From Candidatus Zhuqueibacterota bacterium (GTDB lineage Bacteria; Zhuqueibacterota; Zhuqueibacteria; Zhuqueibacterales; Geothermadaptataceae), in assembly GCA_030950365.1 (NCBI GenBank), contig JAUZRQ010000071.1:1-55089 (forward strand): a stretch of 55,089 nt of DNA, read 5' to 3'. The translations under genes were made by a program, and so were the position numbers. Positions 1 to 55,089 of the stretch are shown here, piece after piece. Below the pieces are notes generated by a model. It saw only the letters and a program-made list of their open reading frames with translations, was not told the origin of the DNA and did not search any database. The first letter of the stretch is position 1, and each line of letters starts with the position of its first letter.

Positions 1-132
1 ACAGCAGGCCCGGCCAGAACCATACCTGATCCATATCTGGACTTCTTCCTGCTCCGTGTCTAATTCAACCAAACTCACGTCCCTCGGAGAAATTTTGCCC
101 ACGAGCCTTGGGTAAAATTCCGTATCACGCAT
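1..132 (-). mobile_element. Partial transposase, ISL3-like, N-terminal 44 residues
   Basis: The minus strand is open from an ATG at 132 to the window edge. It reads MRDTEFYPRLVGKISPRDVS and continues with VELDTEQEEVQIWI and a first Cys pair at the edge. ISL3-family transposases begin in this way: an 'MRDTEFY..LLG...PW.V..VELD' start, then a 'V.VWVEH' strand, then a Cys-rich zinc finger, and here the two Cys fall just where the finger would start. The rest of the gene lies beyond the window, so it cannot be said whether the element is intact. No terminal inverted repeat could be fixed in the AT-rich stretch after 132. The call rests on family recall of a short segment. Confidence 0.55.
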
Positions 133-322
133 TATGGGAAATATAAGGCATTATCCCCACACAAAAAAAACAGTAGAGCTACAATTAATGCAAGAATTTT
201 GTATTCCAAAGTTGAAATCGATTGGAAAAAGCTTGTGCAGATCAACTCTGCAACTGCAAACTTTATCTCTCTTTAAGAATGCATTTATTGCACAAATGTC
301 ATCCTTGCCTCCCCCACTTTCC

Positions 323-364
323 TTGACTTTCAGCTGCATATTTTTTATTTTAATTGCTTATAAT
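323..364 (+). promoter_or_regulatory. Possible promoter of the M29 peptidase gene
   Basis: The 133-405 spacer is AT-rich and carries no convincing gene. TTGACT at 323-328 is followed after 17 bases by TATTTT at 346-351. A perfect TATAAT lies at 359-364 but has no well-spaced -35. Either could drive the gene starting at 406. This is pattern matching only. Confidence 0.3.
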
Positions 365-405
365 TGATTACAGCAACACGGAACCTCAACGGCGTGAGGG
401 GTACC

Positions 406-1521
406 ATGAAGGATCCAAGGCATCGGCAGCTCGCAGAGGTGCTTGTCACGCATTCGACCCGATTGCAGCCCGGCGAACGCGTGCTCATTGAGGCATTTGA
501 TATTCCTCACGATTTTGTCGTCGAACTGGTGCGGGCGGCAAAACGGCAGCAGGCCATTCCGTTCGTGCAAATCCGGCAGAACGAAGTCACCCGCGCCCTG
601 GTGGCATCGCTGCCCGAAGATGGCTTCCGCCAGTGGGGTCGTATGGACGCATTCATCATGGAGCAGATGCAAGCCTATATCGGCGTGCGCGGCAGCCACA
701 ATATCGCCGAATTTTCTGATGTTCCGGCCGAGCAAATGGGCTACTACAAAACCCATGTGATGAAACCAGTTCACTTTGATATCCGCGTGCCTCGCACCAA
801 GTGGGTCGTCCTGCGCTATCCCACGCATTCCATGGCGCAGCAGGCCGGTATGAGTTCGGAGTCGTTTGAAGATTTCTACTTCAAGGTATGCACGCTGGAT
901 TATTCGAAAATGACGCGCCCCATGCAGGTGCTGAAAGAATACATGGAAGCCACCGACCGGGTGCTCATCGTCGGGCCGAACACCGAGCTCGAGTTCAGCA
1001 TCAAAGGCATTCCGGCCATTCCCTGTGGCGGCGAGCACAACATTCCGGACGGCGAATGCTTCACCGCGCCGGTGCGCGACAGCGTCAATGGTCACATTCA
1101 ATTCAATACGCCCACGGTGTACGAGGGCACGATGTTCAATAATGTCCGGCTGGAGTTTCAAGACGGCCGCATTGTGAACGCCACGGCGGATAAAACCGAC
1201 CGGCTCAATCAGATTTTGAATACCGACGAAGGCGCCCGATACATCGGTGAGTTCGCCATCGGTTTTAATCCGCACATCACCCGACCAATGATGGATATCC
1301 TGTTCGATGAAAAAATGGCCGGAAGTTTCCACTTTACGCCGGGCCAGGCGTACGAAGAAGCCGACAACGGCAACCGGTCGAAAGTGCACTGGGACATGGT
1401 CATGCTGCAAACGCCGGAATACGGCGGCGGCGAAATCTATTTCGACGGCAAGCTAATCCGTAAGGATGGCCGCTTTGTTCCGGACGATTTGCAGGCACTG
1501 AATCCGGAACATTTGTTGTAG
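406..1521 (+). CDS. M29 family aminopeptidase (AmpS/AmpT/PepS type)
   Basis: A 371-residue cytoplasmic metallo-aminopeptidase, the usual length for peptidase family M29, which trims N-terminal residues from peptides with two metal ions. The five expected metal ligands are in order: E217 in DGECFTAP, E282 in YIGEFAIG, H309 in GSFHF, and H328 and D330 in the C-terminal VHWDMV motif. The ATG at 406 is chosen because GAGGGG lies just upstream and the family begins there; an in-frame TTG at 364 would add 14 unlikely residues. The selenoprotein gene follows 44 bases downstream in the same direction, so the two may share a transcript. Function is confident, substrate preference is not. Confidence 0.9.
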
Positions 1522-1565
1522 TTGTGAACGAGGATGAACATCCATTGACTGGAGGAGGGAATACC

Positions 1566-1793
1566 ATGAACGTATCCATCGAATACTGCGTGGTTTGAAA
1601 CTACGAACCCAGGGCCCTCAGTTTGAAGGCCGCGCTGGAGAACGCCTTTCCGGGCATCGAAGTCACCCTGATTCAGGGCTCGGGAGGCGTGTTTGAAGTC
1701 ATGCAGGATGACAAGCTGATTTTTTCCAAAAAACAACAGGGCCGTTTCCCGCAAGAATCCGAAATCATCGAAGCGCTGAAAAAATCGGCCTGA
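1566..1793 (+). CDS. SelW/Rdx-family selenoprotein, Sec encoded by in-frame UGA at 1596-1598
   Basis: Reading the TGA at 1596-1598 as selenocysteine gives a 75-residue protein that starts MNVSIEYCVV, then Sec11, then NYEPRALSLKAALENAFPG. The C8-V-V-U11 motif after a first beta strand is the CxxU redox motif of the SelW/SelT/Rdx thioredoxin-like fold. The rest also fits SelW: LK..LE..FPG.EV, GSGGVFEV, the KLIFSKK strand-turn, then GRFP and a terminal helix. A strong Shine-Dalgarno (GGAGGAGGG) sits 6 bases before the ATG, and reading continues to a TGA at 1791. Length and layout match bacterial SelW proteins of about 75-95 residues. The role is presumably thiol redox. A SECIS-like hairpin follows the UGA (separate entry). 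Ordinary gene callers would miss or truncate it. SelA/SelB/SelC are not in this window, so Sec insertion is inferred. Confidence 0.9.
1613..1631 (+). promoter_or_regulatory. Candidate bacterial SECIS hairpin
   Basis: Just after the UGA at 1596-1598 the RNA can fold GGCC (1613-1616) with GGCC (1628-1631). A C-A mismatch follows, then U-A and C-G pairs closing a five-base AGUUU loop at 1620-1624. The loop starts 21 bases after the UGA and carries a G in its second position, the spacing and loop feature expected for SelB-binding bacterial SECIS elements. Folding was done by eye. Confidence 0.65.
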
Positions 1794-1972
1794 TTTGACT
1801 GACCACCGGCGTGCGAAACCGGCACGCCGGGGTCATCGTTTTTGCCTGCACGCACGCATGCACCTGCATCCCAGACCCCGCATCACAACCGGTTTTAGAG
1901 GCCGGTGCGTTGCCGGAACGTTGCGCAACAATCCATATTGCCAATACAATACAACTGAATCTCATTTTGTCA

Positions 1973-2902
1973 ATGATACGACTCTACCTCACAGCTTCTG
2001 TTTTGATTTTGATGCCGCTCCTGGCCTGCAAAAGTCCAGAGCGCACGCCAGAAGGCCCCATCGATGGAAACGCCATGACAACCTACCTGCGACAACTCGA
2101 AGACAGCCTGAAGGCCGAGATCGCAGTGAGTTTTTACGATTTTGCCACCGGTCAGTATTTCGGCTACCGCGATACGGTGATGATGCATGCGGCCAGCACC
2201 ATGAAAGTGGCGGTGATGATCGAAGTGTTTCGCCAGGCCGAGGCCGGGGAATTTTCGATAGAGGATTCCATCCGCGTGAAAAACGAATTCCGCAGCATCG
2301 TTGATGGCAGCCCCTACACGCTGGAAGTCAGCGCCGATGGCGAAAAGACGCTGTATCACCGGCTTGGGCAGAAAGCCAGTATCCGTGAACTGCTGGAGCA
2401 GATGATTACCCGGAGCAGCAATCTGGCCACCAACCTGCTCATCGAAATGGTGGATGCGAAAAACGTGACGGCCACCATGCGTGAACTGGGCGCCGATCGC
2501 ATTCAGGTACTGCGCGGGGTGGAGGATATCAAAGCCTACGAGCGCGGCCTGAGCAACCGTACCAGCGCCCACGATCTGACGATGATTCTGCGCGCTATCG
2601 TGGAGAACCGGGCCGCATCGCCGAAAAGCTGTCAGGAGATGCTGGACGTCCTGAAGCGGCAGCAGTGGCGCAGAAAGATTCCCACCGGCGTGCCCGAAGG
2701 CGTACCGGTGGCCAACAAAACCGGCTCCATCACCCGCATCGATCACGATTGCGCGGTCATCTTTCCACCCGACCGGAAGCCGTATGTCCTGGTGGTGCTG
2801 ACGCACGGTATCGAAAAGCACGATAAGGCCAGTGAAACCATTGCGGCGATTTCCAGGTATGTCTGGCAGGCTGTTGCCGCAACCAATCGAAGCCCAAACT
2901 AA
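1973..2902 (+). CDS. Class A beta-lactamase-fold serine hydrolase, lipoprotein
   Basis: A 309-residue protein with a lipoprotein signal (hydrophobic stretch ending LLAC) followed by a penicillin-binding/class A beta-lactamase fold (Beta-lactamase2 family). Motif 1 is S75-T-M-K78 (SxxK nucleophile and lysine), motif 2 is S148-S-N150 in place of the classical SDN, and motif 3 is K249-T-G251 followed by S. The omega-loop glutamate of true class A beta-lactamases cannot be assigned with confidence; E residues lie in the RGVEDIKAYERG segment. It is more safely called a serine hydrolase of this fold, acting in the periplasm or outer envelope, than a resistance enzyme. The start at 1973 is chosen for the signal peptide; the open frame extends upstream to 1811 without a plausible start. 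The next gene starts 11 bases downstream. Confidence 0.8.
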   Translation: MIRLYLTASVLILMPLLACKSPERTPEGPIDGNAMTTYLRQLEDSLKAEIAVSFYDFATGQYFGYRDTVMMHAASTMKVAVMIEVFRQAEAGEFSIEDSIRVKNEFRSIVDGSPYTLEVSADGEKTLYHRLGQKASIRELLEQMITRSSNLATNLLIEMVDAKNVTATMRELGADRIQVLRGVEDIKAYERGLSNRTSAHDLTMILRAIVENRAASPKSCQEMLDVLKRQQWRRKIPTGVPEGVPVANKTGSITRIDHDCAVIFPPDRKPYVLVVLTHGIEKHDKASETIAAISRYVWQAVAATNRSPN

Positions 2903-2913
2903 ACCGGCAGCTT

Positions 2914-4161
2914 ATGAGGACTGGAGCACCCTCGCGCATGATCTTCCGCTATCGTGGCTACCGACTCTGGCGATCCCTTCCGGTTGCAGTTTTGCTGGCC
3001 GCGGCGTGGCTGTTCGCCTGCGGCCAGGATACCTTCCGCGTCGAGCTGCAGTTCAAAGACGTGGCCTCCGGACGCAGCCTGCCCTATGCTGTTCCGCATC
3101 CGCTCGATTTCTTTCCGGTGGATTCGTTCGGCGTGAGCTTCACCCTGCCCGAAGTGCAGGCCGCCGTACCCTTGGCCGGCCAGCTTTTGCTCGGCAATAC
3201 CAAACAGCCCATCTATTTGCTGCTTGACAAATCCCGTCCCCGAAGCCTGTATTACGACCGCCTGTACATTGACTTGAACAAAGACCGCAATTTCAATAAC
3301 GACGGTCCGCCGTACACCACCCAGGGCCGGTTCATCAAAAACCGCAACCGCCATTATGTGGAGTTCGAACACGTGGCGATTCCGTACGAATGGCAACTGG
3401 ATGGCGAGATGACCGAAGAGCCGTTTCTGGGCAAGATCTATTTCTGGTATTCCGACAAGGGCCAACCAACCATGGCGCGCATCGTCCGCGAAGGCTGGCG
3501 AGAGGGCGTATTTACCTTCCGGAATCAGCCGGCGGTGGTGGTGCTGTCGGATGACGACTGCAACGGCATCTACGACCGCAACGACCGCTGGGCGCTGGTG
3601 CCGGAAGACAGCCTGGGCGAGCGGTTCGTGGCCGGGCTGCACTGGTTCCGCAACGTCACCCGGCTGGGCTGGATCGGCAACACCGCGTTCGAGATCGCCG
3701 AGCTGTCGCCACGCGGCGATTACGTGATTCTGCAGATCAAACCGGTCAACTGGACGCGCGAGGAAGATTTTGCGCGGGACAACCCCTATGCCGAAGAGCC
3801 GCGCCGGCCGCGCGCCGCACGGTCGATTTCATGGCTGAGCGATTTCAACGAAGCGCTCAAAAAGGCCCGGCGCTTTAAAAAGCCGGTACTGGTTGATTTT
3901 TATACCGACTGGTGCGGGCCGTGTAAGGTCATGGAGCAGCGCACCTATACCGATGCCGAGGTGGTGCAGCTCAGCGACCAATTCGTCTGCGTGAAAATCA
4001 ACGGCGATCTCCACCGCAACCTGGTGAAGCGGTTCAACATTCACAGCTATCCAACATTGCTGTTGCTCGATTCACGCGGACGCGAGCAATCGCGCATCAT
4101 CGGTTACCAGCCAGCGACGGTGCTGGTGGGCTTTTTGCGCGACGCGCTGCCGAAAAAATAG
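2914..4161 (+). CDS. Exported thioredoxin-domain lipoprotein with Asp-rich Ca-binding-like loops
   Basis: A 415-residue protein in two parts. The N-terminus has a signal ending LFAC (lipobox), then a beta-rich region of about 270 residues with two acidic loops that resemble calcium-binding repeats: DLNKDRNFNNDG near residue 124 and DDDCNGIYDRNDRW near residue 212. The C-terminal 110 residues are a thioredoxin fold with the active site W-C334-G-P-C337-K, the following PTLLLLDSRG strand containing the cis-proline, and a final helix. It probably acts as an envelope thiol-disulfide oxidoreductase. ATG 2938 (ninth codon) is an equally good start. It lies 11 bases after the serine hydrolase gene, so the two are probably co-transcribed. 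The N-terminal region is not a family I recognise. Confidence 0.75.
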   Translation: MRTGAPSRMIFRYRGYRLWRSLPVAVLLAAAWLFACGQDTFRVELQFKDVASGRSLPYAVPHPLDFFPVDSFGVSFTLPEVQAAVPLAGQLLLGNTKQPIYLLLDKSRPRSLYYDRLYIDLNKDRNFNNDGPPYTTQGRFIKNRNRHYVEFEHVAIPYEWQLDGEMTEEPFLGKIYFWYSDKGQPTMARIVREGWREGVFTFRNQPAVVVLSDDDCNGIYDRNDRWALVPEDSLGERFVAGLHWFRNVTRLGWIGNTAFEIAELSPRGDYVILQIKPVNWTREEDFARDNPYAEEPRRPRAARSISWLSDFNEALKKARRFKKPVLVDFYTDWCGPCKVMEQRTYTDAEVVQLSDQFVCVKINGDLHRNLVKRFNIHSYPTLLLLDSRGREQSRIIGYQPATVLVGFLRDALPKK

Positions 4162-4173
4162 CCCGGCGCAGCC

Positions 4174-4216
4174 TTCATATCCATCAATATCCGTATCCGT
4201 GTTTAGCATCCGTCAT
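4174..4216 (+). repeat. Dispersed ATCCGTG-type intergenic repeat, copy 1
   Basis: The short spacer before the next gene is made of repeated ATCCGT words (ATATCCGTATCCGTG, then CATCCGTC). The same wording recurs in intergenic DNA at 32117-32156, 47200-47270 and 53296-53365, and nowhere obvious inside genes. Confidence 0.45.
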
Positions 4217-4226
4217 CACGCAAACC

Positions 4227-6377
4227 ATGAACAGGACATTCATGCGCCCAAAGCCGTTTCTCAGCAAACGCTCATTCATCAAATCGACCAAACTGGCCAT
4301 AGCTACGGCCGTGTTTTTTCTGAGCGGTTCGCTGCTCGTCCCCGCCGGATGGACGCAGCGGCTGCTCATGATCGATAAAAACATGATGCCGTGGCAAACC
4401 CTGGTGGAACATGCCCGTCCCTGGATCGAAGCCGGCTGCCGGGTGGAATACCGCCAGTATGCCCCTTTTCTGCTACGACGGGACCTCGATATTTACGATC
4501 TTATTTGGATTCGCGGCGGAAGGATGCCGCTGTTTTCCAGCGCGTTTCTATCCCGAGAAGATGTCGATCTGCTCAAAACTTTTGTGCAGCAGGGCAAGGC
4601 GGTGATTCTGGTCTATCCCATTCACCGCAACGAAGCCGGCGCCTACGACCGCCGCGCCATAAATCAATTTTTGCGTGAAATACAGGCGAACATTCAGATC
4701 GGCAGCGTCCCCCTCACCGACAGCCTACACCAGTACCTGACGCTGACCGGCCACGGTCAATATGGCGTGCCTGCGCCCGGACTGGCGCTGTCGGAAAAGC
4801 AGCGCGTGGCCATCGGCCGGGCGGCGCCGCTCAAAATTCTGAAAGACGCCCGCGCCGAAGTGCTGGCGTTTTCCTTTCCCGGCGCGTTTTTCCGCAAGAA
4901 GAAAATTGCCTACCGCGCCAGCTACCCGCTGATGGCTGTGGTTCTGGCTGGCAGCGCCCCGATTTTGATCCTGCCGGAGCCGGCCACGCAGGTGCAAGCG
5001 CAGGGCGACGATGCCAGTTTTTATCCCATTTTGCAGCCGGCCGCCGCGGATACCAGCCGGCGTTTCACGGCCGCAGTAGCGCGTCGCTTTCTGCAAATTG
5101 CCCGCAATCCGGACGCGCTGAAAATCACCCCCAGCCCAATTTTCAGCGCCATTCCCACACACGCGCAGGCCGAGCTGTGGTCGTTCGCCGCAAACACAGC
5201 GGTAACGCGACGGAAGCCGTATCCCGTGAAAACCACCGCCCTGTCGCGGGAGCACCTGCTCGATGCCGAGATGATTGCCCTGCGCGAATCGGTGTATCTG
5301 GATCGCTTGCGCGCGGCCGGCTTTTTCCGGCGCTTTTTCAAACATGGGCTGCGGATTCTGGTGCAGAATCCCGGGCCGCCGCCGAAAACGCCTGCCGCTA
5401 AGGCCACCGGCGCGGCGGCAGAGCAGCTGCTTGCCTTCTTGCAGCAAGCCGGTCTGTCATTTTGCGTGAGCCATGTGCAGATGAAAGGCCAGCCGGAACG
5501 TCTTGCCAGTAACTGGAAATCGCTGCTGCAGGCAACAGGCCGCACGCGCATGCGCGCGCTCTGGCTGCCCGGTTTTTCGCTGGATGCCCTTCCAGAGGAC
5601 CGGCCGCCGGCGCTTGGCATTCGCGGCCAATCGGCAGCCATTCCCACGCCGTTCGACCGCCGGTTCTGGTGGAAGGACCTGATTTCGCCAGCTATCCGGC
5701 TGGCCGGTGCATTGTACCGTTTCCAGCCGTTTTCTCCCGGACTCGCCTTGGATGTGGATTTCTACCGCCGCAACGCGCCGCCACATTTCAACATGGGGCA
5801 CGATTTCAGTGAAGCCGCCTTCATTTTTTTTCTGGCGGCCAACCGCGGCTTGCTGTCCGAGCAGGAGATCCGGCGGGCGCAGGCGTTGCCGCCGCAGAAC
5901 CGGTTTGCGTTTCTGGCGCAGAACGGCTGGCTGCCACTGTATTATGCCACACTGGAAGCCGAAATCGAGAAAATGGCGCGAACGCTTCGGCGCGAGGTGG
6001 AGGCCGTGGCGCCGAACCGAGTGTGGGTGGTGCAGTCCCGAGGATTGCCGAACCAGTGGTTTTTGCGGGGGTTGTTGCGCGGCCTCAGCCAGCCGGACCA
6101 GCCGGTGATTTTGCTTTCGCACGAGCCGATGGTGCAGCCGTATTTGACCTGGCTTCAGAAGGAGGACATCTATCTTTTGCACGGCCTGGCGATTTACCCG
6201 GCGCGTTACCGAAAGAACGAACTTTCGGCGCTGTTGAAGCTGGCCCGCACGCATCATCATGGCTACTGGCTGGCCATGGCGTCCGGATTTTTCAGCAGGG
6301 ACCGCATCCCCCTCCCGGACGGCGAGCGCTCGCTGGCCGATTTCGCCCGCCTATTGAAGCGTTCGGCCTCAAAATAG
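4227..6377 (+). CDS. Large exported protein of unknown function, GATase-like N-terminal region
   Basis: A 716-residue protein I do not recognise. Residues 1-44 form a signal peptide (basic start, hydrophobic core, VPAGWTQ end). Residues 45-120 read as alternating strand and helix: RLLMIDKN, YDLIWIRGGRMPLFSS, then LLKTFVQQGKAVILVYP. This is the layout of class I glutamine amidotransferase-like / DUF4350-type domains in envelope proteins, but no catalytic Cys is visible at the nucleophile position. The middle and C-terminal parts suggest a TIM-barrel glycosidase-like fold: strands RMRALWLPGFS, FSPGLALDVDFYR, RVWVVQSRGLPNQW and QPVILLSHEPM at regular spacing. The length and open frame argue for a real gene. 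The start at 4227 is the first of several ATGs. A terminator lies at 6567. Confidence 0.6.
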   Translation: MNRTFMRPKPFLSKRSFIKSTKLAIATAVFFLSGSLLVPAGWTQRLLMIDKNMMPWQTLVEHARPWIEAGCRVEYRQYAPFLLRRDLDIYDLIWIRGGRMPLFSSAFLSREDVDLLKTFVQQGKAVILVYPIHRNEAGAYDRRAINQFLREIQANIQIGSVPLTDSLHQYLTLTGHGQYGVPAPGLALSEKQRVAIGRAAPLKILKDARAEVLAFSFPGAFFRKKKIAYRASYPLMAVVLAGSAPILILPEPATQVQAQGDDASFYPILQPAAADTSRRFTAAVARRFLQIARNPDALKITPSPIFSAIPTHAQAELWSFAANTAVTRRKPYPVKTTALSREHLLDAEMIALRESVYLDRLRAAGFFRRFFKHGLRILVQNPGPPPKTPAAKATGAAAEQLLAFLQQAGLSFCVSHVQMKGQPERLASNWKSLLQATGRTRMRALWLPGFSLDALPEDRPPALGIRGQSAAIPTPFDRRFWWKDLISPAIRLAGALYRFQPFSPGLALDVDFYRRNAPPHFNMGHDFSEAAFIFFLAANRGLLSEQEIRRAQALPPQNRFAFLAQNGWLPLYYATLEAEIEKMARTLRREVEAVAPNRVWVVQSRGLPNQWFLRGLLRGLSQPDQPVILLSHEPMVQPYLTWLQKEDIYLLHGLAIYPARYRKNELSALLKLARTHHHGYWLAMASGFFSRDRIPLPDGERSLADFARLLKRSASK

Positions 6378-6566
6378 CGGAAATCCCATCGAACACGTCT
6401 GTTTTTCTATCGCTTCATTCCCCGAAACGACGCAATACGGCTATTTTCATTAAATCTTTGTAACAAAACGAAACAAGGTTGCAATGGCAGTACCATTTTC
6501 GTATATTAGCCGCGGAACACAAAACACCTCAGGACGTGCAGGATTGGTTCCATACTTTACAGGATT

Positions 6567-6587
6567 CGGCCAGGATGGCCGTTTTTT
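6567..6587 (+). terminator. Rho-independent terminator
   Basis: CGGCCA (6567-6572) and TGGCCG (6576-6581) form a six-pair GC-rich stem around a GGA loop, followed directly by six T residues. It lies 190 bases after the 4227-6377 gene and separates it from the arsenic cluster. Confidence 0.75.
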
Positions 6588-6820
6588 ATTTTATCCCCAA
6601 CCATCTGCACGATTTGCGCCATTCCAAACCTTCCCCGGCGATTCAGTCAGAATATGGAATAACAAACTTAGCACTTCCCTGAAGCCTTGTAAAATCTCAA
6701 GTGCGGCCATTTATGATCAAAAGAGAAAGACCTGCCCCCAGAATCCGCATCGCAATCGCCGTTCGAATTCCATTCGCATTTTTCTGAAATAAATTCCTCC
6801 CAGCAAGTGTTTTTGGGAAC

Positions 6821-6850
6821 AAAGCGCTTTTGTTGCCGGGCGCTTTTTCT
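6821..6850 (+). terminator. Second terminator-like hairpin upstream of the arsenic cluster
   Basis: AAAGCGC (6821-6827) pairs perfectly with GCGCTTT (6840-6846) across a 12-base loop, and the stem runs into a short T-rich tail. It could be a backup terminator or, if the arsenic promoter is upstream, an attenuator in the leader. Confidence 0.5.
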
Positions 6851-6874
6851 TATACTTGTACATATCGACAATCG

Positions 6875-6886
6875 TGCATATATGCA
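6875..6886. promoter_or_regulatory. 12-bp perfect palindrome, possible operator
   Basis: TGCATATATGCA is its own reverse complement and lies 78 bases before the first arsenic gene, next to a TTGTAC - 17 bases - TATATG pair that could be a weak promoter overlapping it. ArsR-type repressors bind short inverted repeats in this kind of position, but no regulator gene is nearby. Confidence 0.35.
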
Positions 6887-6963
6887 TCTGTTGAAGTTTT
6901 CCGGCCAGTGCTCGACACGTCAAATCCGTAGTCGCTAAATCTCATCAAGCAAGGAGGACCTTC

Positions 6964-7296
6964 ATGCATTATTATGAATCCGAGGATTTGAAGCGGTTTT
7001 CCGAAGTAGGCAAATTCCGTGGTGAACTCATGAAAAAATTCTTTGAATACTACAACAAAGTCACCGGCGAAGACGGCGCGCTGACCAAACGCGAAAAGGC
7101 GCTCATCGCCCTGGCCGTGGCGCACTCGCGTCAGTGCCCGTACTGCATCGACGCGTACACCACCGCCTGCCTGGAAGCCGGCGCCGATCCCGATCAGATG
7201 ACCGAAGCCATCCACGTGGCGGCGGCCATGGAAGCCGGCATCACCCTCATTCATGCCGTGCAAATGCACAACGTCCTCGATCGCTATGGCGCGTGA
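6964..7296 (+). CDS. AhpD/carboxymuconolactone decarboxylase-like protein linked to ArsS
   Basis: A 110-residue all-helical protein of the alkylhydroperoxidase D fold. The active-site motif is QC58-P-Y-C61-I-D-A-Y-T, with the A-H-S/R and downstream His context (E-A-I-H-V-A-A-A) that AhpD-like proteins use for thiol-peroxidase or disulfide chemistry. Small peroxidase-like proteins of this type travel with arsenosugar radical SAM genes, and in some genomes the first Cys is selenocysteine; here both positions are Cys. AAGGAGG lies 7 bases before the ATG. It is the first gene of a tight plus-strand cluster with ArsS 50 bases downstream. Its exact reaction in the arsenic pathway is not established. 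Confidence 0.82.
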   Translation: MHYYESEDLKRFSEVGKFRGELMKKFFEYYNKVTGEDGALTKREKALIALAVAHSRQCPYCIDAYTTACLEAGADPDQMTEAIHVAAAMEAGITLIHAVQMHNVLDRYGA

Positions 7297-7346
7297 GAAT
7301 TCCCATGATGAACCCCGATTTTCCCAACAATGGAGGAGTGGCTTTT

Positions 7347-8375
7347 ATGCAAACCTTACCTGTCCTGGAATCTTCCCTGAATCCTGAGGAGGAGGCCCGG
7401 TACAATTTTGACGACTTTCTCGCCCGACGCGGCATTGAACTGCCGCCCCTGACCATCGAAACCCTGCAGGTGAACATCACCCGGATGTGCAATCAGGCCT
7501 GCACGCACTGCCACGTGGATGCCTCGCCCAAACGCACCGAGCAAATGAGCCGCGAGGCCGTGGATCGCTGTCTCGAGATTCTGGCCGAGCACGAGAGCAT
7601 CCAGAATCTCGACATCACTGGCGGCGCGCCCGAGCTGAATCCGCATTTCGATTACATGGTGGTTGAAGCAAAAAAGCTGGGCAAGCACGTGATGGTGCGC
7701 CACAACCTGACGGTGACGTTCGATGGCCATCCGCAGACCGGCGAAAGCAAACGCTATCTGCCTGACTTTTTTGCCGAGAATCAGGTCGAGGTGATTTCGT
7801 CCCTGCCCTATTATCAGGAATACTTCACCGATCGCCAGCGCGGCCGCGGCGTCTTTCAGAAGAGCATCGACAGTCTGCGGCTGCTGAATGAGAAGGGCTA
7901 CGGCCATGACGGTACCGGCCTGTTGCTCAATCTGGTGTACAATCCGGCGGGCGCCTTTTTGCCGGCGCCGCAGGCCAATCTCGAGGCCGATTTCAAGCAC
8001 GAGCTAAAGAACCGCTTCGGCATCGTGTTCAACAGTTTGTTCACCATCACCAACATGCCCATCCACCGCTTCAAGGAAATGCTGTACCGCAAAAACATTT
8101 ACGATGACTACATGGAGAAGCTCACCAGCAATTTCAATCCGTGTGCGGCGGAGGGCGTGATGTGCCGCTCGCTGATCAGCGTGGGCTACGACGGCCGGCT
8201 GTACGATTGCGATTTCAACCAGATGCTGGACATGCAGATCGAAAACGGCAAGCCCATGACGATTTTCAATTTCGATTTCGATCAACTCATGCAGCGCAAA
8301 ATTCGCTTTGCCTCGCACTGTTTTGGATGCACGGCCGGCGCGGGCAGCAGTTGCGGCGGCGCCACGGCCGGATAG
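7347..8375 (+). CDS. arsS: Arsenosugar biosynthesis radical SAM protein ArsS
   Basis: A 342-residue radical SAM enzyme. The 4Fe-4S/SAM motif is M-C48-NQA-C52-TH-C55, followed by the GGE-equivalent strand DITGGAPELNPHF. The C-terminus has the Cys-rich signature of the family: CAAEGVMCRSL, DCDFNQML and the end CFGCTAGAGSSCGG. In the ArsS / 'radical SAM-Cys-rich' family one of these C-terminal positions is often selenocysteine; this copy uses Cys throughout and ends at a TAG. The family is linked to adding the 5'-deoxyadenosyl group of SAM to dimethylarsinic acid, giving arsenosugar precursors. The start at 7347 is chosen for GGAGGAG just upstream and the usual protein length. ArsM follows 28 bases later. 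Confidence 0.88.
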   Translation: MQTLPVLESSLNPEEEARYNFDDFLARRGIELPPLTIETLQVNITRMCNQACTHCHVDASPKRTEQMSREAVDRCLEILAEHESIQNLDITGGAPELNPHFDYMVVEAKKLGKHVMVRHNLTVTFDGHPQTGESKRYLPDFFAENQVEVISSLPYYQEYFTDRQRGRGVFQKSIDSLRLLNEKGYGHDGTGLLLNLVYNPAGAFLPAPQANLEADFKHELKNRFGIVFNSLFTITNMPIHRFKEMLYRKNIYDDYMEKLTSNFNPCAAEGVMCRSLISVGYDGRLYDCDFNQMLDMQIENGKPMTIFNFDFDQLMQRKIRFASHCFGCTAGAGSSCGGATAG

Positions 8376-8403
8376 ATTAAATCTGTCACATGGAGGAACA
8401 AAT

Positions 8404-9447
8404 ATGAACACAAACCAGACTCTGGAAGCAGTCAAAGAGTACTATGGCAAACGCCTGAATGGCAAACAGGATCTTAAAACCAGCGCCTGCTGCAGTACCG
8501 ATTCCCTGCCCGATTATCAGAAAAAGGTGCTGGCCCGGATCGACGATGAAATTTTAACCAAATTTTACGGCTGCGGCTCTCCCATTCCGCCGCTGCTGGA
8601 AAAATGCACCGTGCTCGATCTTGGCTGCGGCACCGGCCGCGATGTGTATCTCGCCTCGTATTTCGTCGGGCCGCACGGGCTGGTGATCGGCGTGGACATG
8701 ACCGAGGAGCAACTGGCCGTGGCCCGCAAGCATATCGACCGCCAAATGCGCGAATTTGCTTTCGATCGCCCAAACGTCTCGTTCCGGCACGGCTACATCG
8801 AAGACCTGCGCTCGCTGGACATCCCCGACAATTCTGTAGATGTGGTTATCTCCAACTGCGTTATCAACCTATCGCCAGACAAGCGCGCCGTGTTTTCGGA
8901 AATTTTCCGTGTCCTCAAACCCGGCGGCGAGCTGTATTTCGCCGATGTCTTTGCCGGACGCCGGGTGCCGGAAGCGATTAAAGACGACCCAATGCTGTAT
9001 GGCGAATGTCTGGCCGGCGCTATGTACATTGAGGATTTTCGCCGATTGCTGCGCGATCTAAGCGTCCTGGATTACCGTGTGGTGTCCAAATGTCCGATCA
9101 ATATCGATGACCCGGAGGTCAATGCCAAAACCGGCAACATCGATTTCTATTCGATGACCATTCGAGCATTCAAGCTGGATTCGCTCGAGGATATTTGCGA
9201 GGATTACGGCCAGGTTGCGATTTACCGCGGCACAATTCCGGAGCATCCGCACCGGTTCGAGCTGGACGACCACCATGTGTTCGAAACTGGCCGGCCGGTG
9301 CTGGTGTGCGGCAATACGGCGGCCATGCTGCAGGAAACCCGCTACGGCGCGCATTTCGAGATCATCGGCGACCGCTCCATGCATTACGGCCCGTTCGATT
9401 GCAGCAGCGGTTCCCCGTCGACCGAAAGCACCAGTTCCTGCTGCTGA
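8404..9447 (+). CDS. arsM: Arsenite SAM methyltransferase ArsM
   Basis: A 347-residue class I methyltransferase that methylates As(III) using S-adenosylmethionine. The SAM-binding loop is VLDLGCGTGRDVY (residues 70-82). The As(III)-binding cysteines known from characterised ArsM enzymes appear at the expected places: C29/C30 in SACCS, C57 in YGCGSP, C152 in SNCVINLSP and C202 in YGECLAGA. The C-terminal domain is longer than the catalytic core requires and ends in a Cys-rich tail (FDCSSGSP...SSCC) that could bind arsenic. GGAGGA precedes the ATG. With ArsS upstream this predicts production of methylated arsenic and arsenosugars in the cytoplasm. Confidence 0.92.
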   Translation: MNTNQTLEAVKEYYGKRLNGKQDLKTSACCSTDSLPDYQKKVLARIDDEILTKFYGCGSPIPPLLEKCTVLDLGCGTGRDVYLASYFVGPHGLVIGVDMTEEQLAVARKHIDRQMREFAFDRPNVSFRHGYIEDLRSLDIPDNSVDVVISNCVINLSPDKRAVFSEIFRVLKPGGELYFADVFAGRRVPEAIKDDPMLYGECLAGAMYIEDFRRLLRDLSVLDYRVVSKCPINIDDPEVNAKTGNIDFYSMTIRAFKLDSLEDICEDYGQVAIYRGTIPEHPHRFELDDHHVFETGRPVLVCGNTAAMLQETRYGAHFEIIGDRSMHYGPFDCSSGSPSTESTSSCC

Positions 9448-9523
9448 AACTTTGACGCTTCGGCTGCGTATGGCTAAATGTACCCTTTGAAAATGCATTT
9501 TTACAAAATCGCGGGAGCGTCTT

Positions 9524-9850
9524 ATGGAACTCATGAGTCTGTTGTTGATTATCCTGTTCGCCTGGCTGTTTTTCAAAATACTGGGATTCATTTTCAATGC
9601 GGCGGCGTTCATGATCATTCTTCCTCTGAAACTGCTGGCGCTTGGCCTCGCCAGTTTGCTGGTGATTTTCGTGCTGATCCCGATGGGACTGGTAGCAGGC
9701 CTGGCCGGGATCATCCTGGCGCCGCTGGCTGTGCTGGTACCTCTTCTACCGTTTTTGCTGATCGGGGTGGGCATTTACCTTCTGCTGAAAAATCAGCGGC
9801 GCGCGCCCTATCGCCCGACCCCGCAGGAAAAAGGTTCGGCAAGAACTTAA
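9524..9850 (+). CDS. Small hydrophobic membrane protein in the arsenic cluster
   Basis: A 108-residue, very hydrophobic protein with three to four predicted membrane segments (LLLIILFAWLFFKILGFIF; MIILPLKLLALGLASLLVIF; LVAGLAGIILAPLAVLVPLL; FLLIGVGIYLLL) and a basic soluble tail. There are no charged residues in the membrane part, no metal-binding motif and no resemblance to ArsB, Acr3 or other arsenic pumps. It is 76 bases after arsM and reads the same way. The function is unknown. Confidence 0.65.
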   Translation: MELMSLLLIILFAWLFFKILGFIFNAAAFMIILPLKLLALGLASLLVIFVLIPMGLVAGLAGIILAPLAVLVPLLPFLLIGVGIYLLLKNQRRAPYRPTPQEKGSART

Positions 9851-9914
9851 AGGGGAAACAGCACACAAGCCCATTTGGAATCCTGAAATAAATTTTGCGG
9901 AGGTAGCTTGAATC

Positions 9915-10331
9915 ATGGCCTCTCTCGATCCTCTGGCGCCCGGATCCCTGCCAAGACCCGGGTGGATCGGCCGGCTGGTGCGTCTGCTGCTTGGCGGGGT
10001 GTTTCTATGGGGAACCTACCGGCTGCTTTTGGCCCACTTGGAACAGCCTCCTGGCACAAACGCGCCGACGCCGTTGTTTTTAATGGCGATCGTCGTCGCG
10101 TTTTATGGCTGGCATCTTCTGGCCGCGCAATATTCGCAGGTTTTGCCGCCCAAACGGGCCACGCTTGTTCCAATTGTGCTGACCGGACTGTTGCTGATCG
10201 CGGATGGACTGGTGTACCAACGGCTGTGGGCGCCCCCGGCGGCATGGTTCCTGTTCGTTATGACGGTTTCTATCCTGGGGTTCATTGGCTTTTCGTTTTT
10301 GCTTGCAGCGCTGCTGGCCGCGCCTGGCTGA
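9915..10331 (+). CDS. Membrane protein of unknown function, end of the arsenic cluster
   Basis: A 138-residue protein with a basic N-terminal segment and about four hydrophobic helices: LVRLLLGGVFLWGTYRLLL, LFLMAIVVAFYGWHLLAA, LVPIVLTGLLLIADGLVY, and FLFVMTVSILGFIGFSFLLA. I do not recognise the family. GGAGG lies 11 bases before the ATG. It is the last gene before the terminator at 10437 and lies 64 bases after the previous membrane protein gene, so it probably belongs to the arsenic transcript. Confidence 0.65.
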   Translation: MASLDPLAPGSLPRPGWIGRLVRLLLGGVFLWGTYRLLLAHLEQPPGTNAPTPLFLMAIVVAFYGWHLLAAQYSQVLPPKRATLVPIVLTGLLLIADGLVYQRLWAPPAAWFLFVMTVSILGFIGFSFLLAALLAAPG

Positions 10332-10436
10332 GAGACGCGCTCGATTCCCTACGTGATAGGGGAATTGCGGGGCAAACCGGCCAGCGAATTCACCTGAGTG
10401 GGTGGCCTCACCGCTCTGGATGAGTGGGAAAATCGC

Positions 10437-10473
10437 AGACGCGCCCGCTAATTGGCGAGCGCGTCTTTTTTTT
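10437..10473 (+). terminator. Rho-independent terminator of the arsenic cluster
   Basis: AGACGCGC pairs with GCGCGTCT, continues past one mismatch with CGC/GCG around a short loop, and is followed by eight T residues. It lies between the last plus-strand gene and the convergent S9 peptidase gene. Confidence 0.85.
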
Positions 10474-10493
10474 ATTGGCTTCATATTCGTGAC

Positions 10494-12695
10494 CTATTCA
10501 CTTCCAGCCAATTTTGTCGCCGGCGGCGGCTCCGGATGCCGCACATAGCGCTCGAAGAATTCAATGATCCGGTTCAGTCGATCCATGCGGCGGTAGGGAT
10601 GGCCGCTGCGCGACAGGTCGTGGCCTTCGTTCGGATAGCGAATGTATTCCACTGGCCGCCCCAGGGCTTTCAGACTCTTGTACAGATACTCGGATTGAAT
10701 CACTCCCGTGCGCAAGTCGCGATCGGCGTGCATGATGAGTAAAGGCGTGCGGATGTTTTCCACGAACGTTTGCGGCGAGTTGGCATCGAGAATGCGGCGG
10801 ATGTCAACGTCCCAGGGGTAGCCGCCAAAATGATTGGGAATCAGCCGCCAGGCGCGGCCCTCGCCGAAAAACACCGAAAGATCGTACACCCCGCGTTGCG
10901 CCACCGCCGCTTTGAAGCGGTGATCCTGCGACACGATCCACGCCGTCATGTAGCCGGCGTAGCTGCCACCGGTCACAAAAAGCTGATCTGCATCCACCCA
11001 ATCCAGTTTTGCGGCGGTATCGGCCACGGCCAGGATGTCGCTTGCCGGACCTTCGCCCCAGTTTTGATAATTGGCATGCTGAAACGCATAGCCATAGCCG
11101 CCGCTGCCGCGCGGATTGCAAAACACCACACCATAACCCCAGGCGGTCAGCAACTGGAACTCGTGCCACATGGTGAATTCGCCCGGTCCCCACATGGCGC
11201 TCGGCCCACCGTGAATCTCCACCACCAGCGGATAGCGCACGCCCGGCTTCCAGCCCACTGGCTTCATGATCCAGTACTGCACCCGGCGGCCATCGGGGCG
11301 CGTCAACCAGTGCTCCTTGGGAAAGGTGACGATACGCTTGTGCAGCCAGCGTTCGTTGAAATCGGACAGCCGCTCCAGATGGCGGCCCCGGCGGTCGGCA
11401 CGGTACAGCTCGTAGGGATTGCGCACCTCGGTCAGCGCCACCAGCAGGTGCTTCCGGCCCACGACGTAATCGCGAACGCCGCGATCGCCGGCAATGAGCG
11501 TTTCCACCGCGCCGCCGAACACCGGCACCCGGTACAGCGGAAAATCGCCCTCGCTGGCGGCAACAAAGTAAACATACCGGCTATTGGGCGAAAACCGGTG
11601 ATTGAACACGCTGCGGTCCAGGGTTTGCGTCAGCCACTGTGGCTGGCCGCCATCGGCCGCGATTTTGGCCAGATGCCGCTGCGCGTAGCCCATGCGCGTG
11701 CTGTCAGTGGCGATAAACACGATGGTTTTGCCGTCGGGCGCGTATTTTGGCTGCGACACCAGATAGCCGGACCAGTTCAGAAACAGCTCCGCCTGCTTTT
11801 GCGCCACATCGATGCGCCACAGGTCGCTGTCGCGCGTGCGGTCGGGGTGCTGCGTGAAACGCACCGACGAACAGATGATGAACCGGCCATCCGGCGACCA
11901 CTCCGGATTTTGAAAATTTTGAAAACCGTGGGTAAGCTGCTCGGCTTTGGCGTCTGGCTCCGCGCGCACCACAAACACGTGCGTGAATTTCAGCTCGGGC
12001 TGCAGCTCGTGCTCCCCCTGCAAACTGAGCCGGGTGAACACGCGCGGGTTGTGATCGGCGGCATTTTTGGCCAGCCAGGCGCGGATGCCCTTGAGTGAGC
12101 CGTCGGGACGGGCGGTAAGGCTGTCCCGCTGCGACGGTTTGAGCGACTTCCAGTTCGGTGCGTCCCGCCACTTCCGCCCAGGTCGCTCGTACGGCCACGG
12201 CGGCTCGCCCTCGATGGCCCATTCCGGAATCTGGCTGGTGAACAAAAGTTCGGTCCCAACCGGCGACCAGCGTGGACGGCTGGCACCGAACCGGGCATCG
12301 GTGACCCGATAGGCCTCGCCACCGGTCAGCGGCAAAATCCAGATTTGTGGCTTTTGGCCATGCCGCCGGACAAACGCAATGCGCTGGCCGTCCGGCGACC
12401 ACACCGGCGAACTGTCGCTGCGCTCGCCGAAGGTCAGTTGCACCGGCGGCTGTTTCGCTTCCAGATCGACCAGGTACAGATGGCGAAAATAGCGGTATTC
12501 GCCGTTGCTGTTTTTGCCCATGGACGTGAGCACAAAAACCGCCCGCCGGCCGTCCGGCGCCATTTGAAATTGAGTCATGGTCTTCAACTTGAGCACGTCG
12601 CTGGTGGTTACCGGCTGTTTTTCGGCAACGGCCCGGGTGGCCCACAAAATCGCCGCCATCAGCAGCATCCTGAGCATCATTCGGGTGTTCAACAT
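10494..12695 (-). CDS. Exported S9 family peptidase (acylaminoacyl-peptidase / DPP-IV like)
   Basis: A 733-residue serine peptidase. The signal peptide (MLRMLLMAAILWATRAVA) indicates export. Residues 30-440 contain repeated WSPDG strands (SSPVWSPDGQRIAF, NPEWSPDGRFI) of a beta-propeller that gates the active site. The C-terminal alpha/beta-hydrolase domain has the catalytic triad: S578 in GGSYAGY, D660 in HADRDLRTG and H692 in NEGHDLS. It would cut dipeptides or acylated residues from oligopeptides in the periplasm. The ATG at 12695 is preceded by GAGGAT; ten further codons upstream are less likely. It stands alone, convergent to the arsenic cluster and divergent from the 13182 gene. Confidence 0.9.
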   Translation of the reverse strand: MLNTRMMLRMLLMAAILWATRAVAEKQPVTTSDVLKLKTMTQFQMAPDGRRAVFVLTSMGKNSNGEYRYFRHLYLVDLEAKQPPVQLTFGERSDSSPVWSPDGQRIAFVRRHGQKPQIWILPLTGGEAYRVTDARFGASRPRWSPVGTELLFTSQIPEWAIEGEPPWPYERPGRKWRDAPNWKSLKPSQRDSLTARPDGSLKGIRAWLAKNAADHNPRVFTRLSLQGEHELQPELKFTHVFVVRAEPDAKAEQLTHGFQNFQNPEWSPDGRFIICSSVRFTQHPDRTRDSDLWRIDVAQKQAELFLNWSGYLVSQPKYAPDGKTIVFIATDSTRMGYAQRHLAKIAADGGQPQWLTQTLDRSVFNHRFSPNSRYVYFVAASEGDFPLYRVPVFGGAVETLIAGDRGVRDYVVGRKHLLVALTEVRNPYELYRADRRGRHLERLSDFNERWLHKRIVTFPKEHWLTRPDGRRVQYWIMKPVGWKPGVRYPLVVEIHGGPSAMWGPGEFTMWHEFQLLTAWGYGVVFCNPRGSGGYGYAFQHANYQNWGEGPASDILAVADTAAKLDWVDADQLFVTGGSYAGYMTAWIVSQDHRFKAAVAQRGVYDLSVFFGEGRAWRLIPNHFGGYPWDVDIRRILDANSPQTFVENIRTPLLIMHADRDLRTGVIQSEYLYKSLKALGRPVEYIRYPNEGHDLSRSGHPYRRMDRLNRIIEFFERYVRHPEPPPATKLAGSE

Positions 12696-12748
12696 GTTTC
12701 TATCCTCGATGTTACAGGCTTTCATTGCGGCTTTTGCAAATCAGTACG

Positions 12749-12777
12749 TATTTAACGGTTCATCTTTACAAAAGCAA
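12749..12777 (-). promoter_or_regulatory. Possible promoter of the S9 peptidase gene
   Basis: On the minus strand TTGCTT (12777-12772) is followed after exactly 17 bases by TAAATA (12754-12749), about 55 bases before the start codon. Confidence 0.35.
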
Positions 12778-12841
12778 GAGAAACGGAACACAGCGTACAA
12801 AGGCGCCTCATTTGAATTGCCCTCCGGATCGGCCAAATGTA

Positions 12842-12870
12842 TTTGCCTTTTTGGTAAAATTCATTATTTT
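12842..12870 (+). promoter_or_regulatory. Possible promoter of the leader upstream of the 13182 gene
   Basis: TTTGCC, a 17-base spacer and TATTTT lie just before the structured stretch 12904-12997, so transcription would begin near 12880 and include it. The match to consensus is weak. Confidence 0.25.
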
Positions 12871-12903
12871 TACGTATCGATTTAGCATACACCGTTACCT
12901 ATC

Positions 12904-12997
12904 GTTCCGGCTTTCAGCAGCGACTGAAAGGGTGCCGCTGAAATGCCGGAACCTCATATCCGCCTGTTCCCTGGAAAGAGTTTCCGGCGTTTTTTTC
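12904..12997 (+). promoter_or_regulatory. Structured leader with competing hairpins and terminator
   Basis: Hairpin A pairs GTTCCGGC (12904-12911) with GCCGGAAC (12945-12952) and TTTCAGC (12912-12918) with GCTGAAA (12937-12943), with one bulged T. A competing hairpin B pairs CTTTCAG (12911-12917) with CTGAAAG (12924-12930). A terminator-like hairpin (12971-12987: CTGGAAA, GAG loop, TTTCCGG) runs into seven T residues at 12990-12996. GCCGGAA at 12945-12951 can also pair with TTCCGGC at 12982-12988 beside the T run. Mutually exclusive pairings before a T tract are how riboswitches and attenuators work. It matches no riboswitch consensus I know. The gene at 13182 is 185 bases further on. Confidence 0.5.
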
Positions 12998-13181
12998 CCT
13001 TTCGTTTTCGCAAAATGGCATAATAGCCAATAGATCATTATAGAGAATACCATCCAAAAGCGAATCCTTTTATGAATCATTCAGAATAGATACATTTGTA
13101 TTCAAAAAATCATGTCCATCCTCCGAGAGGGAACCCCGCATCTGGGCTGCAGGACTTACCCAAATCATCGAGGAGATCACC

Positions 13182-16100
13182 ATGGCTCATTTCCGCAGAC
13201 TGTATCGCTCTTTTGCAACGCTTTCCGCCTTCCTGATTGTTGGGGGCATGAAAAGCTTCGCCATGTCAAGTTCTGCCCCGGCAGCCATGCCGGCCGCGGA
13301 CAGTCTGACTATTTTGGATTTTGCCATTGAAAATATCACCGACACATCCGCCACCCTGAGCTGGAAAACCAATCTGGCGGCGCAATCGCAGGTCTTCCTC
13401 TGGCTGGATACGCTTGCGGTGGACACCCTGCAATCCGCCGCCGATACCACCCAGCACACGTTTGCGCTAACGGGGCTATGGCCCAATCGCACTTATACCC
13501 TGCGGGTTCTCTCATTCCTGGCCGATGGCAGCGACACCACAGCGGTGGATACCGCCTTCACCACGCTCACCGGCGGCCACGTGGTGTTTGAAAACGTTCA
13601 GACCATCTTTGATCGCAATTGTGTTCGTTGTCATCAGGGAACCAATGCGCCTGCTGATCTGTCGCTGAAAGCCGGGCAGGCGTACGACAACATTGTGAAT
13701 GTGCCCAGCAGCGAAGTGCCGCAATATTTGCGCATCCATCCCGGGCGGCGGGAGAGCAGCTATCTGTATATCAAGATCACTTACGATGTGCCACCGGCCG
13801 GGGCCCGGATGGAAAATCTGCCTCAAGATGAGATTGAGCTCATTGGCCGGTGGATCGACCAGGGCGCGCTGCGCAACCCGCCACCGCCCTACATGGCCAT
13901 GCAAATCCGCACACCGCGCCTGCCCGACGGCGAGATCAACATCGCCTATGGACAGGGCGTCGATGTCTGGGGGGGGCTGCCTCCATACAGCTTTTCAATT
14001 GTTTCGGGCAATCTGCCGCCGGGGCTGAATCTGGACTCCGGCTCCGGGTATATCGCCGGGGTGCCCTCGAGCGAAGGCACCTACGATTTCACTCTGCGCG
14101 TAAGCGACAGCCAGTCGCCGGCCGCGTCGGTCGAGCAAACGTATCGCATCATCATCCGCAACACGCAGAACAAATGGAGCGTGCCGGATGGCTTCGAAAT
14201 CCAGCCGGTGGTGACCGACCTGCATCTGCCGGTGAACATCGCCTTTGTCCCCAATCCCGGCCCGCGGCCGCAGGATCCGTATTTTTACGTGACGCTGCTG
14301 TATGGCGACATCGTCATGGTGCAGCGCAATTTCGAAACCACGCTGTATGCCACCGATCTGCTCAACTTCAATCCCACCGGTGAATTTGCCGGCAGCGGCG
14401 AGCTCGGCGTCACTGGTATTGTCGTTGATCCGCTAACCGGCGATGTGTTTGCCTCCATGGTGTACGATTCCGCCGGGCAAAAATATGGCAAGGTGGTGCG
14501 ATTTCACAGCGAGGACGGCGGACGCACCGCCGCCACGCAGACCGCCATCCTCACCGCCATTCCGGCAGCGGTTTCGCATCAGGTGCACGCGCTGACCATT
14601 GGCCCGGACGGCAAGCTGTATCTCAACACCGGTGACGGATCGCACCCGCATAGCGCGCCGGAGCTGGACGACCTGCGCGGCAAAATCCTGCGCATGAACC
14701 TGGATGGCAGCATGCCGCCGGACAACCCGTTTCCGGGAACCTACATCTATGCCAAAGGATTCCGCAATCCATTCGGCGCAGCATGGCGTCCGGACGATGG
14801 TTTTCTGTACATCAGCGACAACGGTCAGAAGACCGATGACCGGCTGGTGAAGGTGTACCCGGGCGAAGATTACGGCTGGCGGCTGCAAAATCCCGATTTG
14901 ACCACCGGCGCCATTTATCTGTGGAATCCCGTCGTTTCGCCGGTGGAAATGGATTTTTGTGTCAACACGGCATTTCCGCCGCAGTACGAAGGCGACCTGT
15001 TTGTCGGCTGGGCCGGCATTCCGTACCTGTCGGGGCAGAATCCGGTGGGCAAAAAAATCGAGCGTTTCAAACTGGATGCCCATGGGCAGGTCATCGAAAA
15101 CGAAATATTTATCGAATATATTGGCTCGGGGCGCGCCACGGTGGTGGGCGTCGCGTTTGGCCCGGATGGCCTGTACTTCACCGATCTGTTCGGCGAGAAC
15201 GGATTTGACTACAAGGGCCGCGTGCGCGGCAATGTATACCGCGTGCGCTGGGTGAGCAACGACTCGATTCCGCCGGTGATTCAAAACGTGCAAATCACCG
15301 ACATTACCGATAGCTCGGCCACCGTTTTGTGGGAAACCAGCGAACCCGCGCGCAGCCAGGTGGAGTACGGCACGGCTACGGGCTACGGGCAATGGACGCC
15401 TCTGGAAACCAACCTGACGACCCAGCACCGCGCCGAGTTGCGCAACCTGCTGCCCGGCACCCGCTACCATGTACGCATCTGGGCCTGGGATGCCAGCAGC
15501 AACCAGGGCGTTTCGGATGATTTCGATTTCACCACGCCCATCGACAGCAGCTACATCAAGTTTGATCGGATGATCGAAGCCGAGCAGATGCAGTTGATCG
15601 GAGCTGCGGGAATTGTTGCCGGTGACAGCACCGTGAGTCTGTTGAACGCCGGCACCGCCGAAGCCACCGTCCAGTTCCCTGCTGATAGCAGTTACTGGCT
15701 GGTTTTGCGAGCTCGCAACCGGCGGTCCAACAACGTTGCTGTGGAAGTTCGCATCGATTCCACTCTGCTCCGACGGTTTGAAATCGATGCCTCGCCGTTC
15801 GGTCGCTTTGGGGTGAGGTTTTCGGCATCGGAAGGGGCGCATCTCGTTTCCGTCCATGTTCCCGCCTCGGAGAATGCCTTAGATAGCATGGAGGTGGAAC
15901 TGGATTGGCTGCGAGTTTCCTCCTTTGATGGACTACCCGATTCCTCCCAACCGGCGATCGTGAATCTGGCCGTTGCGGATACCGCCAGGACAGCCGCATC
16001 GGTTCACTGGACGACCAACAGGCCAACCCTTGCCTGGCTGCATTTCGGCCCGGACACCCTAACCCGCATGGCCATGACTCCGGATTCGGTTTACCGTACC

Positions 16101-17225
16101 CAGTTTCAGGCTCGATTGCAAAACCTGATCCCCGGGACCGCGTATGAGGCCATGGTGACGGCCGTGGATCGCCATGGCCGCACAACGACCAGCGATACCC
16201 TGCGCTTCCGGACCCTGCCCTATGTGCCGGGCGAGCGCATCGAAGCTGAAGCCATGCAGCGCACCGGGATGGTCGCAACCGCTCCCGGTGATAGCAGCGT
16301 GCTGCTCTCCGCGGACGGCGCGCTAAGGGCGAACGTCGCTTTTCCGGAAGACAGCCTGCTCTGGTTGATCTTGCGCGCCGGCAGCGTTCAGGCGGGAGAT
16401 GTGCCGGTGAACATCCGCGCGGATACCAGTGGGGTTGCGGGCTTTCAAGTCGATACCGAGCCGTTTGGTCTGTTTGGTATCCGCCTTCGCAGCCATCCGG
16501 GGCTGCGTGCGCTTTCGCTGGCCATCGGCGCGGCCCTGGCGCAGGCCGACAGCCTGACCCTGGAAGTGGACTGGCTGTACCTGCAGTCTGCGGCCGACAG
16601 CACCGGCTCATTGCGACCCGCCTTTGTGCAGTTCGCCGTCAGCGACACCGGCGAAACCTTCGCTCGCCTGCGCTGGATCACCTCCACGCTGACGCGCGCG
16701 CAGCTCTACTTGGGAACCGATTCGCTCACTCTAAGGGCCACTGCCCCGGATTCGGCCTTCCGCACCCATTACCGCGTCCTGCTGGACAGCCTGTCGCCGG
16801 GCACCGAGTACCGCGCCGTGGTGGTGGTGGAAGATCGGTTCGGTAAAGTGGCCAGCAGCGACACATTGACATTCCGCACCCCGGGGACGCCTTCCGGAAT
16901 CAGCCCGGATCGCCTGTCCCGAATGGTTCCGGACCGATTCGCGCTGTCGCGGAATTATCCCAATCCCTTTAACCCGGCCACCCGGTTTCGCATCAGCCTG
17001 CCGGAGCCGGGAACCCTCACGCTGCGCATTTTCGACCTGCGCGGCAGGCGCATCCGCGAGCTGTTTCATGGCGAGCTCACCGCGGGCGTGTGGGAAATGA
17101 TGTGGCAGGGCCGTAACGACCGCCGCACTCAGGTGAGCAGCGGTGTGTATCTTTTGCAAGCGGAATTTCACAGCCGTAGCGGCAGGGTTTTCCGCCAGAC
17201 CCGCCGGCTGTTGCTGATGAAATAA
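13182..17225 (+). CDS. Giant secreted cytochrome c / PQQ-type sugar dehydrogenase with FN3, CBM-like and T9SS domains
   Basis: A 1347-residue modular protein. Order: signal peptide (1-30); fibronectin III (about 45-130); cytochrome c with heme motif C147-V-R-C150-H151 and a likely Met ligand in GARMENLP (133-228); Ig-like/putative-Ig domain (about 245-327); a six-bladed propeller like soluble glucose/sorbosone dehydrogenases (336-693; GDGSHPHSAPELDDLRGKI, YAKGFRNPFG, GEDYGWR); FN3 (698-785); then two copies of a carbohydrate-binding-like module opening EAEQMQ / EAEAMQ and closing LEVDWL (790-925, 1020-1140), each followed by FN3; and a T9SS sorting domain (1255-1347; NYPNPFNPATRFRIS, SSGVYLL). 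A cell-surface quinoprotein oxidising sugars and passing electrons to its own heme is likely. GAGGAGAT precedes the ATG. Confidence 0.85.
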   Translation: MAHFRRLYRSFATLSAFLIVGGMKSFAMSSSAPAAMPAADSLTILDFAIENITDTSATLSWKTNLAAQSQVFLWLDTLAVDTLQSAADTTQHTFALTGLWPNRTYTLRVLSFLADGSDTTAVDTAFTTLTGGHVVFENVQTIFDRNCVRCHQGTNAPADLSLKAGQAYDNIVNVPSSEVPQYLRIHPGRRESSYLYIKITYDVPPAGARMENLPQDEIELIGRWIDQGALRNPPPPYMAMQIRTPRLPDGEINIAYGQGVDVWGGLPPYSFSIVSGNLPPGLNLDSGSGYIAGVPSSEGTYDFTLRVSDSQSPAASVEQTYRIIIRNTQNKWSVPDGFEIQPVVTDLHLPVNIAFVPNPGPRPQDPYFYVTLLYGDIVMVQRNFETTLYATDLLNFNPTGEFAGSGELGVTGIVVDPLTGDVFASMVYDSAGQKYGKVVRFHSEDGGRTAATQTAILTAIPAAVSHQVHALTIGPDGKLYLNTGDGSHPHSAPELDDLRGKILRMNLDGSMPPDNPFPGTYIYAKGFRNPFGAAWRPDDGFLYISDNGQKTDDRLVKVYPGEDYGWRLQNPDLTTGAIYLWNPVVSPVEMDFCVNTAFPPQYEGDLFVGWAGIPYLSGQNPVGKKIERFKLDAHGQVIENEIFIEYIGSGRATVVGVAFGPDGLYFTDLFGENGFDYKGRVRGNVYRVRWVSNDSIPPVIQNVQITDITDSSATVLWETSEPARSQVEYGTATGYGQWTPLETNLTTQHRAELRNLLPGTRYHVRIWAWDASSNQGVSDDFDFTTPIDSSYIKFDRMIEAEQMQLIGAAGIVAGDSTVSLLNAGTAEATVQFPADSSYWLVLRARNRRSNNVAVEVRIDSTLLRRFEIDASPFGRFGVRFSASEGAHLVSVHVPASENALDSMEVELDWLRVSSFDGLPDSSQPAIVNLAVADTARTAASVHWTTNRPTLAWLHFGPDTLTRMAMTPDSVYRTQFQARLQNLIPGTAYEAMVTAVDRHGRTTTSDTLRFRTLPYVPGERIEAEAMQRTGMVATAPGDSSVLLSADGALRANVAFPEDSLLWLILRAGSVQAGDVPVNIRADTSGVAGFQVDTEPFGLFGIRLRSHPGLRALSLAIGAALAQADSLTLEVDWLYLQSAADSTGSLRPAFVQFAVSDTGETFARLRWITSTLTRAQLYLGTDSLTLRATAPDSAFRTHYRVLLDSLSPGTEYRAVVVVEDRFGKVASSDTLTFRTPGTPSGISPDRLSRMVPDRFALSRNYPNPFNPATRFRISLPEPGTLTLRIFDLRGRRIRELFHGELTAGVWEMMWQGRNDRRTQVSSGVYLLQAEFHSRSGRVFRQTRRLLLMK

Positions 17226-17245
17226 CCTGATTGCAAAACCCCTTC

Positions 17246-17269
17246 CCCGGCCCAAAAGCTGGCCGGGGA
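17246..17269. terminator. Strong GC hairpin after the T9SS gene
   Basis: CCCCGGCC (17246-17253) and GGCCGGGG (17262-17269) form a perfect eight-pair stem with an eight-base loop, 21 bases after the stop codon. There is no T run, so it may be a processing barrier or a factor-dependent terminator. Confidence 0.45.
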
Positions 17270-17646
17270 TATTCATTGGGGCTGTATTCTCAACGGCTAA
17301 ACATACTGATTGATAGATTCCCCACTAGTCCCTGGATCTCGTCAATCCCCAGGTAGTACCCCACGGTCAACTTCTCCCCCCGTCCTATTCGGTAGCCGTG
17401 CGGCTGCAATTCTCTCTCCGAAAAAGGGAAATTCATTCAGATACATAAAGCGTTATCAAAAGCAAACGATAATTCATTTAGTGAAATGGATTTGCCTTAA
17501 ACATTCGCATTTGAGGAAAACACAATGACCATGACAGTGCCAGCAGTCGATTGCAAGCACTTCCAAAATAAATCCCGTTTTTACATTCCGGCCTGCAGAA
17601 AAAGTCGGGACCCCGTATTGAAAAAGGTTTAAGTACTAATTGAATA
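17270..17646. other. Spacer before the hybrid kinase, nothing recognisable
   Basis: No coding region, repeat family member or clear promoter is visible. A 72-codon open frame at 17310-17528 is AT-rich at its 3' half with no ribosome binding site and is not supported. Confidence 0.5.
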
Positions 17647-20600
17647 ATGATGAAAATCCTAATGAAACGCAGCTTCCATTCGGTAGCGGATATCAATATT
17701 ATACGCGTGGCTCTAAAAGGGCTCGCTATATGTCTGGTAGTTGTTTTTACCGCCGAAAGCGCGATTATGCTGGCGCTGTCCGCACTGGCCATCAATTTGA
17801 ATAGTGTGTTGGCCGCCTTTCTGGATTCGTTTTTGCTGGCTTTGTTGCTTTCCCCCTTCGGGTGGTGGTTATTCCGCAAAATAAAAAAGCAACAGATCGA
17901 AATCCAGAACCATCGCAACCGTTATTTTTCCCTCATCAACCACCTGCCCGATGGACTCATCACCATTACCCGCAACGGCATCATTGAATCCATTAATCCT
18001 GCTGTCGAACAAATGTTTGGCTATGCTCGCCAGGAACTCATCGGCCAAAATATCAAGATACTCATACCGAAACAGTTTCTTGCCCGGCATGAAGCTCGTC
18101 TGAAGGCTTACCGGCCAGGCCAATCATCACGTATCATCGGCCATGGAAACGAAATATTTGGCCGGAAGAAGAACGGCGAGATATTTCCATTGTACCTGGC
18201 GGTCGGAGAAATAGGAACCCATAGCGAAAATAAATTTATCGGTCTTCTTCGGGATATCTCTGAAGAACGGAATCGCCGCCAGGCCCTCGAAGCCACCAAT
18301 CTGGTGCTGAAACAATTATTCGAAATTAGCGCCTCTAAAGAGCTAGATATCCCGACGCAACTCAATATCCTCCTGCACCTTGGGTGTCAGACGTTCGAAA
18401 TGAGCCATGGCATCGTCAGTCGGATTGAACAAGACTCCCAACGCGTGGAATACATTGAAGGGATGAATCCGCCATTGGCCCCAGGCCAAATGTTACCATT
18501 GAACGCTCTCCCCTGCGCGGCATCCACCAACCGCAATCAGGCCCGCGCCTGCAACCATGTTTCGCAACAGGCCGAACACTCGCCAACCGTTGGCAATATG
18601 CACATCGAGGCATACATAGGCGCTCCTATCTATGTTGACGGCAAACTGTACGGTAGTTTGAATTTCATTTCCGAATGTCCACGTAAGCGACCTTTTCAAG
18701 AACACGAACTGGCGATTGTGACGCTACTGGCGCAATGGATCGGCAGTCAACTGGCCTATTTGAATTATGAGACGCAACTCACGCGCCAGAACACCCTGTT
18801 TCAGGCCATCTTCCACGATACTCCAGAAGCCATGGTGTTTGCCAATCCAGAAGGCGAAATCACCATGGTGAATCCCGCATTCACACAAATTTTCGGCTAC
18901 GAACCGGAGGAGGTCAAAGGTCAGCACCCGGCCATCCTGTTGGCCAATCCCGATGAATACCGGGACCTGCGAAAAGCATACTTCCACCCTGACCAGGCGA
19001 CCAACCGCAGCCTTTTCGAATCCCAGTACCGCCGTAAAAACGGCGATACCTTTCCCGGCGAAACCGTTCCCAGCATCATTCGCACACCAGACGGCGATTT
19101 GCTGGGATTTTTTGCCCTCATCCAGGATATCAGCGAACGCAAATGGGCCGAAGAACAGCTGCGTTCCTATGCTCAAAGACAGTCGCTGCATGTAGAGCAC
19201 ACGCCGCTCGGCGTCGTTGAATGGGATATCAATTTCCGGGTAGTGGAATGGAATCCGGCTGCGGAGCGCATCTTTGGCTTTACCAAGGAGGAAGCGGTTG
19301 GCAGGCACGCGGCCGAGCTCATTGTTCCGGAATCGGTGCGCCCGCATGTGGACCGAATCTGGCAGGCGCTGATTTCTCAAAAGGGCGGCCGATATAGCAC
19401 CAATGAAAATGTCACCAAAGATGGCCGCATCATCCTGTGTGAATGGTACAACACCACCTTGATTGATGAAAATGGCCAGGTCATCGGTGTTATTTCGCTG
19501 GTACAAGATATTACTGAAAAGAAACTGGCCGAGGAAAAACTCAAAACCTCACACCAACGGCTATGGACCCTGATCAATAATTTACAAGATGGCATTCTGG
19601 TGGAAGATGCCGAGCACCGGGTGCTTTTCGCCAACAAAGCGTTTTTCGATTTGTTTGCCATTAGCATTCCCCCCGAAGAGATTATCGGGCAACGGTGCTG
19701 TAAGGGGGTCGATGCCATTATCCAACTGTTCCCGGACAAAATCGAATTCAAAAACCGCCTTTCTGAAATCACTCGGGCGCGTGAGCGGGTGCTGCACGAA
19801 ATCCTCTATTTGAAAGATGGTCGCATTTTTGAGCGCGATTACGTGCCCATCATCGTGGATGACACTTTTCAGGGCCAGCTCTGGTGCTACAGAGATATCA
19901 CCCAACGCAAACGCGCCGAAGAACGGCTACGGGTGCAGGCAACCGCTCTGGATGCTGCCGCTAACAGCATCATGCTCACCGCTCGCGATGGCACCATTCT
20001 CTGGGTGAATCAGGCGTTCGCCGAAATCACGGGCTATACGGCCGAAGAGGCCATCGGCCGCAAGCCCAACATTTTGCGTTCCGGCAAACACTCCAAAGAG
20101 TTTTATCAGGAGCTCTGGCATACCATCACCGCAGGCAAAGTCTGGCGCGGTGAAATCATCAATAAGCACAAAGACGGCCACTTCTACTACATTGAAGCCA
20201 CCATTACCCCGGTGAAGGACGAGAACGGCGAAATCACCCATTTTGTGGGCATTTCGCAGGACATTACCCAGCGCAAGCGAACTGAGGAACATCTGGCCAA
20301 TACCTTGAAGCGGCTGCAAAACCTTCTCGATGCCGCCTCAGAAGTGGCGATCATTTCCACCGATCCGAACGGCACAATCACGATCTTCAACACCGGCGCC
20401 GAACGCATTTTTGGCTTTCCGTCCGACGAGGTGGTGAAACGCAAATCGATCCTCGATTTGTTCGATGCCATGGAAATCCGTTCGCGCGCTAAGGAGTTGA
20501 GCGTAAAGTACCAAGAAAAAATTGAAGGTTTTGGCGTATTCACCACGGTACCACTACGCGAAGGCTACGAGAAACGCCGCTGGGTGTGCACCACCCTTCG

Positions 20601-23600
20601 GGGCGATCGCCGCGTCCTCGAAGTGGTGACCACTCCACAAATCGACGCCCGCAGCGAATTAACCGGATTCTTGCTGATCTGCGTGGATATCACCGAACAT
20701 AAAATTGCCGAGGACCGGCTCGCACAAAGTCTAACCGAACTACAAAAGGCCAAAGCTTCCCTCGAAGTTTCTAACAACGAACTCGAGCGGTTCAATCGCG
20801 CCATGATCGGACGGGAACAACGGATTATCGAGCTTAAACGCGAAATCAACGAAATGCGCGGAAAACTGGGCCTAGCACCTCTATACAATACTCCCAAAAC
20901 TGACAAAACGGACGTCGAAAGCGATAAGCACCTTGTGAAAACGCAAAATGAAGCCACAATTCTGGCAGCCACGCTGCAGGCCCCACAGGTCATCCGGACC
21001 AATCCCGAGCTCGAAAAACGCGAACTCGACATCGCTTTCATTCCCATTATCTGCGCCGCCCCTCTGCTATATGCACACAGCCGCGGCTACTTTGCCCGCA
21101 ACGGGCTGGAGGTGAACCTGATTCCGGCCAGCGGCTGGAGCGGGGTGAAAGAGCTGCTGCTGTATGACCACACAGATGCCGCCCACGTGCTGGCGCCCAT
21201 GCCGTTGGCGGCCACTCTCGGCATTGACGGCCACAAGCGGCAGGTCCGCCTGGCTGCGATTCAAAACGTCAACGGCCAGGCGCTGACCCTGGCTAAGAAA
21301 TACCGTGATATTCAGTCGGTAAAGGATATGCGTGGTTTTCGGTTCGGGATTCCGTACAAGTTTTCCATGCATGGTTATCTGCTGTGTCAGTTCCTGGCTG
21401 ATCACGGCCTGGATCCGATGAATGACGTGCGCATCATCGAAGTTGCACCGCCGCGCATGCCATACTATCTTCAAAAAGGTTGGATCGATGGATATTTTGC
21501 ACCCGAGCCCTTCAATCAAATTGCGGTGTACCGTGGCATCGGCTTCATTTATCTGTTATCGAAAGATATCTGGGATCAACATCCATGTTGCGGTTTTTCG
21601 TTCACGCAAGACTTTTACAGAAACTATCCCAAAACTGTGAGGGCATTGCTCAAAAGCCTGCTACAAGCGCAATATGAACTGCATCATGCCGATGCGGCCA
21701 AGCGCTATGACATTGCTACCACTCTGTCCATGCCGGATTATTTGAACCTGAATGAAATCGAGCCTATTGCCCAGGCATTGTCCGGTCACTTCCCGGATGG
21801 CCGCGGCGGGCTGCACAATGTGCCAAACCGCGTCGATTTTCTGCCGCATTTGCATCGCGAGCACGGCATCTGGATGTTGTCGCAAATGCAGCGCTGGAAT
21901 CAGTTGCCCAAACGCATCGATTATCAGCGTGTGGTAAAAAAGGTGTTTCTGGCCGGAACTCGCATGCTGGCACGCGAGGTTAGCTTCGAAAATGCCAGGC
22001 AGACGCGCGTCACCCTGCCCGGTGATTGCAACCCGGCAACGCCGTTTGAAACCATGCTAAAACAGCCATTTTGCGCCTTCAATCCGGAAGTATCGAATCC
22101 GAAGCCGGCTCGTTCGCTCAAATCCTGGCGAGAACGGCTGAACCGGATCATTCATTATCTGGCTGCGGCAGCTGGCGGAATCCAGCAGGAGGAGTTGGAA
22201 ATCTCTGGCGACGACGAAATCGGACGGCTTGAGGAAATCATCAACGAATTATTGCGAAATTTGCGATATTCGGCGCAGGCCCTACAGGAGCAAAAGGAGT
22301 ACATGGAGCAGGAGATCGCCCGGCGCACCGAAGCACTGATGGAAAGCCGTAAGGCCGCCCTGAGTTTACTGGAGGATGCCCAGGCGGCCACCCAGGCCAA
22401 AAGCCAATTTCTGGCCAACATGAGCCACGAAATCCGTACCCCAATGAACGGCGTTATCGGGATGACCGACCTATTACTGGAAACCGACCTCACGTCGGAA
22501 CAACGCGAGTTCGCCGAAATCATCAAAAAATCCGCCGAAGCGTTGCTCGATCTTATCAACGACATCCTGGATCTATCGAAAATCGAAGCCGGTAAGCTGG
22601 ACCTGGAAAACATCGAATTCGACCTGCGCGCTACCCTCGATGACATCATGGAAACCCTGGCGATTCGCGCCTATCAGAAGGACCTCGAGCTGGCCTGCCT
22701 GGTGGAACCGGATGTGCCGCGCTATCTCAAGGGCGATCCCAGCCGCCTGAGGCAGATTCTGTTGAACTTGCTCGGCAATGCCATCAAATTCACCTCCAGA
22801 GGACACGTTACGCTGTTCGTCAAAAAACAGGAAGAAGAAGCGCAAAATGTGCGGCTTCATTTCGCCATCAAGGATACCGGCATCGGTATTCCACAGGACA
22901 AACTGAACTCTATCTTCACCGCATTCTCACAGGCGGATGCCTCCACCACGCGCCATTATGGCGGCACCGGTCTGGGCCTGGCGATTGCGAAACAACTGGT
23001 GGAGATGATGGGCGGACAAATTGGCGTCGAAAGTGAAGAAGGCAAAGGCTCGACTTTCTGGTTTACGGCGCAATTCGCAAAACAGGAACACGTACCGCAA
23101 TCTGCCAACCTGCCGCTGGGTGATATTTCTGGCCAGCGCATCCTGATCGTGGATGACAACAAAATCAACCGCCGGGTGCTGCGCTACATGCTGGAATCCT
23201 GGCACTGCCGTCCGGAAGAGGCTTCGGATGCGGAGACAGCTCTGCAAATGCTGAAGCAGGCGAAAAAGGAAGGCGATCCGTTTCGCATTGCCATTCTGGA
23301 TATGCATATGCCAGGCATGGATGGCGAAACCCTCGGAAAAAAAATCAAATCCGATCCCGATCTATGGGATACCACAATGGTGATGTTGACTTCGGTGGGG
23401 CACCGCGGCGATGCCATACGGTTCGAGGAAATCGGGTTTTCTGCTTACCTCATTAAACCGATTCGGTATTCCAAACTCCTGGAATGCCTTTCCATCGTCA
23501 TGGGCAAACAATCGGCCAAAGGTGACGCCCCTCACAAGATAGTGACCCAATACACGGTAAATGAAGTCCGCAGGAGCGGGAAAAAGACCGCTCGCATTCT

Positions 23601-24042
23601 CCTGGCCGAGGATAATCTGGTGAATCAGCGCGTGGCTGCCAAATTGCTGGAAAAGGCCGGATACGAGGTAGATATCGCCAACAATGGCCATGAGGCGGTG
23701 GAAGCAGTGTTTCAGAACCGGTATGATGTCGTGCTAATGGATTGCCAGATGCCGGGCATGGACGGGTTCGAGGCGACGCAGGCCATCCGCGAGCGCGAGC
23801 CCGAAGGCCAGCGCATTCCCATCATCGCGCTCACCGCCAACGCCATGAAAGGCGACCGCGAGCGCTGCCTCGAGGTGGGGATGGATGACTACCTCAGCAA
23901 GCCGGTGAAAAAGGAAGAATTGTATTCCATCATCGAAAAATGGCTCAACGCTGAGCGGGAGATTCCAGAAGTTCGTGTAATCGATGATTTCCCACCGATT
24001 CATGAACCCGAATCGAAGCCGGCCAATAAAGACGATCGGTAA
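17647..24042 (+). CDS. Hybrid sensor histidine kinase with GAF, six PAS, an NrtA/NasS-like domain and two receivers
   Basis: A 2131-residue signalling protein. Order: two membrane helices (about 18-75); PAS (92-210); GAF (219-385); five more PAS domains (from about 382, 511, 637, 765 and 888), most ending in 'DIT.RK.AE'-type linkers; coiled coil (1015-1085); a periplasmic-binding-protein-like domain of the NrtA/CmpA/NMT1 family (1127-1455; [37 protein letters not shown]-like core, [14 protein letters not shown]); HAMP-like helices (1490-1580); HisKA with H1594 in [11 protein letters not shown]; HATPase (N-box near 1705); receivers with phospho-acceptors D1885 (AILDMHMPG) and D2032 (VLMDCQMPG). 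There is no HPt domain. With only N-terminal membrane helices, the binding domain should be cytoplasmic, as in the nitrate sensor NasS. AAAAAGG precedes the ATG. It is convergent with the 24062-28074 operon. Confidence 0.88.
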
Positions 24043-24061
24043 CAATCTGTTCCAATAGGCT

Positions 24062-25024
24062 TCACTTTCGTTTCAGGCGCAAATACACATAACCAACGCC
24101 GCGCATATTAACGTTATCACGCACGGCCTCGCAGCGACCAAGCCAGTACGGCATGCCCAGCAATCGGATTTCCTGGCCATCGAAGGTGGGTTTGAGCATA
24201 ATCAAATCATCCTCTTCGTCGGCGGCGATGCGCCAGTACATGGCAAGTTTACCGCTGCCCATGGGCGAGGCCAGCACGGTATCGGCCCATGCCCGGAATT
24301 TGTGCGTCAGCAGAATATCCCCATTGGGTGCCGAACGCACAAGCGTGTTAATGGCCGGGAACGTCTGGCTGTGATACACCACCACGTCGGATCCATCCTG
24401 AAAATGAATTGCGAACATGTCGCTTGCCGCATTTTTCTCGGGACTGTCCCCCCATTCGTGTTGAAAAATGCCGAATCCGGAAAGCACATGCTGCTGATGT
24501 CCCCGCCGCATCACCGCCAGCACCGTGCCCCGCGGGATGAGATACAGACGTACGTATTTGCCGGCGCCCACCGCCACCTGTCCAAGATCAATCGGCATTT
24601 TCGCCGGCGTGAAAGCCAGGCTCAATATCAGGTCTTTGATGTTCAGCTCGAATTTATACGGCCCGCCAGCCGGATCGCGCTCGAGCACATTTTTGCCGTA
24701 TTTTTCATACAACCGGCCTTTCGTGTGTTTGGCACGACTGATCAGCGGAGGCTTGATTTTCCGGTAGGTCGTCGCGGTTTTGCGGGATTCATCGGCCACC
24801 ACGGCATAAACCGCGCTGGCCTTGAAGCCCGCCACTTTGCCGCTCAGAAAAAACACGGCAACCCCGAACCGGCTGCTATCTTCGGCTGTCAGGTGGGTTA
24901 GCAACGTCCAGCCTTCAAAATCGACGCCGTCATGTTTGCCATCATCGCGTGGGAACTGCAGTTCCTGGGCGGATAGCGACGCCGCCAGAATCAGCCACAG
25001 TAGCGTACCGCTCGATATTTGCAA
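24062..25024 (-). CDS. AttH/CrtC-like (lipocalin-type) exported protein
   Basis: A 320-residue protein with a signal peptide (LLWLILAASLSAQE). The remaining sequence has the pattern of the AttH / carotenoid 1,2-hydratase fold, two linked lipocalin-like barrels: an opening FPRDDGKHDGVDFEGW and FGVAVFFLSG, a central SDMFAIHFQDGSDVVVY strand pair, and a closing MPYWLGRCEAV...GVGYVYLRL. The family's usual EWWY start is changed to EGWT, so catalytic activity is not assured. It is last in a four-gene minus-strand run, 72 bases after the barrel gene. Its substrate is unknown. Confidence 0.6.
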   Translation of the reverse strand: MQISSGTLLWLILAASLSAQELQFPRDDGKHDGVDFEGWTLLTHLTAEDSSRFGVAVFFLSGKVAGFKASAVYAVVADESRKTATTYRKIKPPLISRAKHTKGRLYEKYGKNVLERDPAGGPYKFELNIKDLILSLAFTPAKMPIDLGQVAVGAGKYVRLYLIPRGTVLAVMRRGHQQHVLSGFGIFQHEWGDSPEKNAASDMFAIHFQDGSDVVVYHSQTFPAINTLVRSAPNGDILLTHKFRAWADTVLASPMGSGKLAMYWRIAADEEDDLIMLKPTFDGQEIRLLGMPYWLGRCEAVRDNVNMRGVGYVYLRLKRK

Positions 25025-25096
25025 AAGCTATCTCCTTCGTTAGGCTTGCCACTCCCCTGCCGGAGTCGGCGCCCCGGCAGGGTGTCGCCTCATCCC

Positions 25097-26287
25097 TCAA
25101 TTGATGTAACCGTGTTCCAGATTCAGTAGCGAATCCCGGTCATCGAACTGGTCGTTCCACAACTGATCAATCGCAAACACCAGCGAGAACTGGATACGCG
25201 TTTCTGTTTCGCCAAACAGGTACTGCAGATCGCCATTGAATTTCTGCAGGGTGTATTGCACACCGACGTCAAAATTGTCGCCGAGCCGGTAAAAGGCATT
25301 GATGATGCCGAGCCACTGGAACGTGTTCTGCGCCAACTCGGGAAAAGATTTGTACCCCACCGTCAGCGATATTTGCGCCGTGGGGCGTTCCAATTTACGG
25401 TAAAGATACCGCAACGCCGTTGTACTGGCCAGCGACCGGGCCAGGGTCATGCTGGTAAAATCGGTGATTCGATCCACGCCGCTCAGGCCCAGGTTTAAAA
25501 TCGATTGGTGTCGCACGTCCCAGAAATGCACCGGATCCGGCCGGATGTTCAGAATGGCCGAGAAGGTGATGTTTTTCAGTACCTCATCATAGCCGCCATA
25601 GGCCGCGCGGTTGGTCAGGAAGTTGTTGAAACCGATGCCGATTTGGTTGAGAATGGGACGGTTCCAGCGCTGACTTTCCGGCACCCGGTACTGCAGCGAT
25701 ACGCCGATGGCATTGAGACTGAAATCCGTTTCCGCCGTCGCCGGGGGCAGCGGTGTTTTGGTGAAATGTTCGCCATGCAAACGCAGCCAGACGCGCTGCC
25801 CGAACACATGCGCGTATTCCATCACGTTGCCGTACTGGTGGTCTTCGGTATTTTCCCCGGAAGAAAACGGATTTAGCACATCGGTGTAAAAAATGGCGTC
25901 GTCATCACGCAGGGTCGGGAATTCAATCAGGGCGCTGCGAACCCGCGACCGACCTATTTTCAGAATGTTGGACTTATCTTCCAATTTTACAAAAATCTGG
26001 TGATAAAACACCTGCCCCAGATCCGAATCGGCATCCGGGAACTGAAAGCCGACTACCAATTGGCCACGGTACCGGCCATACAGTTTTTGTTTGAAGCCCA
26101 GCAGCACGGCTGTGTCGGAAAAATCGTTCACCGCCGAGGCCGTCGCATGAGCCGCGCGATCCACATTAAACGAAACCACGCCCCGCGTCGCAAGCTGGAT
26201 CTCCGGACTGACCTGCGCCAGGCCATCCGAAGCCGCAATGACAAACGCGGCAAAAAGCCACACAAACATCCATTTATACCGTTTCAT
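25097..26287 (-). CDS. Outer-membrane beta-barrel (porin-like) protein
   Basis: A 396-residue protein with a signal peptide (FVWLFAAFVIAASDGLAQ). The rest is built from alternating amphipathic strands with aromatic ends, such as YRGQLVVGFQFPDAD, HQIFVKLEDKSNILKIGRSRV and TRIQFSLVFAI. The pattern and the L-E-F-x-T-L-R-D 'aligned along a plane' segment (SALIEFPTLRDDDAIFY) suit an outer-membrane porin-like barrel of 14-16 strands. It lies 20 bases after the multicopper oxidase gene, so the two are co-transcribed. A role in metal or substrate passage is possible but not shown. Confidence 0.6.
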   Translation of the reverse strand: MKRYKWMFVWLFAAFVIAASDGLAQVSPEIQLATRGVVSFNVDRAAHATASAVNDFSDTAVLLGFKQKLYGRYRGQLVVGFQFPDADSDLGQVFYHQIFVKLEDKSNILKIGRSRVRSALIEFPTLRDDDAIFYTDVLNPFSSGENTEDHQYGNVMEYAHVFGQRVWLRLHGEHFTKTPLPPATAETDFSLNAIGVSLQYRVPESQRWNRPILNQIGIGFNNFLTNRAAYGGYDEVLKNITFSAILNIRPDPVHFWDVRHQSILNLGLSGVDRITDFTSMTLARSLASTTALRYLYRKLERPTAQISLTVGYKSFPELAQNTFQWLGIINAFYRLGDNFDVGVQYTLQKFNGDLQYLFGETETRIQFSLVFAIDQLWNDQFDDRDSLLNLEHGYIN

Positions 26288-26307
26288 GGTTTAGGTCTCC
26301 CTCAGAT

Positions 26308-27519
26308 CTATTCATCCAGCGCCACTTTGGGCAGCATGTTCATTTTTTGTCCCGGCTTCATGGCCATCTTCATTTTCATGGGTCGAACCATGCGTTCTTC
26401 GTCGGGCAAATCTTCATAGGCCAGCACCAGCAAATTGCCGCCGGGATACAGGCCGTTGTTGGTAACGCGTCGCGTGTCATGATCGTGAAACGTCCAGAGG
26501 CCACGGTTTTTGCCCTCGATGATGATGTCCAGGGTTTTCCCCGGGCTCAGTCGCAGCGTGTTCTGCTGCCACGGCTGCGGCACGGGGAGGCCGTCGTCGC
26601 ACACCAACCAGAAATCGTGGCCGTGCAAATGTAGAAAATGCTCTTCCGTGCCCGCATTGATCAGCCGCACCCGGATCGTTTCGCCTTCTTTGATGTACAG
26701 GTTGGGGGTCGATGGATACGACTTGCCGTTCACGCTGAACCAGTTCGGCACCGGCAGATCCGATGGCGCGCGCCGGCTCAAGCTGTACGGCGGCTGGTAT
26801 CCTCGCTCGATGGCGTCCAGCAGTTCCTGTTTGCTGTCGAATAAGGCGAACCGCTCTTTGTCGAACCGGCCGTTGCGCATCAAATACATCCGCTCCTTCA
26901 TGCGCTCCAGCATGCCATTCAATTCGCGGCGCATGAAGTTGGTGTCGTGCGCCGAGTACACCAGGGTGTATTCCCGCTCGTACGGGAATTGTTTTTTGAT
27001 CGGGTCATCGTCGGGATTTTCAATGATGAAGCTGCCGAACATGCCCGATTGCATATGCAGCAACGTGCCCCAGTGGCAGTGATAGAAATGCGTGCCATAC
27101 GGCTCGGCAACAAATTCGTACACGAATTCCTCGCCTGGCATCACCGGCATCTGCGTCACGTACGGCACGCCGTCCATGCGCCACGGCACATGCAGGCCAT
27201 GCCAGTGAATGGTATGATTCAACTCCGTTTTATTTTTGAATTTCACCCGCACCCGATCGCCCTGATTCACGCGGATCTCCGGCCCGGGGATTTGGTTATT
27301 GAAAGCGAGAATGTGCACCCGCATGCCGGGAGCAAATTCATGCTGAATGATATCAATAAACAGCTCAAACTCCTTCACATCACCCACGATTTTGGGTTCA
27401 AGGGGCTGCGGAAATTTTGTGGCGTTCATCTGTTTTGTCTTTTCTGCCAGAATCGTGGCCGGCAGCAAAGAAAAAGCAGATAGTGCAGCTCCCGCGGATA
27501 GAAACTCGCGTCGGTTCAT
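26308..27519 (-). CDS. Two-domain multicopper oxidase, Tat-exported, type 1 copper in domain 1
   Basis: A 403-residue enzyme with an N-terminal NRREFL twin-arginine-like signal ending ATILA. Trinuclear-site motifs are H105-W-H107-G, H144-F-Y-H147-C148-H149, H297-L-H299-G-H301 and H345-D-H347. Type 1 copper ligands are seen in domain 1: C148, H155 and M160 in HCHWGTLLHMQSGM. In domain 2 the Cys of the usual HCH motif is Asp (HDHD), so no second type 1 site is possible. That arrangement is the 'type C' two-domain class. The Met-rich tail (PMKMKMAMKPGQKMNML) resembles copper-handling sequences. It probably oxidises Cu(I), Fe(II), Mn(II) or phenols in the periplasm. The start at 27519 follows a GGAGG; an upstream in-frame start at 27534 is possible. 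Confidence 0.88.
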   Translation of the reverse strand: MNRREFLSAGAALSAFSLLPATILAEKTKQMNATKFPQPLEPKIVGDVKEFELFIDIIQHEFAPGMRVHILAFNNQIPGPEIRVNQGDRVRVKFKNKTELNHTIHWHGLHVPWRMDGVPYVTQMPVMPGEEFVYEFVAEPYGTHFYHCHWGTLLHMQSGMFGSFIIENPDDDPIKKQFPYEREYTLVYSAHDTNFMRRELNGMLERMKERMYLMRNGRFDKERFALFDSKQELLDAIERGYQPPYSLSRRAPSDLPVPNWFSVNGKSYPSTPNLYIKEGETIRVRLINAGTEEHFLHLHGHDFWLVCDDGLPVPQPWQQNTLRLSPGKTLDIIIEGKNRGLWTFHDHDTRRVTNNGLYPGGNLLVLAYEDLPDEERMVRPMKMKMAMKPGQKMNMLPKVALDE

Positions 27520-27709
27520 ACATCCTCCAACCAATTTATGGTAAAAAATAAGTGACCTTCATGAAAGTTAGAGCAGGGGCGTAAAAGAAGCGATGAGAAA
27601 ATGCCCACCGCGACTTTCCTTTTCGCACTTCATTTTTGAGAAATTTGCATAGCGATTCCGCCACACCAATCTTTCCGGACATATTTTATCAATCCGTGTA
27701 GATGGGGAG

Positions 27710-27747
27710 TCGAGCGCCTGCCGTAGTGTGATTTCGCAGGCGCTCGA
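27710..27747 (-). terminator. 12-bp perfect hairpin after the His/Cys-rich gene
   Basis: TCGAGCGCCTGC (27710-27721) pairs perfectly with GCAGGCGCTCGA (27736-27747) around a 14-base loop. It lies 16 bases after the stop of the 27763-28074 gene and before the oxidase gene. There is no T run on either side, so it may limit rather than end transcription. Confidence 0.45.
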
Positions 27748-27762
27748 AACAGCAGATATCGA

Positions 27763-28074
27763 TCACGGCTTTGTTTGCGTTTCTGGATTACCCGCCAGGT
27801 CGATCTGCGCTTTATCCCCCTGTTTCTTTTTGCCGCCGCAGCAATCATGCCCACCATGAGCAGGGTCGCTGTGGGCATGCGTTCGGTGCGATCCGACGTG
27901 CGCCCCATGGCCGCCGCAGCAGCCGTGATGCGATCTTGATAGGGACGTCGGTGACGAAGCACTATCCTCGTCTACCGGTTGTGGTTGCCGGCCGTGCCGG
28001 TGTCCAAACAAATGCAAAACCATGAACAGTCCCAGCAGGGACAACAAGAGCCAATTCGATGCGAACCATTCCAT
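27763..28074 (-). CDS. Small His/Cys-rich membrane-anchored protein (DUF2933-like), putative metal binder
   Basis: A 103-residue protein with one N-terminal membrane helix (MEWFASNWLLLSLLGLFMVLHLFGHRHG), followed by a soluble tail rich in His and Cys: SHHGCCGGHGAH, GSHRTHAHSD, HGGHDCCGG. The W-LLL...LHLFGHRHG start resembles small DUF2933-type proteins found with copper and heavy-metal genes. Two CCGG clusters and about twelve His suggest copper or zinc binding at the membrane. GGAG lies ten bases before the ATG at 28074; longer upstream starts have no ribosome site. It is the first gene of the run that continues with the multicopper oxidase 243 bases away, which supports a metal role. Confidence 0.7.
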   Translation of the reverse strand: MEWFASNWLLLSLLGLFMVLHLFGHRHGRQPQPVDEDSASSPTSLSRSHHGCCGGHGAHVGSHRTHAHSDPAHGGHDCCGGKKKQGDKAQIDLAGNPETQTKP

Positions 28075-28231
28075 GGTATATACTCCAATGGTTTTATTAA
28101 CAACATGTGGCCGTCTCCGACCCATTGTGTCAAATACAATGCCATTCTTTTTTCGAATCATACAACCATTTGTTTTTATTAATATTATTACAGAAAGACT
28201 GCTCCACAAATAGTGCCGGTCGCTCCAAACA

Positions 28232-28247
28232 TGTAGAATATTCTACA
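28232..28247. promoter_or_regulatory. 16-bp perfect palindrome, possible metal-responsive operator
   Basis: TGTAGAATATTCTACA is its own reverse complement and lies in the 28075-28558 spacer between the metal-linked operon and the divergent glycosyltransferase gene. A related half-site, ATTCTGCA, follows about 17 bases on. The TGTA...TACA arms recall BlaI/CopY-type operators (TACAnnTGTA in the reverse sense), but no such regulator is present here. Confidence 0.45.
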
Positions 28248-28341
28248 ACTGGATGTTGACTATTCTGCAATTATTGAAAATGCGACTACTTCCATTGATC
28301 TTCTGAAGGGTAAACCTTCCAAATTTTTTGAAAATCCCTAT

Positions 28342-28364
28342 CCTGCCAGTGCACGTCTGGCAGG
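28342..28364. other. 8-bp perfect hairpin in the divergent spacer
   Basis: CCTGCCAG (28342-28349) and CTGGCAGG (28357-28364) pair around a seven-base loop. A smaller GAAGG/CCTTC pair lies just upstream near 28305-28319. There is no T run; the role is unknown. Confidence 0.35.
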
Positions 28365-28408
28365 CTGTTTCAGTCATCCTTTAAGCTGATGAAGCATCAT
28401 TTACAGGC

Positions 28409-28437
28409 TTGCAAAAAACGATCTATCCTCTTATATT
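28409..28437 (+). promoter_or_regulatory. Sigma-70-type promoter of the glycosyltransferase gene
   Basis: TTGCAA (28409-28414), a 17-base spacer and TATATT (28432-28437) make a good consensus pair, about 115 bases before the start codon at 28559. Confidence 0.5.
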
Positions 28438-28558
28438 ATAGCTGTGTAGCTGTCCTCTCATTTTTGCCGCACCATTTCCTTTAGCCGTTTTTCCAGTCTG
28501 CCTGTCAGCCATTTCCGATTGGATGAACCGGGAGGTCGTAAAACCGAGGTGATGCGCT

Positions 28559-30946
28559 ATGAGGAAAAGCAACCATCAGGAATTGGCGTTGCAGCACAAT
28601 TCGGGAATCCCCGCCTCGATCATAAAGCCCATGTCCGCGGCGTTCGTATCCACCTATCCGCCGCGGCGCTGTGGCATCGCGACATTTACTCACGATCTCA
28701 TCAGCTCCATTGCGCAGATCACCGGCACCCCCCTGGGCAGCAGCCCGGAGTTGCAGGTGATTGCCATGAACAACATTCCGGAGGGCTACGAATATCCGCA
28801 TCAGGTGCGGTTTGAAATCCGCGATCAGCAGAAGCAGGATTACCGGGAAGCCGCGGATTTCATCAACGTGTCTTCAGTGGAAATCGTGTCGCTGCAGCAC
28901 GAATATGGCATTTTCGGCGGCGATAATGGGGCCTACATCATCACGCTGCTGCGCAACCTGCACAAACCGGTGGTTTCCACCCTGCACACGGTGCTGCAGA
29001 AGCCGAATCCGGTGCAGAAAAAGGTGCTGACCGAGATCTGCGAGCTATCCACGCGCGTCGTCGTTCTCTCCGAAAAAGCCCGTGAGATTCTGCACGAAGT
29101 GTACGGCGTGCCGTTGGGCAAAATCGATTTCATCCATCACGGCGTGCCCGATGTGCCCTTCCTGGATCCGGCGTTTTATAAAGATCAGTTCGATCTGGAA
29201 GGCCGGCTGGTGCTGCTCACTTTTGGCCTGATCAATCCCAATAAGGGCATCGAGTACGCCATCGATGCGCTGGCGCAGATTGTGGACAAACACCCCGAAG
29301 CGGCCTATATCGTGCTGGGCGCCACCCATCCCGAAGTGAAGCGGCATTTTGGCGAGGAATACCGGCTGTTCCTCAACCGCAAAGTCAAAGAAAAAGGCCT
29401 GGAAGAGCACGTCTTTTTTCACAACCGTTTTGTTACCCACGACGAGCTGATTAAATTCCTCATCCTGGCGGATGTGTACCTCACGCCCTATCTATCCAAG
29501 GAGCAAATCGCCTCGGGTACCCTGGCCTATGCCATCGGCTGCGGCAAGGCGGTGATTTCCACACCCTACTGGTACGCCGAGGAGATGCTTGCGGACGACC
29601 GCGGCCGCCTGGTGCCGTTTAAGGATACCCGGGCGCTGGCCGAGGTGCTGGATGAAATCCTGTCGGATGAAATCACCCGCAACCGGCTGCGCAAAAACGC
29701 CTATACTTTCGGACGCAACATGATCTGGCGGCAGGTGGCGATTCAATATCTGCAGACATTCCAGGCCAGCATTGAACAGTATGCCCGCGTGCGGCCACGG
29801 CCGCTTATTCAGCCGCGATCCAGGGACATTCCGCAGCCATCGCTGCCGGAGATCAACCTGTCGCACATGAAATTGCTGACCGACGATACGGGCATCATGC
29901 AGCACGCCAAATTCACCACGCCGGACCGCTTTCACGGCTACACCACCGACGACAACGCGCGCGCGCTGCTGGTAACGGCACTGCACTGGCACCTGTTCAG
30001 CGATGAAACCATCCTGCCACTGATGCAGCGCTATCTCTCGTTCTTGCATTACGCGTTCAACGAGAAAAACGGCCGCTTCCGCAATTTTATGTCGTACGAC
30101 CGCCAGTGGCTGGAAGAGGTGGGCAGCGAGGATTGCCAGGGCCGGGCGCTTTGGGCACTCGGCACGGTCATTCAGTTTGCGCCGACACCAGGCATTTTGC
30201 GCATGGCCACGCATTTATTCGAAAAGGCCCTGCCCGCGGTGGAAAAATTCAAGAGCCTGCGCGGACACGCGGCCGCCATATTGGGGTGTAGCGCCTATCT
30301 GCAGCGCTTCAGCGGAGCATCGGAAATTCGCCGCCATCTGGAAGAATCCACCGAATTCTTGATGAAAAAATTCCGCGCCCATCATTCCGATACCTGGATC
30401 TGGTGGGAAGACGTGCTCACGTACGACAATGCCCGGCTGCCGCAGGCATTGATCGTCGCCGGCCATATTTTGAAGGATGAAGAGGCATTGGAGACCGGAC
30501 TGCGCACTCTCAAGTGGCTGCTGCAAATGCAGACCAATCCGGCCACCGGCTATCTCTCGCTGGTGGGCAACGATGGCTGGGCGCATAAAAACGGCGAACG
30601 GGCGCATTTCGATCAGCAGCCGCTGGACGCCGGCGCGCTGGTGGAGGCCTGCTACGATGCATATTTGATTACTGATGACCCTGTCTGGTATGATGAGCTC
30701 ACCAAATGCTTCCACTGGTTCTTTGGTGAAAACGATATTCAGGAGCCGGTGTATGATTTCACTACCGGCGGCTGCCGCGATGGTTTGCAAAAAACCGGCG
30801 TGAACGAAAATCAGGGCGCGGAATCGACCCTGGCGTGGCTGATAGCGCTGCATAAGATGCATGCGCTGTCCATCGAAAAAAGCCTCGAGCGCACCAAAAC
30901 GCCGCTGCCCATCGAAGAAGAGACCGAAGTGGAAAACGAGGCGTAG
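28559..30946 (+). CDS. GT4-type glycosyltransferase fused to an (alpha/alpha)-barrel domain
   Basis: A 795-residue cytoplasmic protein in two parts. Residues 25-415 are a GT-B retaining glycosyltransferase: an N-terminal fold with TYPPRRCGIATFTHDL and SLQHEYGIFGG, the donor domain with LLTFGLINPNKGIEYAI and the E/G-rich loop EQIASGTLAYAIGCGKAVIST. Residues 440-760 form a helix-rich domain with repeated aromatic and acidic turns, such as DRFHGYTTDDNARALLV, SEDCQGRALWALG and WIWWEDVLTYDNARLPQAL, like the (alpha/alpha)6 barrels of glycoside phosphorylases and unsaturated glycosidases. The fusion may build and trim a sugar chain. GAGGTG precedes the ATG. The substrate is unknown. Confidence 0.8.
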   Translation: MRKSNHQELALQHNSGIPASIIKPMSAAFVSTYPPRRCGIATFTHDLISSIAQITGTPLGSSPELQVIAMNNIPEGYEYPHQVRFEIRDQQKQDYREAADFINVSSVEIVSLQHEYGIFGGDNGAYIITLLRNLHKPVVSTLHTVLQKPNPVQKKVLTEICELSTRVVVLSEKAREILHEVYGVPLGKIDFIHHGVPDVPFLDPAFYKDQFDLEGRLVLLTFGLINPNKGIEYAIDALAQIVDKHPEAAYIVLGATHPEVKRHFGEEYRLFLNRKVKEKGLEEHVFFHNRFVTHDELIKFLILADVYLTPYLSKEQIASGTLAYAIGCGKAVISTPYWYAEEMLADDRGRLVPFKDTRALAEVLDEILSDEITRNRLRKNAYTFGRNMIWRQVAIQYLQTFQASIEQYARVRPRPLIQPRSRDIPQPSLPEINLSHMKLLTDDTGIMQHAKFTTPDRFHGYTTDDNARALLVTALHWHLFSDETILPLMQRYLSFLHYAFNEKNGRFRNFMSYDRQWLEEVGSEDCQGRALWALGTVIQFAPTPGILRMATHLFEKALPAVEKFKSLRGHAAAILGCSAYLQRFSGASEIRRHLEESTEFLMKKFRAHHSDTWIWWEDVLTYDNARLPQALIVAGHILKDEEALETGLRTLKWLLQMQTNPATGYLSLVGNDGWAHKNGERAHFDQQPLDAGALVEACYDAYLITDDPVWYDELTKCFHWFFGENDIQEPVYDFTTGGCRDGLQKTGVNENQGAESTLAWLIALHKMHALSIEKSLERTKTPLPIEEETEVENEA

Positions 30947-30953
30947 CCAGGCG

Positions 30954-30986
30954 AGACACCGGGCACCACAATGGAGCCTGGTGTCT
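30954..30986. terminator. 11-bp hairpin after the glycosyltransferase gene
   Basis: AGACACCGGGC (30954-30964) pairs with GCCTGGTGTCT (30976-30986), with one G-U pair, eight bases after the stop codon. No T run follows. Confidence 0.4.
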
Positions 30987-31140
30987 ATGTTCGCCACCTG
31001 CTACCTGAATGTCTGCGATTGCCGTCCCGCCACCCTTTGCTTGCTTTCGGCGCGCGCATGTGCTAAATTAACTTCAGCGCCGCTGTAGGCCGACAATGAC
31101 CGTATTCCGATCCCGGAACCTTAACCAGCGATCATCATTC

Positions 31141-32034
31141 ATGCTTGGACGCGAAAATCTCTATATCGGGCCCGCGGGCTGGTCGTATCCAGACTGGCAG
31201 GGCGTGTTTTATCCCGCAAAAAGTTCGCGTAATTTCGATGAACTGGAATATATCGCCACGTATTTCGATCTCGTCGAAATCAATTCCAGCTATTATCATC
31301 CGCAATCGCCGGAGGCCGCGAAAAGCTGGGTGAGCCGGGTGCAAAGCAATCCGCGTTTCCGTTTCACGGCCAAGCTGTGGCAAAAGTTCGTTCTGGAGCG
31401 CAGTTCGTACACCACCGAAGATGTGAAGATGGTGCGCCGCGGCCTCGATGTGATCATGGAGGCCGACCGGTTCGGCGCCCTGCTGCTGCAATTTCCACAA
31501 TCCTTTCACAACAACCTGGACAACCGTTCCTGGCTGTTTCGCATCATCACCGAATTTCGTGACTATCCGCTGGTAGTAGAGCTTCGACATCAGTCCTGGG
31601 ACCGGTCGGAAACCCTGACCTTCCTGCGCGATCGCCATGTGGGCTTTGCCAATATCGATCAGCCGGTCATCGGCCGGGGGCTGGGCTTCACATCGTATGT
31701 CACCTCGGAGATTGCTTATTTTCGTTTTCACGGCCGCAACCGCGAGAAGTGGTTCGATGAGCAAGCCAATCGTGATGAACGTTACAACTACGATTATCCG
31801 CGTAAAGAACTACAGGAATTTGTCGCGCCCATCCGGGAAGCGCTGAAGAAAACCGCGGCAGCCTATGTGGTGTTCAACAACCACTTTCGCGGTCAAGCGC
31901 CCAAAAATGCGCTGGAGTTCGAGTTTTTGCTCACCGGACAGAAAGTGAGTCTGCCGGATCCGCTGTTACAAGCCTACCCTGATCTGGTGGACATCCGCCG
32001 GCCGGACAACCCGCAGCAATTGGAATTGTTTTAA
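31141..32034 (+). CDS. DUF72 family protein
   Basis: A 297-residue TIM-barrel protein of the DUF72 (YecE) family, whose function is not established. The family hallmarks are present: the start YIGPAGWSYPDWQGVFYP, FDLVEINSSYYHPQ, FRFTAKLWQKF, ALLLQFPQSFHNN, VVELRHQSW, the RFHGRN strand and the VVFNNHFRGQAPKNA segment near the end. The ATG at 31141 fits the family start; an in-frame ATG at 31096 would add 15 residues and neither has a strong ribosome site. It is 194 bases after the glycosyltransferase gene and reads the same way. Confidence 0.85.
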   Translation: MLGRENLYIGPAGWSYPDWQGVFYPAKSSRNFDELEYIATYFDLVEINSSYYHPQSPEAAKSWVSRVQSNPRFRFTAKLWQKFVLERSSYTTEDVKMVRRGLDVIMEADRFGALLLQFPQSFHNNLDNRSWLFRIITEFRDYPLVVELRHQSWDRSETLTFLRDRHVGFANIDQPVIGRGLGFTSYVTSEIAYFRFHGRNREKWFDEQANRDERYNYDYPRKELQEFVAPIREALKKTAAAYVVFNNHFRGQAPKNALEFEFLLTGQKVSLPDPLLQAYPDLVDIRRPDNPQQLELF

Positions 32035-32116
32035 GCAGAAACGCCGCGGTTAACCGAACCCCAAACATTCCATCCGGTTAGAGGCCATCCCTGACGGCCA
32101 AACTTTTTCTAATCAC

Positions 32117-32156
32117 CATCTGTGAGAATCCGCGTCATCCGTGTGAGCCGCGTTCG
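32117..32156 (+). repeat. Dispersed ATCCGTG-type intergenic repeat, copy 2
   Basis: The words AATCCGCG, TCATCCGTGTG and AGCCGCGTTCGC run together here. This is the same vocabulary as at 4174, 47200 and 53296. Confidence 0.45.
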
Positions 32157-32350
32157 CTTTCTTCCATTTTTGCCCAATCCATGCAAGACCACCCGGCCGC
32201 AAGGGCCGGACCAATTCGTGACCTTCGAGGTAACACATAAAAATGCGTATCCTTTTCCCAACATTCTAGCCCGATTTAATACGGCTAATTCAAAAATTTT
32301 ATTGCAATTAATTGGCGCAGGTACTAAATTTGACCTGTTTCATCGTAGGT

Positions 32351-32426
32351 CCTGTCCGGAAACGATTTCAGCGAATATGTCGGCGGAGAACCGGTTGTTG
32401 GAACATATCAAACTGAATCGGACAGG
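32351..32426. repeat. Inverted repeat in the korA upstream spacer
   Basis: CCTGTCCG (32351-32358) and CGGACAGG (32419-32426) are perfect complements about 60 bases apart, and the flanking GG/CC can extend the stem past one bulged T. It may be a folded leader RNA or the ends of a degenerate small element. Confidence 0.35.
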
Positions 32427-32762
32427 CCTCACAAATGCGCCCAAACATCCAATGGTTTAATTCGAACATTGCCGTGTACGCAAATTGCTGCTACAACGAT
32501 CGGAGACCGTTTGTATCTCAAATAGATTCTGCTTGCGAATCCTCTTTAGCTCCAGACGATTCGGGCCCATTGCTGTGCCCAGAACAATCAGACTGCAGCA
32601 ATCTCCCTATGCCACCTTGATCGTGGCTCCTCGCCAATTCACTTCCTGTTCGTCTGATTCCACTTTGATAATATCACTTTATTTCCTATCGAGGATTATT
32701 GTGCATTTCAAATAAACTGACTTAAAAGGATTGAACTCCATTTAAGCAAAGAAAGGTGAAAC

Positions 32763-34604
32763 GTGAGCATTGCAGAACCTTTGACTCAGCCCAAAGAACG
32801 CGAGGTAGCGGCGCAACCAAGGATCAACGATTTCGTCATCCATGTGGCGACCGTGAATGGTTCCGGAAGCCAGAGCGCCAACACCGCCCTTTTGCGCGCC
32901 ATTATGCAGATGGGCATTCCGGTTTCCGGCAAAAACCTGTTCCCCTCCAATATCCAGGGTTTACCGACCTGGTTTACCATTCGTGTCAATAAGGATGGCT
33001 ACCTGGCCCGCAAAGATCACGTGGATGTGCTGGTGGCCATGAATCCCGAAACGGCACACAGCGATGTGATGAAAGTGACGTCCGGCGCTGTGGTGGTGTA
33101 CGACCAGCCGCTGAAGCTGGATTCATTGCGCGACGATTTAACGTTTTATGCCGTGCCCTTTAATGATCTGGTTAAGCCTGTGGTCGATTTGCCCAAACTG
33201 CGCAAACTGGTGCGCAACATCATTTACGATGGCGTACTGGCCTGGCTATTGGGCATCGAGATGGAATCACTGGAAGAGGCCATTCGGAAGCAATTCAAGC
33301 GCAAGCCCAAAGCGGCCGAGCTGAACATCAAAGCGGCGCGCGTCGGCTACGAATACGCCAAAGACAACCTGCCTCCGCAGAAAAAATTCCGCCTCGAGCG
33401 AATGAATAAAACCGCCAACAAAATCCTCATCGATGGCAACGGGGCAGCGGCACTGGGCTGCATGTTCGCAGGCGTACAGGTGATCACCTGGTATCCTATT
33501 ACCCCATCTTCCAGCCTTGCTGAGCAATTGAGCGACTACATGACCCGATACCGCATGGATCCCGAATCAGGTAAAGCCACGTTTGCCATTTTACAGGCTG
33601 AGGACGAACTCGCCGCCATCGGTATGGTGTTGGGCGCTGGCTGGGCTGGTGCGCGCGCTATGACCGCCACCTCCGGTCCGGGAATCTCGCTGATGGCCGA
33701 GTTTGCCGGCCTCGCCTACTACGCTGAAGTGCCGGGCGTGATTTTCGATGTGCAACGCGTGGGACCGTCCACTGGTATGCCGACGCGCAGCATGCAGGGC
33801 GATACGCTGTTCGTGGCTCTGTTGTCGCACGGCGACACGCAGCACATCATGCTGTTTCCAAATTCGCCAGAAGAAATTTTCGACATGTCCATAGAAGCAT
33901 TTGATCTGGCCGAGCATTTACAAACGCTCATTTTCGTAATGAGCGACCTTGATCTCGGCATGAACATGTGGATGGCCAATCCGTTTCAGTATCCGCAAAA
34001 GCCGATGAACCGCGGCAAGGTGCTCTCCGCTGAGGACCTGGAAAAAATCCAGGAATGGGGCCGATACAAGGATATAGATGGCGATGGCATTCCGTACCGC
34101 ACCCTCCCGGGCACGCATCATCCCAAAGCGCCGTATTTCACCCGCGGCTCCGGCCATACCGAATATGCTCGTTACACCGAAGATCCGGTCGAGTTCACCA
34201 AAGTGCTGGCCCGGATTAAGAAGAAATACGACAAAGCGCGCGATATCCTACCAGCACCGGCAATCGACCGCAAGCCGAACGCCAAAATTGCCTTTATTTC
34301 TTACGGCACCAGCCACTGGCCGGTGGAGGAAAGCCGCGATGTGCTGCGCAGTGAGTACGGCATCGAAACCAGCTACCTTCGTATCCGTGCCTATCCGTTC
34401 AGCAAACAGGTGCAGGAATTCATCGATGCCCACGATCGCGTGTACGTGGTGGAGCAAAACCGGGACGCGCAGATGCTAAAGCTGATGCGCATGGAATTTA
34501 CCCCCGAGCAAATTGCCAAACTGCGCAGCATCCATAGTTATGATGGATTGCCCATGTCCAGTGAATTTCTCGTCAATCATTTCTTGGAACAGGAGAACGC
34601 GTAA
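32763..34604 (+). CDS. korA: 2-oxoacid:ferredoxin oxidoreductase, fused gamma-alpha subunit (KorA type)
   Basis: A 613-residue subunit of the enzyme that oxidatively decarboxylates a 2-oxoacid (most likely 2-oxoglutarate) to acyl-CoA with ferredoxin as acceptor. Residues 25-190 are the gamma/POR domain (VATVNGSGSQSANTALL, NLFPSNIQGLPTWFTIR). Residues 210-400 are the pyrimidine-binding alpha domain with WYPITPSSSLAEQL, AEDELAAIGMVLGAGWAGAR and ATSGPGISLM. The C-terminus has the transketolase-like VVEQNRDAQMLKLMR segment. The start codon is GTG, with AAAGGTG upstream. korB starts two bases after the stop codon. It implies ferredoxin-based, oxygen-sensitive central metabolism. Specificity against pyruvate and other 2-oxoacids is not proven by sequence. 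Confidence 0.88.
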   Translation: MSIAEPLTQPKEREVAAQPRINDFVIHVATVNGSGSQSANTALLRAIMQMGIPVSGKNLFPSNIQGLPTWFTIRVNKDGYLARKDHVDVLVAMNPETAHSDVMKVTSGAVVVYDQPLKLDSLRDDLTFYAVPFNDLVKPVVDLPKLRKLVRNIIYDGVLAWLLGIEMESLEEAIRKQFKRKPKAAELNIKAARVGYEYAKDNLPPQKKFRLERMNKTANKILIDGNGAAALGCMFAGVQVITWYPITPSSSLAEQLSDYMTRYRMDPESGKATFAILQAEDELAAIGMVLGAGWAGARAMTATSGPGISLMAEFAGLAYYAEVPGVIFDVQRVGPSTGMPTRSMQGDTLFVALLSHGDTQHIMLFPNSPEEIFDMSIEAFDLAEHLQTLIFVMSDLDLGMNMWMANPFQYPQKPMNRGKVLSAEDLEKIQEWGRYKDIDGDGIPYRTLPGTHHPKAPYFTRGSGHTEYARYTEDPVEFTKVLARIKKKYDKARDILPAPAIDRKPNAKIAFISYGTSHWPVEESRDVLRSEYGIETSYLRIRAYPFSKQVQEFIDAHDRVYVVEQNRDAQMLKLMRMEFTPEQIAKLRSIHSYDGLPMSSEFLVNHFLEQENA

Positions 34605-34606
34605 CC

Positions 34607-35665
34607 ATGGAAAAAACAAGCAATGCCACCCAGGCCAAAGCTCGTCCGCAAAAGGTCAACCGTCTCGGGTTGGACCTGAATTTTTATAAAGGCGAAAAAA
34701 CTACACTCTGCGCCGGATGCGGCCACAACGCCATTTCCGAGCGGTTGGTTCAGGCGTTTTATGAGATGGGCGTGGACCCGTATCAGGTCATCAAACTCTC
34801 CGGTATCGGCTGCTCGAGCAAATCGCCGGCCTATTTTCTTGGCTATTCGCACGGATTCAACGCCGTGCACGGCCGTATGCCGTCTATTGCCACCGGCGCG
34901 CTCATAGCCAACCGGTCGCTGCTGGGCGTCGGCGTCAGCGGGGATGGCGACACCGCCTCCATCGGCATCGGGCAGTTTGTTCATCTCATGCGCCGCAACC
35001 TGCCGATGATTTACATCATCGAAGACAACGGCGTGTACGGCCTCACAAAAGGACAATTCTCCGCCACGGCGGATGTCGGTTCCAAATTAAAAACCGGGCT
35101 GGTGAATGAGTTTCCGGCCATCGATACCTGCGCCATGGCCATCGAGCTGGGCGCGACCTTCGTGGCGCGCTCGTTTTCCGGCGATCGTAAGCAGATGTCG
35201 GCAATCCTCAAGGCGGCCATTGCCCACCGTGGTCTGGCCATGATCGACGTCATCTCGCCGTGCGTGACGTTCAACGATCACGAAGGCTCCACCAAGAGCT
35301 ACGCGTACGTGAAAGAGCACGACGAGTATCTCGATGAAGTTAGTTTTGTGCCCTATTTTGAAAACATCACGGTGGATTACGAGCCTGGCAGCACTGTAGA
35401 TGTAGAGCTTCACGACGGCTCCCATCTTTTACTGAGCAAGTTACCCGAAGACTACTCGCCATTCGATCGCAAAAAAGCGGTGCAGCGCCTCATGGCTGCG
35501 CATGAAAAGGGCGAAGTGCTCACCGGCATCTTTTATGTGAATCCGGAAGCCAAGACTCTGTTCGACATCATGCACCTGCACGACACGCCCCTGGTGCAGT
35601 TGCCGGAAGAGAAGCTGCGTCCATCCAAAGAGGTGCTGGATGAGATTATGGAGGATTTGAAATAA
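34607..35665 (+). CDS. korB: 2-oxoacid:ferredoxin oxidoreductase, beta subunit (KorB type)
   Basis: A 352-residue thiamine-diphosphate-binding subunit that pairs with the product of the preceding gene. The ThDP/Mg motif is GDGDTASIGIGQFVHLMRRN followed by the EDNGVYGLTKGQ loop. Three Cys that bind the 4Fe-4S cluster in beta subunits are seen: C35 and C38 in LCAGCGHN, and C69 in SGIGCSS. The family's V-I-S-P-C motif (DVISPCVTFND) gives a further Cys. The C-terminus (residues 230-350) contains the usual tail that closes the active site. The gene is two bases after korA and ends at a perfect terminator. Confidence 0.9.
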   Translation: MEKTSNATQAKARPQKVNRLGLDLNFYKGEKTTLCAGCGHNAISERLVQAFYEMGVDPYQVIKLSGIGCSSKSPAYFLGYSHGFNAVHGRMPSIATGALIANRSLLGVGVSGDGDTASIGIGQFVHLMRRNLPMIYIIEDNGVYGLTKGQFSATADVGSKLKTGLVNEFPAIDTCAMAIELGATFVARSFSGDRKQMSAILKAAIAHRGLAMIDVISPCVTFNDHEGSTKSYAYVKEHDEYLDEVSFVPYFENITVDYEPGSTVDVELHDGSHLLLSKLPEDYSPFDRKKAVQRLMAAHEKGEVLTGIFYVNPEAKTLFDIMHLHDTPLVQLPEEKLRPSKEVLDEIMEDLK

Positions 35666-35697
35666 TCGGCTGTGCCCGCTTCATTGGATTCATTAAT

Positions 35698-35731
35698 AAA
35701 AAAGCCTGCACCGGCCGGTGCAGGCTTTTTT
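35698..35731. terminator. Perfect bidirectional terminator after korB
   Basis: A 34-base perfect palindrome: six A, GCCTGCACCGG, its complement, then six T. It ends korAB and, read the other way, could also stop minus-strand transcription arriving from 36242. Confidence 0.95.
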
Positions 35732-36241
35732 AAAGGCGATCTGTCTCAAGCAACTTGAAACTCCATTCTGAAGCAGTACAATATAGGGAGTTGCACAAAG
35801 CCTCCAATGCCCGACTCATGAACCATCGACGTCCTGCAATCCCCAAACGCAATTGAAGGCGAGTGGCCTCGTCTGGCAGGGATATGGCTATCCTTTTTAT
35901 GATAACATCGCGAGGTCGTTTCATACTCAGGTGGGGCATGAATCATTATCAAGCATCCCGGAATAGCCATATCGATCCATGAGAAAATTGGTGCAAAAAA
36001 TTCATGGTTGGAAGACCAATTTTTAAAAACCATTGCAGCTTACAATTTTCGTTAATCAGAGTTGACAGTTCGTTTGCCAAAAGCCGAAGCCGCACTTACT
36101 ACAGATCACCCGGATTTGTATTAAAATGTATATTTAATGTAGAAGAGAGTTCATGCAATCTCCATTTTTGATATCTTTGCCCCACACCTCTTGCAAAATG
36201 ATCTTTCTACGTTTAATTTAACTTAGGCTGACTTCTTGCAA
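35732..36241. other. Spacer between korB and the convergent maturase gene, nothing recognisable
   Basis: Short open frames on the minus strand (for example 35746-36033) have no ribosome site or family character. No repeats or RNA-like structures beyond the korB terminator were seen. Confidence 0.5.
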
Positions 36242-37552
36242 CTACGGTCCACAGCACTTTTTGAACTTTTTTCCACTGCCGCATGGGCATGGATCATTGC
36301 GGCCTATATTGAATGACGGGAATCCCTGATCCCGCTCTTTCGCCCATACCATGACGCGTGATGGGTCTCGTTTGTGGCGGAGTTCATTGGCCATAAAACG
36401 CATGTATGGATCAATATGCTGGAAAAACTTTTTGTAACCAGCGCACAAATAGTTCAATCCTTCTTCGCCATCCGGAGTGCGAACAAATCGATGTTTTGGA
36501 CATTCACCATTGCAAGCAAACCGAACTTCGCAGTTCTGGCAATATCGAGGCAATGTATCTCGCTTGTCTCTGCCAAATTTTTCCTGTTTTTCTGAAAACA
36601 CCAGCTCGGCCATTGGCCTTTCCAGAATATTGCCCAGATAATAGTCTGGATAAACATAGTGATCACAGGCATACAAGTCTCCATTGTGCTCAATCGCAAG
36701 TGCTTTGCCACAGGTCTCACGGAAAATGCAAAGTCCCTGCGGCATTCCAAGCCAGCTTTCCAGGGCGACCTCAAACGTTTGAATAAAGTACCTTCCGACA
36801 TCCTTTCTCACCCATTCATCGAATATGGCGATAAGAAAATCGCCAAACGGCTCTGGCTCTACAGACCATGGAGCCAATTCACAGTCGCCCCCATAATCCG
36901 GACCGACTAATTTCAACTGGCTGGGAGAGGATGTGCTTGCCACCCGCTCCACGAGTGGAATAAACTGCATGAACGTGCTGCCGATTTCTTTCAAGAAATG
37001 ATAGATCTTCAACGGTTCGTAGGCGCTCTGGCGGTGTACGACTGTCAGCGTATTGAATTCCACACCGTGCTTTTTAAGATATTCGAGTCCCCTCATCACC
37101 TCTTCGAAAGTGGGCCTGTCGCCTTTATTCACTCGATAAAGATCATGCAGTTCTGCCGGGCCGTCGATGGATAGGCCGACCAGAAAGCGGTTCTCGGCCA
37201 GAAACTCGCACCACTCGTCATCCAGCAAAATACCATTGGTCTGAAATGCATTTTCGATCTTTTTGCCGTTGGTATATTTTTTTTGCAAAGCGACCACTCG
37301 CCGGAAGAAATCGACCCCAAGGAGCGTGGGTTCTCCCCCCTGCCATGCAAACAGTTCTACAGGCGCACGGCTGGACTCGATTTTTTGCCGGATGAACGCC
37401 TCCAGCACTTCATCCGCCATAACCCAATTCGACTGTCCCGGATAGAGTTTCTCTTTTTCGAGATAGAAACAGTATTTGCAATCCAGATTACAAATCGGCC
37501 CAATGGGCTTGGCCATGATATGAAAAGCCGCTGTCGTATTTTCTAAATTCAT
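36242..37552 (-). CDS. Anaerobic sulfatase-maturating-type radical SAM enzyme with SEC-C tail
   Basis: A 436-residue enzyme. The radical SAM motif is C21-NLD-C25-KY-C28 in the [14 protein letters not shown] start that marks the anSME family, which turns a Cys or Ser of a sulfatase into formylglycine. Further family marks are [19 protein letters not shown] and the two auxiliary-cluster regions ([46 protein letters not shown]). The last 21 residues are a zinc-binding SEC-C motif ([19 protein letters not shown]), an add-on seen in some but not all members. No sulfatase is in the window. It is isolated from its neighbours. Other SPASM-type peptide modifications cannot be excluded. Confidence 0.85.
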
Positions 37553-37591
37553 GATCCAACTATATATTGTTAGAACTCATTTCCAGGTTGC

Positions 37592-37622
37592 CCTCCTTGC
37601 CAAGTTAAACCTGGGAAGGAGG
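37592..37622. repeat. Palindromic intergenic repeat family R1, copy 1
   Basis: One of five 31-base near-palindromes with the arm CCTCCTTCCCAAGTT, one central base and the complementary arm. This copy has G for C at position 9 and one further arm mismatch. The others are at 47134, 52991, 53109 and 53189. Confidence 0.75.
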
Positions 37623-37632
37623 ATAAAAGGGA

Positions 37633-37671
37633 AAAAACTCGGCGCTCCCTGCGGTCTCTGCGAGAGTTTTT
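37633..37671. repeat. Repeat family R2 copy forming a terminator-like hairpin
   Basis: AAAAACTC (37633-37640) and GAGTTTTT (37664-37671) bracket a GC-rich core. On the minus strand the core reads CTCTCGCAGAGACCGCAGGG, resembling copies at 52896 and 53146. With T runs on both ends it can act as a terminator between the alpha/beta hydrolase gene and the maturase gene. Confidence 0.55.
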
Positions 37672-37720
37672 AGATCATTGGATAGTGCCGTTCATAGATA
37701 GGGCTAGCCGGTCTTGGTAT

Positions 37721-38665
37721 TTATGGTGCCAGCAAAAATCTTCTGAGCGCGTTCCGTGTGTCCGGCCGACGAATGGTTTGAATATGATCCGCTTCTGGAA
37801 TGATGATCAGCTGAGCTCCGGTAACGCGTTCCGCCAGGGCCTCGGCACCGGGCCGTAGCGGATCTTCGCTGCCAACGATGATGCACACTGGCATTGTCAG
37901 TTTCTGCAGCTCGTCTTCCCTGACCGTCAGGTCCACCACCTTTTGAACCACCCCTGCCAGGGCCCGGCCGTCATTGAAATAGGCGGTCATCATCTTCACC
38001 CACCATGTGTGTAGCAAACCGGGCTTCTTTCGATCGGGTCCAAGATAAGCGGCCAGTGGCCGGATGCCTTTGCCTTCTCGCAGAGCATTTGCCAGCACTG
38101 GCAGCGCCTGCAAAAAAACGCTATTCCCCGGACGCTCCCACCCCGCTCCCATAACCACCAGGCGCTCGACTCGCCCGGGGACCGTGCAGGCCATTTTCAG
38201 GGCAATGAACCCGCCGAGGGAATAGCCGACCACCCGCGCCCTGTCGATATTCAAATGATCCAGCAACCGTACCGCGTCCTGCACCATTTCCAGCCCGTAC
38301 TTACTCGGATCGTGAGATTTGCCACTCAAACCATGCCCGCGCAGGTCCATGGCAATCACGCGAAAATCCCGTTTCAGCAGCCGGATGATTCCTGGAAGAC
38401 GCCAATTGAGATCAGCATTCACGGCGAAACCGTGCAGCAACAGCACTGGCGGCCCGCTGCCCTCATCCGTGTAATGCACGGCAGTGCCATTGGAGTGGAA
38501 ATATTGCCCTTCGATACGATGAATCAAAAGATAAAAAATGCCTCCAGGGAGAAGCAAGCCAAGCAGGACTAAGACAAAGATAAGCCTGCCCGGTTTTAGA
38601 CGCCTGGCGAGTTCGCTAAATTTAAAGGGCGCGAAGAATGTCATAAATCTCGGGAACGCGTTCAT
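37721..38665 (-). CDS. Membrane-anchored alpha/beta hydrolase
   Basis: A 314-residue hydrolase with one N-terminal membrane helix (LIFVLVLLGLLLPGGIFYLLI), then a canonical alpha/beta-hydrolase fold: oxyanion strand PPVLLLHGFAVNADLN, DLRGHGLSGKS, the nucleophile Ser in VGYSLGGFIAL, the acid in IIVGSEDPL and the His in EADHIQTI. Substrate cannot be told; esterase, lactonase or C-C hydrolase are possible. A lactonase would suit the sugar-acid genes upstream. The start overlaps the end of the TarD-like gene by 44 bases and is preceded by AGGAA; an earlier ATG at 38683 lacks a ribosome site. Confidence 0.78.
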   Translation of the reverse strand: MNAFPRFMTFFAPFKFSELARRLKPGRLIFVLVLLGLLLPGGIFYLLIHRIEGQYFHSNGTAVHYTDEGSGPPVLLLHGFAVNADLNWRLPGIIRLLKRDFRVIAMDLRGHGLSGKSHDPSKYGLEMVQDAVRLLDHLNIDRARVVGYSLGGFIALKMACTVPGRVERLVVMGAGWERPGNSVFLQALPVLANALREGKGIRPLAAYLGPDRKKPGLLHTWWVKMMTAYFNDGRALAGVVQKVVDLTVREDELQKLTMPVCIIVGSEDPLRPGAEALAERVTGAQLIIIPEADHIQTIRRPDTRNALRRFLLAP

Positions 38666-39782
38666 AACCAATTCCTGCCTCATCCGGCAAGGTGACTTTG
38701 CCGTCTTTTAGCTCCATGCCCTCGGCAAATTTGCCAAAAGGCAGAAACACTTCGGGATACGCTTCGTTGCCGTAAAGTTGCAGTCCGGCGGCGATATGCA
38801 CCCCGAATAGGTGGCCACCGTGCGGAATACAGCACCGCGATGACCAGCCGTGCCGGCGCAGCATCTCGAGGATGCGCAGGTATTCCACCAGGCCGTAGCT
38901 CAACACCGGATCCATTTGCAGGAAATCCCGCTGCGGCACAAGGCCGCCGTAGCGGATGAGATTCAATGAATCGATCAGGGAAAAGATGTTTTCACCCGTG
39001 GCAATGGGCATTTGCGAAGCCGCCGCCACCGCGGCGAGGGCCAGATAATCGAGCGGGTTCACGGGTTCTTCGTACCACCGCAGCCCGAACGACTGCAAGG
39101 CTTCCAGATAGGCGATGGCGGTGGGGATGTCGAAACGACCGTTGGCATCCACCATGAGCGCATTTCCGCCCGGCAGCACCTTCAGGGCCGCCTCGATGCG
39201 CCGCAGGTCTTCCTGCAGCGGCGCCCCACCGATTTTCATCTTGCAGTGCGTAAATCCCATATCGAGATAGCGGCGGAATTCGTCCTGCAGCGCCGCGAGG
39301 TCTTTATTGGGATAGTAGTAGCCACCCGCGGCGTACACGTACACATCGGTATCGCACCGGCCGTTATTGTAGCGCTCGGCCAGCAGGCGGTAGAGTGGTT
39401 TGTTTTCGATTTTCGCCACCAGGTCCCACAGCGCCATATCGAGGGTGCCCACGGCCACGCTGCGCTCACCGTGTCCGCCGGGCTTTTCGTTTTGCATCAT
39501 CACCCGCCAGCATTTGAAAGGATCGAAATTGGAGCCATCGTCGCTCAGCAGCTCCTGCGGATCGGCGCCCAGCAGCCTCGGGATGAAGCGTTCCCGTAGA
39601 ATGCCTCCCTGCGCATAGCGGCCATTGGAATTGAAGCCGTAACCAATCACGGGCTTGCCGTTGCGTATGACATCCGTCACCACCGCCACCACGGAGATGG
39701 TCATCTGCGAAAAATCGATCACCGCGTTGCGGATTTGTGAGGCGATGGGCACGGTCTTTTCATAAATGGCTTTGATTTTCAT
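38622..39782 (-). CDS. tarD: Enolase-superfamily dehydratase, D-tartrate dehydratase (TarD) like
   Basis: A 386-residue member of the mandelate racemase/muconate-lactonizing group. The sequence follows the characterised Bradyrhizobium D-tartrate dehydratase closely: IRNAVIDF..MT.S.VAVVTDV, GYGFNSNGRYAQGG, NEKPGGHGERSVAVGT, VYVYAAGGYYYP, and CCIPHGGH near the end. Catalytic features: K181-M-K183, with K183 matching the TarD lysine; a metal-ligand run VDANGRFD, WYEEP and TGEN; and H321 in PHGGH, matching the TarD histidine. It should dehydrate an acid sugar such as tartrate to an oxoacid in the cytoplasm. Neighbours are an aldehyde dehydrogenase (17 bases upstream) and, further off, a GntP permease, so a related sugar acid is also possible. 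Confidence 0.82.
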   Translation of the reverse strand: MKIKAIYEKTVPIASQIRNAVIDFSQMTISVVAVVTDVIRNGKPVIGYGFNSNGRYAQGGILRERFIPRLLGADPQELLSDDGSNFDPFKCWRVMMQNEKPGGHGERSVAVGTLDMALWDLVAKIENKPLYRLLAERYNNGRCDTDVYVYAAGGYYYPNKDLAALQDEFRRYLDMGFTHCKMKIGGAPLQEDLRRIEAALKVLPGGNALMVDANGRFDIPTAIAYLEALQSFGLRWYEEPVNPLDYLALAAVAAASQMPIATGENIFSLIDSLNLIRYGGLVPQRDFLQMDPVLSYGLVEYLRILEMLRRHGWSSRCCIPHGGHLFGVHIAAGLQLYGNEAYPEVFLPFGKFAEGMELKDGKVTLPDEAGIGYERVPEIYDILRAL

Positions 39783-39799
39783 GGCGCATCCGTTTTCTA

Positions 39800-41302
39800 T
39801 TATTGAGAGCGTTCAGGTTTTGAACAGGTGGCAGGCTCTCCATAAACCGCCTTCGTTCGGGTAAAAAATTCCAGTCCATACTTTCCCGCTTCGGGCCAGC
39901 CGCGCCCGGAGTCCTTCCAGCCCAACAGCGGCAAGGCCGGATCGCGGAATCCTGTGGGCAGATTCACGTGACACAGCCCGGCTTCCACCTCACGCAGGAA
40001 TTTCCCGGCTTTTTCTGCATCGCGGGTGTACACCGAAAAAGCCAGTCCGTAACGCGTACCGTTGGCCAGCGCCAGCGCCTCATCTGGGTCTCGCGCCGGC
40101 ATCGCCACCAGCACAGGGCCGAAAATTTCTTCCTGCGCCGCCTCCATCTCGGCGGTCACATCCGCCAGCAAAGTGGGCTCATAAAAATAGCCCTTCTGCA
40201 GAGCCGGGTCTGCGGGGCGCCGTCCGCCGCACAGCAACCGCGCCCCCTCCGCCAGGGCCCGCTGCACCGCCTGTTCTATTTTATTGCGCTGCTGCGCCGA
40301 AATCAATGGCCCCATATTCACCCGTGCGTCGCGCCCGTCACCGATCACCATCTTCTTCAGCCGGGTGAGCAGCTTGGGCAAAAATTCCGCATATTTTTCC
40401 TGTTCGACGATGACTCTCCCCGTGCCGGTGCACCACTGCCCGCAGCAGGCGAAACCGGCGCTTACCGCGGCATCCGCCGTCGCTTCGAGATCAGCGTCGG
40501 CCAGCACCACCAGGGTATTGGCGCCGCCCATTTCGGCCTGAAACCGAACACCGCGCGCATCGAGCAGCCGCGCCAGTTGCAGACCGGTCACCGTAGAGCC
40601 GGTAAACGATATGGCGCGAACGTCCAAATGCTGCACCAGCGCTTTGCCAACCACCGGGCCCTCTCCGAGCACCAGATTGGCCACCCCGGGCGGCAAACCC
40701 GAAGCATCCATCAGATGGAACAGCGCCACGGCCGTCAAAGGGGTGAGTTCCGACGGCTTCAAAACCACCGTGTTGCCGGCGGCGAGCGCCGGAATCATCT
40801 TGCGCAGCACCGTGGCCAGAGGAAAATTCCACGGCGTGATCAGGAGGACGACGCCGAGGGGTTCATGGCGAGTCTCATACCCGCCCTGTTTTTTTACCAG
40901 ATGCTCCGCCACGAAATCCATCTGAAAACGGGCTTCGGCAAGCGATGCATCCACCTCAGCCGCCGCTTCCCGCAGGGTTTTGCCGTTTTCCAGAGTGATG
41001 AGTCGGGCGAACGACTCCTTCTCCGCTTCGATCCGGCGCAGCAGGGCTGCGAGTCGATGTTTCCGGTCCTGCAGCGGAACGGCGCGCCATTGGGGCCAGG
41101 CGGCCCGGGCCGCTTCCACCGCCGCCTCTGCAAGCCGTACATCGGCAAATGCAACGCGGCCCACCCGCTCTGCCGCATCGGCCGGATTGTGGACTTCAAT
41201 AATCTGCGGATCCGCAGCCACTTGCCATTTCCCGGCGATGTAGCTGCCGGACAACCCTGCCGGATCTGGAAAACCCGAAGGCAGTGCGATGTTTCTACTC
41301 AA
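39800..41302 (-). CDS. NAD(P)-dependent aldehyde dehydrogenase
   Basis: A 500-residue aldehyde dehydrogenase, typical length. NAD-binding and catalytic motifs are clear: ITPWNFPLATVLRKMIPALAAGNTVVLKPSE, FTGSTVTG, E257 in AEMGGAN as the general base, and the catalytic C291 in CGQWCTGTGR. The closing KDSGRGWPEAGKYGLEFFTRTKAVY resembles alpha-ketoglutaric semialdehyde dehydrogenases, which finish several sugar-acid pathways. That fits the dehydratase next door, but exact substrate is inferred. Translation appears to begin at a TTG (41302) that overlaps the end of the FG-GAP gene by eight bases, with GGAG upstream, so the two are translationally coupled. Confidence 0.85.
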   Translation of the reverse strand: MSRNIALPSGFPDPAGLSGSYIAGKWQVAADPQIIEVHNPADAAERVGRVAFADVRLAEAAVEAARAAWPQWRAVPLQDRKHRLAALLRRIEAEKESFARLITLENGKTLREAAAEVDASLAEARFQMDFVAEHLVKKQGGYETRHEPLGVVLLITPWNFPLATVLRKMIPALAAGNTVVLKPSELTPLTAVALFHLMDASGLPPGVANLVLGEGPVVGKALVQHLDVRAISFTGSTVTGLQLARLLDARGVRFQAEMGGANTLVVLADADLEATADAAVSAGFACCGQWCTGTGRVIVEQEKYAEFLPKLLTRLKKMVIGDGRDARVNMGPLISAQQRNKIEQAVQRALAEGARLLCGGRRPADPALQKGYFYEPTLLADVTAEMEAAQEEIFGPVLVAMPARDPDEALALANGTRYGLAFSVYTRDAEKAGKFLREVEAGLCHVNLPTGFRDPALPLLGWKDSGRGWPEAGKYGLEFFTRTKAVYGEPATCSKPERSQ

Positions 41303-44120
41303 ATCCGATCTCCACGGCTTCCAGAATCGGCGAATGGACGCCGTTAAATGTGTCCAGAACGGCGCGATATTGGAGCCAGCGCCCTGCTGGCAGGTGCTTC
41401 AGCGAACTTTTCTTTTGGTTGAAGAAGCTTCCCTTCCCCTGAGGCCCCAGCCATGGCGCTTTTGCAAGGGCCTGCCGCGTGTCCGCCACTCGTACCTGAA
41501 ATTTCACCGATGTGCGATGCGGGGTCTGCGCCTCCCAGTCGATCCACAGCGGTTTTCGATCGCCCATTTCATACGGGGAGGAAAGGTAATCGAATTGAAA
41601 ACCCCGATCATACACATGACCGAGTTCATCGGTGGTTTTGCGGAAATGCACGCCGCGTCCGGGCAATCGCAAATCGGGCTCCTGCCGGAAGCCCTGCGCG
41701 GTACCGAAGAAGACGTAGGAATCGGTCATGTGATTGTTGGAGCGGCCGATCTGGTTGTAATCGCCGTCTTCACGATGGTTGGCCCAGAAAATATCGACAT
41801 AGCCATCGAAATTGAAATCGGAGACCACCGTGCCGTCGCCGCCGCGGGTGGGGAAGGAAATCTTGCGATCGAAGCGGTAGCCGTCGGGGCCGCCGAGCAG
41901 CACATGCGAAAGCCCGTTGCGGCCGAAGGGACGACTGGGATGCCAGTAGTTGGAGCAGAGCAGATCGAGCCAGCCGTCGCCGTTGACGTCGGCCACGTTC
42001 ATGGTTTTGGCCCAGGCTCCGCGGATCTCCACCCGGTTCCGGATGTCGTAGCGCGACTCCGGATCGCCGTAGTAGATGTGAAACACATCATCGGTCTGTT
42101 TACCGTGCGTACACACGATATCCAGCCAGCCATCGCGGTTGAGATCGGCCACCTGAAGCTGTCCCGTGCGTTCCGAACCCTGCAGAAACTGGCGCCGCCA
42201 GGCCTTCACATTGCGGGTGCCGTCGGTGAAAAAGATGGAAGCCTCGCCGCCGGCGGCGTTGTGGCCGAAGATGAGATCCAGATGGCCGTCCTTGTTCAGA
42301 TCGGCCAGCGCCGGCATGCGCGTTCCGGCCGCCGGCACCACGCTGCGCTCGCTGACCACCCAGCCGTCGGCGCTGCCCCAGTAGATGAGCGAGCCCTCCT
42401 GGATGCCCTGCTCTTTTGCATGCGCAGGCACGTGCTCCTGCCCGGCGAGAATATCGAGGTAGCCGTCGCGGTCAATATCGGCGATCAGCAGGCCGCCGTG
42501 TACCATATAAATGGGCAACATTGTACGGCGGTGAAAGTCGAACCGGTTGTTTTCGTTCCAATAGATGTAGAGGTCCTGATAGCCCCATTTTTCGGTATCG
42601 CCGGGCAAATACCCTTCGTTGTAATTGGAGAAAATCAGATCGACGTCCCCGTCGTCATCCAGATCGACCATGCCGCTCCACTGGGACATGAAGCCCCACA
42701 GCTCGAGGCGGTTCTCCACCGAAAAGCGGCCGTCGGCGCGGCCCCAGTAGAGATAGTTGGGATGGTAGGTGTTTTCGAACAAATTTTTGGTGTTGACGAA
42801 CAGCACGTCGAGATGATGGTCGCCGTCGAAATCGGCGACGGATACGCCCTGTGCGCCACGGGTGATCAATGGAGTGCGCCGCGACACCTCGAAGCCCTGC
42901 GCAGAATTCCAGTAAACAAACGAAGGAATTTCCAGCACATCATTCTCTTTGTAATTCGCCACCACCAGATCGGTCCAGCCGTCTTCGTTCAAATCGGCGG
43001 CGGCCGCTCCCCAGGCTCCCAGGGTGCGCAGCCCTTTGCGGCGCTCTTTTGAAAAGCCCTCAGCAGCGCCATAATAAATATAGGAATCGATGATGCGATC
43101 GTGGCCGCGGGCGTGATTGCTGAAAAACACATCGAGGAAGCCGTCGCGGTTGAAGTCGGCCGCCAGGCAATCCATGGCGCGGTGCGTCTCCAGTTCCCAC
43201 CGATTCTGCCTGTCAAACCGACCATCGCGATTTAAATAAATAAAGGAAGCGGAGCCGGTTTGATTGGCGAAAAGGAGATCGGGAGCGCCGTCGCCGTTGA
43301 CATCGGCGGCGGCCACGGCAGCGGCAGCGCGAGTAGGCAGCGCCGTCGTTTTTTCTTTCTGCAAACCCCGCTCGCTGCCCCAGTACACCAGAGACCGATT
43401 CCCCACCGCAAAGACCACCTCCGGCCAGCGGTCGCCGTTCAAATCGGCCACCAGCACATCGGCGGCACTTTCTACAGCCAGCTCGGTCATATTTTGTGAG
43501 CGGAAGCCGCCGCCGGCCTCGCCCCAGAAAATTTTCGCCTTGCCCGGCGTGGCCACCACAATATCCGGCCGGCCATCCCGGTTCACATCTCCTACTGCGG
43601 CGCGGTTGCTGCCCTCGCAGGAAAGCATCAGTCGTGTACGAAATGGCGCGATGGCCTCCACCGGCTCGCCTGGAAGTTTGCCGTTTTTTCCGCCACCGCC
43701 GTAATAAACGAAGAGATCCATGTCCTGATTGCTGCCATCGTCACGGTTGCAAACGACCAAATCCATGGCTCCGTCCCGATTCAGATCCGCCGCGGTGACC
43801 CAACCTGGGCCCCAGGCCGGAACGGGCTTCTGCCGGCGAATATCGAAATCCTTGCCGTTGCCGAAATAAAGCGACATGTCGAGCTGCACCGAATAGGAAT
43901 GGGAGTTGGCGAACAGCAGGTCGAGATAGCCGTCGTCATTTGCATCCCACCGGTAGATGGTCTGGATGCGTCCCGCAGCCGAAATGTAGGTGTTCACGCC
44001 GCCGTCGCCAAAAGAACCGTCACGAAAATCTTCAAAACTGTCCTCGCGCCACACCGTAGATTGCGCGATCAATGCGGAAGACATGAAAGCAACGAATAGC
44101 AACGTCAGGAATGATTTCAT
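41295..44120 (-). CDS. Secreted FG-GAP/VCBS repeat beta-propeller protein
   Basis: A 941-residue exported protein with signal peptide MKSFLTLLFVAFMSSALIAQ. About fourteen repeats carry a D-x-N-x-D-G-x-x-D-L calcium-binding loop (for example DANDDGYLDLLFAN, DLNRDGAMDLVVCN, DVNGDGWLDLLCSN), the FG-GAP/VCBS signature. They would form two seven-bladed propellers. The last about 90 residues have a beta-sandwich look (YDRGFQFDYLSSPY, TSVKFQVRVADT). Such proteins act outside the cell in adhesion or glycan binding. There is no visible T9SS sorting tail. It is coupled to the aldehyde dehydrogenase gene downstream. Confidence 0.85.
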   Translation of the reverse strand: MKSFLTLLFVAFMSSALIAQSTVWREDSFEDFRDGSFGDGGVNTYISAAGRIQTIYRWDANDDGYLDLLFANSHSYSVQLDMSLYFGNGKDFDIRRQKPVPAWGPGWVTAADLNRDGAMDLVVCNRDDGSNQDMDLFVYYGGGGKNGKLPGEPVEAIAPFRTRLMLSCEGSNRAAVGDVNRDGRPDIVVATPGKAKIFWGEAGGGFRSQNMTELAVESAADVLVADLNGDRWPEVVFAVGNRSLVYWGSERGLQKEKTTALPTRAAAAVAAADVNGDGAPDLLFANQTGSASFIYLNRDGRFDRQNRWELETHRAMDCLAADFNRDGFLDVFFSNHARGHDRIIDSYIYYGAAEGFSKERRKGLRTLGAWGAAAADLNEDGWTDLVVANYKENDVLEIPSFVYWNSAQGFEVSRRTPLITRGAQGVSVADFDGDHHLDVLFVNTKNLFENTYHPNYLYWGRADGRFSVENRLELWGFMSQWSGMVDLDDDGDVDLIFSNYNEGYLPGDTEKWGYQDLYIYWNENNRFDFHRRTMLPIYMVHGGLLIADIDRDGYLDILAGQEHVPAHAKEQGIQEGSLIYWGSADGWVVSERSVVPAAGTRMPALADLNKDGHLDLIFGHNAAGGEASIFFTDGTRNVKAWRRQFLQGSERTGQLQVADLNRDGWLDIVCTHGKQTDDVFHIYYGDPESRYDIRNRVEIRGAWAKTMNVADVNGDGWLDLLCSNYWHPSRPFGRNGLSHVLLGGPDGYRFDRKISFPTRGGDGTVVSDFNFDGYVDIFWANHREDGDYNQIGRSNNHMTDSYVFFGTAQGFRQEPDLRLPGRGVHFRKTTDELGHVYDRGFQFDYLSSPYEMGDRKPLWIDWEAQTPHRTSVKFQVRVADTRQALAKAPWLGPQGKGSFFNQKKSSLKHLPAGRWLQYRAVLDTFNGVHSPILEAVEIGFE

Positions 44121-44342
44121 GGCTTTTTATCCCTCCGCTGGTATGGTAGCGTGTGTGTTTCATGGAAAAAGCTGAAACGCTATTCTGGCTCTTTGAGAAG
44201 AAAGGTGTCGCCAGGTCTGTAAAATTCAACCGCATCCGGCTGCAACCTTCACAAGAAGGCTTCCGGCTTCTCGCGCGATGCCCCGGCCTCCCGGTGTTCT
44301 CGCCCATCTCGCTGCTTTGGAAAAAAACGGCCGGCCGCGAAA

Positions 44343-45329
44343 TCACCACGGCATTTTTCGTTTGGTGAATTTTCTGCCCACCTCCGCTGAATCGCGCCGC
44401 CGGCCGGCGCCAATCATGACGCCCCGCTTGATCTGTTGAATAACATTGTCCGGCAATACGTTGTCCAGAAAGAACAGGCCGTATTTTTTGCACAGCGCCA
44501 GCACGCGGTCACCGGCGGCGGCCACTTCCGGCGGCACCGGCGGATCGGCGCGGCCCTCCAGGTAGCCGTACGACAGCCCCATATCGCGCGGTCCGTGCTC
44601 CGCGAAACAAAGCCCGGGTACGGCCAGAGTTTTCTCCGCATTGGCCAGCGCATGGCGATCTTCGATTTTCACCCCCAGCATGATTTCGCCCTGGGGATTG
44701 AGCGGCCAGACGTCGGCTTTCTGCAGGTACTCCTTTTCGCTGACGCCCCACACCCAGGCGGCGAACTTGTGGCTGCCCCAGCCGCGCAGCCCCTCACCGA
44801 GTACGTCGATGGCCTGCTTGTGGATGGGATAGCGCGCCGCGCGCACAAACGCCTTCACCGCTTTGGGGTCGCGGGCGCGCGCCAGGTGAATGCCGTGAAT
44901 GCCCTGGGCCAGCGCCTGTTCGATCATCCAGTGGCCGGCGCGCACCGTAGCGGCGTCGAGTCCCAGCAGCGGCAGCACCACGATGACCGCTGGCGTGCGG
45001 TGGCCGCTCGGAGTCGGGCCGCCGTCCACCAGCCCTTTCATGAATTCGCGCAGCAGCCCGAAATCGAGCGGATTGTGCTCCATGTTGAACACGATGTAAT
45101 CGGCCCAGGTCTGCGCCATTTCCCTGCCTTTTTCGTAGCCGCCGTAGGCGGCGGCGTAGTAGATGGGCTGTCCATCTTCCAGCAATTCGATGCATTTGTT
45201 GATGCGGCGGGGATGGTAGCCGGAGTGGGTGAGGGATTGCGCATGGGTGTCCATCCGAAACAAAAAAGCCCAAATCAGGAAAGAATAAAACCATATATAG
45301 AGCCATCGGATATTTGAAGTGCAATGCAT
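44343..45329 (-). CDS. HpcH/HpaI-family aldolase with an N-terminal export signal
   Basis: A 328-residue protein. The catalytic fold is the HpcH/HpaI aldolase type: ADYIVFNMEHNPLDFGLLREF matches the family D-x-E-H strand, IHGIHLARARDPKAV matches the 'GI.vPr' strand, and E and D metal ligands are in GVKIEDRHALANAEKT and HGPRDMGLSYGY. Such enzymes cleave or join 2-keto-3-deoxy sugar acids and pyruvate. The N-terminus has a long hydrophobic segment (YIWFYSFLIWAFLF) ending THAQS, which looks like a signal peptide. A perfect AGGAGGTG lies seven bases before this ATG, so the long form is the real start, not the internal ATG at 45254. An exported aldolase is unusual. Confidence 0.78.
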   Translation of the reverse strand: MHCTSNIRWLYIWFYSFLIWAFLFRMDTHAQSLTHSGYHPRRINKCIELLEDGQPIYYAAAYGGYEKGREMAQTWADYIVFNMEHNPLDFGLLREFMKGLVDGGPTPSGHRTPAVIVVLPLLGLDAATVRAGHWMIEQALAQGIHGIHLARARDPKAVKAFVRAARYPIHKQAIDVLGEGLRGWGSHKFAAWVWGVSEKEYLQKADVWPLNPQGEIMLGVKIEDRHALANAEKTLAVPGLCFAEHGPRDMGLSYGYLEGRADPPVPPEVAAAGDRVLALCKKYGLFFLDNVLPDNVIQQIKRGVMIGAGRRRDSAEVGRKFTKRKMPW

Positions 45330-45374
45330 ACCAATTCACCTCCTGATTTTTCTTTGCTATCCGTCCGTTTCGCC

Positions 45375-46946
45375 CTACTCCACCACCCGGTAACTCGGCA
45401 ACACCACCACCTCCATCGCTTCGGGAAGCAGGCCCCAGATTTCGACAAACTCTTCATCATTACGCCGCACCACGCCCCAGACATCTCCGGCGCGCACCAC
45501 ACGAAGTCGGAGCTGATCCTTTTGCAGCCGGGCGCCCGGCACGAACAGCGTAGTGGTGCCCCATTTTGCATTCACACTGCGATGCCACACCACCAGCACC
45601 TGCCGGTCCTGCACAAAGCCGGGACCTTGCTTTCGGCGTTTTCCCTCCGGACCGCGGGAGCGGATCCAGTTCTCCTGCAGCTCCGCTTCGGAGGTCAGGG
45701 TGAACTTGCCGAAAAACCAGTTGTGGCGAATGCGATACGGTTCCAGCCAGTCCCGCGTCTCGATGCAGAGAAAATCATCGAGAATGACATTCCGGTCGAT
45801 TTCCACTTCGCTGCGCTGGAAATAGATGCCGGTATTGAAAGCGCAGACATTGCCGGAGAACCGCGCCCGCGTTTCCATGGTCATGCGCATGGCGCCCGAA
45901 TTCATCGAAGGATTGGCATTGCCAATGATGACATTGCCGGCGATGTCCAGCCAGAATTCTTCTGCGGGCGGCATCTTGTCAAAAGGCCGATCGTAGCGGT
46001 GCTCCTGCCCGCCGATGAACAGCGCGCCGCCGTCGTCGTCGCAGCGGTTGCCCACGAAAATATTGTTGCGGATGACCGCCGAAGACCACAGCGCCACGAA
46101 CAGCGCGCCGCCGTCGTTCTGCCGCAACGCCCGGTTACCCAGAAAAATGTTATTTTCGATGTGCGGCCGGGAATGATCGAAGACCGAAACCGCGCCGCCG
46201 TCGCTGCTGCGTTTGGGGTCGGACAGGCCGGTGGTATTGTAGAGAAACACGTTGTTGCGAATGGTGCCGGCGGAGCGGCCGTGCAACGCCACGGCCGCTC
46301 CGCGCCCAATCTCTGTGCTGTTTTGCATAAACAGGTTGTTCTCGATCACCGGCGCCGCGCCGTTCTCCGCATAAATGGCGCCGCCGTCGTTGGCGATTTC
46401 GTGCCGATATTTGGGATTCCACCCCTGCGGAGCCAGGGTCTGGTTGCTGGTGAAAATGTTGTTGGTGATCACCGGTGAAGTGCGGTTGCAGAACACGGCT
46501 GCTCCTTTGCCGCGAACCCGGCCATCTCGAAGAATGAAACCGTCGATGCGGCAGTGATCGGCGCCGATGAACAGCCGATGACGGTCTGCGCCGGAAATCG
46601 TGGTGGGATGCGAGACCAGGTCCCGCTGCCAGTCGCCCGCACCGAACCCACCATAAAGATCGACATACGGTTTCAATTGAAGATTGTCGGCCGCATATTC
46701 GCCCGCAGCAACCAGAATGGCTACCCGATTGGACGGCCCGGCATCCCGAACCTGCTGCAGGGCAAAGGCGAGCGTCCGCCAGGGCCGGCTTGCCGAACCG
46801 GCGCCCTGCTGATTCGAGCCGTTTGTTTGCGAAACGTAATAAACCTGCTGGTAATCGGTCAAATCCACGGCCCGGGTTTCGGGTCCCTGCGCCCGGGCAA
46901 CAGCGAAACCGCAAATAAAAAACAAGCAAAACAGACGATAGGTCAT
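45375..46946 (-). CDS. Exported right-handed parallel beta-helix protein
   Basis: A 523-residue protein with signal peptide MTYRLFCLFFICGFAVARAQ. It has a start typical of polysaccharide-acting beta-helix proteins (YYVSQTNGSNQQGAGSASRPWRTL) and then many coils with the N-N-x-F/I pattern: PVITNNIFTSN, PVIENNLFMQNS, GTIRNNVFLYN, HIENNIFLGN, VIRNNIFVGN. It may bind or cut a charged polysaccharide. No pectate lyase or chondroitinase catalytic set could be assigned. Start 46946 is chosen for the signal peptide; the ribosome site is weak. It is followed after 45 bases by the aldolase gene. Confidence 0.78.
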   Translation of the reverse strand: MTYRLFCLFFICGFAVARAQGPETRAVDLTDYQQVYYVSQTNGSNQQGAGSASRPWRTLAFALQQVRDAGPSNRVAILVAAGEYAADNLQLKPYVDLYGGFGAGDWQRDLVSHPTTISGADRHRLFIGADHCRIDGFILRDGRVRGKGAAVFCNRTSPVITNNIFTSNQTLAPQGWNPKYRHEIANDGGAIYAENGAAPVIENNLFMQNSTEIGRGAAVALHGRSAGTIRNNVFLYNTTGLSDPKRSSDGGAVSVFDHSRPHIENNIFLGNRALRQNDGGALFVALWSSAVIRNNIFVGNRCDDDGGALFIGGQEHRYDRPFDKMPPAEEFWLDIAGNVIIGNANPSMNSGAMRMTMETRARFSGNVCAFNTGIYFQRSEVEIDRNVILDDFLCIETRDWLEPYRIRHNWFFGKFTLTSEAELQENWIRSRGPEGKRRKQGPGFVQDRQVLVVWHRSVNAKWGTTTLFVPGARLQKDQLRLRVVRAGDVWGVVRRNDEEFVEIWGLLPEAMEVVVLPSYRVVE

Positions 46947-47133
46947 GACGTGGCACCAAAGTTTTGTAGCCCTCAAGCCATTCGTGAAAAATTCGAATGG
47001 GAGACAAGCAAACCTCTCGCAGTGGTGCGGAGGCCGTTGAGATTTAATGATTCGATACACAAGAGAGCCCGAATAAGATGATCCGCCTTCAAAGAAAAAG
47101 TCCAGAAACCTATTTGGGAAAGCATATCCTTTT

Positions 47134-47164
47134 CCACCTTCCCAAGTTGAACCTGGGAAGGAGG
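47134..47164. repeat. Palindromic intergenic repeat family R1, copy 2
   Basis: A 31-base near-palindrome matching the consensus at all but one or two arm positions (A for T at the third base). It lies in the spacer between the beta-helix gene and the 47312 gene. A CATTCG/CGAATG six-base inverted pair lies nearby at about 46979-46999. Confidence 0.75.
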
Positions 47165-47199
47165 GATCGCCCTCCGCACCAGAAAAGCAAGCTGGCCTA

Positions 47200-47270
47200 A
47201 AATCCGCGTTTCATCTGCGTCCATCCGTGGCTTTCATAAATCCGTTTCAATCCGGGTAATCCGTGGTTTT
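47200..47270. repeat. Dispersed ATCCGTG-type intergenic repeat, copy 3
   Basis: The longest copy: AATCCGCG, TCATCTGCGT, CCATCCGTGG, AAATCCGTTTC, AATCCGGGTAATCCGTGG follow one another, interrupted by a few bases. Same words as at 4174, 32117 and 53296. Confidence 0.5.
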
Positions 47271-47311
47271 TTCATTTCGACAACCCAAATCATGAACAAC
47301 GCGCTGAATGG

Positions 47312-49831
47312 CTATTCCAGGGAGCGGCTTTCGATTTGTCCTGAACCGTTGCCAAACTGAAGGGCATACAGCCGCGCCCCGCGCAACCGGATGTCGAGCC
47401 GCACCACCTTCCCGGCCAGCGCAGAGACATCGCTGCCGCGCTGCAGCCATTCCACTTCATAGGCCACCGCATCCCCGTTGATGTACACGCACTCCTCCAC
47501 CGAATAACCGGGGAACGGCTTTCCGTTTTCATCGAGGATTCCGACCTGCGCATAGCCGGCGGCATCGGTGTCGATATTGAGCCGCAGCCGGTCGCCGCGA
47601 AAAATCAGCGGCCGGGTGACGATGCGTCCGACGCGGTCGTACGGGGCATCGGCAGAGACGAAGCCGTCCAGCCGCTGCACCACGCGGAAGACGGCACGGC
47701 CCTCCGGTCGCTTGATCCAGGCGGAGTGGTACTGGGTCTCGGCGAAGAAATACTGCCAGATTTCATCGCCGCGCCGCACCATGCCCTGCGCCAGATAGGC
47801 CGTCTTGATGTCCCGTCCGCCGTACCGGCCAATGCCAACGTACGCCGGCCGCGGATAGCGCCGCCAGTGGAAGCCGTCTCGGCTGACGGCGAGCTGGGTT
47901 TCGATGGGACCGCTGCCGCGGCCGCGCACCGAATCCATCAATGCGCGCCGGGCCGCTGGCTGCTCCACTTCGTAATGAAAATAGACGATTGGAAAGGCCA
48001 GGTACACATCCGGAGCCCAGGGGTATTTGATCGCCTTGGTGACGTAGATATCCGTGTCCGCAGGATCGAGGGTATCCACCGGCGTGAATAGATGCGGATA
48101 TTCGAAGGAAAAGCCGCCCGGCGTCAGCGGTCCGTTGTCGAGAAACCACGGCTGCGGATCGCGCAGGGGAAATTTCTTTTTCAACTTCTGCACCTGTTCC
48201 GGTGACAGCGGCCTGAACGGCCAGGGCGGGTAGATCGATTCGGACTCGGTGAAGGCGGTCTCGCGGCGCGTCTCGCCGCCGGGGAATTGCAGCACATCGG
48301 TGCGGTGGTAGGCCAGGTACTTCTGCTGCTGGTCGTCGTAAAAAGCACACGATTGCGTGCCGGAGCGGAAGGGCAACACGTAGGTGCTGTGGCGCTTCCA
48401 GTGCAGTCCGTCCGGGGAGACAAAGAGATAGATGCCGCGGCGGTGGAAATCGCTGATGTATTTCCAGCGCTCCTCCGACGGCCCGTTGGGATCCAGAAAG
48501 GGGGTGCCCAGCCCGCCCACGGGCGCCGGGATCACGATGTTTTTGCGTCCGAAATATTCCCGCCCCAGATCGGGCGCGGTGAAATGGATGCCATCGGTCG
48601 AAATCAGCACCTGCAGGTAGTCTTTTTCCACCGAGTTGTAGATGCGGATGCGGCCGCTGTCATCCTCCACCACGGTGAGATGCTTGCGAAACGGCCCGCG
48701 GATGCTGTCGATGACCACCTCTTCCACGCGCGGCGGATTCACCGCGAAGGTGATGTTTTCCATTTTCTCGATGAGTGCATCATCAATAAGCAGATATTTT
48801 CTCGAACCGAGCCGCACCGGGGTCTGAGTTTTCTGGTTTCCGGCAAAAAGCAGCGGCGGTCCGGCGATATGCGGCCGCAGGGCGCGGACGCGTTCCGCCC
48901 GGGGCGAAAGCGTCTGCGTCGGCTGAAACGCGGCGCGGTACTTCTGGCCGAAAAAGACATGCAGTTCATCGAGTCGTCCCTGCAGCGGCCGCCGCCACCG
49001 CCCGTCGCGGCCGATGCTCATGTAGTCTTCCTCGCCGGGCTTCAGCCGCTGCAGCGGGCGCAGTTTCACCTCCGCAACCGGCCGGCCGTCCACGAAATGC
49101 CGCAGGGTGTGCCGCGCCGCGGAATACACGAAGGCGAGATGGTGCCATTTTGCCCCGCCGGGCTGCAGCGCCGCGGCGTCGGTGGGGATGTTCACCATCT
49201 GGCCCGAAGGGGTGTTTTCCAGCACGAAGGCGCGGAAATCCTGTGCGAGCCGCAGGCACGTCACCGCCGGATTGTCGCCGCGCGGCCCTTCGCCGATTTC
49301 AAACACAACGCCATCGGCGCCGGTGGAGCGCGTGGGCAGAAACCAGAATTCCACCGTCCAGTCGAAATCGCCGAGATTCAGCCGCGTCGACGTGGCCTGC
49401 GCGAAGCCCACCTGCTTGCGGAGATGGTTTTCGCCGCGGGTCATCAGCGCGCAAAATTGGGCATTGTGCCAGCTCAGCGGCGGTACGGTGCGGTCCGGCC
49501 GCGGCGGCAGCCGCTTCAGGCCAAAACGGATTTCTCCCTCCGGAATGGAAATCTCGGGATACTCGAGGGGCTCCAGCGCATTGCCATTTTTGCCGGCAAC
49601 GATGCGGCCGCCCAGTCCCAACACCAGGGGATAATCGTTGGGCCCGCTGTCGCTGAGCACCGAGCTCGGATACACGCCCTGCGGTTCATCGAACAGCCAC
49701 AGCGCCACGGTCTGGGGCCGGAGATTTTGGGGATTAAAAACGGAAAAGAAAAACAGCATCGCCATGACCGATCTTCTCGTTCTTGGATTACCGAAAAGTC
49801 TGATCATGGCCTGACTTTGCGCGTTTCTCAT
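47312..49831 (-). CDS. Exported LamG/lectin-like plus beta-propeller glycosidase-like protein
   Basis: An 839-residue exported protein. After a signal-like segment (AMLFFFSVFNPQNL) residues 40-310 form a LamG / concanavalin-type lectin domain (FDWTVEFWFLP, KWHHLAFVYS, RHFVDGRPVAEVKL, GRLDELHVF). Residues 345-740 look like a five-bladed propeller of the GH43/GH32-like type: repeated DG.HW, 'D...RRGIYLFVSPDGLHW', GTQSCAFYDDQQQKYLAYHR, ETQLAVSRDGFHWRR. The last about 100 residues are a beta-sandwich. No confident GH43 catalytic triad could be named. It probably binds or cuts an outer polysaccharide. Start 49831 has AGGTGG upstream and follows the metallophosphatase stop by 13 bases. Confidence 0.72.
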   Translation of the reverse strand: MRNAQSQAMIRLFGNPRTRRSVMAMLFFFSVFNPQNLRPQTVALWLFDEPQGVYPSSVLSDSGPNDYPLVLGLGGRIVAGKNGNALEPLEYPEISIPEGEIRFGLKRLPPRPDRTVPPLSWHNAQFCALMTRGENHLRKQVGFAQATSTRLNLGDFDWTVEFWFLPTRSTGADGVVFEIGEGPRGDNPAVTCLRLAQDFRAFVLENTPSGQMVNIPTDAAALQPGGAKWHHLAFVYSAARHTLRHFVDGRPVAEVKLRPLQRLKPGEEDYMSIGRDGRWRRPLQGRLDELHVFFGQKYRAAFQPTQTLSPRAERVRALRPHIAGPPLLFAGNQKTQTPVRLGSRKYLLIDDALIEKMENITFAVNPPRVEEVVIDSIRGPFRKHLTVVEDDSGRIRIYNSVEKDYLQVLISTDGIHFTAPDLGREYFGRKNIVIPAPVGGLGTPFLDPNGPSEERWKYISDFHRRGIYLFVSPDGLHWKRHSTYVLPFRSGTQSCAFYDDQQQKYLAYHRTDVLQFPGGETRRETAFTESESIYPPWPFRPLSPEQVQKLKKKFPLRDPQPWFLDNGPLTPGGFSFEYPHLFTPVDTLDPADTDIYVTKAIKYPWAPDVYLAFPIVYFHYEVEQPAARRALMDSVRGRGSGPIETQLAVSRDGFHWRRYPRPAYVGIGRYGGRDIKTAYLAQGMVRRGDEIWQYFFAETQYHSAWIKRPEGRAVFRVVQRLDGFVSADAPYDRVGRIVTRPLIFRGDRLRLNIDTDAAGYAQVGILDENGKPFPGYSVEECVYINGDAVAYEVEWLQRGSDVSALAGKVVRLDIRLRGARLYALQFGNGSGQIESRSLE

Positions 49832-49844
49832 GCTTACCACCTGA

Positions 49845-50759
49845 TCAATTAACATTTACCGTCTCGTTTGCCTTTATCACCCGGAGGGTTTGCTTCTGAG
49901 CGTTAAAGCTTACGATATAGAAACTTTCATCGGAGCCTTCACCGAAGGAGTCGGTTTCAAACACCGGAATGCGGCCGAACAGGACATCGTGTACAAACAG
50001 ATGGCCATGGCCGACAAAGACGCCTTTGATTTTTGCCTGATACCGGCGCAACAGCCGGTAAAATCGGCGGTCCTTTTGCGGTGATCCAAGGTCTTTGAAT
50101 TTGCACCAGAACCGAAAATGGTCTGTTTTAATGGGATGATGAAAAAGGAGCGCCACCGGTCCATTTTCCTCCAGTTCGCGTCCCAGCCAGTCCATCTGAG
50201 TATCATCAAAATGCCGGTTCAGATGCCGACCGCCCATGCTGTTAAGCACGATAAATTTCCAGCCCCGGTGCTTGACGGAATAATACGGCGCAAAGCCGGT
50301 TTGCTGCCGCCAGAGCTCCCACATGGCTCCGATTTCCTCTTGCGGCCAGGGCGCATCGGAATCACGGAAGTTGCCGATTTTGTGATCGTGGTTGCCCATG
50401 GCCAGATAAAAGGGAATGCGCAGGCGGCGCAGCACCGAAACGGCCCGGCGCAACCGGTTGTCGCTGGTATCCGGATTTTCGTGCGTGTACTTGCCAAAAA
50501 CGCTGGACACCACATCGCCGGTCACGAACACCAGCTCCACGCCGGGGAATTTGCCGGCGTTGATTTTTTGCACCAGCCGCAGCAGGCGGCGGGTTTTGGT
50601 GGTGTCGCTGCTGATGTGCGTATCGGAAAGCACGATGGCTTTAAAATCGGCTTTTTCAATCAAACGGCTTGCCGGCGGCCTGCAGGAAAGGGTCAGGCCG
50701 ATTGCGACAACAATCAGCGTCTTCCACCAGATTGTCCCGGTGCGGCAAGTTTCGGGCAT
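49845..50759 (-). CDS. Calcineurin-like metallophosphoesterase lipoprotein
   Basis: A 304-residue lipoprotein (signal ending LTLSC, lipobox). All metal-binding motifs of the calcineurin-type phosphoesterase family are present in order: D-x-H in VLSDTHIS, GD in FVTGDVV, GNHDH, a His in LLFHHPIK, and GHGH near the C-terminus. It should act in the periplasm on a phosphate or sulfate ester; the substrate is unknown. The stop codon of the preceding sialidase-like gene lies 8 bases before this ATG, with AGGTAGG as ribosome site; an earlier ATG at 50780, with AGGA before it, is an equal alternative that overlaps that gene. Confidence 0.85.
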   Translation of the reverse strand: MPETCRTGTIWWKTLIVVAIGLTLSCRPPASRLIEKADFKAIVLSDTHISSDTTKTRRLLRLVQKINAGKFPGVELVFVTGDVVSSVFGKYTHENPDTSDNRLRRAVSVLRRLRIPFYLAMGNHDHKIGNFRDSDAPWPQEEIGAMWELWRQQTGFAPYYSVKHRGWKFIVLNSMGGRHLNRHFDDTQMDWLGRELEENGPVALLFHHPIKTDHFRFWCKFKDLGSPQKDRRFYRLLRRYQAKIKGVFVGHGHLFVHDVLFGRIPVFETDSFGEGSDESFYIVSFNAQKQTLRVIKANETVNVN

Positions 50760-50766
50760 GGTTCGC

Positions 50767-52740
50767 CTACCTGTTTGCATGCGTCCTCACGTCATCGATC
50801 CACACGCGAATCGGCGCGGTTTTTTGATCGCTGCCGGCGCGGTCTTCGCGGTACAGTCCCGCGGTTTTGGGCTCCGCCTCTTCGGCCAGCCATTTGGGCA
50901 CCTCTCCCCGCCAGGGACCGGTGCGAAACACCACGCGCTCCAGCACCGGCGTTTCTTCCGCAAACGGCACCGGTTCCGGCAGGGGCTCGCCGTTCACAAA
51001 GACGCGGTACTGTTGCTTTTCACAATCCAGCACCAGCCGAACCGCGATCCACTGTCCGGGTTGCAGCCGCACCGGGTGAGGATATTTCACCCGGCGGTGA
51101 TCGAACGAGAGCCAGTCGCGGTCGAAGCGCAGGGCCACGGGGCGATGGCCGTGCTGGCTCTGCACTTCCACGAAGAAGGCGTAACCGCGCGGCATCTCCT
51201 GCAAGCGCACTTTGAAGGCCAATGTCACCTTTTTCGAAGAGGGAAATATCCGTTCGGCGCGGGCGTAATCCACCGGGTCCTCGTCCAGCAGCTCCAGCGC
51301 CACATTGGCGCCGTTGGGCTCGCCCACCAGCCGGATGGGCGCCCACTTCGGCATGTACAGGTTCCACAATTTCAGGTCGGCGATACTGCGCACGCGGCTG
51401 AAATCCTGATTCACGTGCTCCGGCACCGAACCGGTCACCGGCACCGGCACCCTCGCCACCCAGATGTCTTCTTTATTCATGCTGTAGGTCAGCCACATAT
51501 CCTTCCCGGGCGGATCGCCGTTTCCGGGAAGGATGCCGCGTACGTACTGCGACCCGGGATTTTTGTGAATTCCCTGATACCGCATCGGCGGCACCTCGCC
51601 CTGCACCACCAGCGCGCGGTCGAAGCGCCGCCCATCGTCGCTGGTGATCATCACCAGTGGAAAGCGGTTGCGCAGGGTGGCCGAGAAGTTGTACACCAGC
51701 ACATAGCGGCCGTCTTCGGTGCGCTGGCCCCAGATTTTAGAGCCGGGGGAGCGGATGTTGTGCTGCATCTTGACGATGGGCGACCAGGTACGGCCGCTGT
51801 CCGGACTCACCGCGAAATAGGCGTTTTTCCAGATGCCCACGGTCATGCCGTCGCCGCGGCGGAAAAAGCAAAACGCCTTGCCGGCGCCGGCGGCTGTGGT
51901 CACCCCGATTTTCTGGGAAGCGGGATCGATTCCCGGAGCCTTTGACGGATCGATGGGAAAGAAGCCGTCGGTTTGCCGGTCTTCTTCCCACCACTGCAGG
52001 ATCATCAGCTTGTCCGCCAGCAGCGCTTCGCAGGCTTCCACGAAACCTTTATCCGGAGACGATTTGTAGTAGGGGTAGCGGGTGTTTTTTTCGTTCCAGC
52101 CGTTTTGCCGGTTGTAGCGGATGAAATAGATCGGCCCCATGCTGCCGTCGGCGTAAATTTCGCGCACCACGCGGCCGATGCCCTGTCCCTTGTTGGGCGA
52201 AAAGCGCGGCGTGGGGCAGAAGCTGTAAAACGCCAGGGTGAGCAGCCGGCCGTTGGGCGCTACATAGAAGCCCATACGCTGGTGCATCACCGCGCCGGTG
52301 CCTGCGGGGATGGTGTAACCGGCATAGTGGATTTCCGGCAGCGGATATTCCGGGAAGGCCACGACCGGCTTCTGCCAGTTTCGGCCGTCGGCGGAAACGG
52401 CGATCATGGTGCGGGTGGGCGGGGTGTGCTCCTGAAACCCGCCGCTCAAAAATTGCAGATAGAATTTCCCGTTCCAGTAGGCCAGATAGGGCTGGTGGTT
52501 GTAGGTGTAACCCAGCGACCCGCCCTCCGGAGGAAAGCGGCGGTTGGCGCGGAAAGCCTGAAAATGATGCACCCCCACGGCGTGTGGCAACCGTCCATCG
52601 TAAAAATAGGGATCGGGCCGGGCGTTGCCCACGTATTGCACCGGCGCCTCCGCTTGCCGGGGCGGTAACTGCCCGGCTCCGGGTTCTATTTGTGCAAACA
52701 ACAAATGGACGGCAAGAGGCAATGCAATTGAAGCGCGCAT
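50767..52740 (-). CDS. Exported sialidase-like propeller with C-terminal lectin-like domain
   Basis: A 657-residue exported protein. Signal peptide MRASIALPLAVHLLFA. Residues 70-420 contain propeller strands with Asp-box-like turns (SADGRNWQKP, SPDSGRTWSP, TSDDGRRFDR), aromatic patches and an N-terminal YTYNHQPYLAYWNGKFYLQFL blade, typical of sialidase-fold proteins. Residues 470-657 resemble a laminin-G-like beta-sandwich (VTLAFKVRLQE, GYAFFVEVQS, WIAVRLVLDCEKQQYRVFVNGEPL). A role in breaking down an acidic glycan is likely; the sialidase Arg triad was not identified, so substrate is open. It is the first in a tight three-gene run with the metallophosphatase and the LamG protein. Confidence 0.7.
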   Translation of the reverse strand: MRASIALPLAVHLLFAQIEPGAGQLPPRQAEAPVQYVGNARPDPYFYDGRLPHAVGVHHFQAFRANRRFPPEGGSLGYTYNHQPYLAYWNGKFYLQFLSGGFQEHTPPTRTMIAVSADGRNWQKPVVAFPEYPLPEIHYAGYTIPAGTGAVMHQRMGFYVAPNGRLLTLAFYSFCPTPRFSPNKGQGIGRVVREIYADGSMGPIYFIRYNRQNGWNEKNTRYPYYKSSPDKGFVEACEALLADKLMILQWWEEDRQTDGFFPIDPSKAPGIDPASQKIGVTTAAGAGKAFCFFRRGDGMTVGIWKNAYFAVSPDSGRTWSPIVKMQHNIRSPGSKIWGQRTEDGRYVLVYNFSATLRNRFPLVMITSDDGRRFDRALVVQGEVPPMRYQGIHKNPGSQYVRGILPGNGDPPGKDMWLTYSMNKEDIWVARVPVPVTGSVPEHVNQDFSRVRSIADLKLWNLYMPKWAPIRLVGEPNGANVALELLDEDPVDYARAERIFPSSKKVTLAFKVRLQEMPRGYAFFVEVQSQHGHRPVALRFDRDWLSFDHRRVKYPHPVRLQPGQWIAVRLVLDCEKQQYRVFVNGEPLPEPVPFAEETPVLERVVFRTGPWRGEVPKWLAEEAEPKTAGLYREDRAGSDQKTAPIRVWIDDVRTHANR

Positions 52741-52895
52741 GGCAGCAACCTCATTTTCAATGATGAGCTTCTTGAAAACCCCAATCTGTCAAAACCTGCT
52801 GGGTTGGTCGAAACACGGTCAAAGCATCGATATGTCAAGCGAAACGATATTTTCCTGGATATGCGAAAGGAATCCAATCAAGCCTGTTTTATAAC

Positions 52896-52938
52896 AAGTT
52901 ATCTCTCGCTGAGGCGCAGGGGCCGCGGAGGTTATTTC
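52896..52938. repeat. Repeat family R2, copy A
   Basis: Shares AAGTTATCTCTCGCTGAGGC, the following CGCAG and then CGCGGAGGTTATTT with the copy at 53146-53188. The two differ at only a few bases. Confidence 0.7.
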
Positions 52939-52990
52939 TACCGATATTGTTCCAATAGCCTCCAAAGCCGTGTCCTTTCGAGCGCAATCT

Positions 52991-53021
52991 CCTGCTTCCC
53001 AAGTTTAACTTGGGAAGGAAG
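52991..53021. repeat. Palindromic intergenic repeat family R1, copy 3
   Basis: A 31-base near-palindrome with a perfect inner part: CTTCCCAAGTT, a central T, and AACTTGGGAAG. The outermost bases differ from the consensus. Confidence 0.75.
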
Positions 53022-53067
53022 ACAAGTTGTTTGCCCATGATCGAAGTGACGGTTCAGCCTTCTATCT

Positions 53068-53104
53068 GTCATCGCGAGGAGCGGAGCGACGACGCGATCT
53101 CATT
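53068..53104. repeat. ATCGCGAGGAGCG-type dispersed repeat
   Basis: The run opens GTCATCGCGAGGAGCGGAGC and closes CGACGACGCGATCTCATT. ATCGCG and CGCGAT can pair. The wording resembles the 'CATTGCGAGGAGCGAAGCGAC...GCAATCTC' element scattered through many unrelated bacterial genomes. Confidence 0.55.
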
Positions 53105-53108
53105 ACCT

Positions 53109-53139
53109 CCTCCTTCGCAAGTTGAACCTGGGACGGAGG
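53109..53139. repeat. Palindromic intergenic repeat family R1, copy 4
   Basis: Matches the consensus CCTCCTTC-CAAGTT / AACCTGGGA-GGAGG arms except for a G at position 9 and a C in the right arm. Seven bases later an R2 copy begins. Confidence 0.75.
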
Positions 53140-53145
53140 ACTGGA

Positions 53146-53188
53146 AAGTTATCTCTCGCTGAGGCGCAGAGCCCGCGGAGGTTATTTT
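53146..53188. repeat. Repeat family R2, copy B
   Basis: Near-identical to 52896-52938. Its last base directly abuts R1 copy 5. Confidence 0.7.
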
Positions 53189-53219
53189 CCTCCATCCCAA
53201 GTTGGACCTGGTACAGTGG
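53189..53219. repeat. Palindromic intergenic repeat family R1, copy 5 (degenerate)
   Basis: Left arm CCTCCATCCCAAGTT is well kept; the right arm (GGACCTGGTACAG) has decayed, so the hairpin is weak. Confidence 0.6.
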
Positions 53220-53295
53220 TCTATGAAGGAGGTCTATGGATACCTCATTCTCATCAAACGGATCGAGCCGTACTCCGGAAAACAAGCCAGCTCAA

Positions 53296-53365
53296 CATCC
53301 GCGTGGGATCTGCATCAACCCGAGGCTTTCATTAATCCGTGCTCCTCTGTGAAATCTGTGATTCC
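53296..53365. repeat. Dispersed ATCCGTG-type intergenic repeat, copy 4
   Basis: Contains CATCCGCGTGGGATCTGC, TTAATCCGTGCTC, CTGTGAAATCTGTGATTC: the same degenerate word pattern as the other three copies. Confidence 0.45.
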
Positions 53366-53430
53366 CTTTCTCACTCCGCGCAAAACGATCCGGTCATACT
53401 GGCATTTGGGCCCTCTCCCGGCCTCCCGGC

Positions 53431-54750
53431 TCACACCAGTATCCACGCCAGCAGAGCAATGACCACAATGCCGGCGACGCCCTGCACCAGGGTCGCCAGG
53501 GTCTGGCACCGCAGCGCCGTGGCGGTGTCCATGTCGGAAAACTGCGCCACCACCCAGAAATAGCTGTCGTTCACGTGGGAGACGGTCATGGCGCCGGCGC
53601 CGATGGCCAGCACCGCCAGCGCCCGCCCGGCGCCGGAAGCCATGCTCATCGGCTCCAGCAGCGGCGCCACCATCGCCGCGGTGGTGATGATGGAAACGGT
53701 GGAGGATCCCTGCGCACTTTTCAGCACCGCGGCGATGAGGAAAGGCAGAAACACGCCGAAATGCCACTGGGTCATGCCCTGGCCGAGACTCTGGCCGAGG
53801 TCGGTGGCGCGCAGCACCTGGCCAAAGGCGCCGCCGGCGCCGGTAATCAAAATGATGACCCCGGCATTTTTGAGGCCGTCACCCACCCAACTCATGCGCC
53901 GGGATTTTTCTCCATCCGTTTTCAACGCGAAGGCCAGAAACACGCCGATGAGCAGCGCCACCACCGGATGGCCGATGAAATCGAACGTGGTTTGCAGGAA
54001 CCCGCGACCCAGCGGGGCGGTGGGATAATCGGCCACCGATTTCAGGGCGATCAGCAAAATGGGCACCACGATGGGCGCGAAGGAACGCGCCGCTCCCGGC
54101 GCGGCTTCCACCGCCGTCTCCGCAGGCACCTCCGCCGCATCGATGCGAAAACGCCGGGCGTACCACAGGGCCCAGAGCAAACCGGCCAGCGCCGAGGGGA
54201 CGGCGACGACGAGCCCGAGCAGCAACACCAGTCCGAGATCGGCTTGCAGCGCCGCCGCGGCGGCCAGCGGCCCGGGCGTGGGCGGCACGAACACATGCGT
54301 GGCATACAGACCGGTGGCCAGGGCCACCGCCAGCACCGCCAGCGAAATCTTCGTTTTTCGGTTCAGCGCCCGGTTGAGCGCGGCCAGAATGACAAAACCC
54401 GAATCGCAAAACACCGGAATGGAGACCAGAAATCCGGTCAGGTTCATGGCCAGCGGTGCGCGCTTTTCTCCCACCGCCTTCAGCACGGTGGCGGCCAGGG
54501 TTTGCGCCGCTCCGCTGCGCTCCAGAAACGTGCCGATGATCGTGCCGCAGGCGATGACGATGCCGATGCTTTTCAAAGTGCCGCCGAAGCCTTCGGTGAT
54601 TTTCACGATCGTGCTTGCGGGATCGAGCCCGGCTACGAAACCCATGGCCAGCGCCGCCAGCAACAGCGCCAGAAAGGGATGCAACTTCCAGCGTGTGGTG
54701 GCCAGAATCATCAGCCCGACGAGGACGAATAGAAGGAAAAAAATCAGCAT
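53431..54750 (-). CDS. GntP-family gluconate/sugar-acid permease
   Basis: A 439-residue inner-membrane transporter with about 12 hydrophobic segments. Family marks of GntP (gluconate:H+ symporter) proteins are visible: MGFVAGLDPASTIVKITEGFGGTLKSIG, IACGTIIGTFLERSGAA, the loop SIPVFCDSGFVILAAL, HVFVPPTPGPLAAA, AGGAFGQVLRATDLG, QGSSTVSIITTAAM and VSHVNDSYFWVV. It would import an aldonic or related hydroxy acid. The start at 54750 has GGAG eight bases upstream. It faces the same way as the dehydratase and aldehyde dehydrogenase genes, which suggests the imported acid feeds them, though 0.7 kb of repeats separate it from the next gene. Confidence 0.88.
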   Translation of the reverse strand: MLIFFLLFVLVGLMILATTRWKLHPFLALLLAALAMGFVAGLDPASTIVKITEGFGGTLKSIGIVIACGTIIGTFLERSGAAQTLAATVLKAVGEKRAPLAMNLTGFLVSIPVFCDSGFVILAALNRALNRKTKISLAVLAVALATGLYATHVFVPPTPGPLAAAAALQADLGLVLLLGLVVAVPSALAGLLWALWYARRFRIDAAEVPAETAVEAAPGAARSFAPIVVPILLIALKSVADYPTAPLGRGFLQTTFDFIGHPVVALLIGVFLAFALKTDGEKSRRMSWVGDGLKNAGVIILITGAGGAFGQVLRATDLGQSLGQGMTQWHFGVFLPFLIAAVLKSAQGSSTVSIITTAAMVAPLLEPMSMASGAGRALAVLAIGAGAMTVSHVNDSYFWVVAQFSDMDTATALRCQTLATLVQGVAGIVVIALLAWILV

Positions 54751-54875
54751 TCCAGGTTCTCCGCCGTTTCTAAATAAAACGCCATCCACCAACCAGCTAA
54801 CCCGAGATTTCATAACGCACCGCGCCGCCGAAATGGCACCTCAATACATCGTTTTTCAACAAATAGCACCGCATT

Positions 54876-54889
54876 TGCAACGCATTGCA
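54876..54889. promoter_or_regulatory. Inverted repeat upstream of the permease gene, possible operator
   Basis: TGCAA-CGCA-TTGCA lies 126 bases before the permease start. The arms are perfect and the spacing suits a dimeric LacI- or GntR-type regulator, but no regulator gene is in view. Confidence 0.35.
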
Positions 54890-54920
54890 TAAATAGTGCA
54901 GGAAAAATCATTCACCCGGG

Positions 54921-55089
54921 TCAAATGGCTTCCTCTGGTTTCCCAGGATCCGGAATTTCCTTCCCCACCGCCGCAGCAAGGGCCGTCAGCTCGCTGCGGT
55001 AGATGCGTTCCAGCGTCCCGAAATAATGCACTCTCCGCATATCCACTCCATTTTCAAAATCATCTGAGCCGCCGGAGACCGTTTGCCAC
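54921..55089 (-). CDS. C-terminal 55 residues of a truncated-by-window gene, unknown
   Basis: The minus strand is open from the right edge (frame starting at 55088) to a TGA at 54921-54923. It reads WQTVSGGSDDFENGVDMRRV, then HYFGTLERIYRSELTALAAA and VGKEIPDPGKPEEAI. The amphipathic helix YRSELTALAAAVGK with a short charged tail looks like a genuine protein C-terminus. The family was not recognised. It lies 170 bases upstream of the permease gene in the same direction and so may belong to the same locus. Confidence 0.55.
   Translation of the reverse strand, partial: WQTVSGGSDDFENGVDMRRVHYFGTLERIYRSELTALAAAVGKEIPDPGKPEEAI

Follow-up and report, generated by a model that had tools for sequence, protein, structure and literature searches.

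The question raised by this locus is whether the UGA triplet at 1596-1598, the eleventh codon of a reading frame that opens with ATG at 1566, ends translation or is read as selenocysteine (Sec). The window, by which we mean the whole stretch of 55,089 nucleotides that was analysed, is contig 106 of a draft genome (4.98 Mb, 136 contigs, 95% complete) assigned to Candidatus Zhuqueibacterota. By the standard code, the sole open reading frame at the locus is one of 56 aa starting from TTG 1623. When the frame is read past TGA 1596-1598, it stays open as far as the stop TGA at 1791-1793 and yields the product MNVSIEYCVVUNYEPRALSLKAALENAFPGIEVTLIQGSGGVFEVMQDDKLIFSKKQQGRFPQESEIIEALKKSA. The sequence-only reading had described a strong Shine-Dalgarno sequence, the ATG and a CVV-UGA motif at codons 8-11, followed by an uninterrupted frame to 1791, and all of these elements were found where they had been placed, giving a read-through product of 75 aa (Table 1). 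Purine-rich ribosome-binding sites are also present upstream of most of the selW homologues. The gene had further been called hidden from standard gene callers, which is fair, although SelW proteins and their recoding are well established; pipelines that end open reading frames at UGA would truncate or miss selW. Overall, we consider the locus to be a selW-type selenoprotein gene in which the UGA is read as Sec by way of a downstream hairpin, with a probability of about 0.96.

Table 1. Location of selW, its signals, its neighbours and the Sec-decoding genes. Plain positions refer to the window; C6 and C136 are other contigs of the same genome, and L022 and L023 are extracted loci.
Feature	Location	Strand	Evidence or remark
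M29-family aminopeptidase	364..1521	+	Peptidase_M29 E 1.5e-52; ends 44 bases upstream of selW
Shine-Dalgarno GGAGGAGGG	1551..1559	+	6 bases upstream of ATG 1566, from sequence
selW-like selenoprotein gene	1566..1793	+	translation, 75 aa, stop TGA 1791-1793
CxxU redox motif TGC GTG GTT TGA (Cys8-Val-Val-Sec11)	1587..1598	+	Cys8 and TGA11 in 26/26 homologues
UGA codon read as selenocysteine (probable)	1596..1598	+	TGA kept in homologues and GTDB scan loci
Bacterial SECIS-like hairpin	1613..1631	+	core-helix covariation, frozen codons in loop and stem
Beta-lactamase-like serine hydrolase	1811..2902	+	Beta-lactamase2 E 7.4e-57; downstream of selW
Thioredoxin-domain protein	2914-4161		next after hydrolase; common at least within same family
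tRNA-Sec (selC)	C6:84828-84922 (L022:16828-16924)		Rfam 68.8 bits; ARAGORN tRNA-SeC, anticodon TCA
selB	C6:76758-78617		324 bits
selD	C136:893-1816 (L023:791-1906)		380 bits

The SelW/Rdx-like identity proposed for the product was borne out by profiles, homologues and a fold model. The protein matched Pfam Rdx (PF10262) with E = 1e-23 and 83.8 bits against a cut-off of 22.6, SelW residues 2-72 aligning to profile positions 1-73 of 74, that is, over its whole length. It also scored 104 bits against a cut-off of 88 for NCBIfam NF041051 (SelTWH), exceeded the cut-off of TIGR02174 (CXXU_selWTH), and matched solved SelW-family proteins by sequence. An AlphaFold model, computed with Sec entered as Cys and with a 20-sequence alignment, had a pLDDT of 89.9 and showed the thioredoxin-like SelW fold, in which C8-V-V-U11 directly follows the strand of residues 2-8. 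The top PDB matches of this model were all SelW-related and came from Agrobacterium, Vibrio, Pseudomonas and Streptomyces, with mouse SelW less close (TM 0.78); the bacterial structures 2fa8, 2ojl, 2obk, 2p0g and 3dex share the fold (TM 0.88-0.95, rmsd ~1 Å) at merely 25-36% identity in the structural alignment. A redox role of SelW through CxxU is the accepted guess, and the product, with its Cys-x-x-Sec active site, most probably serves as a small thiol/selenol redox protein of the cytoplasm, its redox role being presumed.

Homologues were searched for in 40 whole genomes (the own genome and 39 relatives), and selW was present in 26 of them. In every one of these 26 (own plus 25 relatives), at identities down to 44%, a TGA stands exactly at codon 11, indicating that the frame does not exist by chance. 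Around it, I5, C8 and A17 are invariant and Y7 is almost invariant. A scan of GTDB gave the same codon in 11 of 11 loci, three of which (L057-L059) apparently repeat genes from the relatives above; among the records of these loci are some labelled Planctomycetota, SAR86, Deltaproteobacteria, Hydrogenedentota and Rubrobacter. The selW copy in the sister genome, which belongs to the same genus, is 93% identical to that of the window; 24 codons differ synonymously and 4 with a change of amino acid. These observations bear on the possibility that the UGA truly ends translation or has arisen as a mutation that breaks the frame, leaving either a pseudogene or a protein made only of the part after the UGA from the later start TTG 1623. 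Such a reading would agree with the 56-aa frame, which is all that the standard code yields, with the absence of selA from the own assembly, and with the fact that read-through is deduced from sequence; however, it conflicts with the TGA kept in all 26 homologues between conserved residues on either side, with the predominance of synonymous changes towards the sister, and with the ribosome-binding site ahead of ATG 1566, and we regard it as very improbable. Relatives whose frame ends at this position and that have no Cys or Sec counterpart had been named beforehand as an argument against a selenoprotein, and what was found contradicts it, all 26 homologues reading through codon 11.

The hairpin downstream of the UGA is formed by arms at 1613-1619 (GGCCCUC) and 1625-1631 (GAAGGCC), with one C-A mismatch in the stem, and is closed by an AGUUU loop at 1620-1624. 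In the bacterial SECIS model, the apical loop has 3-9 nt and, in one of its first two positions, a G that often precedes G or U, the spacing from the UGA being 16-37 nt (PMC13188914). The hairpin agrees with this model in each respect, in line with the SECIS-like element that had been proposed, its loop carrying G at position 2 and then U and lying 21 nt past the UGA. The sequence-only reading had let the whole hairpin start 21 bases after the UGA, which is correct for the AGUUU loop but not for the stem, which begins at ~1613, 14 bases after the UGA.

RNA folding, which had been proposed as a check, gave a divided answer: the folding energy of the single sequence was no better than that of shuffles (z = -0.54), whereas covariation was evident in the comparison of homologues, and the case for the hairpin therefore rests on comparative evidence. 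In the core helix of 5 pairs, 83.1% of cells were paired, against 69.9 ± 1.8 in shuffles, and the covariation score was 0.377, against 0.149 ± 0.024; 0 of 500 shuffles attained the observed pairing or covariation, in a test in which some effect of relatedness remains. Sliding the partner arm, a control subject to the same restriction, abolished the covariation signal. One pair occurs as C-G, U-A, A-U and G-C across the homologues, and the helix predicted by RNAalifold without guidance has four of the core pairs in common. Codon usage within the hairpin was also found to be fixed: loop codon 19 is AGT wherever it encodes Ser (20 sequences), although AGT makes up only 7% of the Ser codons of the window, and codon 18 is always TCC for Ser (13 sequences) and CTC for Leu (7 sequences). 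Between window and sister, synonymous differences were seen in 0 of 8 codons over the hairpin (codons 17-24) and in 24 of 63 elsewhere (Fisher p = 0.045, for a region picked post hoc), which is only suggestive of constraint. Taken together, the comparative data lend strong support to the predicted SECIS hairpin.

Genes for tRNA-Sec, SelB and SelD were identified in the own genome (Table 1). The selD gene has an in-frame TGA of its own, in ...VSCAGUASKIGPGDL..., at its known Sec site, and the genome thus has at least two selenoprotein genes. An altered genetic code, in which UGA would be an ordinary residue genome-wide and position 11 would be something other than Sec, is in keeping with the apparent translation of the UGA in selW; nevertheless, TGA serves as the stop codon of 7 of the 28 main genes of the window and of selW itself, the other in-frame TGA met is that of selD at its known Sec site, and the genome has a dedicated tRNA-Sec as well as SelB, alongside a conserved hairpin, so that we consider an altered code extremely improbable.

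The selA gene gave no match in the own draft assembly (95% complete), while 35 of the 40 genomes, including the sister, had a selA match above the cut-off. In the sister, selA sits between a serB-like gene and groEL, both named by eye from their translations. Neither the sister selA with its surrounding 4.4 kb nor any other part of its 18-kb contig, serB and groEL included, had an orthologous match in the own draft, in which just weak paralogue matches were obtained, for example to a response-regulator gene at ~70%. Since groEL, which is taken as essential, is also without a match and the draft consists of 136 contigs, the absence of selA is likely to reflect an assembly gap and not a loss. 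If selA had been lost in this species, a gene of the Sec type would be translated with Cys instead or not at all; this is what the unmatched selA and its 4.4-kb surroundings could mean, but the equally unmatched remainder of the 18-kb contig fits a gap in the draft, and tRNA-Sec, selB, a Sec-type selD and the SECIS hairpin are all intact, which makes such a loss highly unlikely. The sequence-only reading had implied that the organism inserts Sec and had made this depend on selA, selB and selC. It is backed by selB, selC and selD in the genome, and the absence of selA does not speak against it, being seen only in a 95%-complete draft from which the entire region around the sister's selA is missing.

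In the established pathway, SelB on a SECIS hairpin delivers Sec-tRNA at UGA. In this organism, the ribosome would start at ATG 1566, SelB on the hairpin at 1613-1631 would bring selenocysteyl-tRNA-Sec to the UGA at 1596-1598 in place of chain termination, and elongation would continue to 1791, giving a 75-residue protein of thioredoxin-like fold with Cys-x-x-Sec. From sequence evidence we infer that Sec is inserted at codon 11 in this organism.

Matches to tRNA-Sec above the Rfam cut-off were obtained in 27 of the 40 genomes, the own genome included, at a cut-off that admits some tRNA-Ser, since second, weaker RF01852 matches in two relatives (L094, G008:C27:7400-7780; L095, G016:C55:20470-20850) are tRNA-Ser (CGA) by ARAGORN. 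A second match in another relative (L096, G036:C67:20340-20720; 53.7 bits) had no ARAGORN call at the settings used, and its reverse strand reads GACTTCAAACC, like the anticodon arm of tRNA-Sec. In the own genome, contig 111 carries at ~3021-3111 (L003:1500-1590) a 91-base copy of selC that is 98% identical and lacks the 5' acceptor strand. This copy was rejected as a second tRNA-Sec gene because it is truncated and ARAGORN does not call a tRNA there; it resembles a partial duplication or the remnant of an integration site, and inspection by eye of the nearby ORFs of 150 aa or more revealed no integrase.

The presence of selC differs from an earlier genome survey of KSB1, in which selA, selB and selD were reported and selC was absent, and in which ORFs were predicted by Prodigal and annotated by KEGG (PMC9012183). 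A tRNA gene would not show up in such protein annotation, and selC was therefore probably missed. We found tRNA-Sec in the own KSB1-like genome and in the relatives counted above, in a set of genomes that is not matched one by one to that of the survey, and for genomes bearing tRNA-Sec a selC-independent route need not be invoked. With the present locus, the uncultured KSB1/Calditrichota lineage gains a well-supported selenoprotein together with its SECIS element and most of its machinery.

As shown in Table 1, selW lies between genes for an M29-family aminopeptidase and a beta-lactamase-like serine hydrolase, the true start of the latter being probably further in, near 1974. In the same family and order, most selW loci are bordered by homologues of both, and in the closest relatives the thioredoxin-domain protein follows. 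It is conceivable, though in our judgement unlikely, that the order aminopeptidase, SelW, hydrolase marks a functional unit in KSB1/Calditrichota in which SelW has a defined partner that it acts on or repairs; if true, this would provide a handle on the role of bacterial SelW.

Elsewhere in the window, an Rfam scan of the whole stretch gave no matches, no tRNA genes were found, and the TGA read-through frames outside the main genes came to six short candidates, none of which resembled a known protein by eye. An arsenosugar-type cluster at 6964-9447, also present in the sister genome, encodes a peroxidase-like protein (TIGR04169), a radical SAM ArsS (TIGR04167) and a methyltransferase-domain protein. 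The genes at 6964-8375 are from families that include selenoproteins; ArsS was rejected as a selenoprotein, its frame being without an in-frame TGA here, in the sister and in one further relative (G002).

Both SelW selenoproteins and the SECIS elements of bacteria belong to textbook knowledge, and in eukaryotic SelW the SECIS lies in the 3'-UTR, unlike the bacterial element within the gene. Mammalian Selenoprotein W and MIEN1 (C17orf37) share the fold of the present protein (TM 0.78-0.80 by query) at a sequence identity of ~34-37% in the structural alignment. SelW-like proteins formed the most abundant selenoprotein family of the Sargasso Sea data, with 48 genes, and their function was called unclear (PMC1088965). 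SelW-like genes have been described in Geobacter, Desulfotalea, Symbiobacterium and others, Cys forms being few or lacking among bacteria that use Sec (PMC1794560), and read-through of Campylobacter SelW was demonstrated by ribosome profiling and proteomics (PMC11955535). Because SelW-like selenoproteins are already widespread in bacteria, the gene described here is not a new kind but a further SelW selenoprotein, of a kind well known in bacteria and animals. With the prokaryotic SelW-like proteins, including that of Campylobacter jejuni, it shares its length (75-81 aa), the N-terminal CxxU, the UGA-coded Sec and a SECIS directly downstream of the UGA within the gene; against this common plan, only the host lineage and the M29/beta-lactamase-like neighbourhood, the neighbours having been compared within the family and order, stand out.
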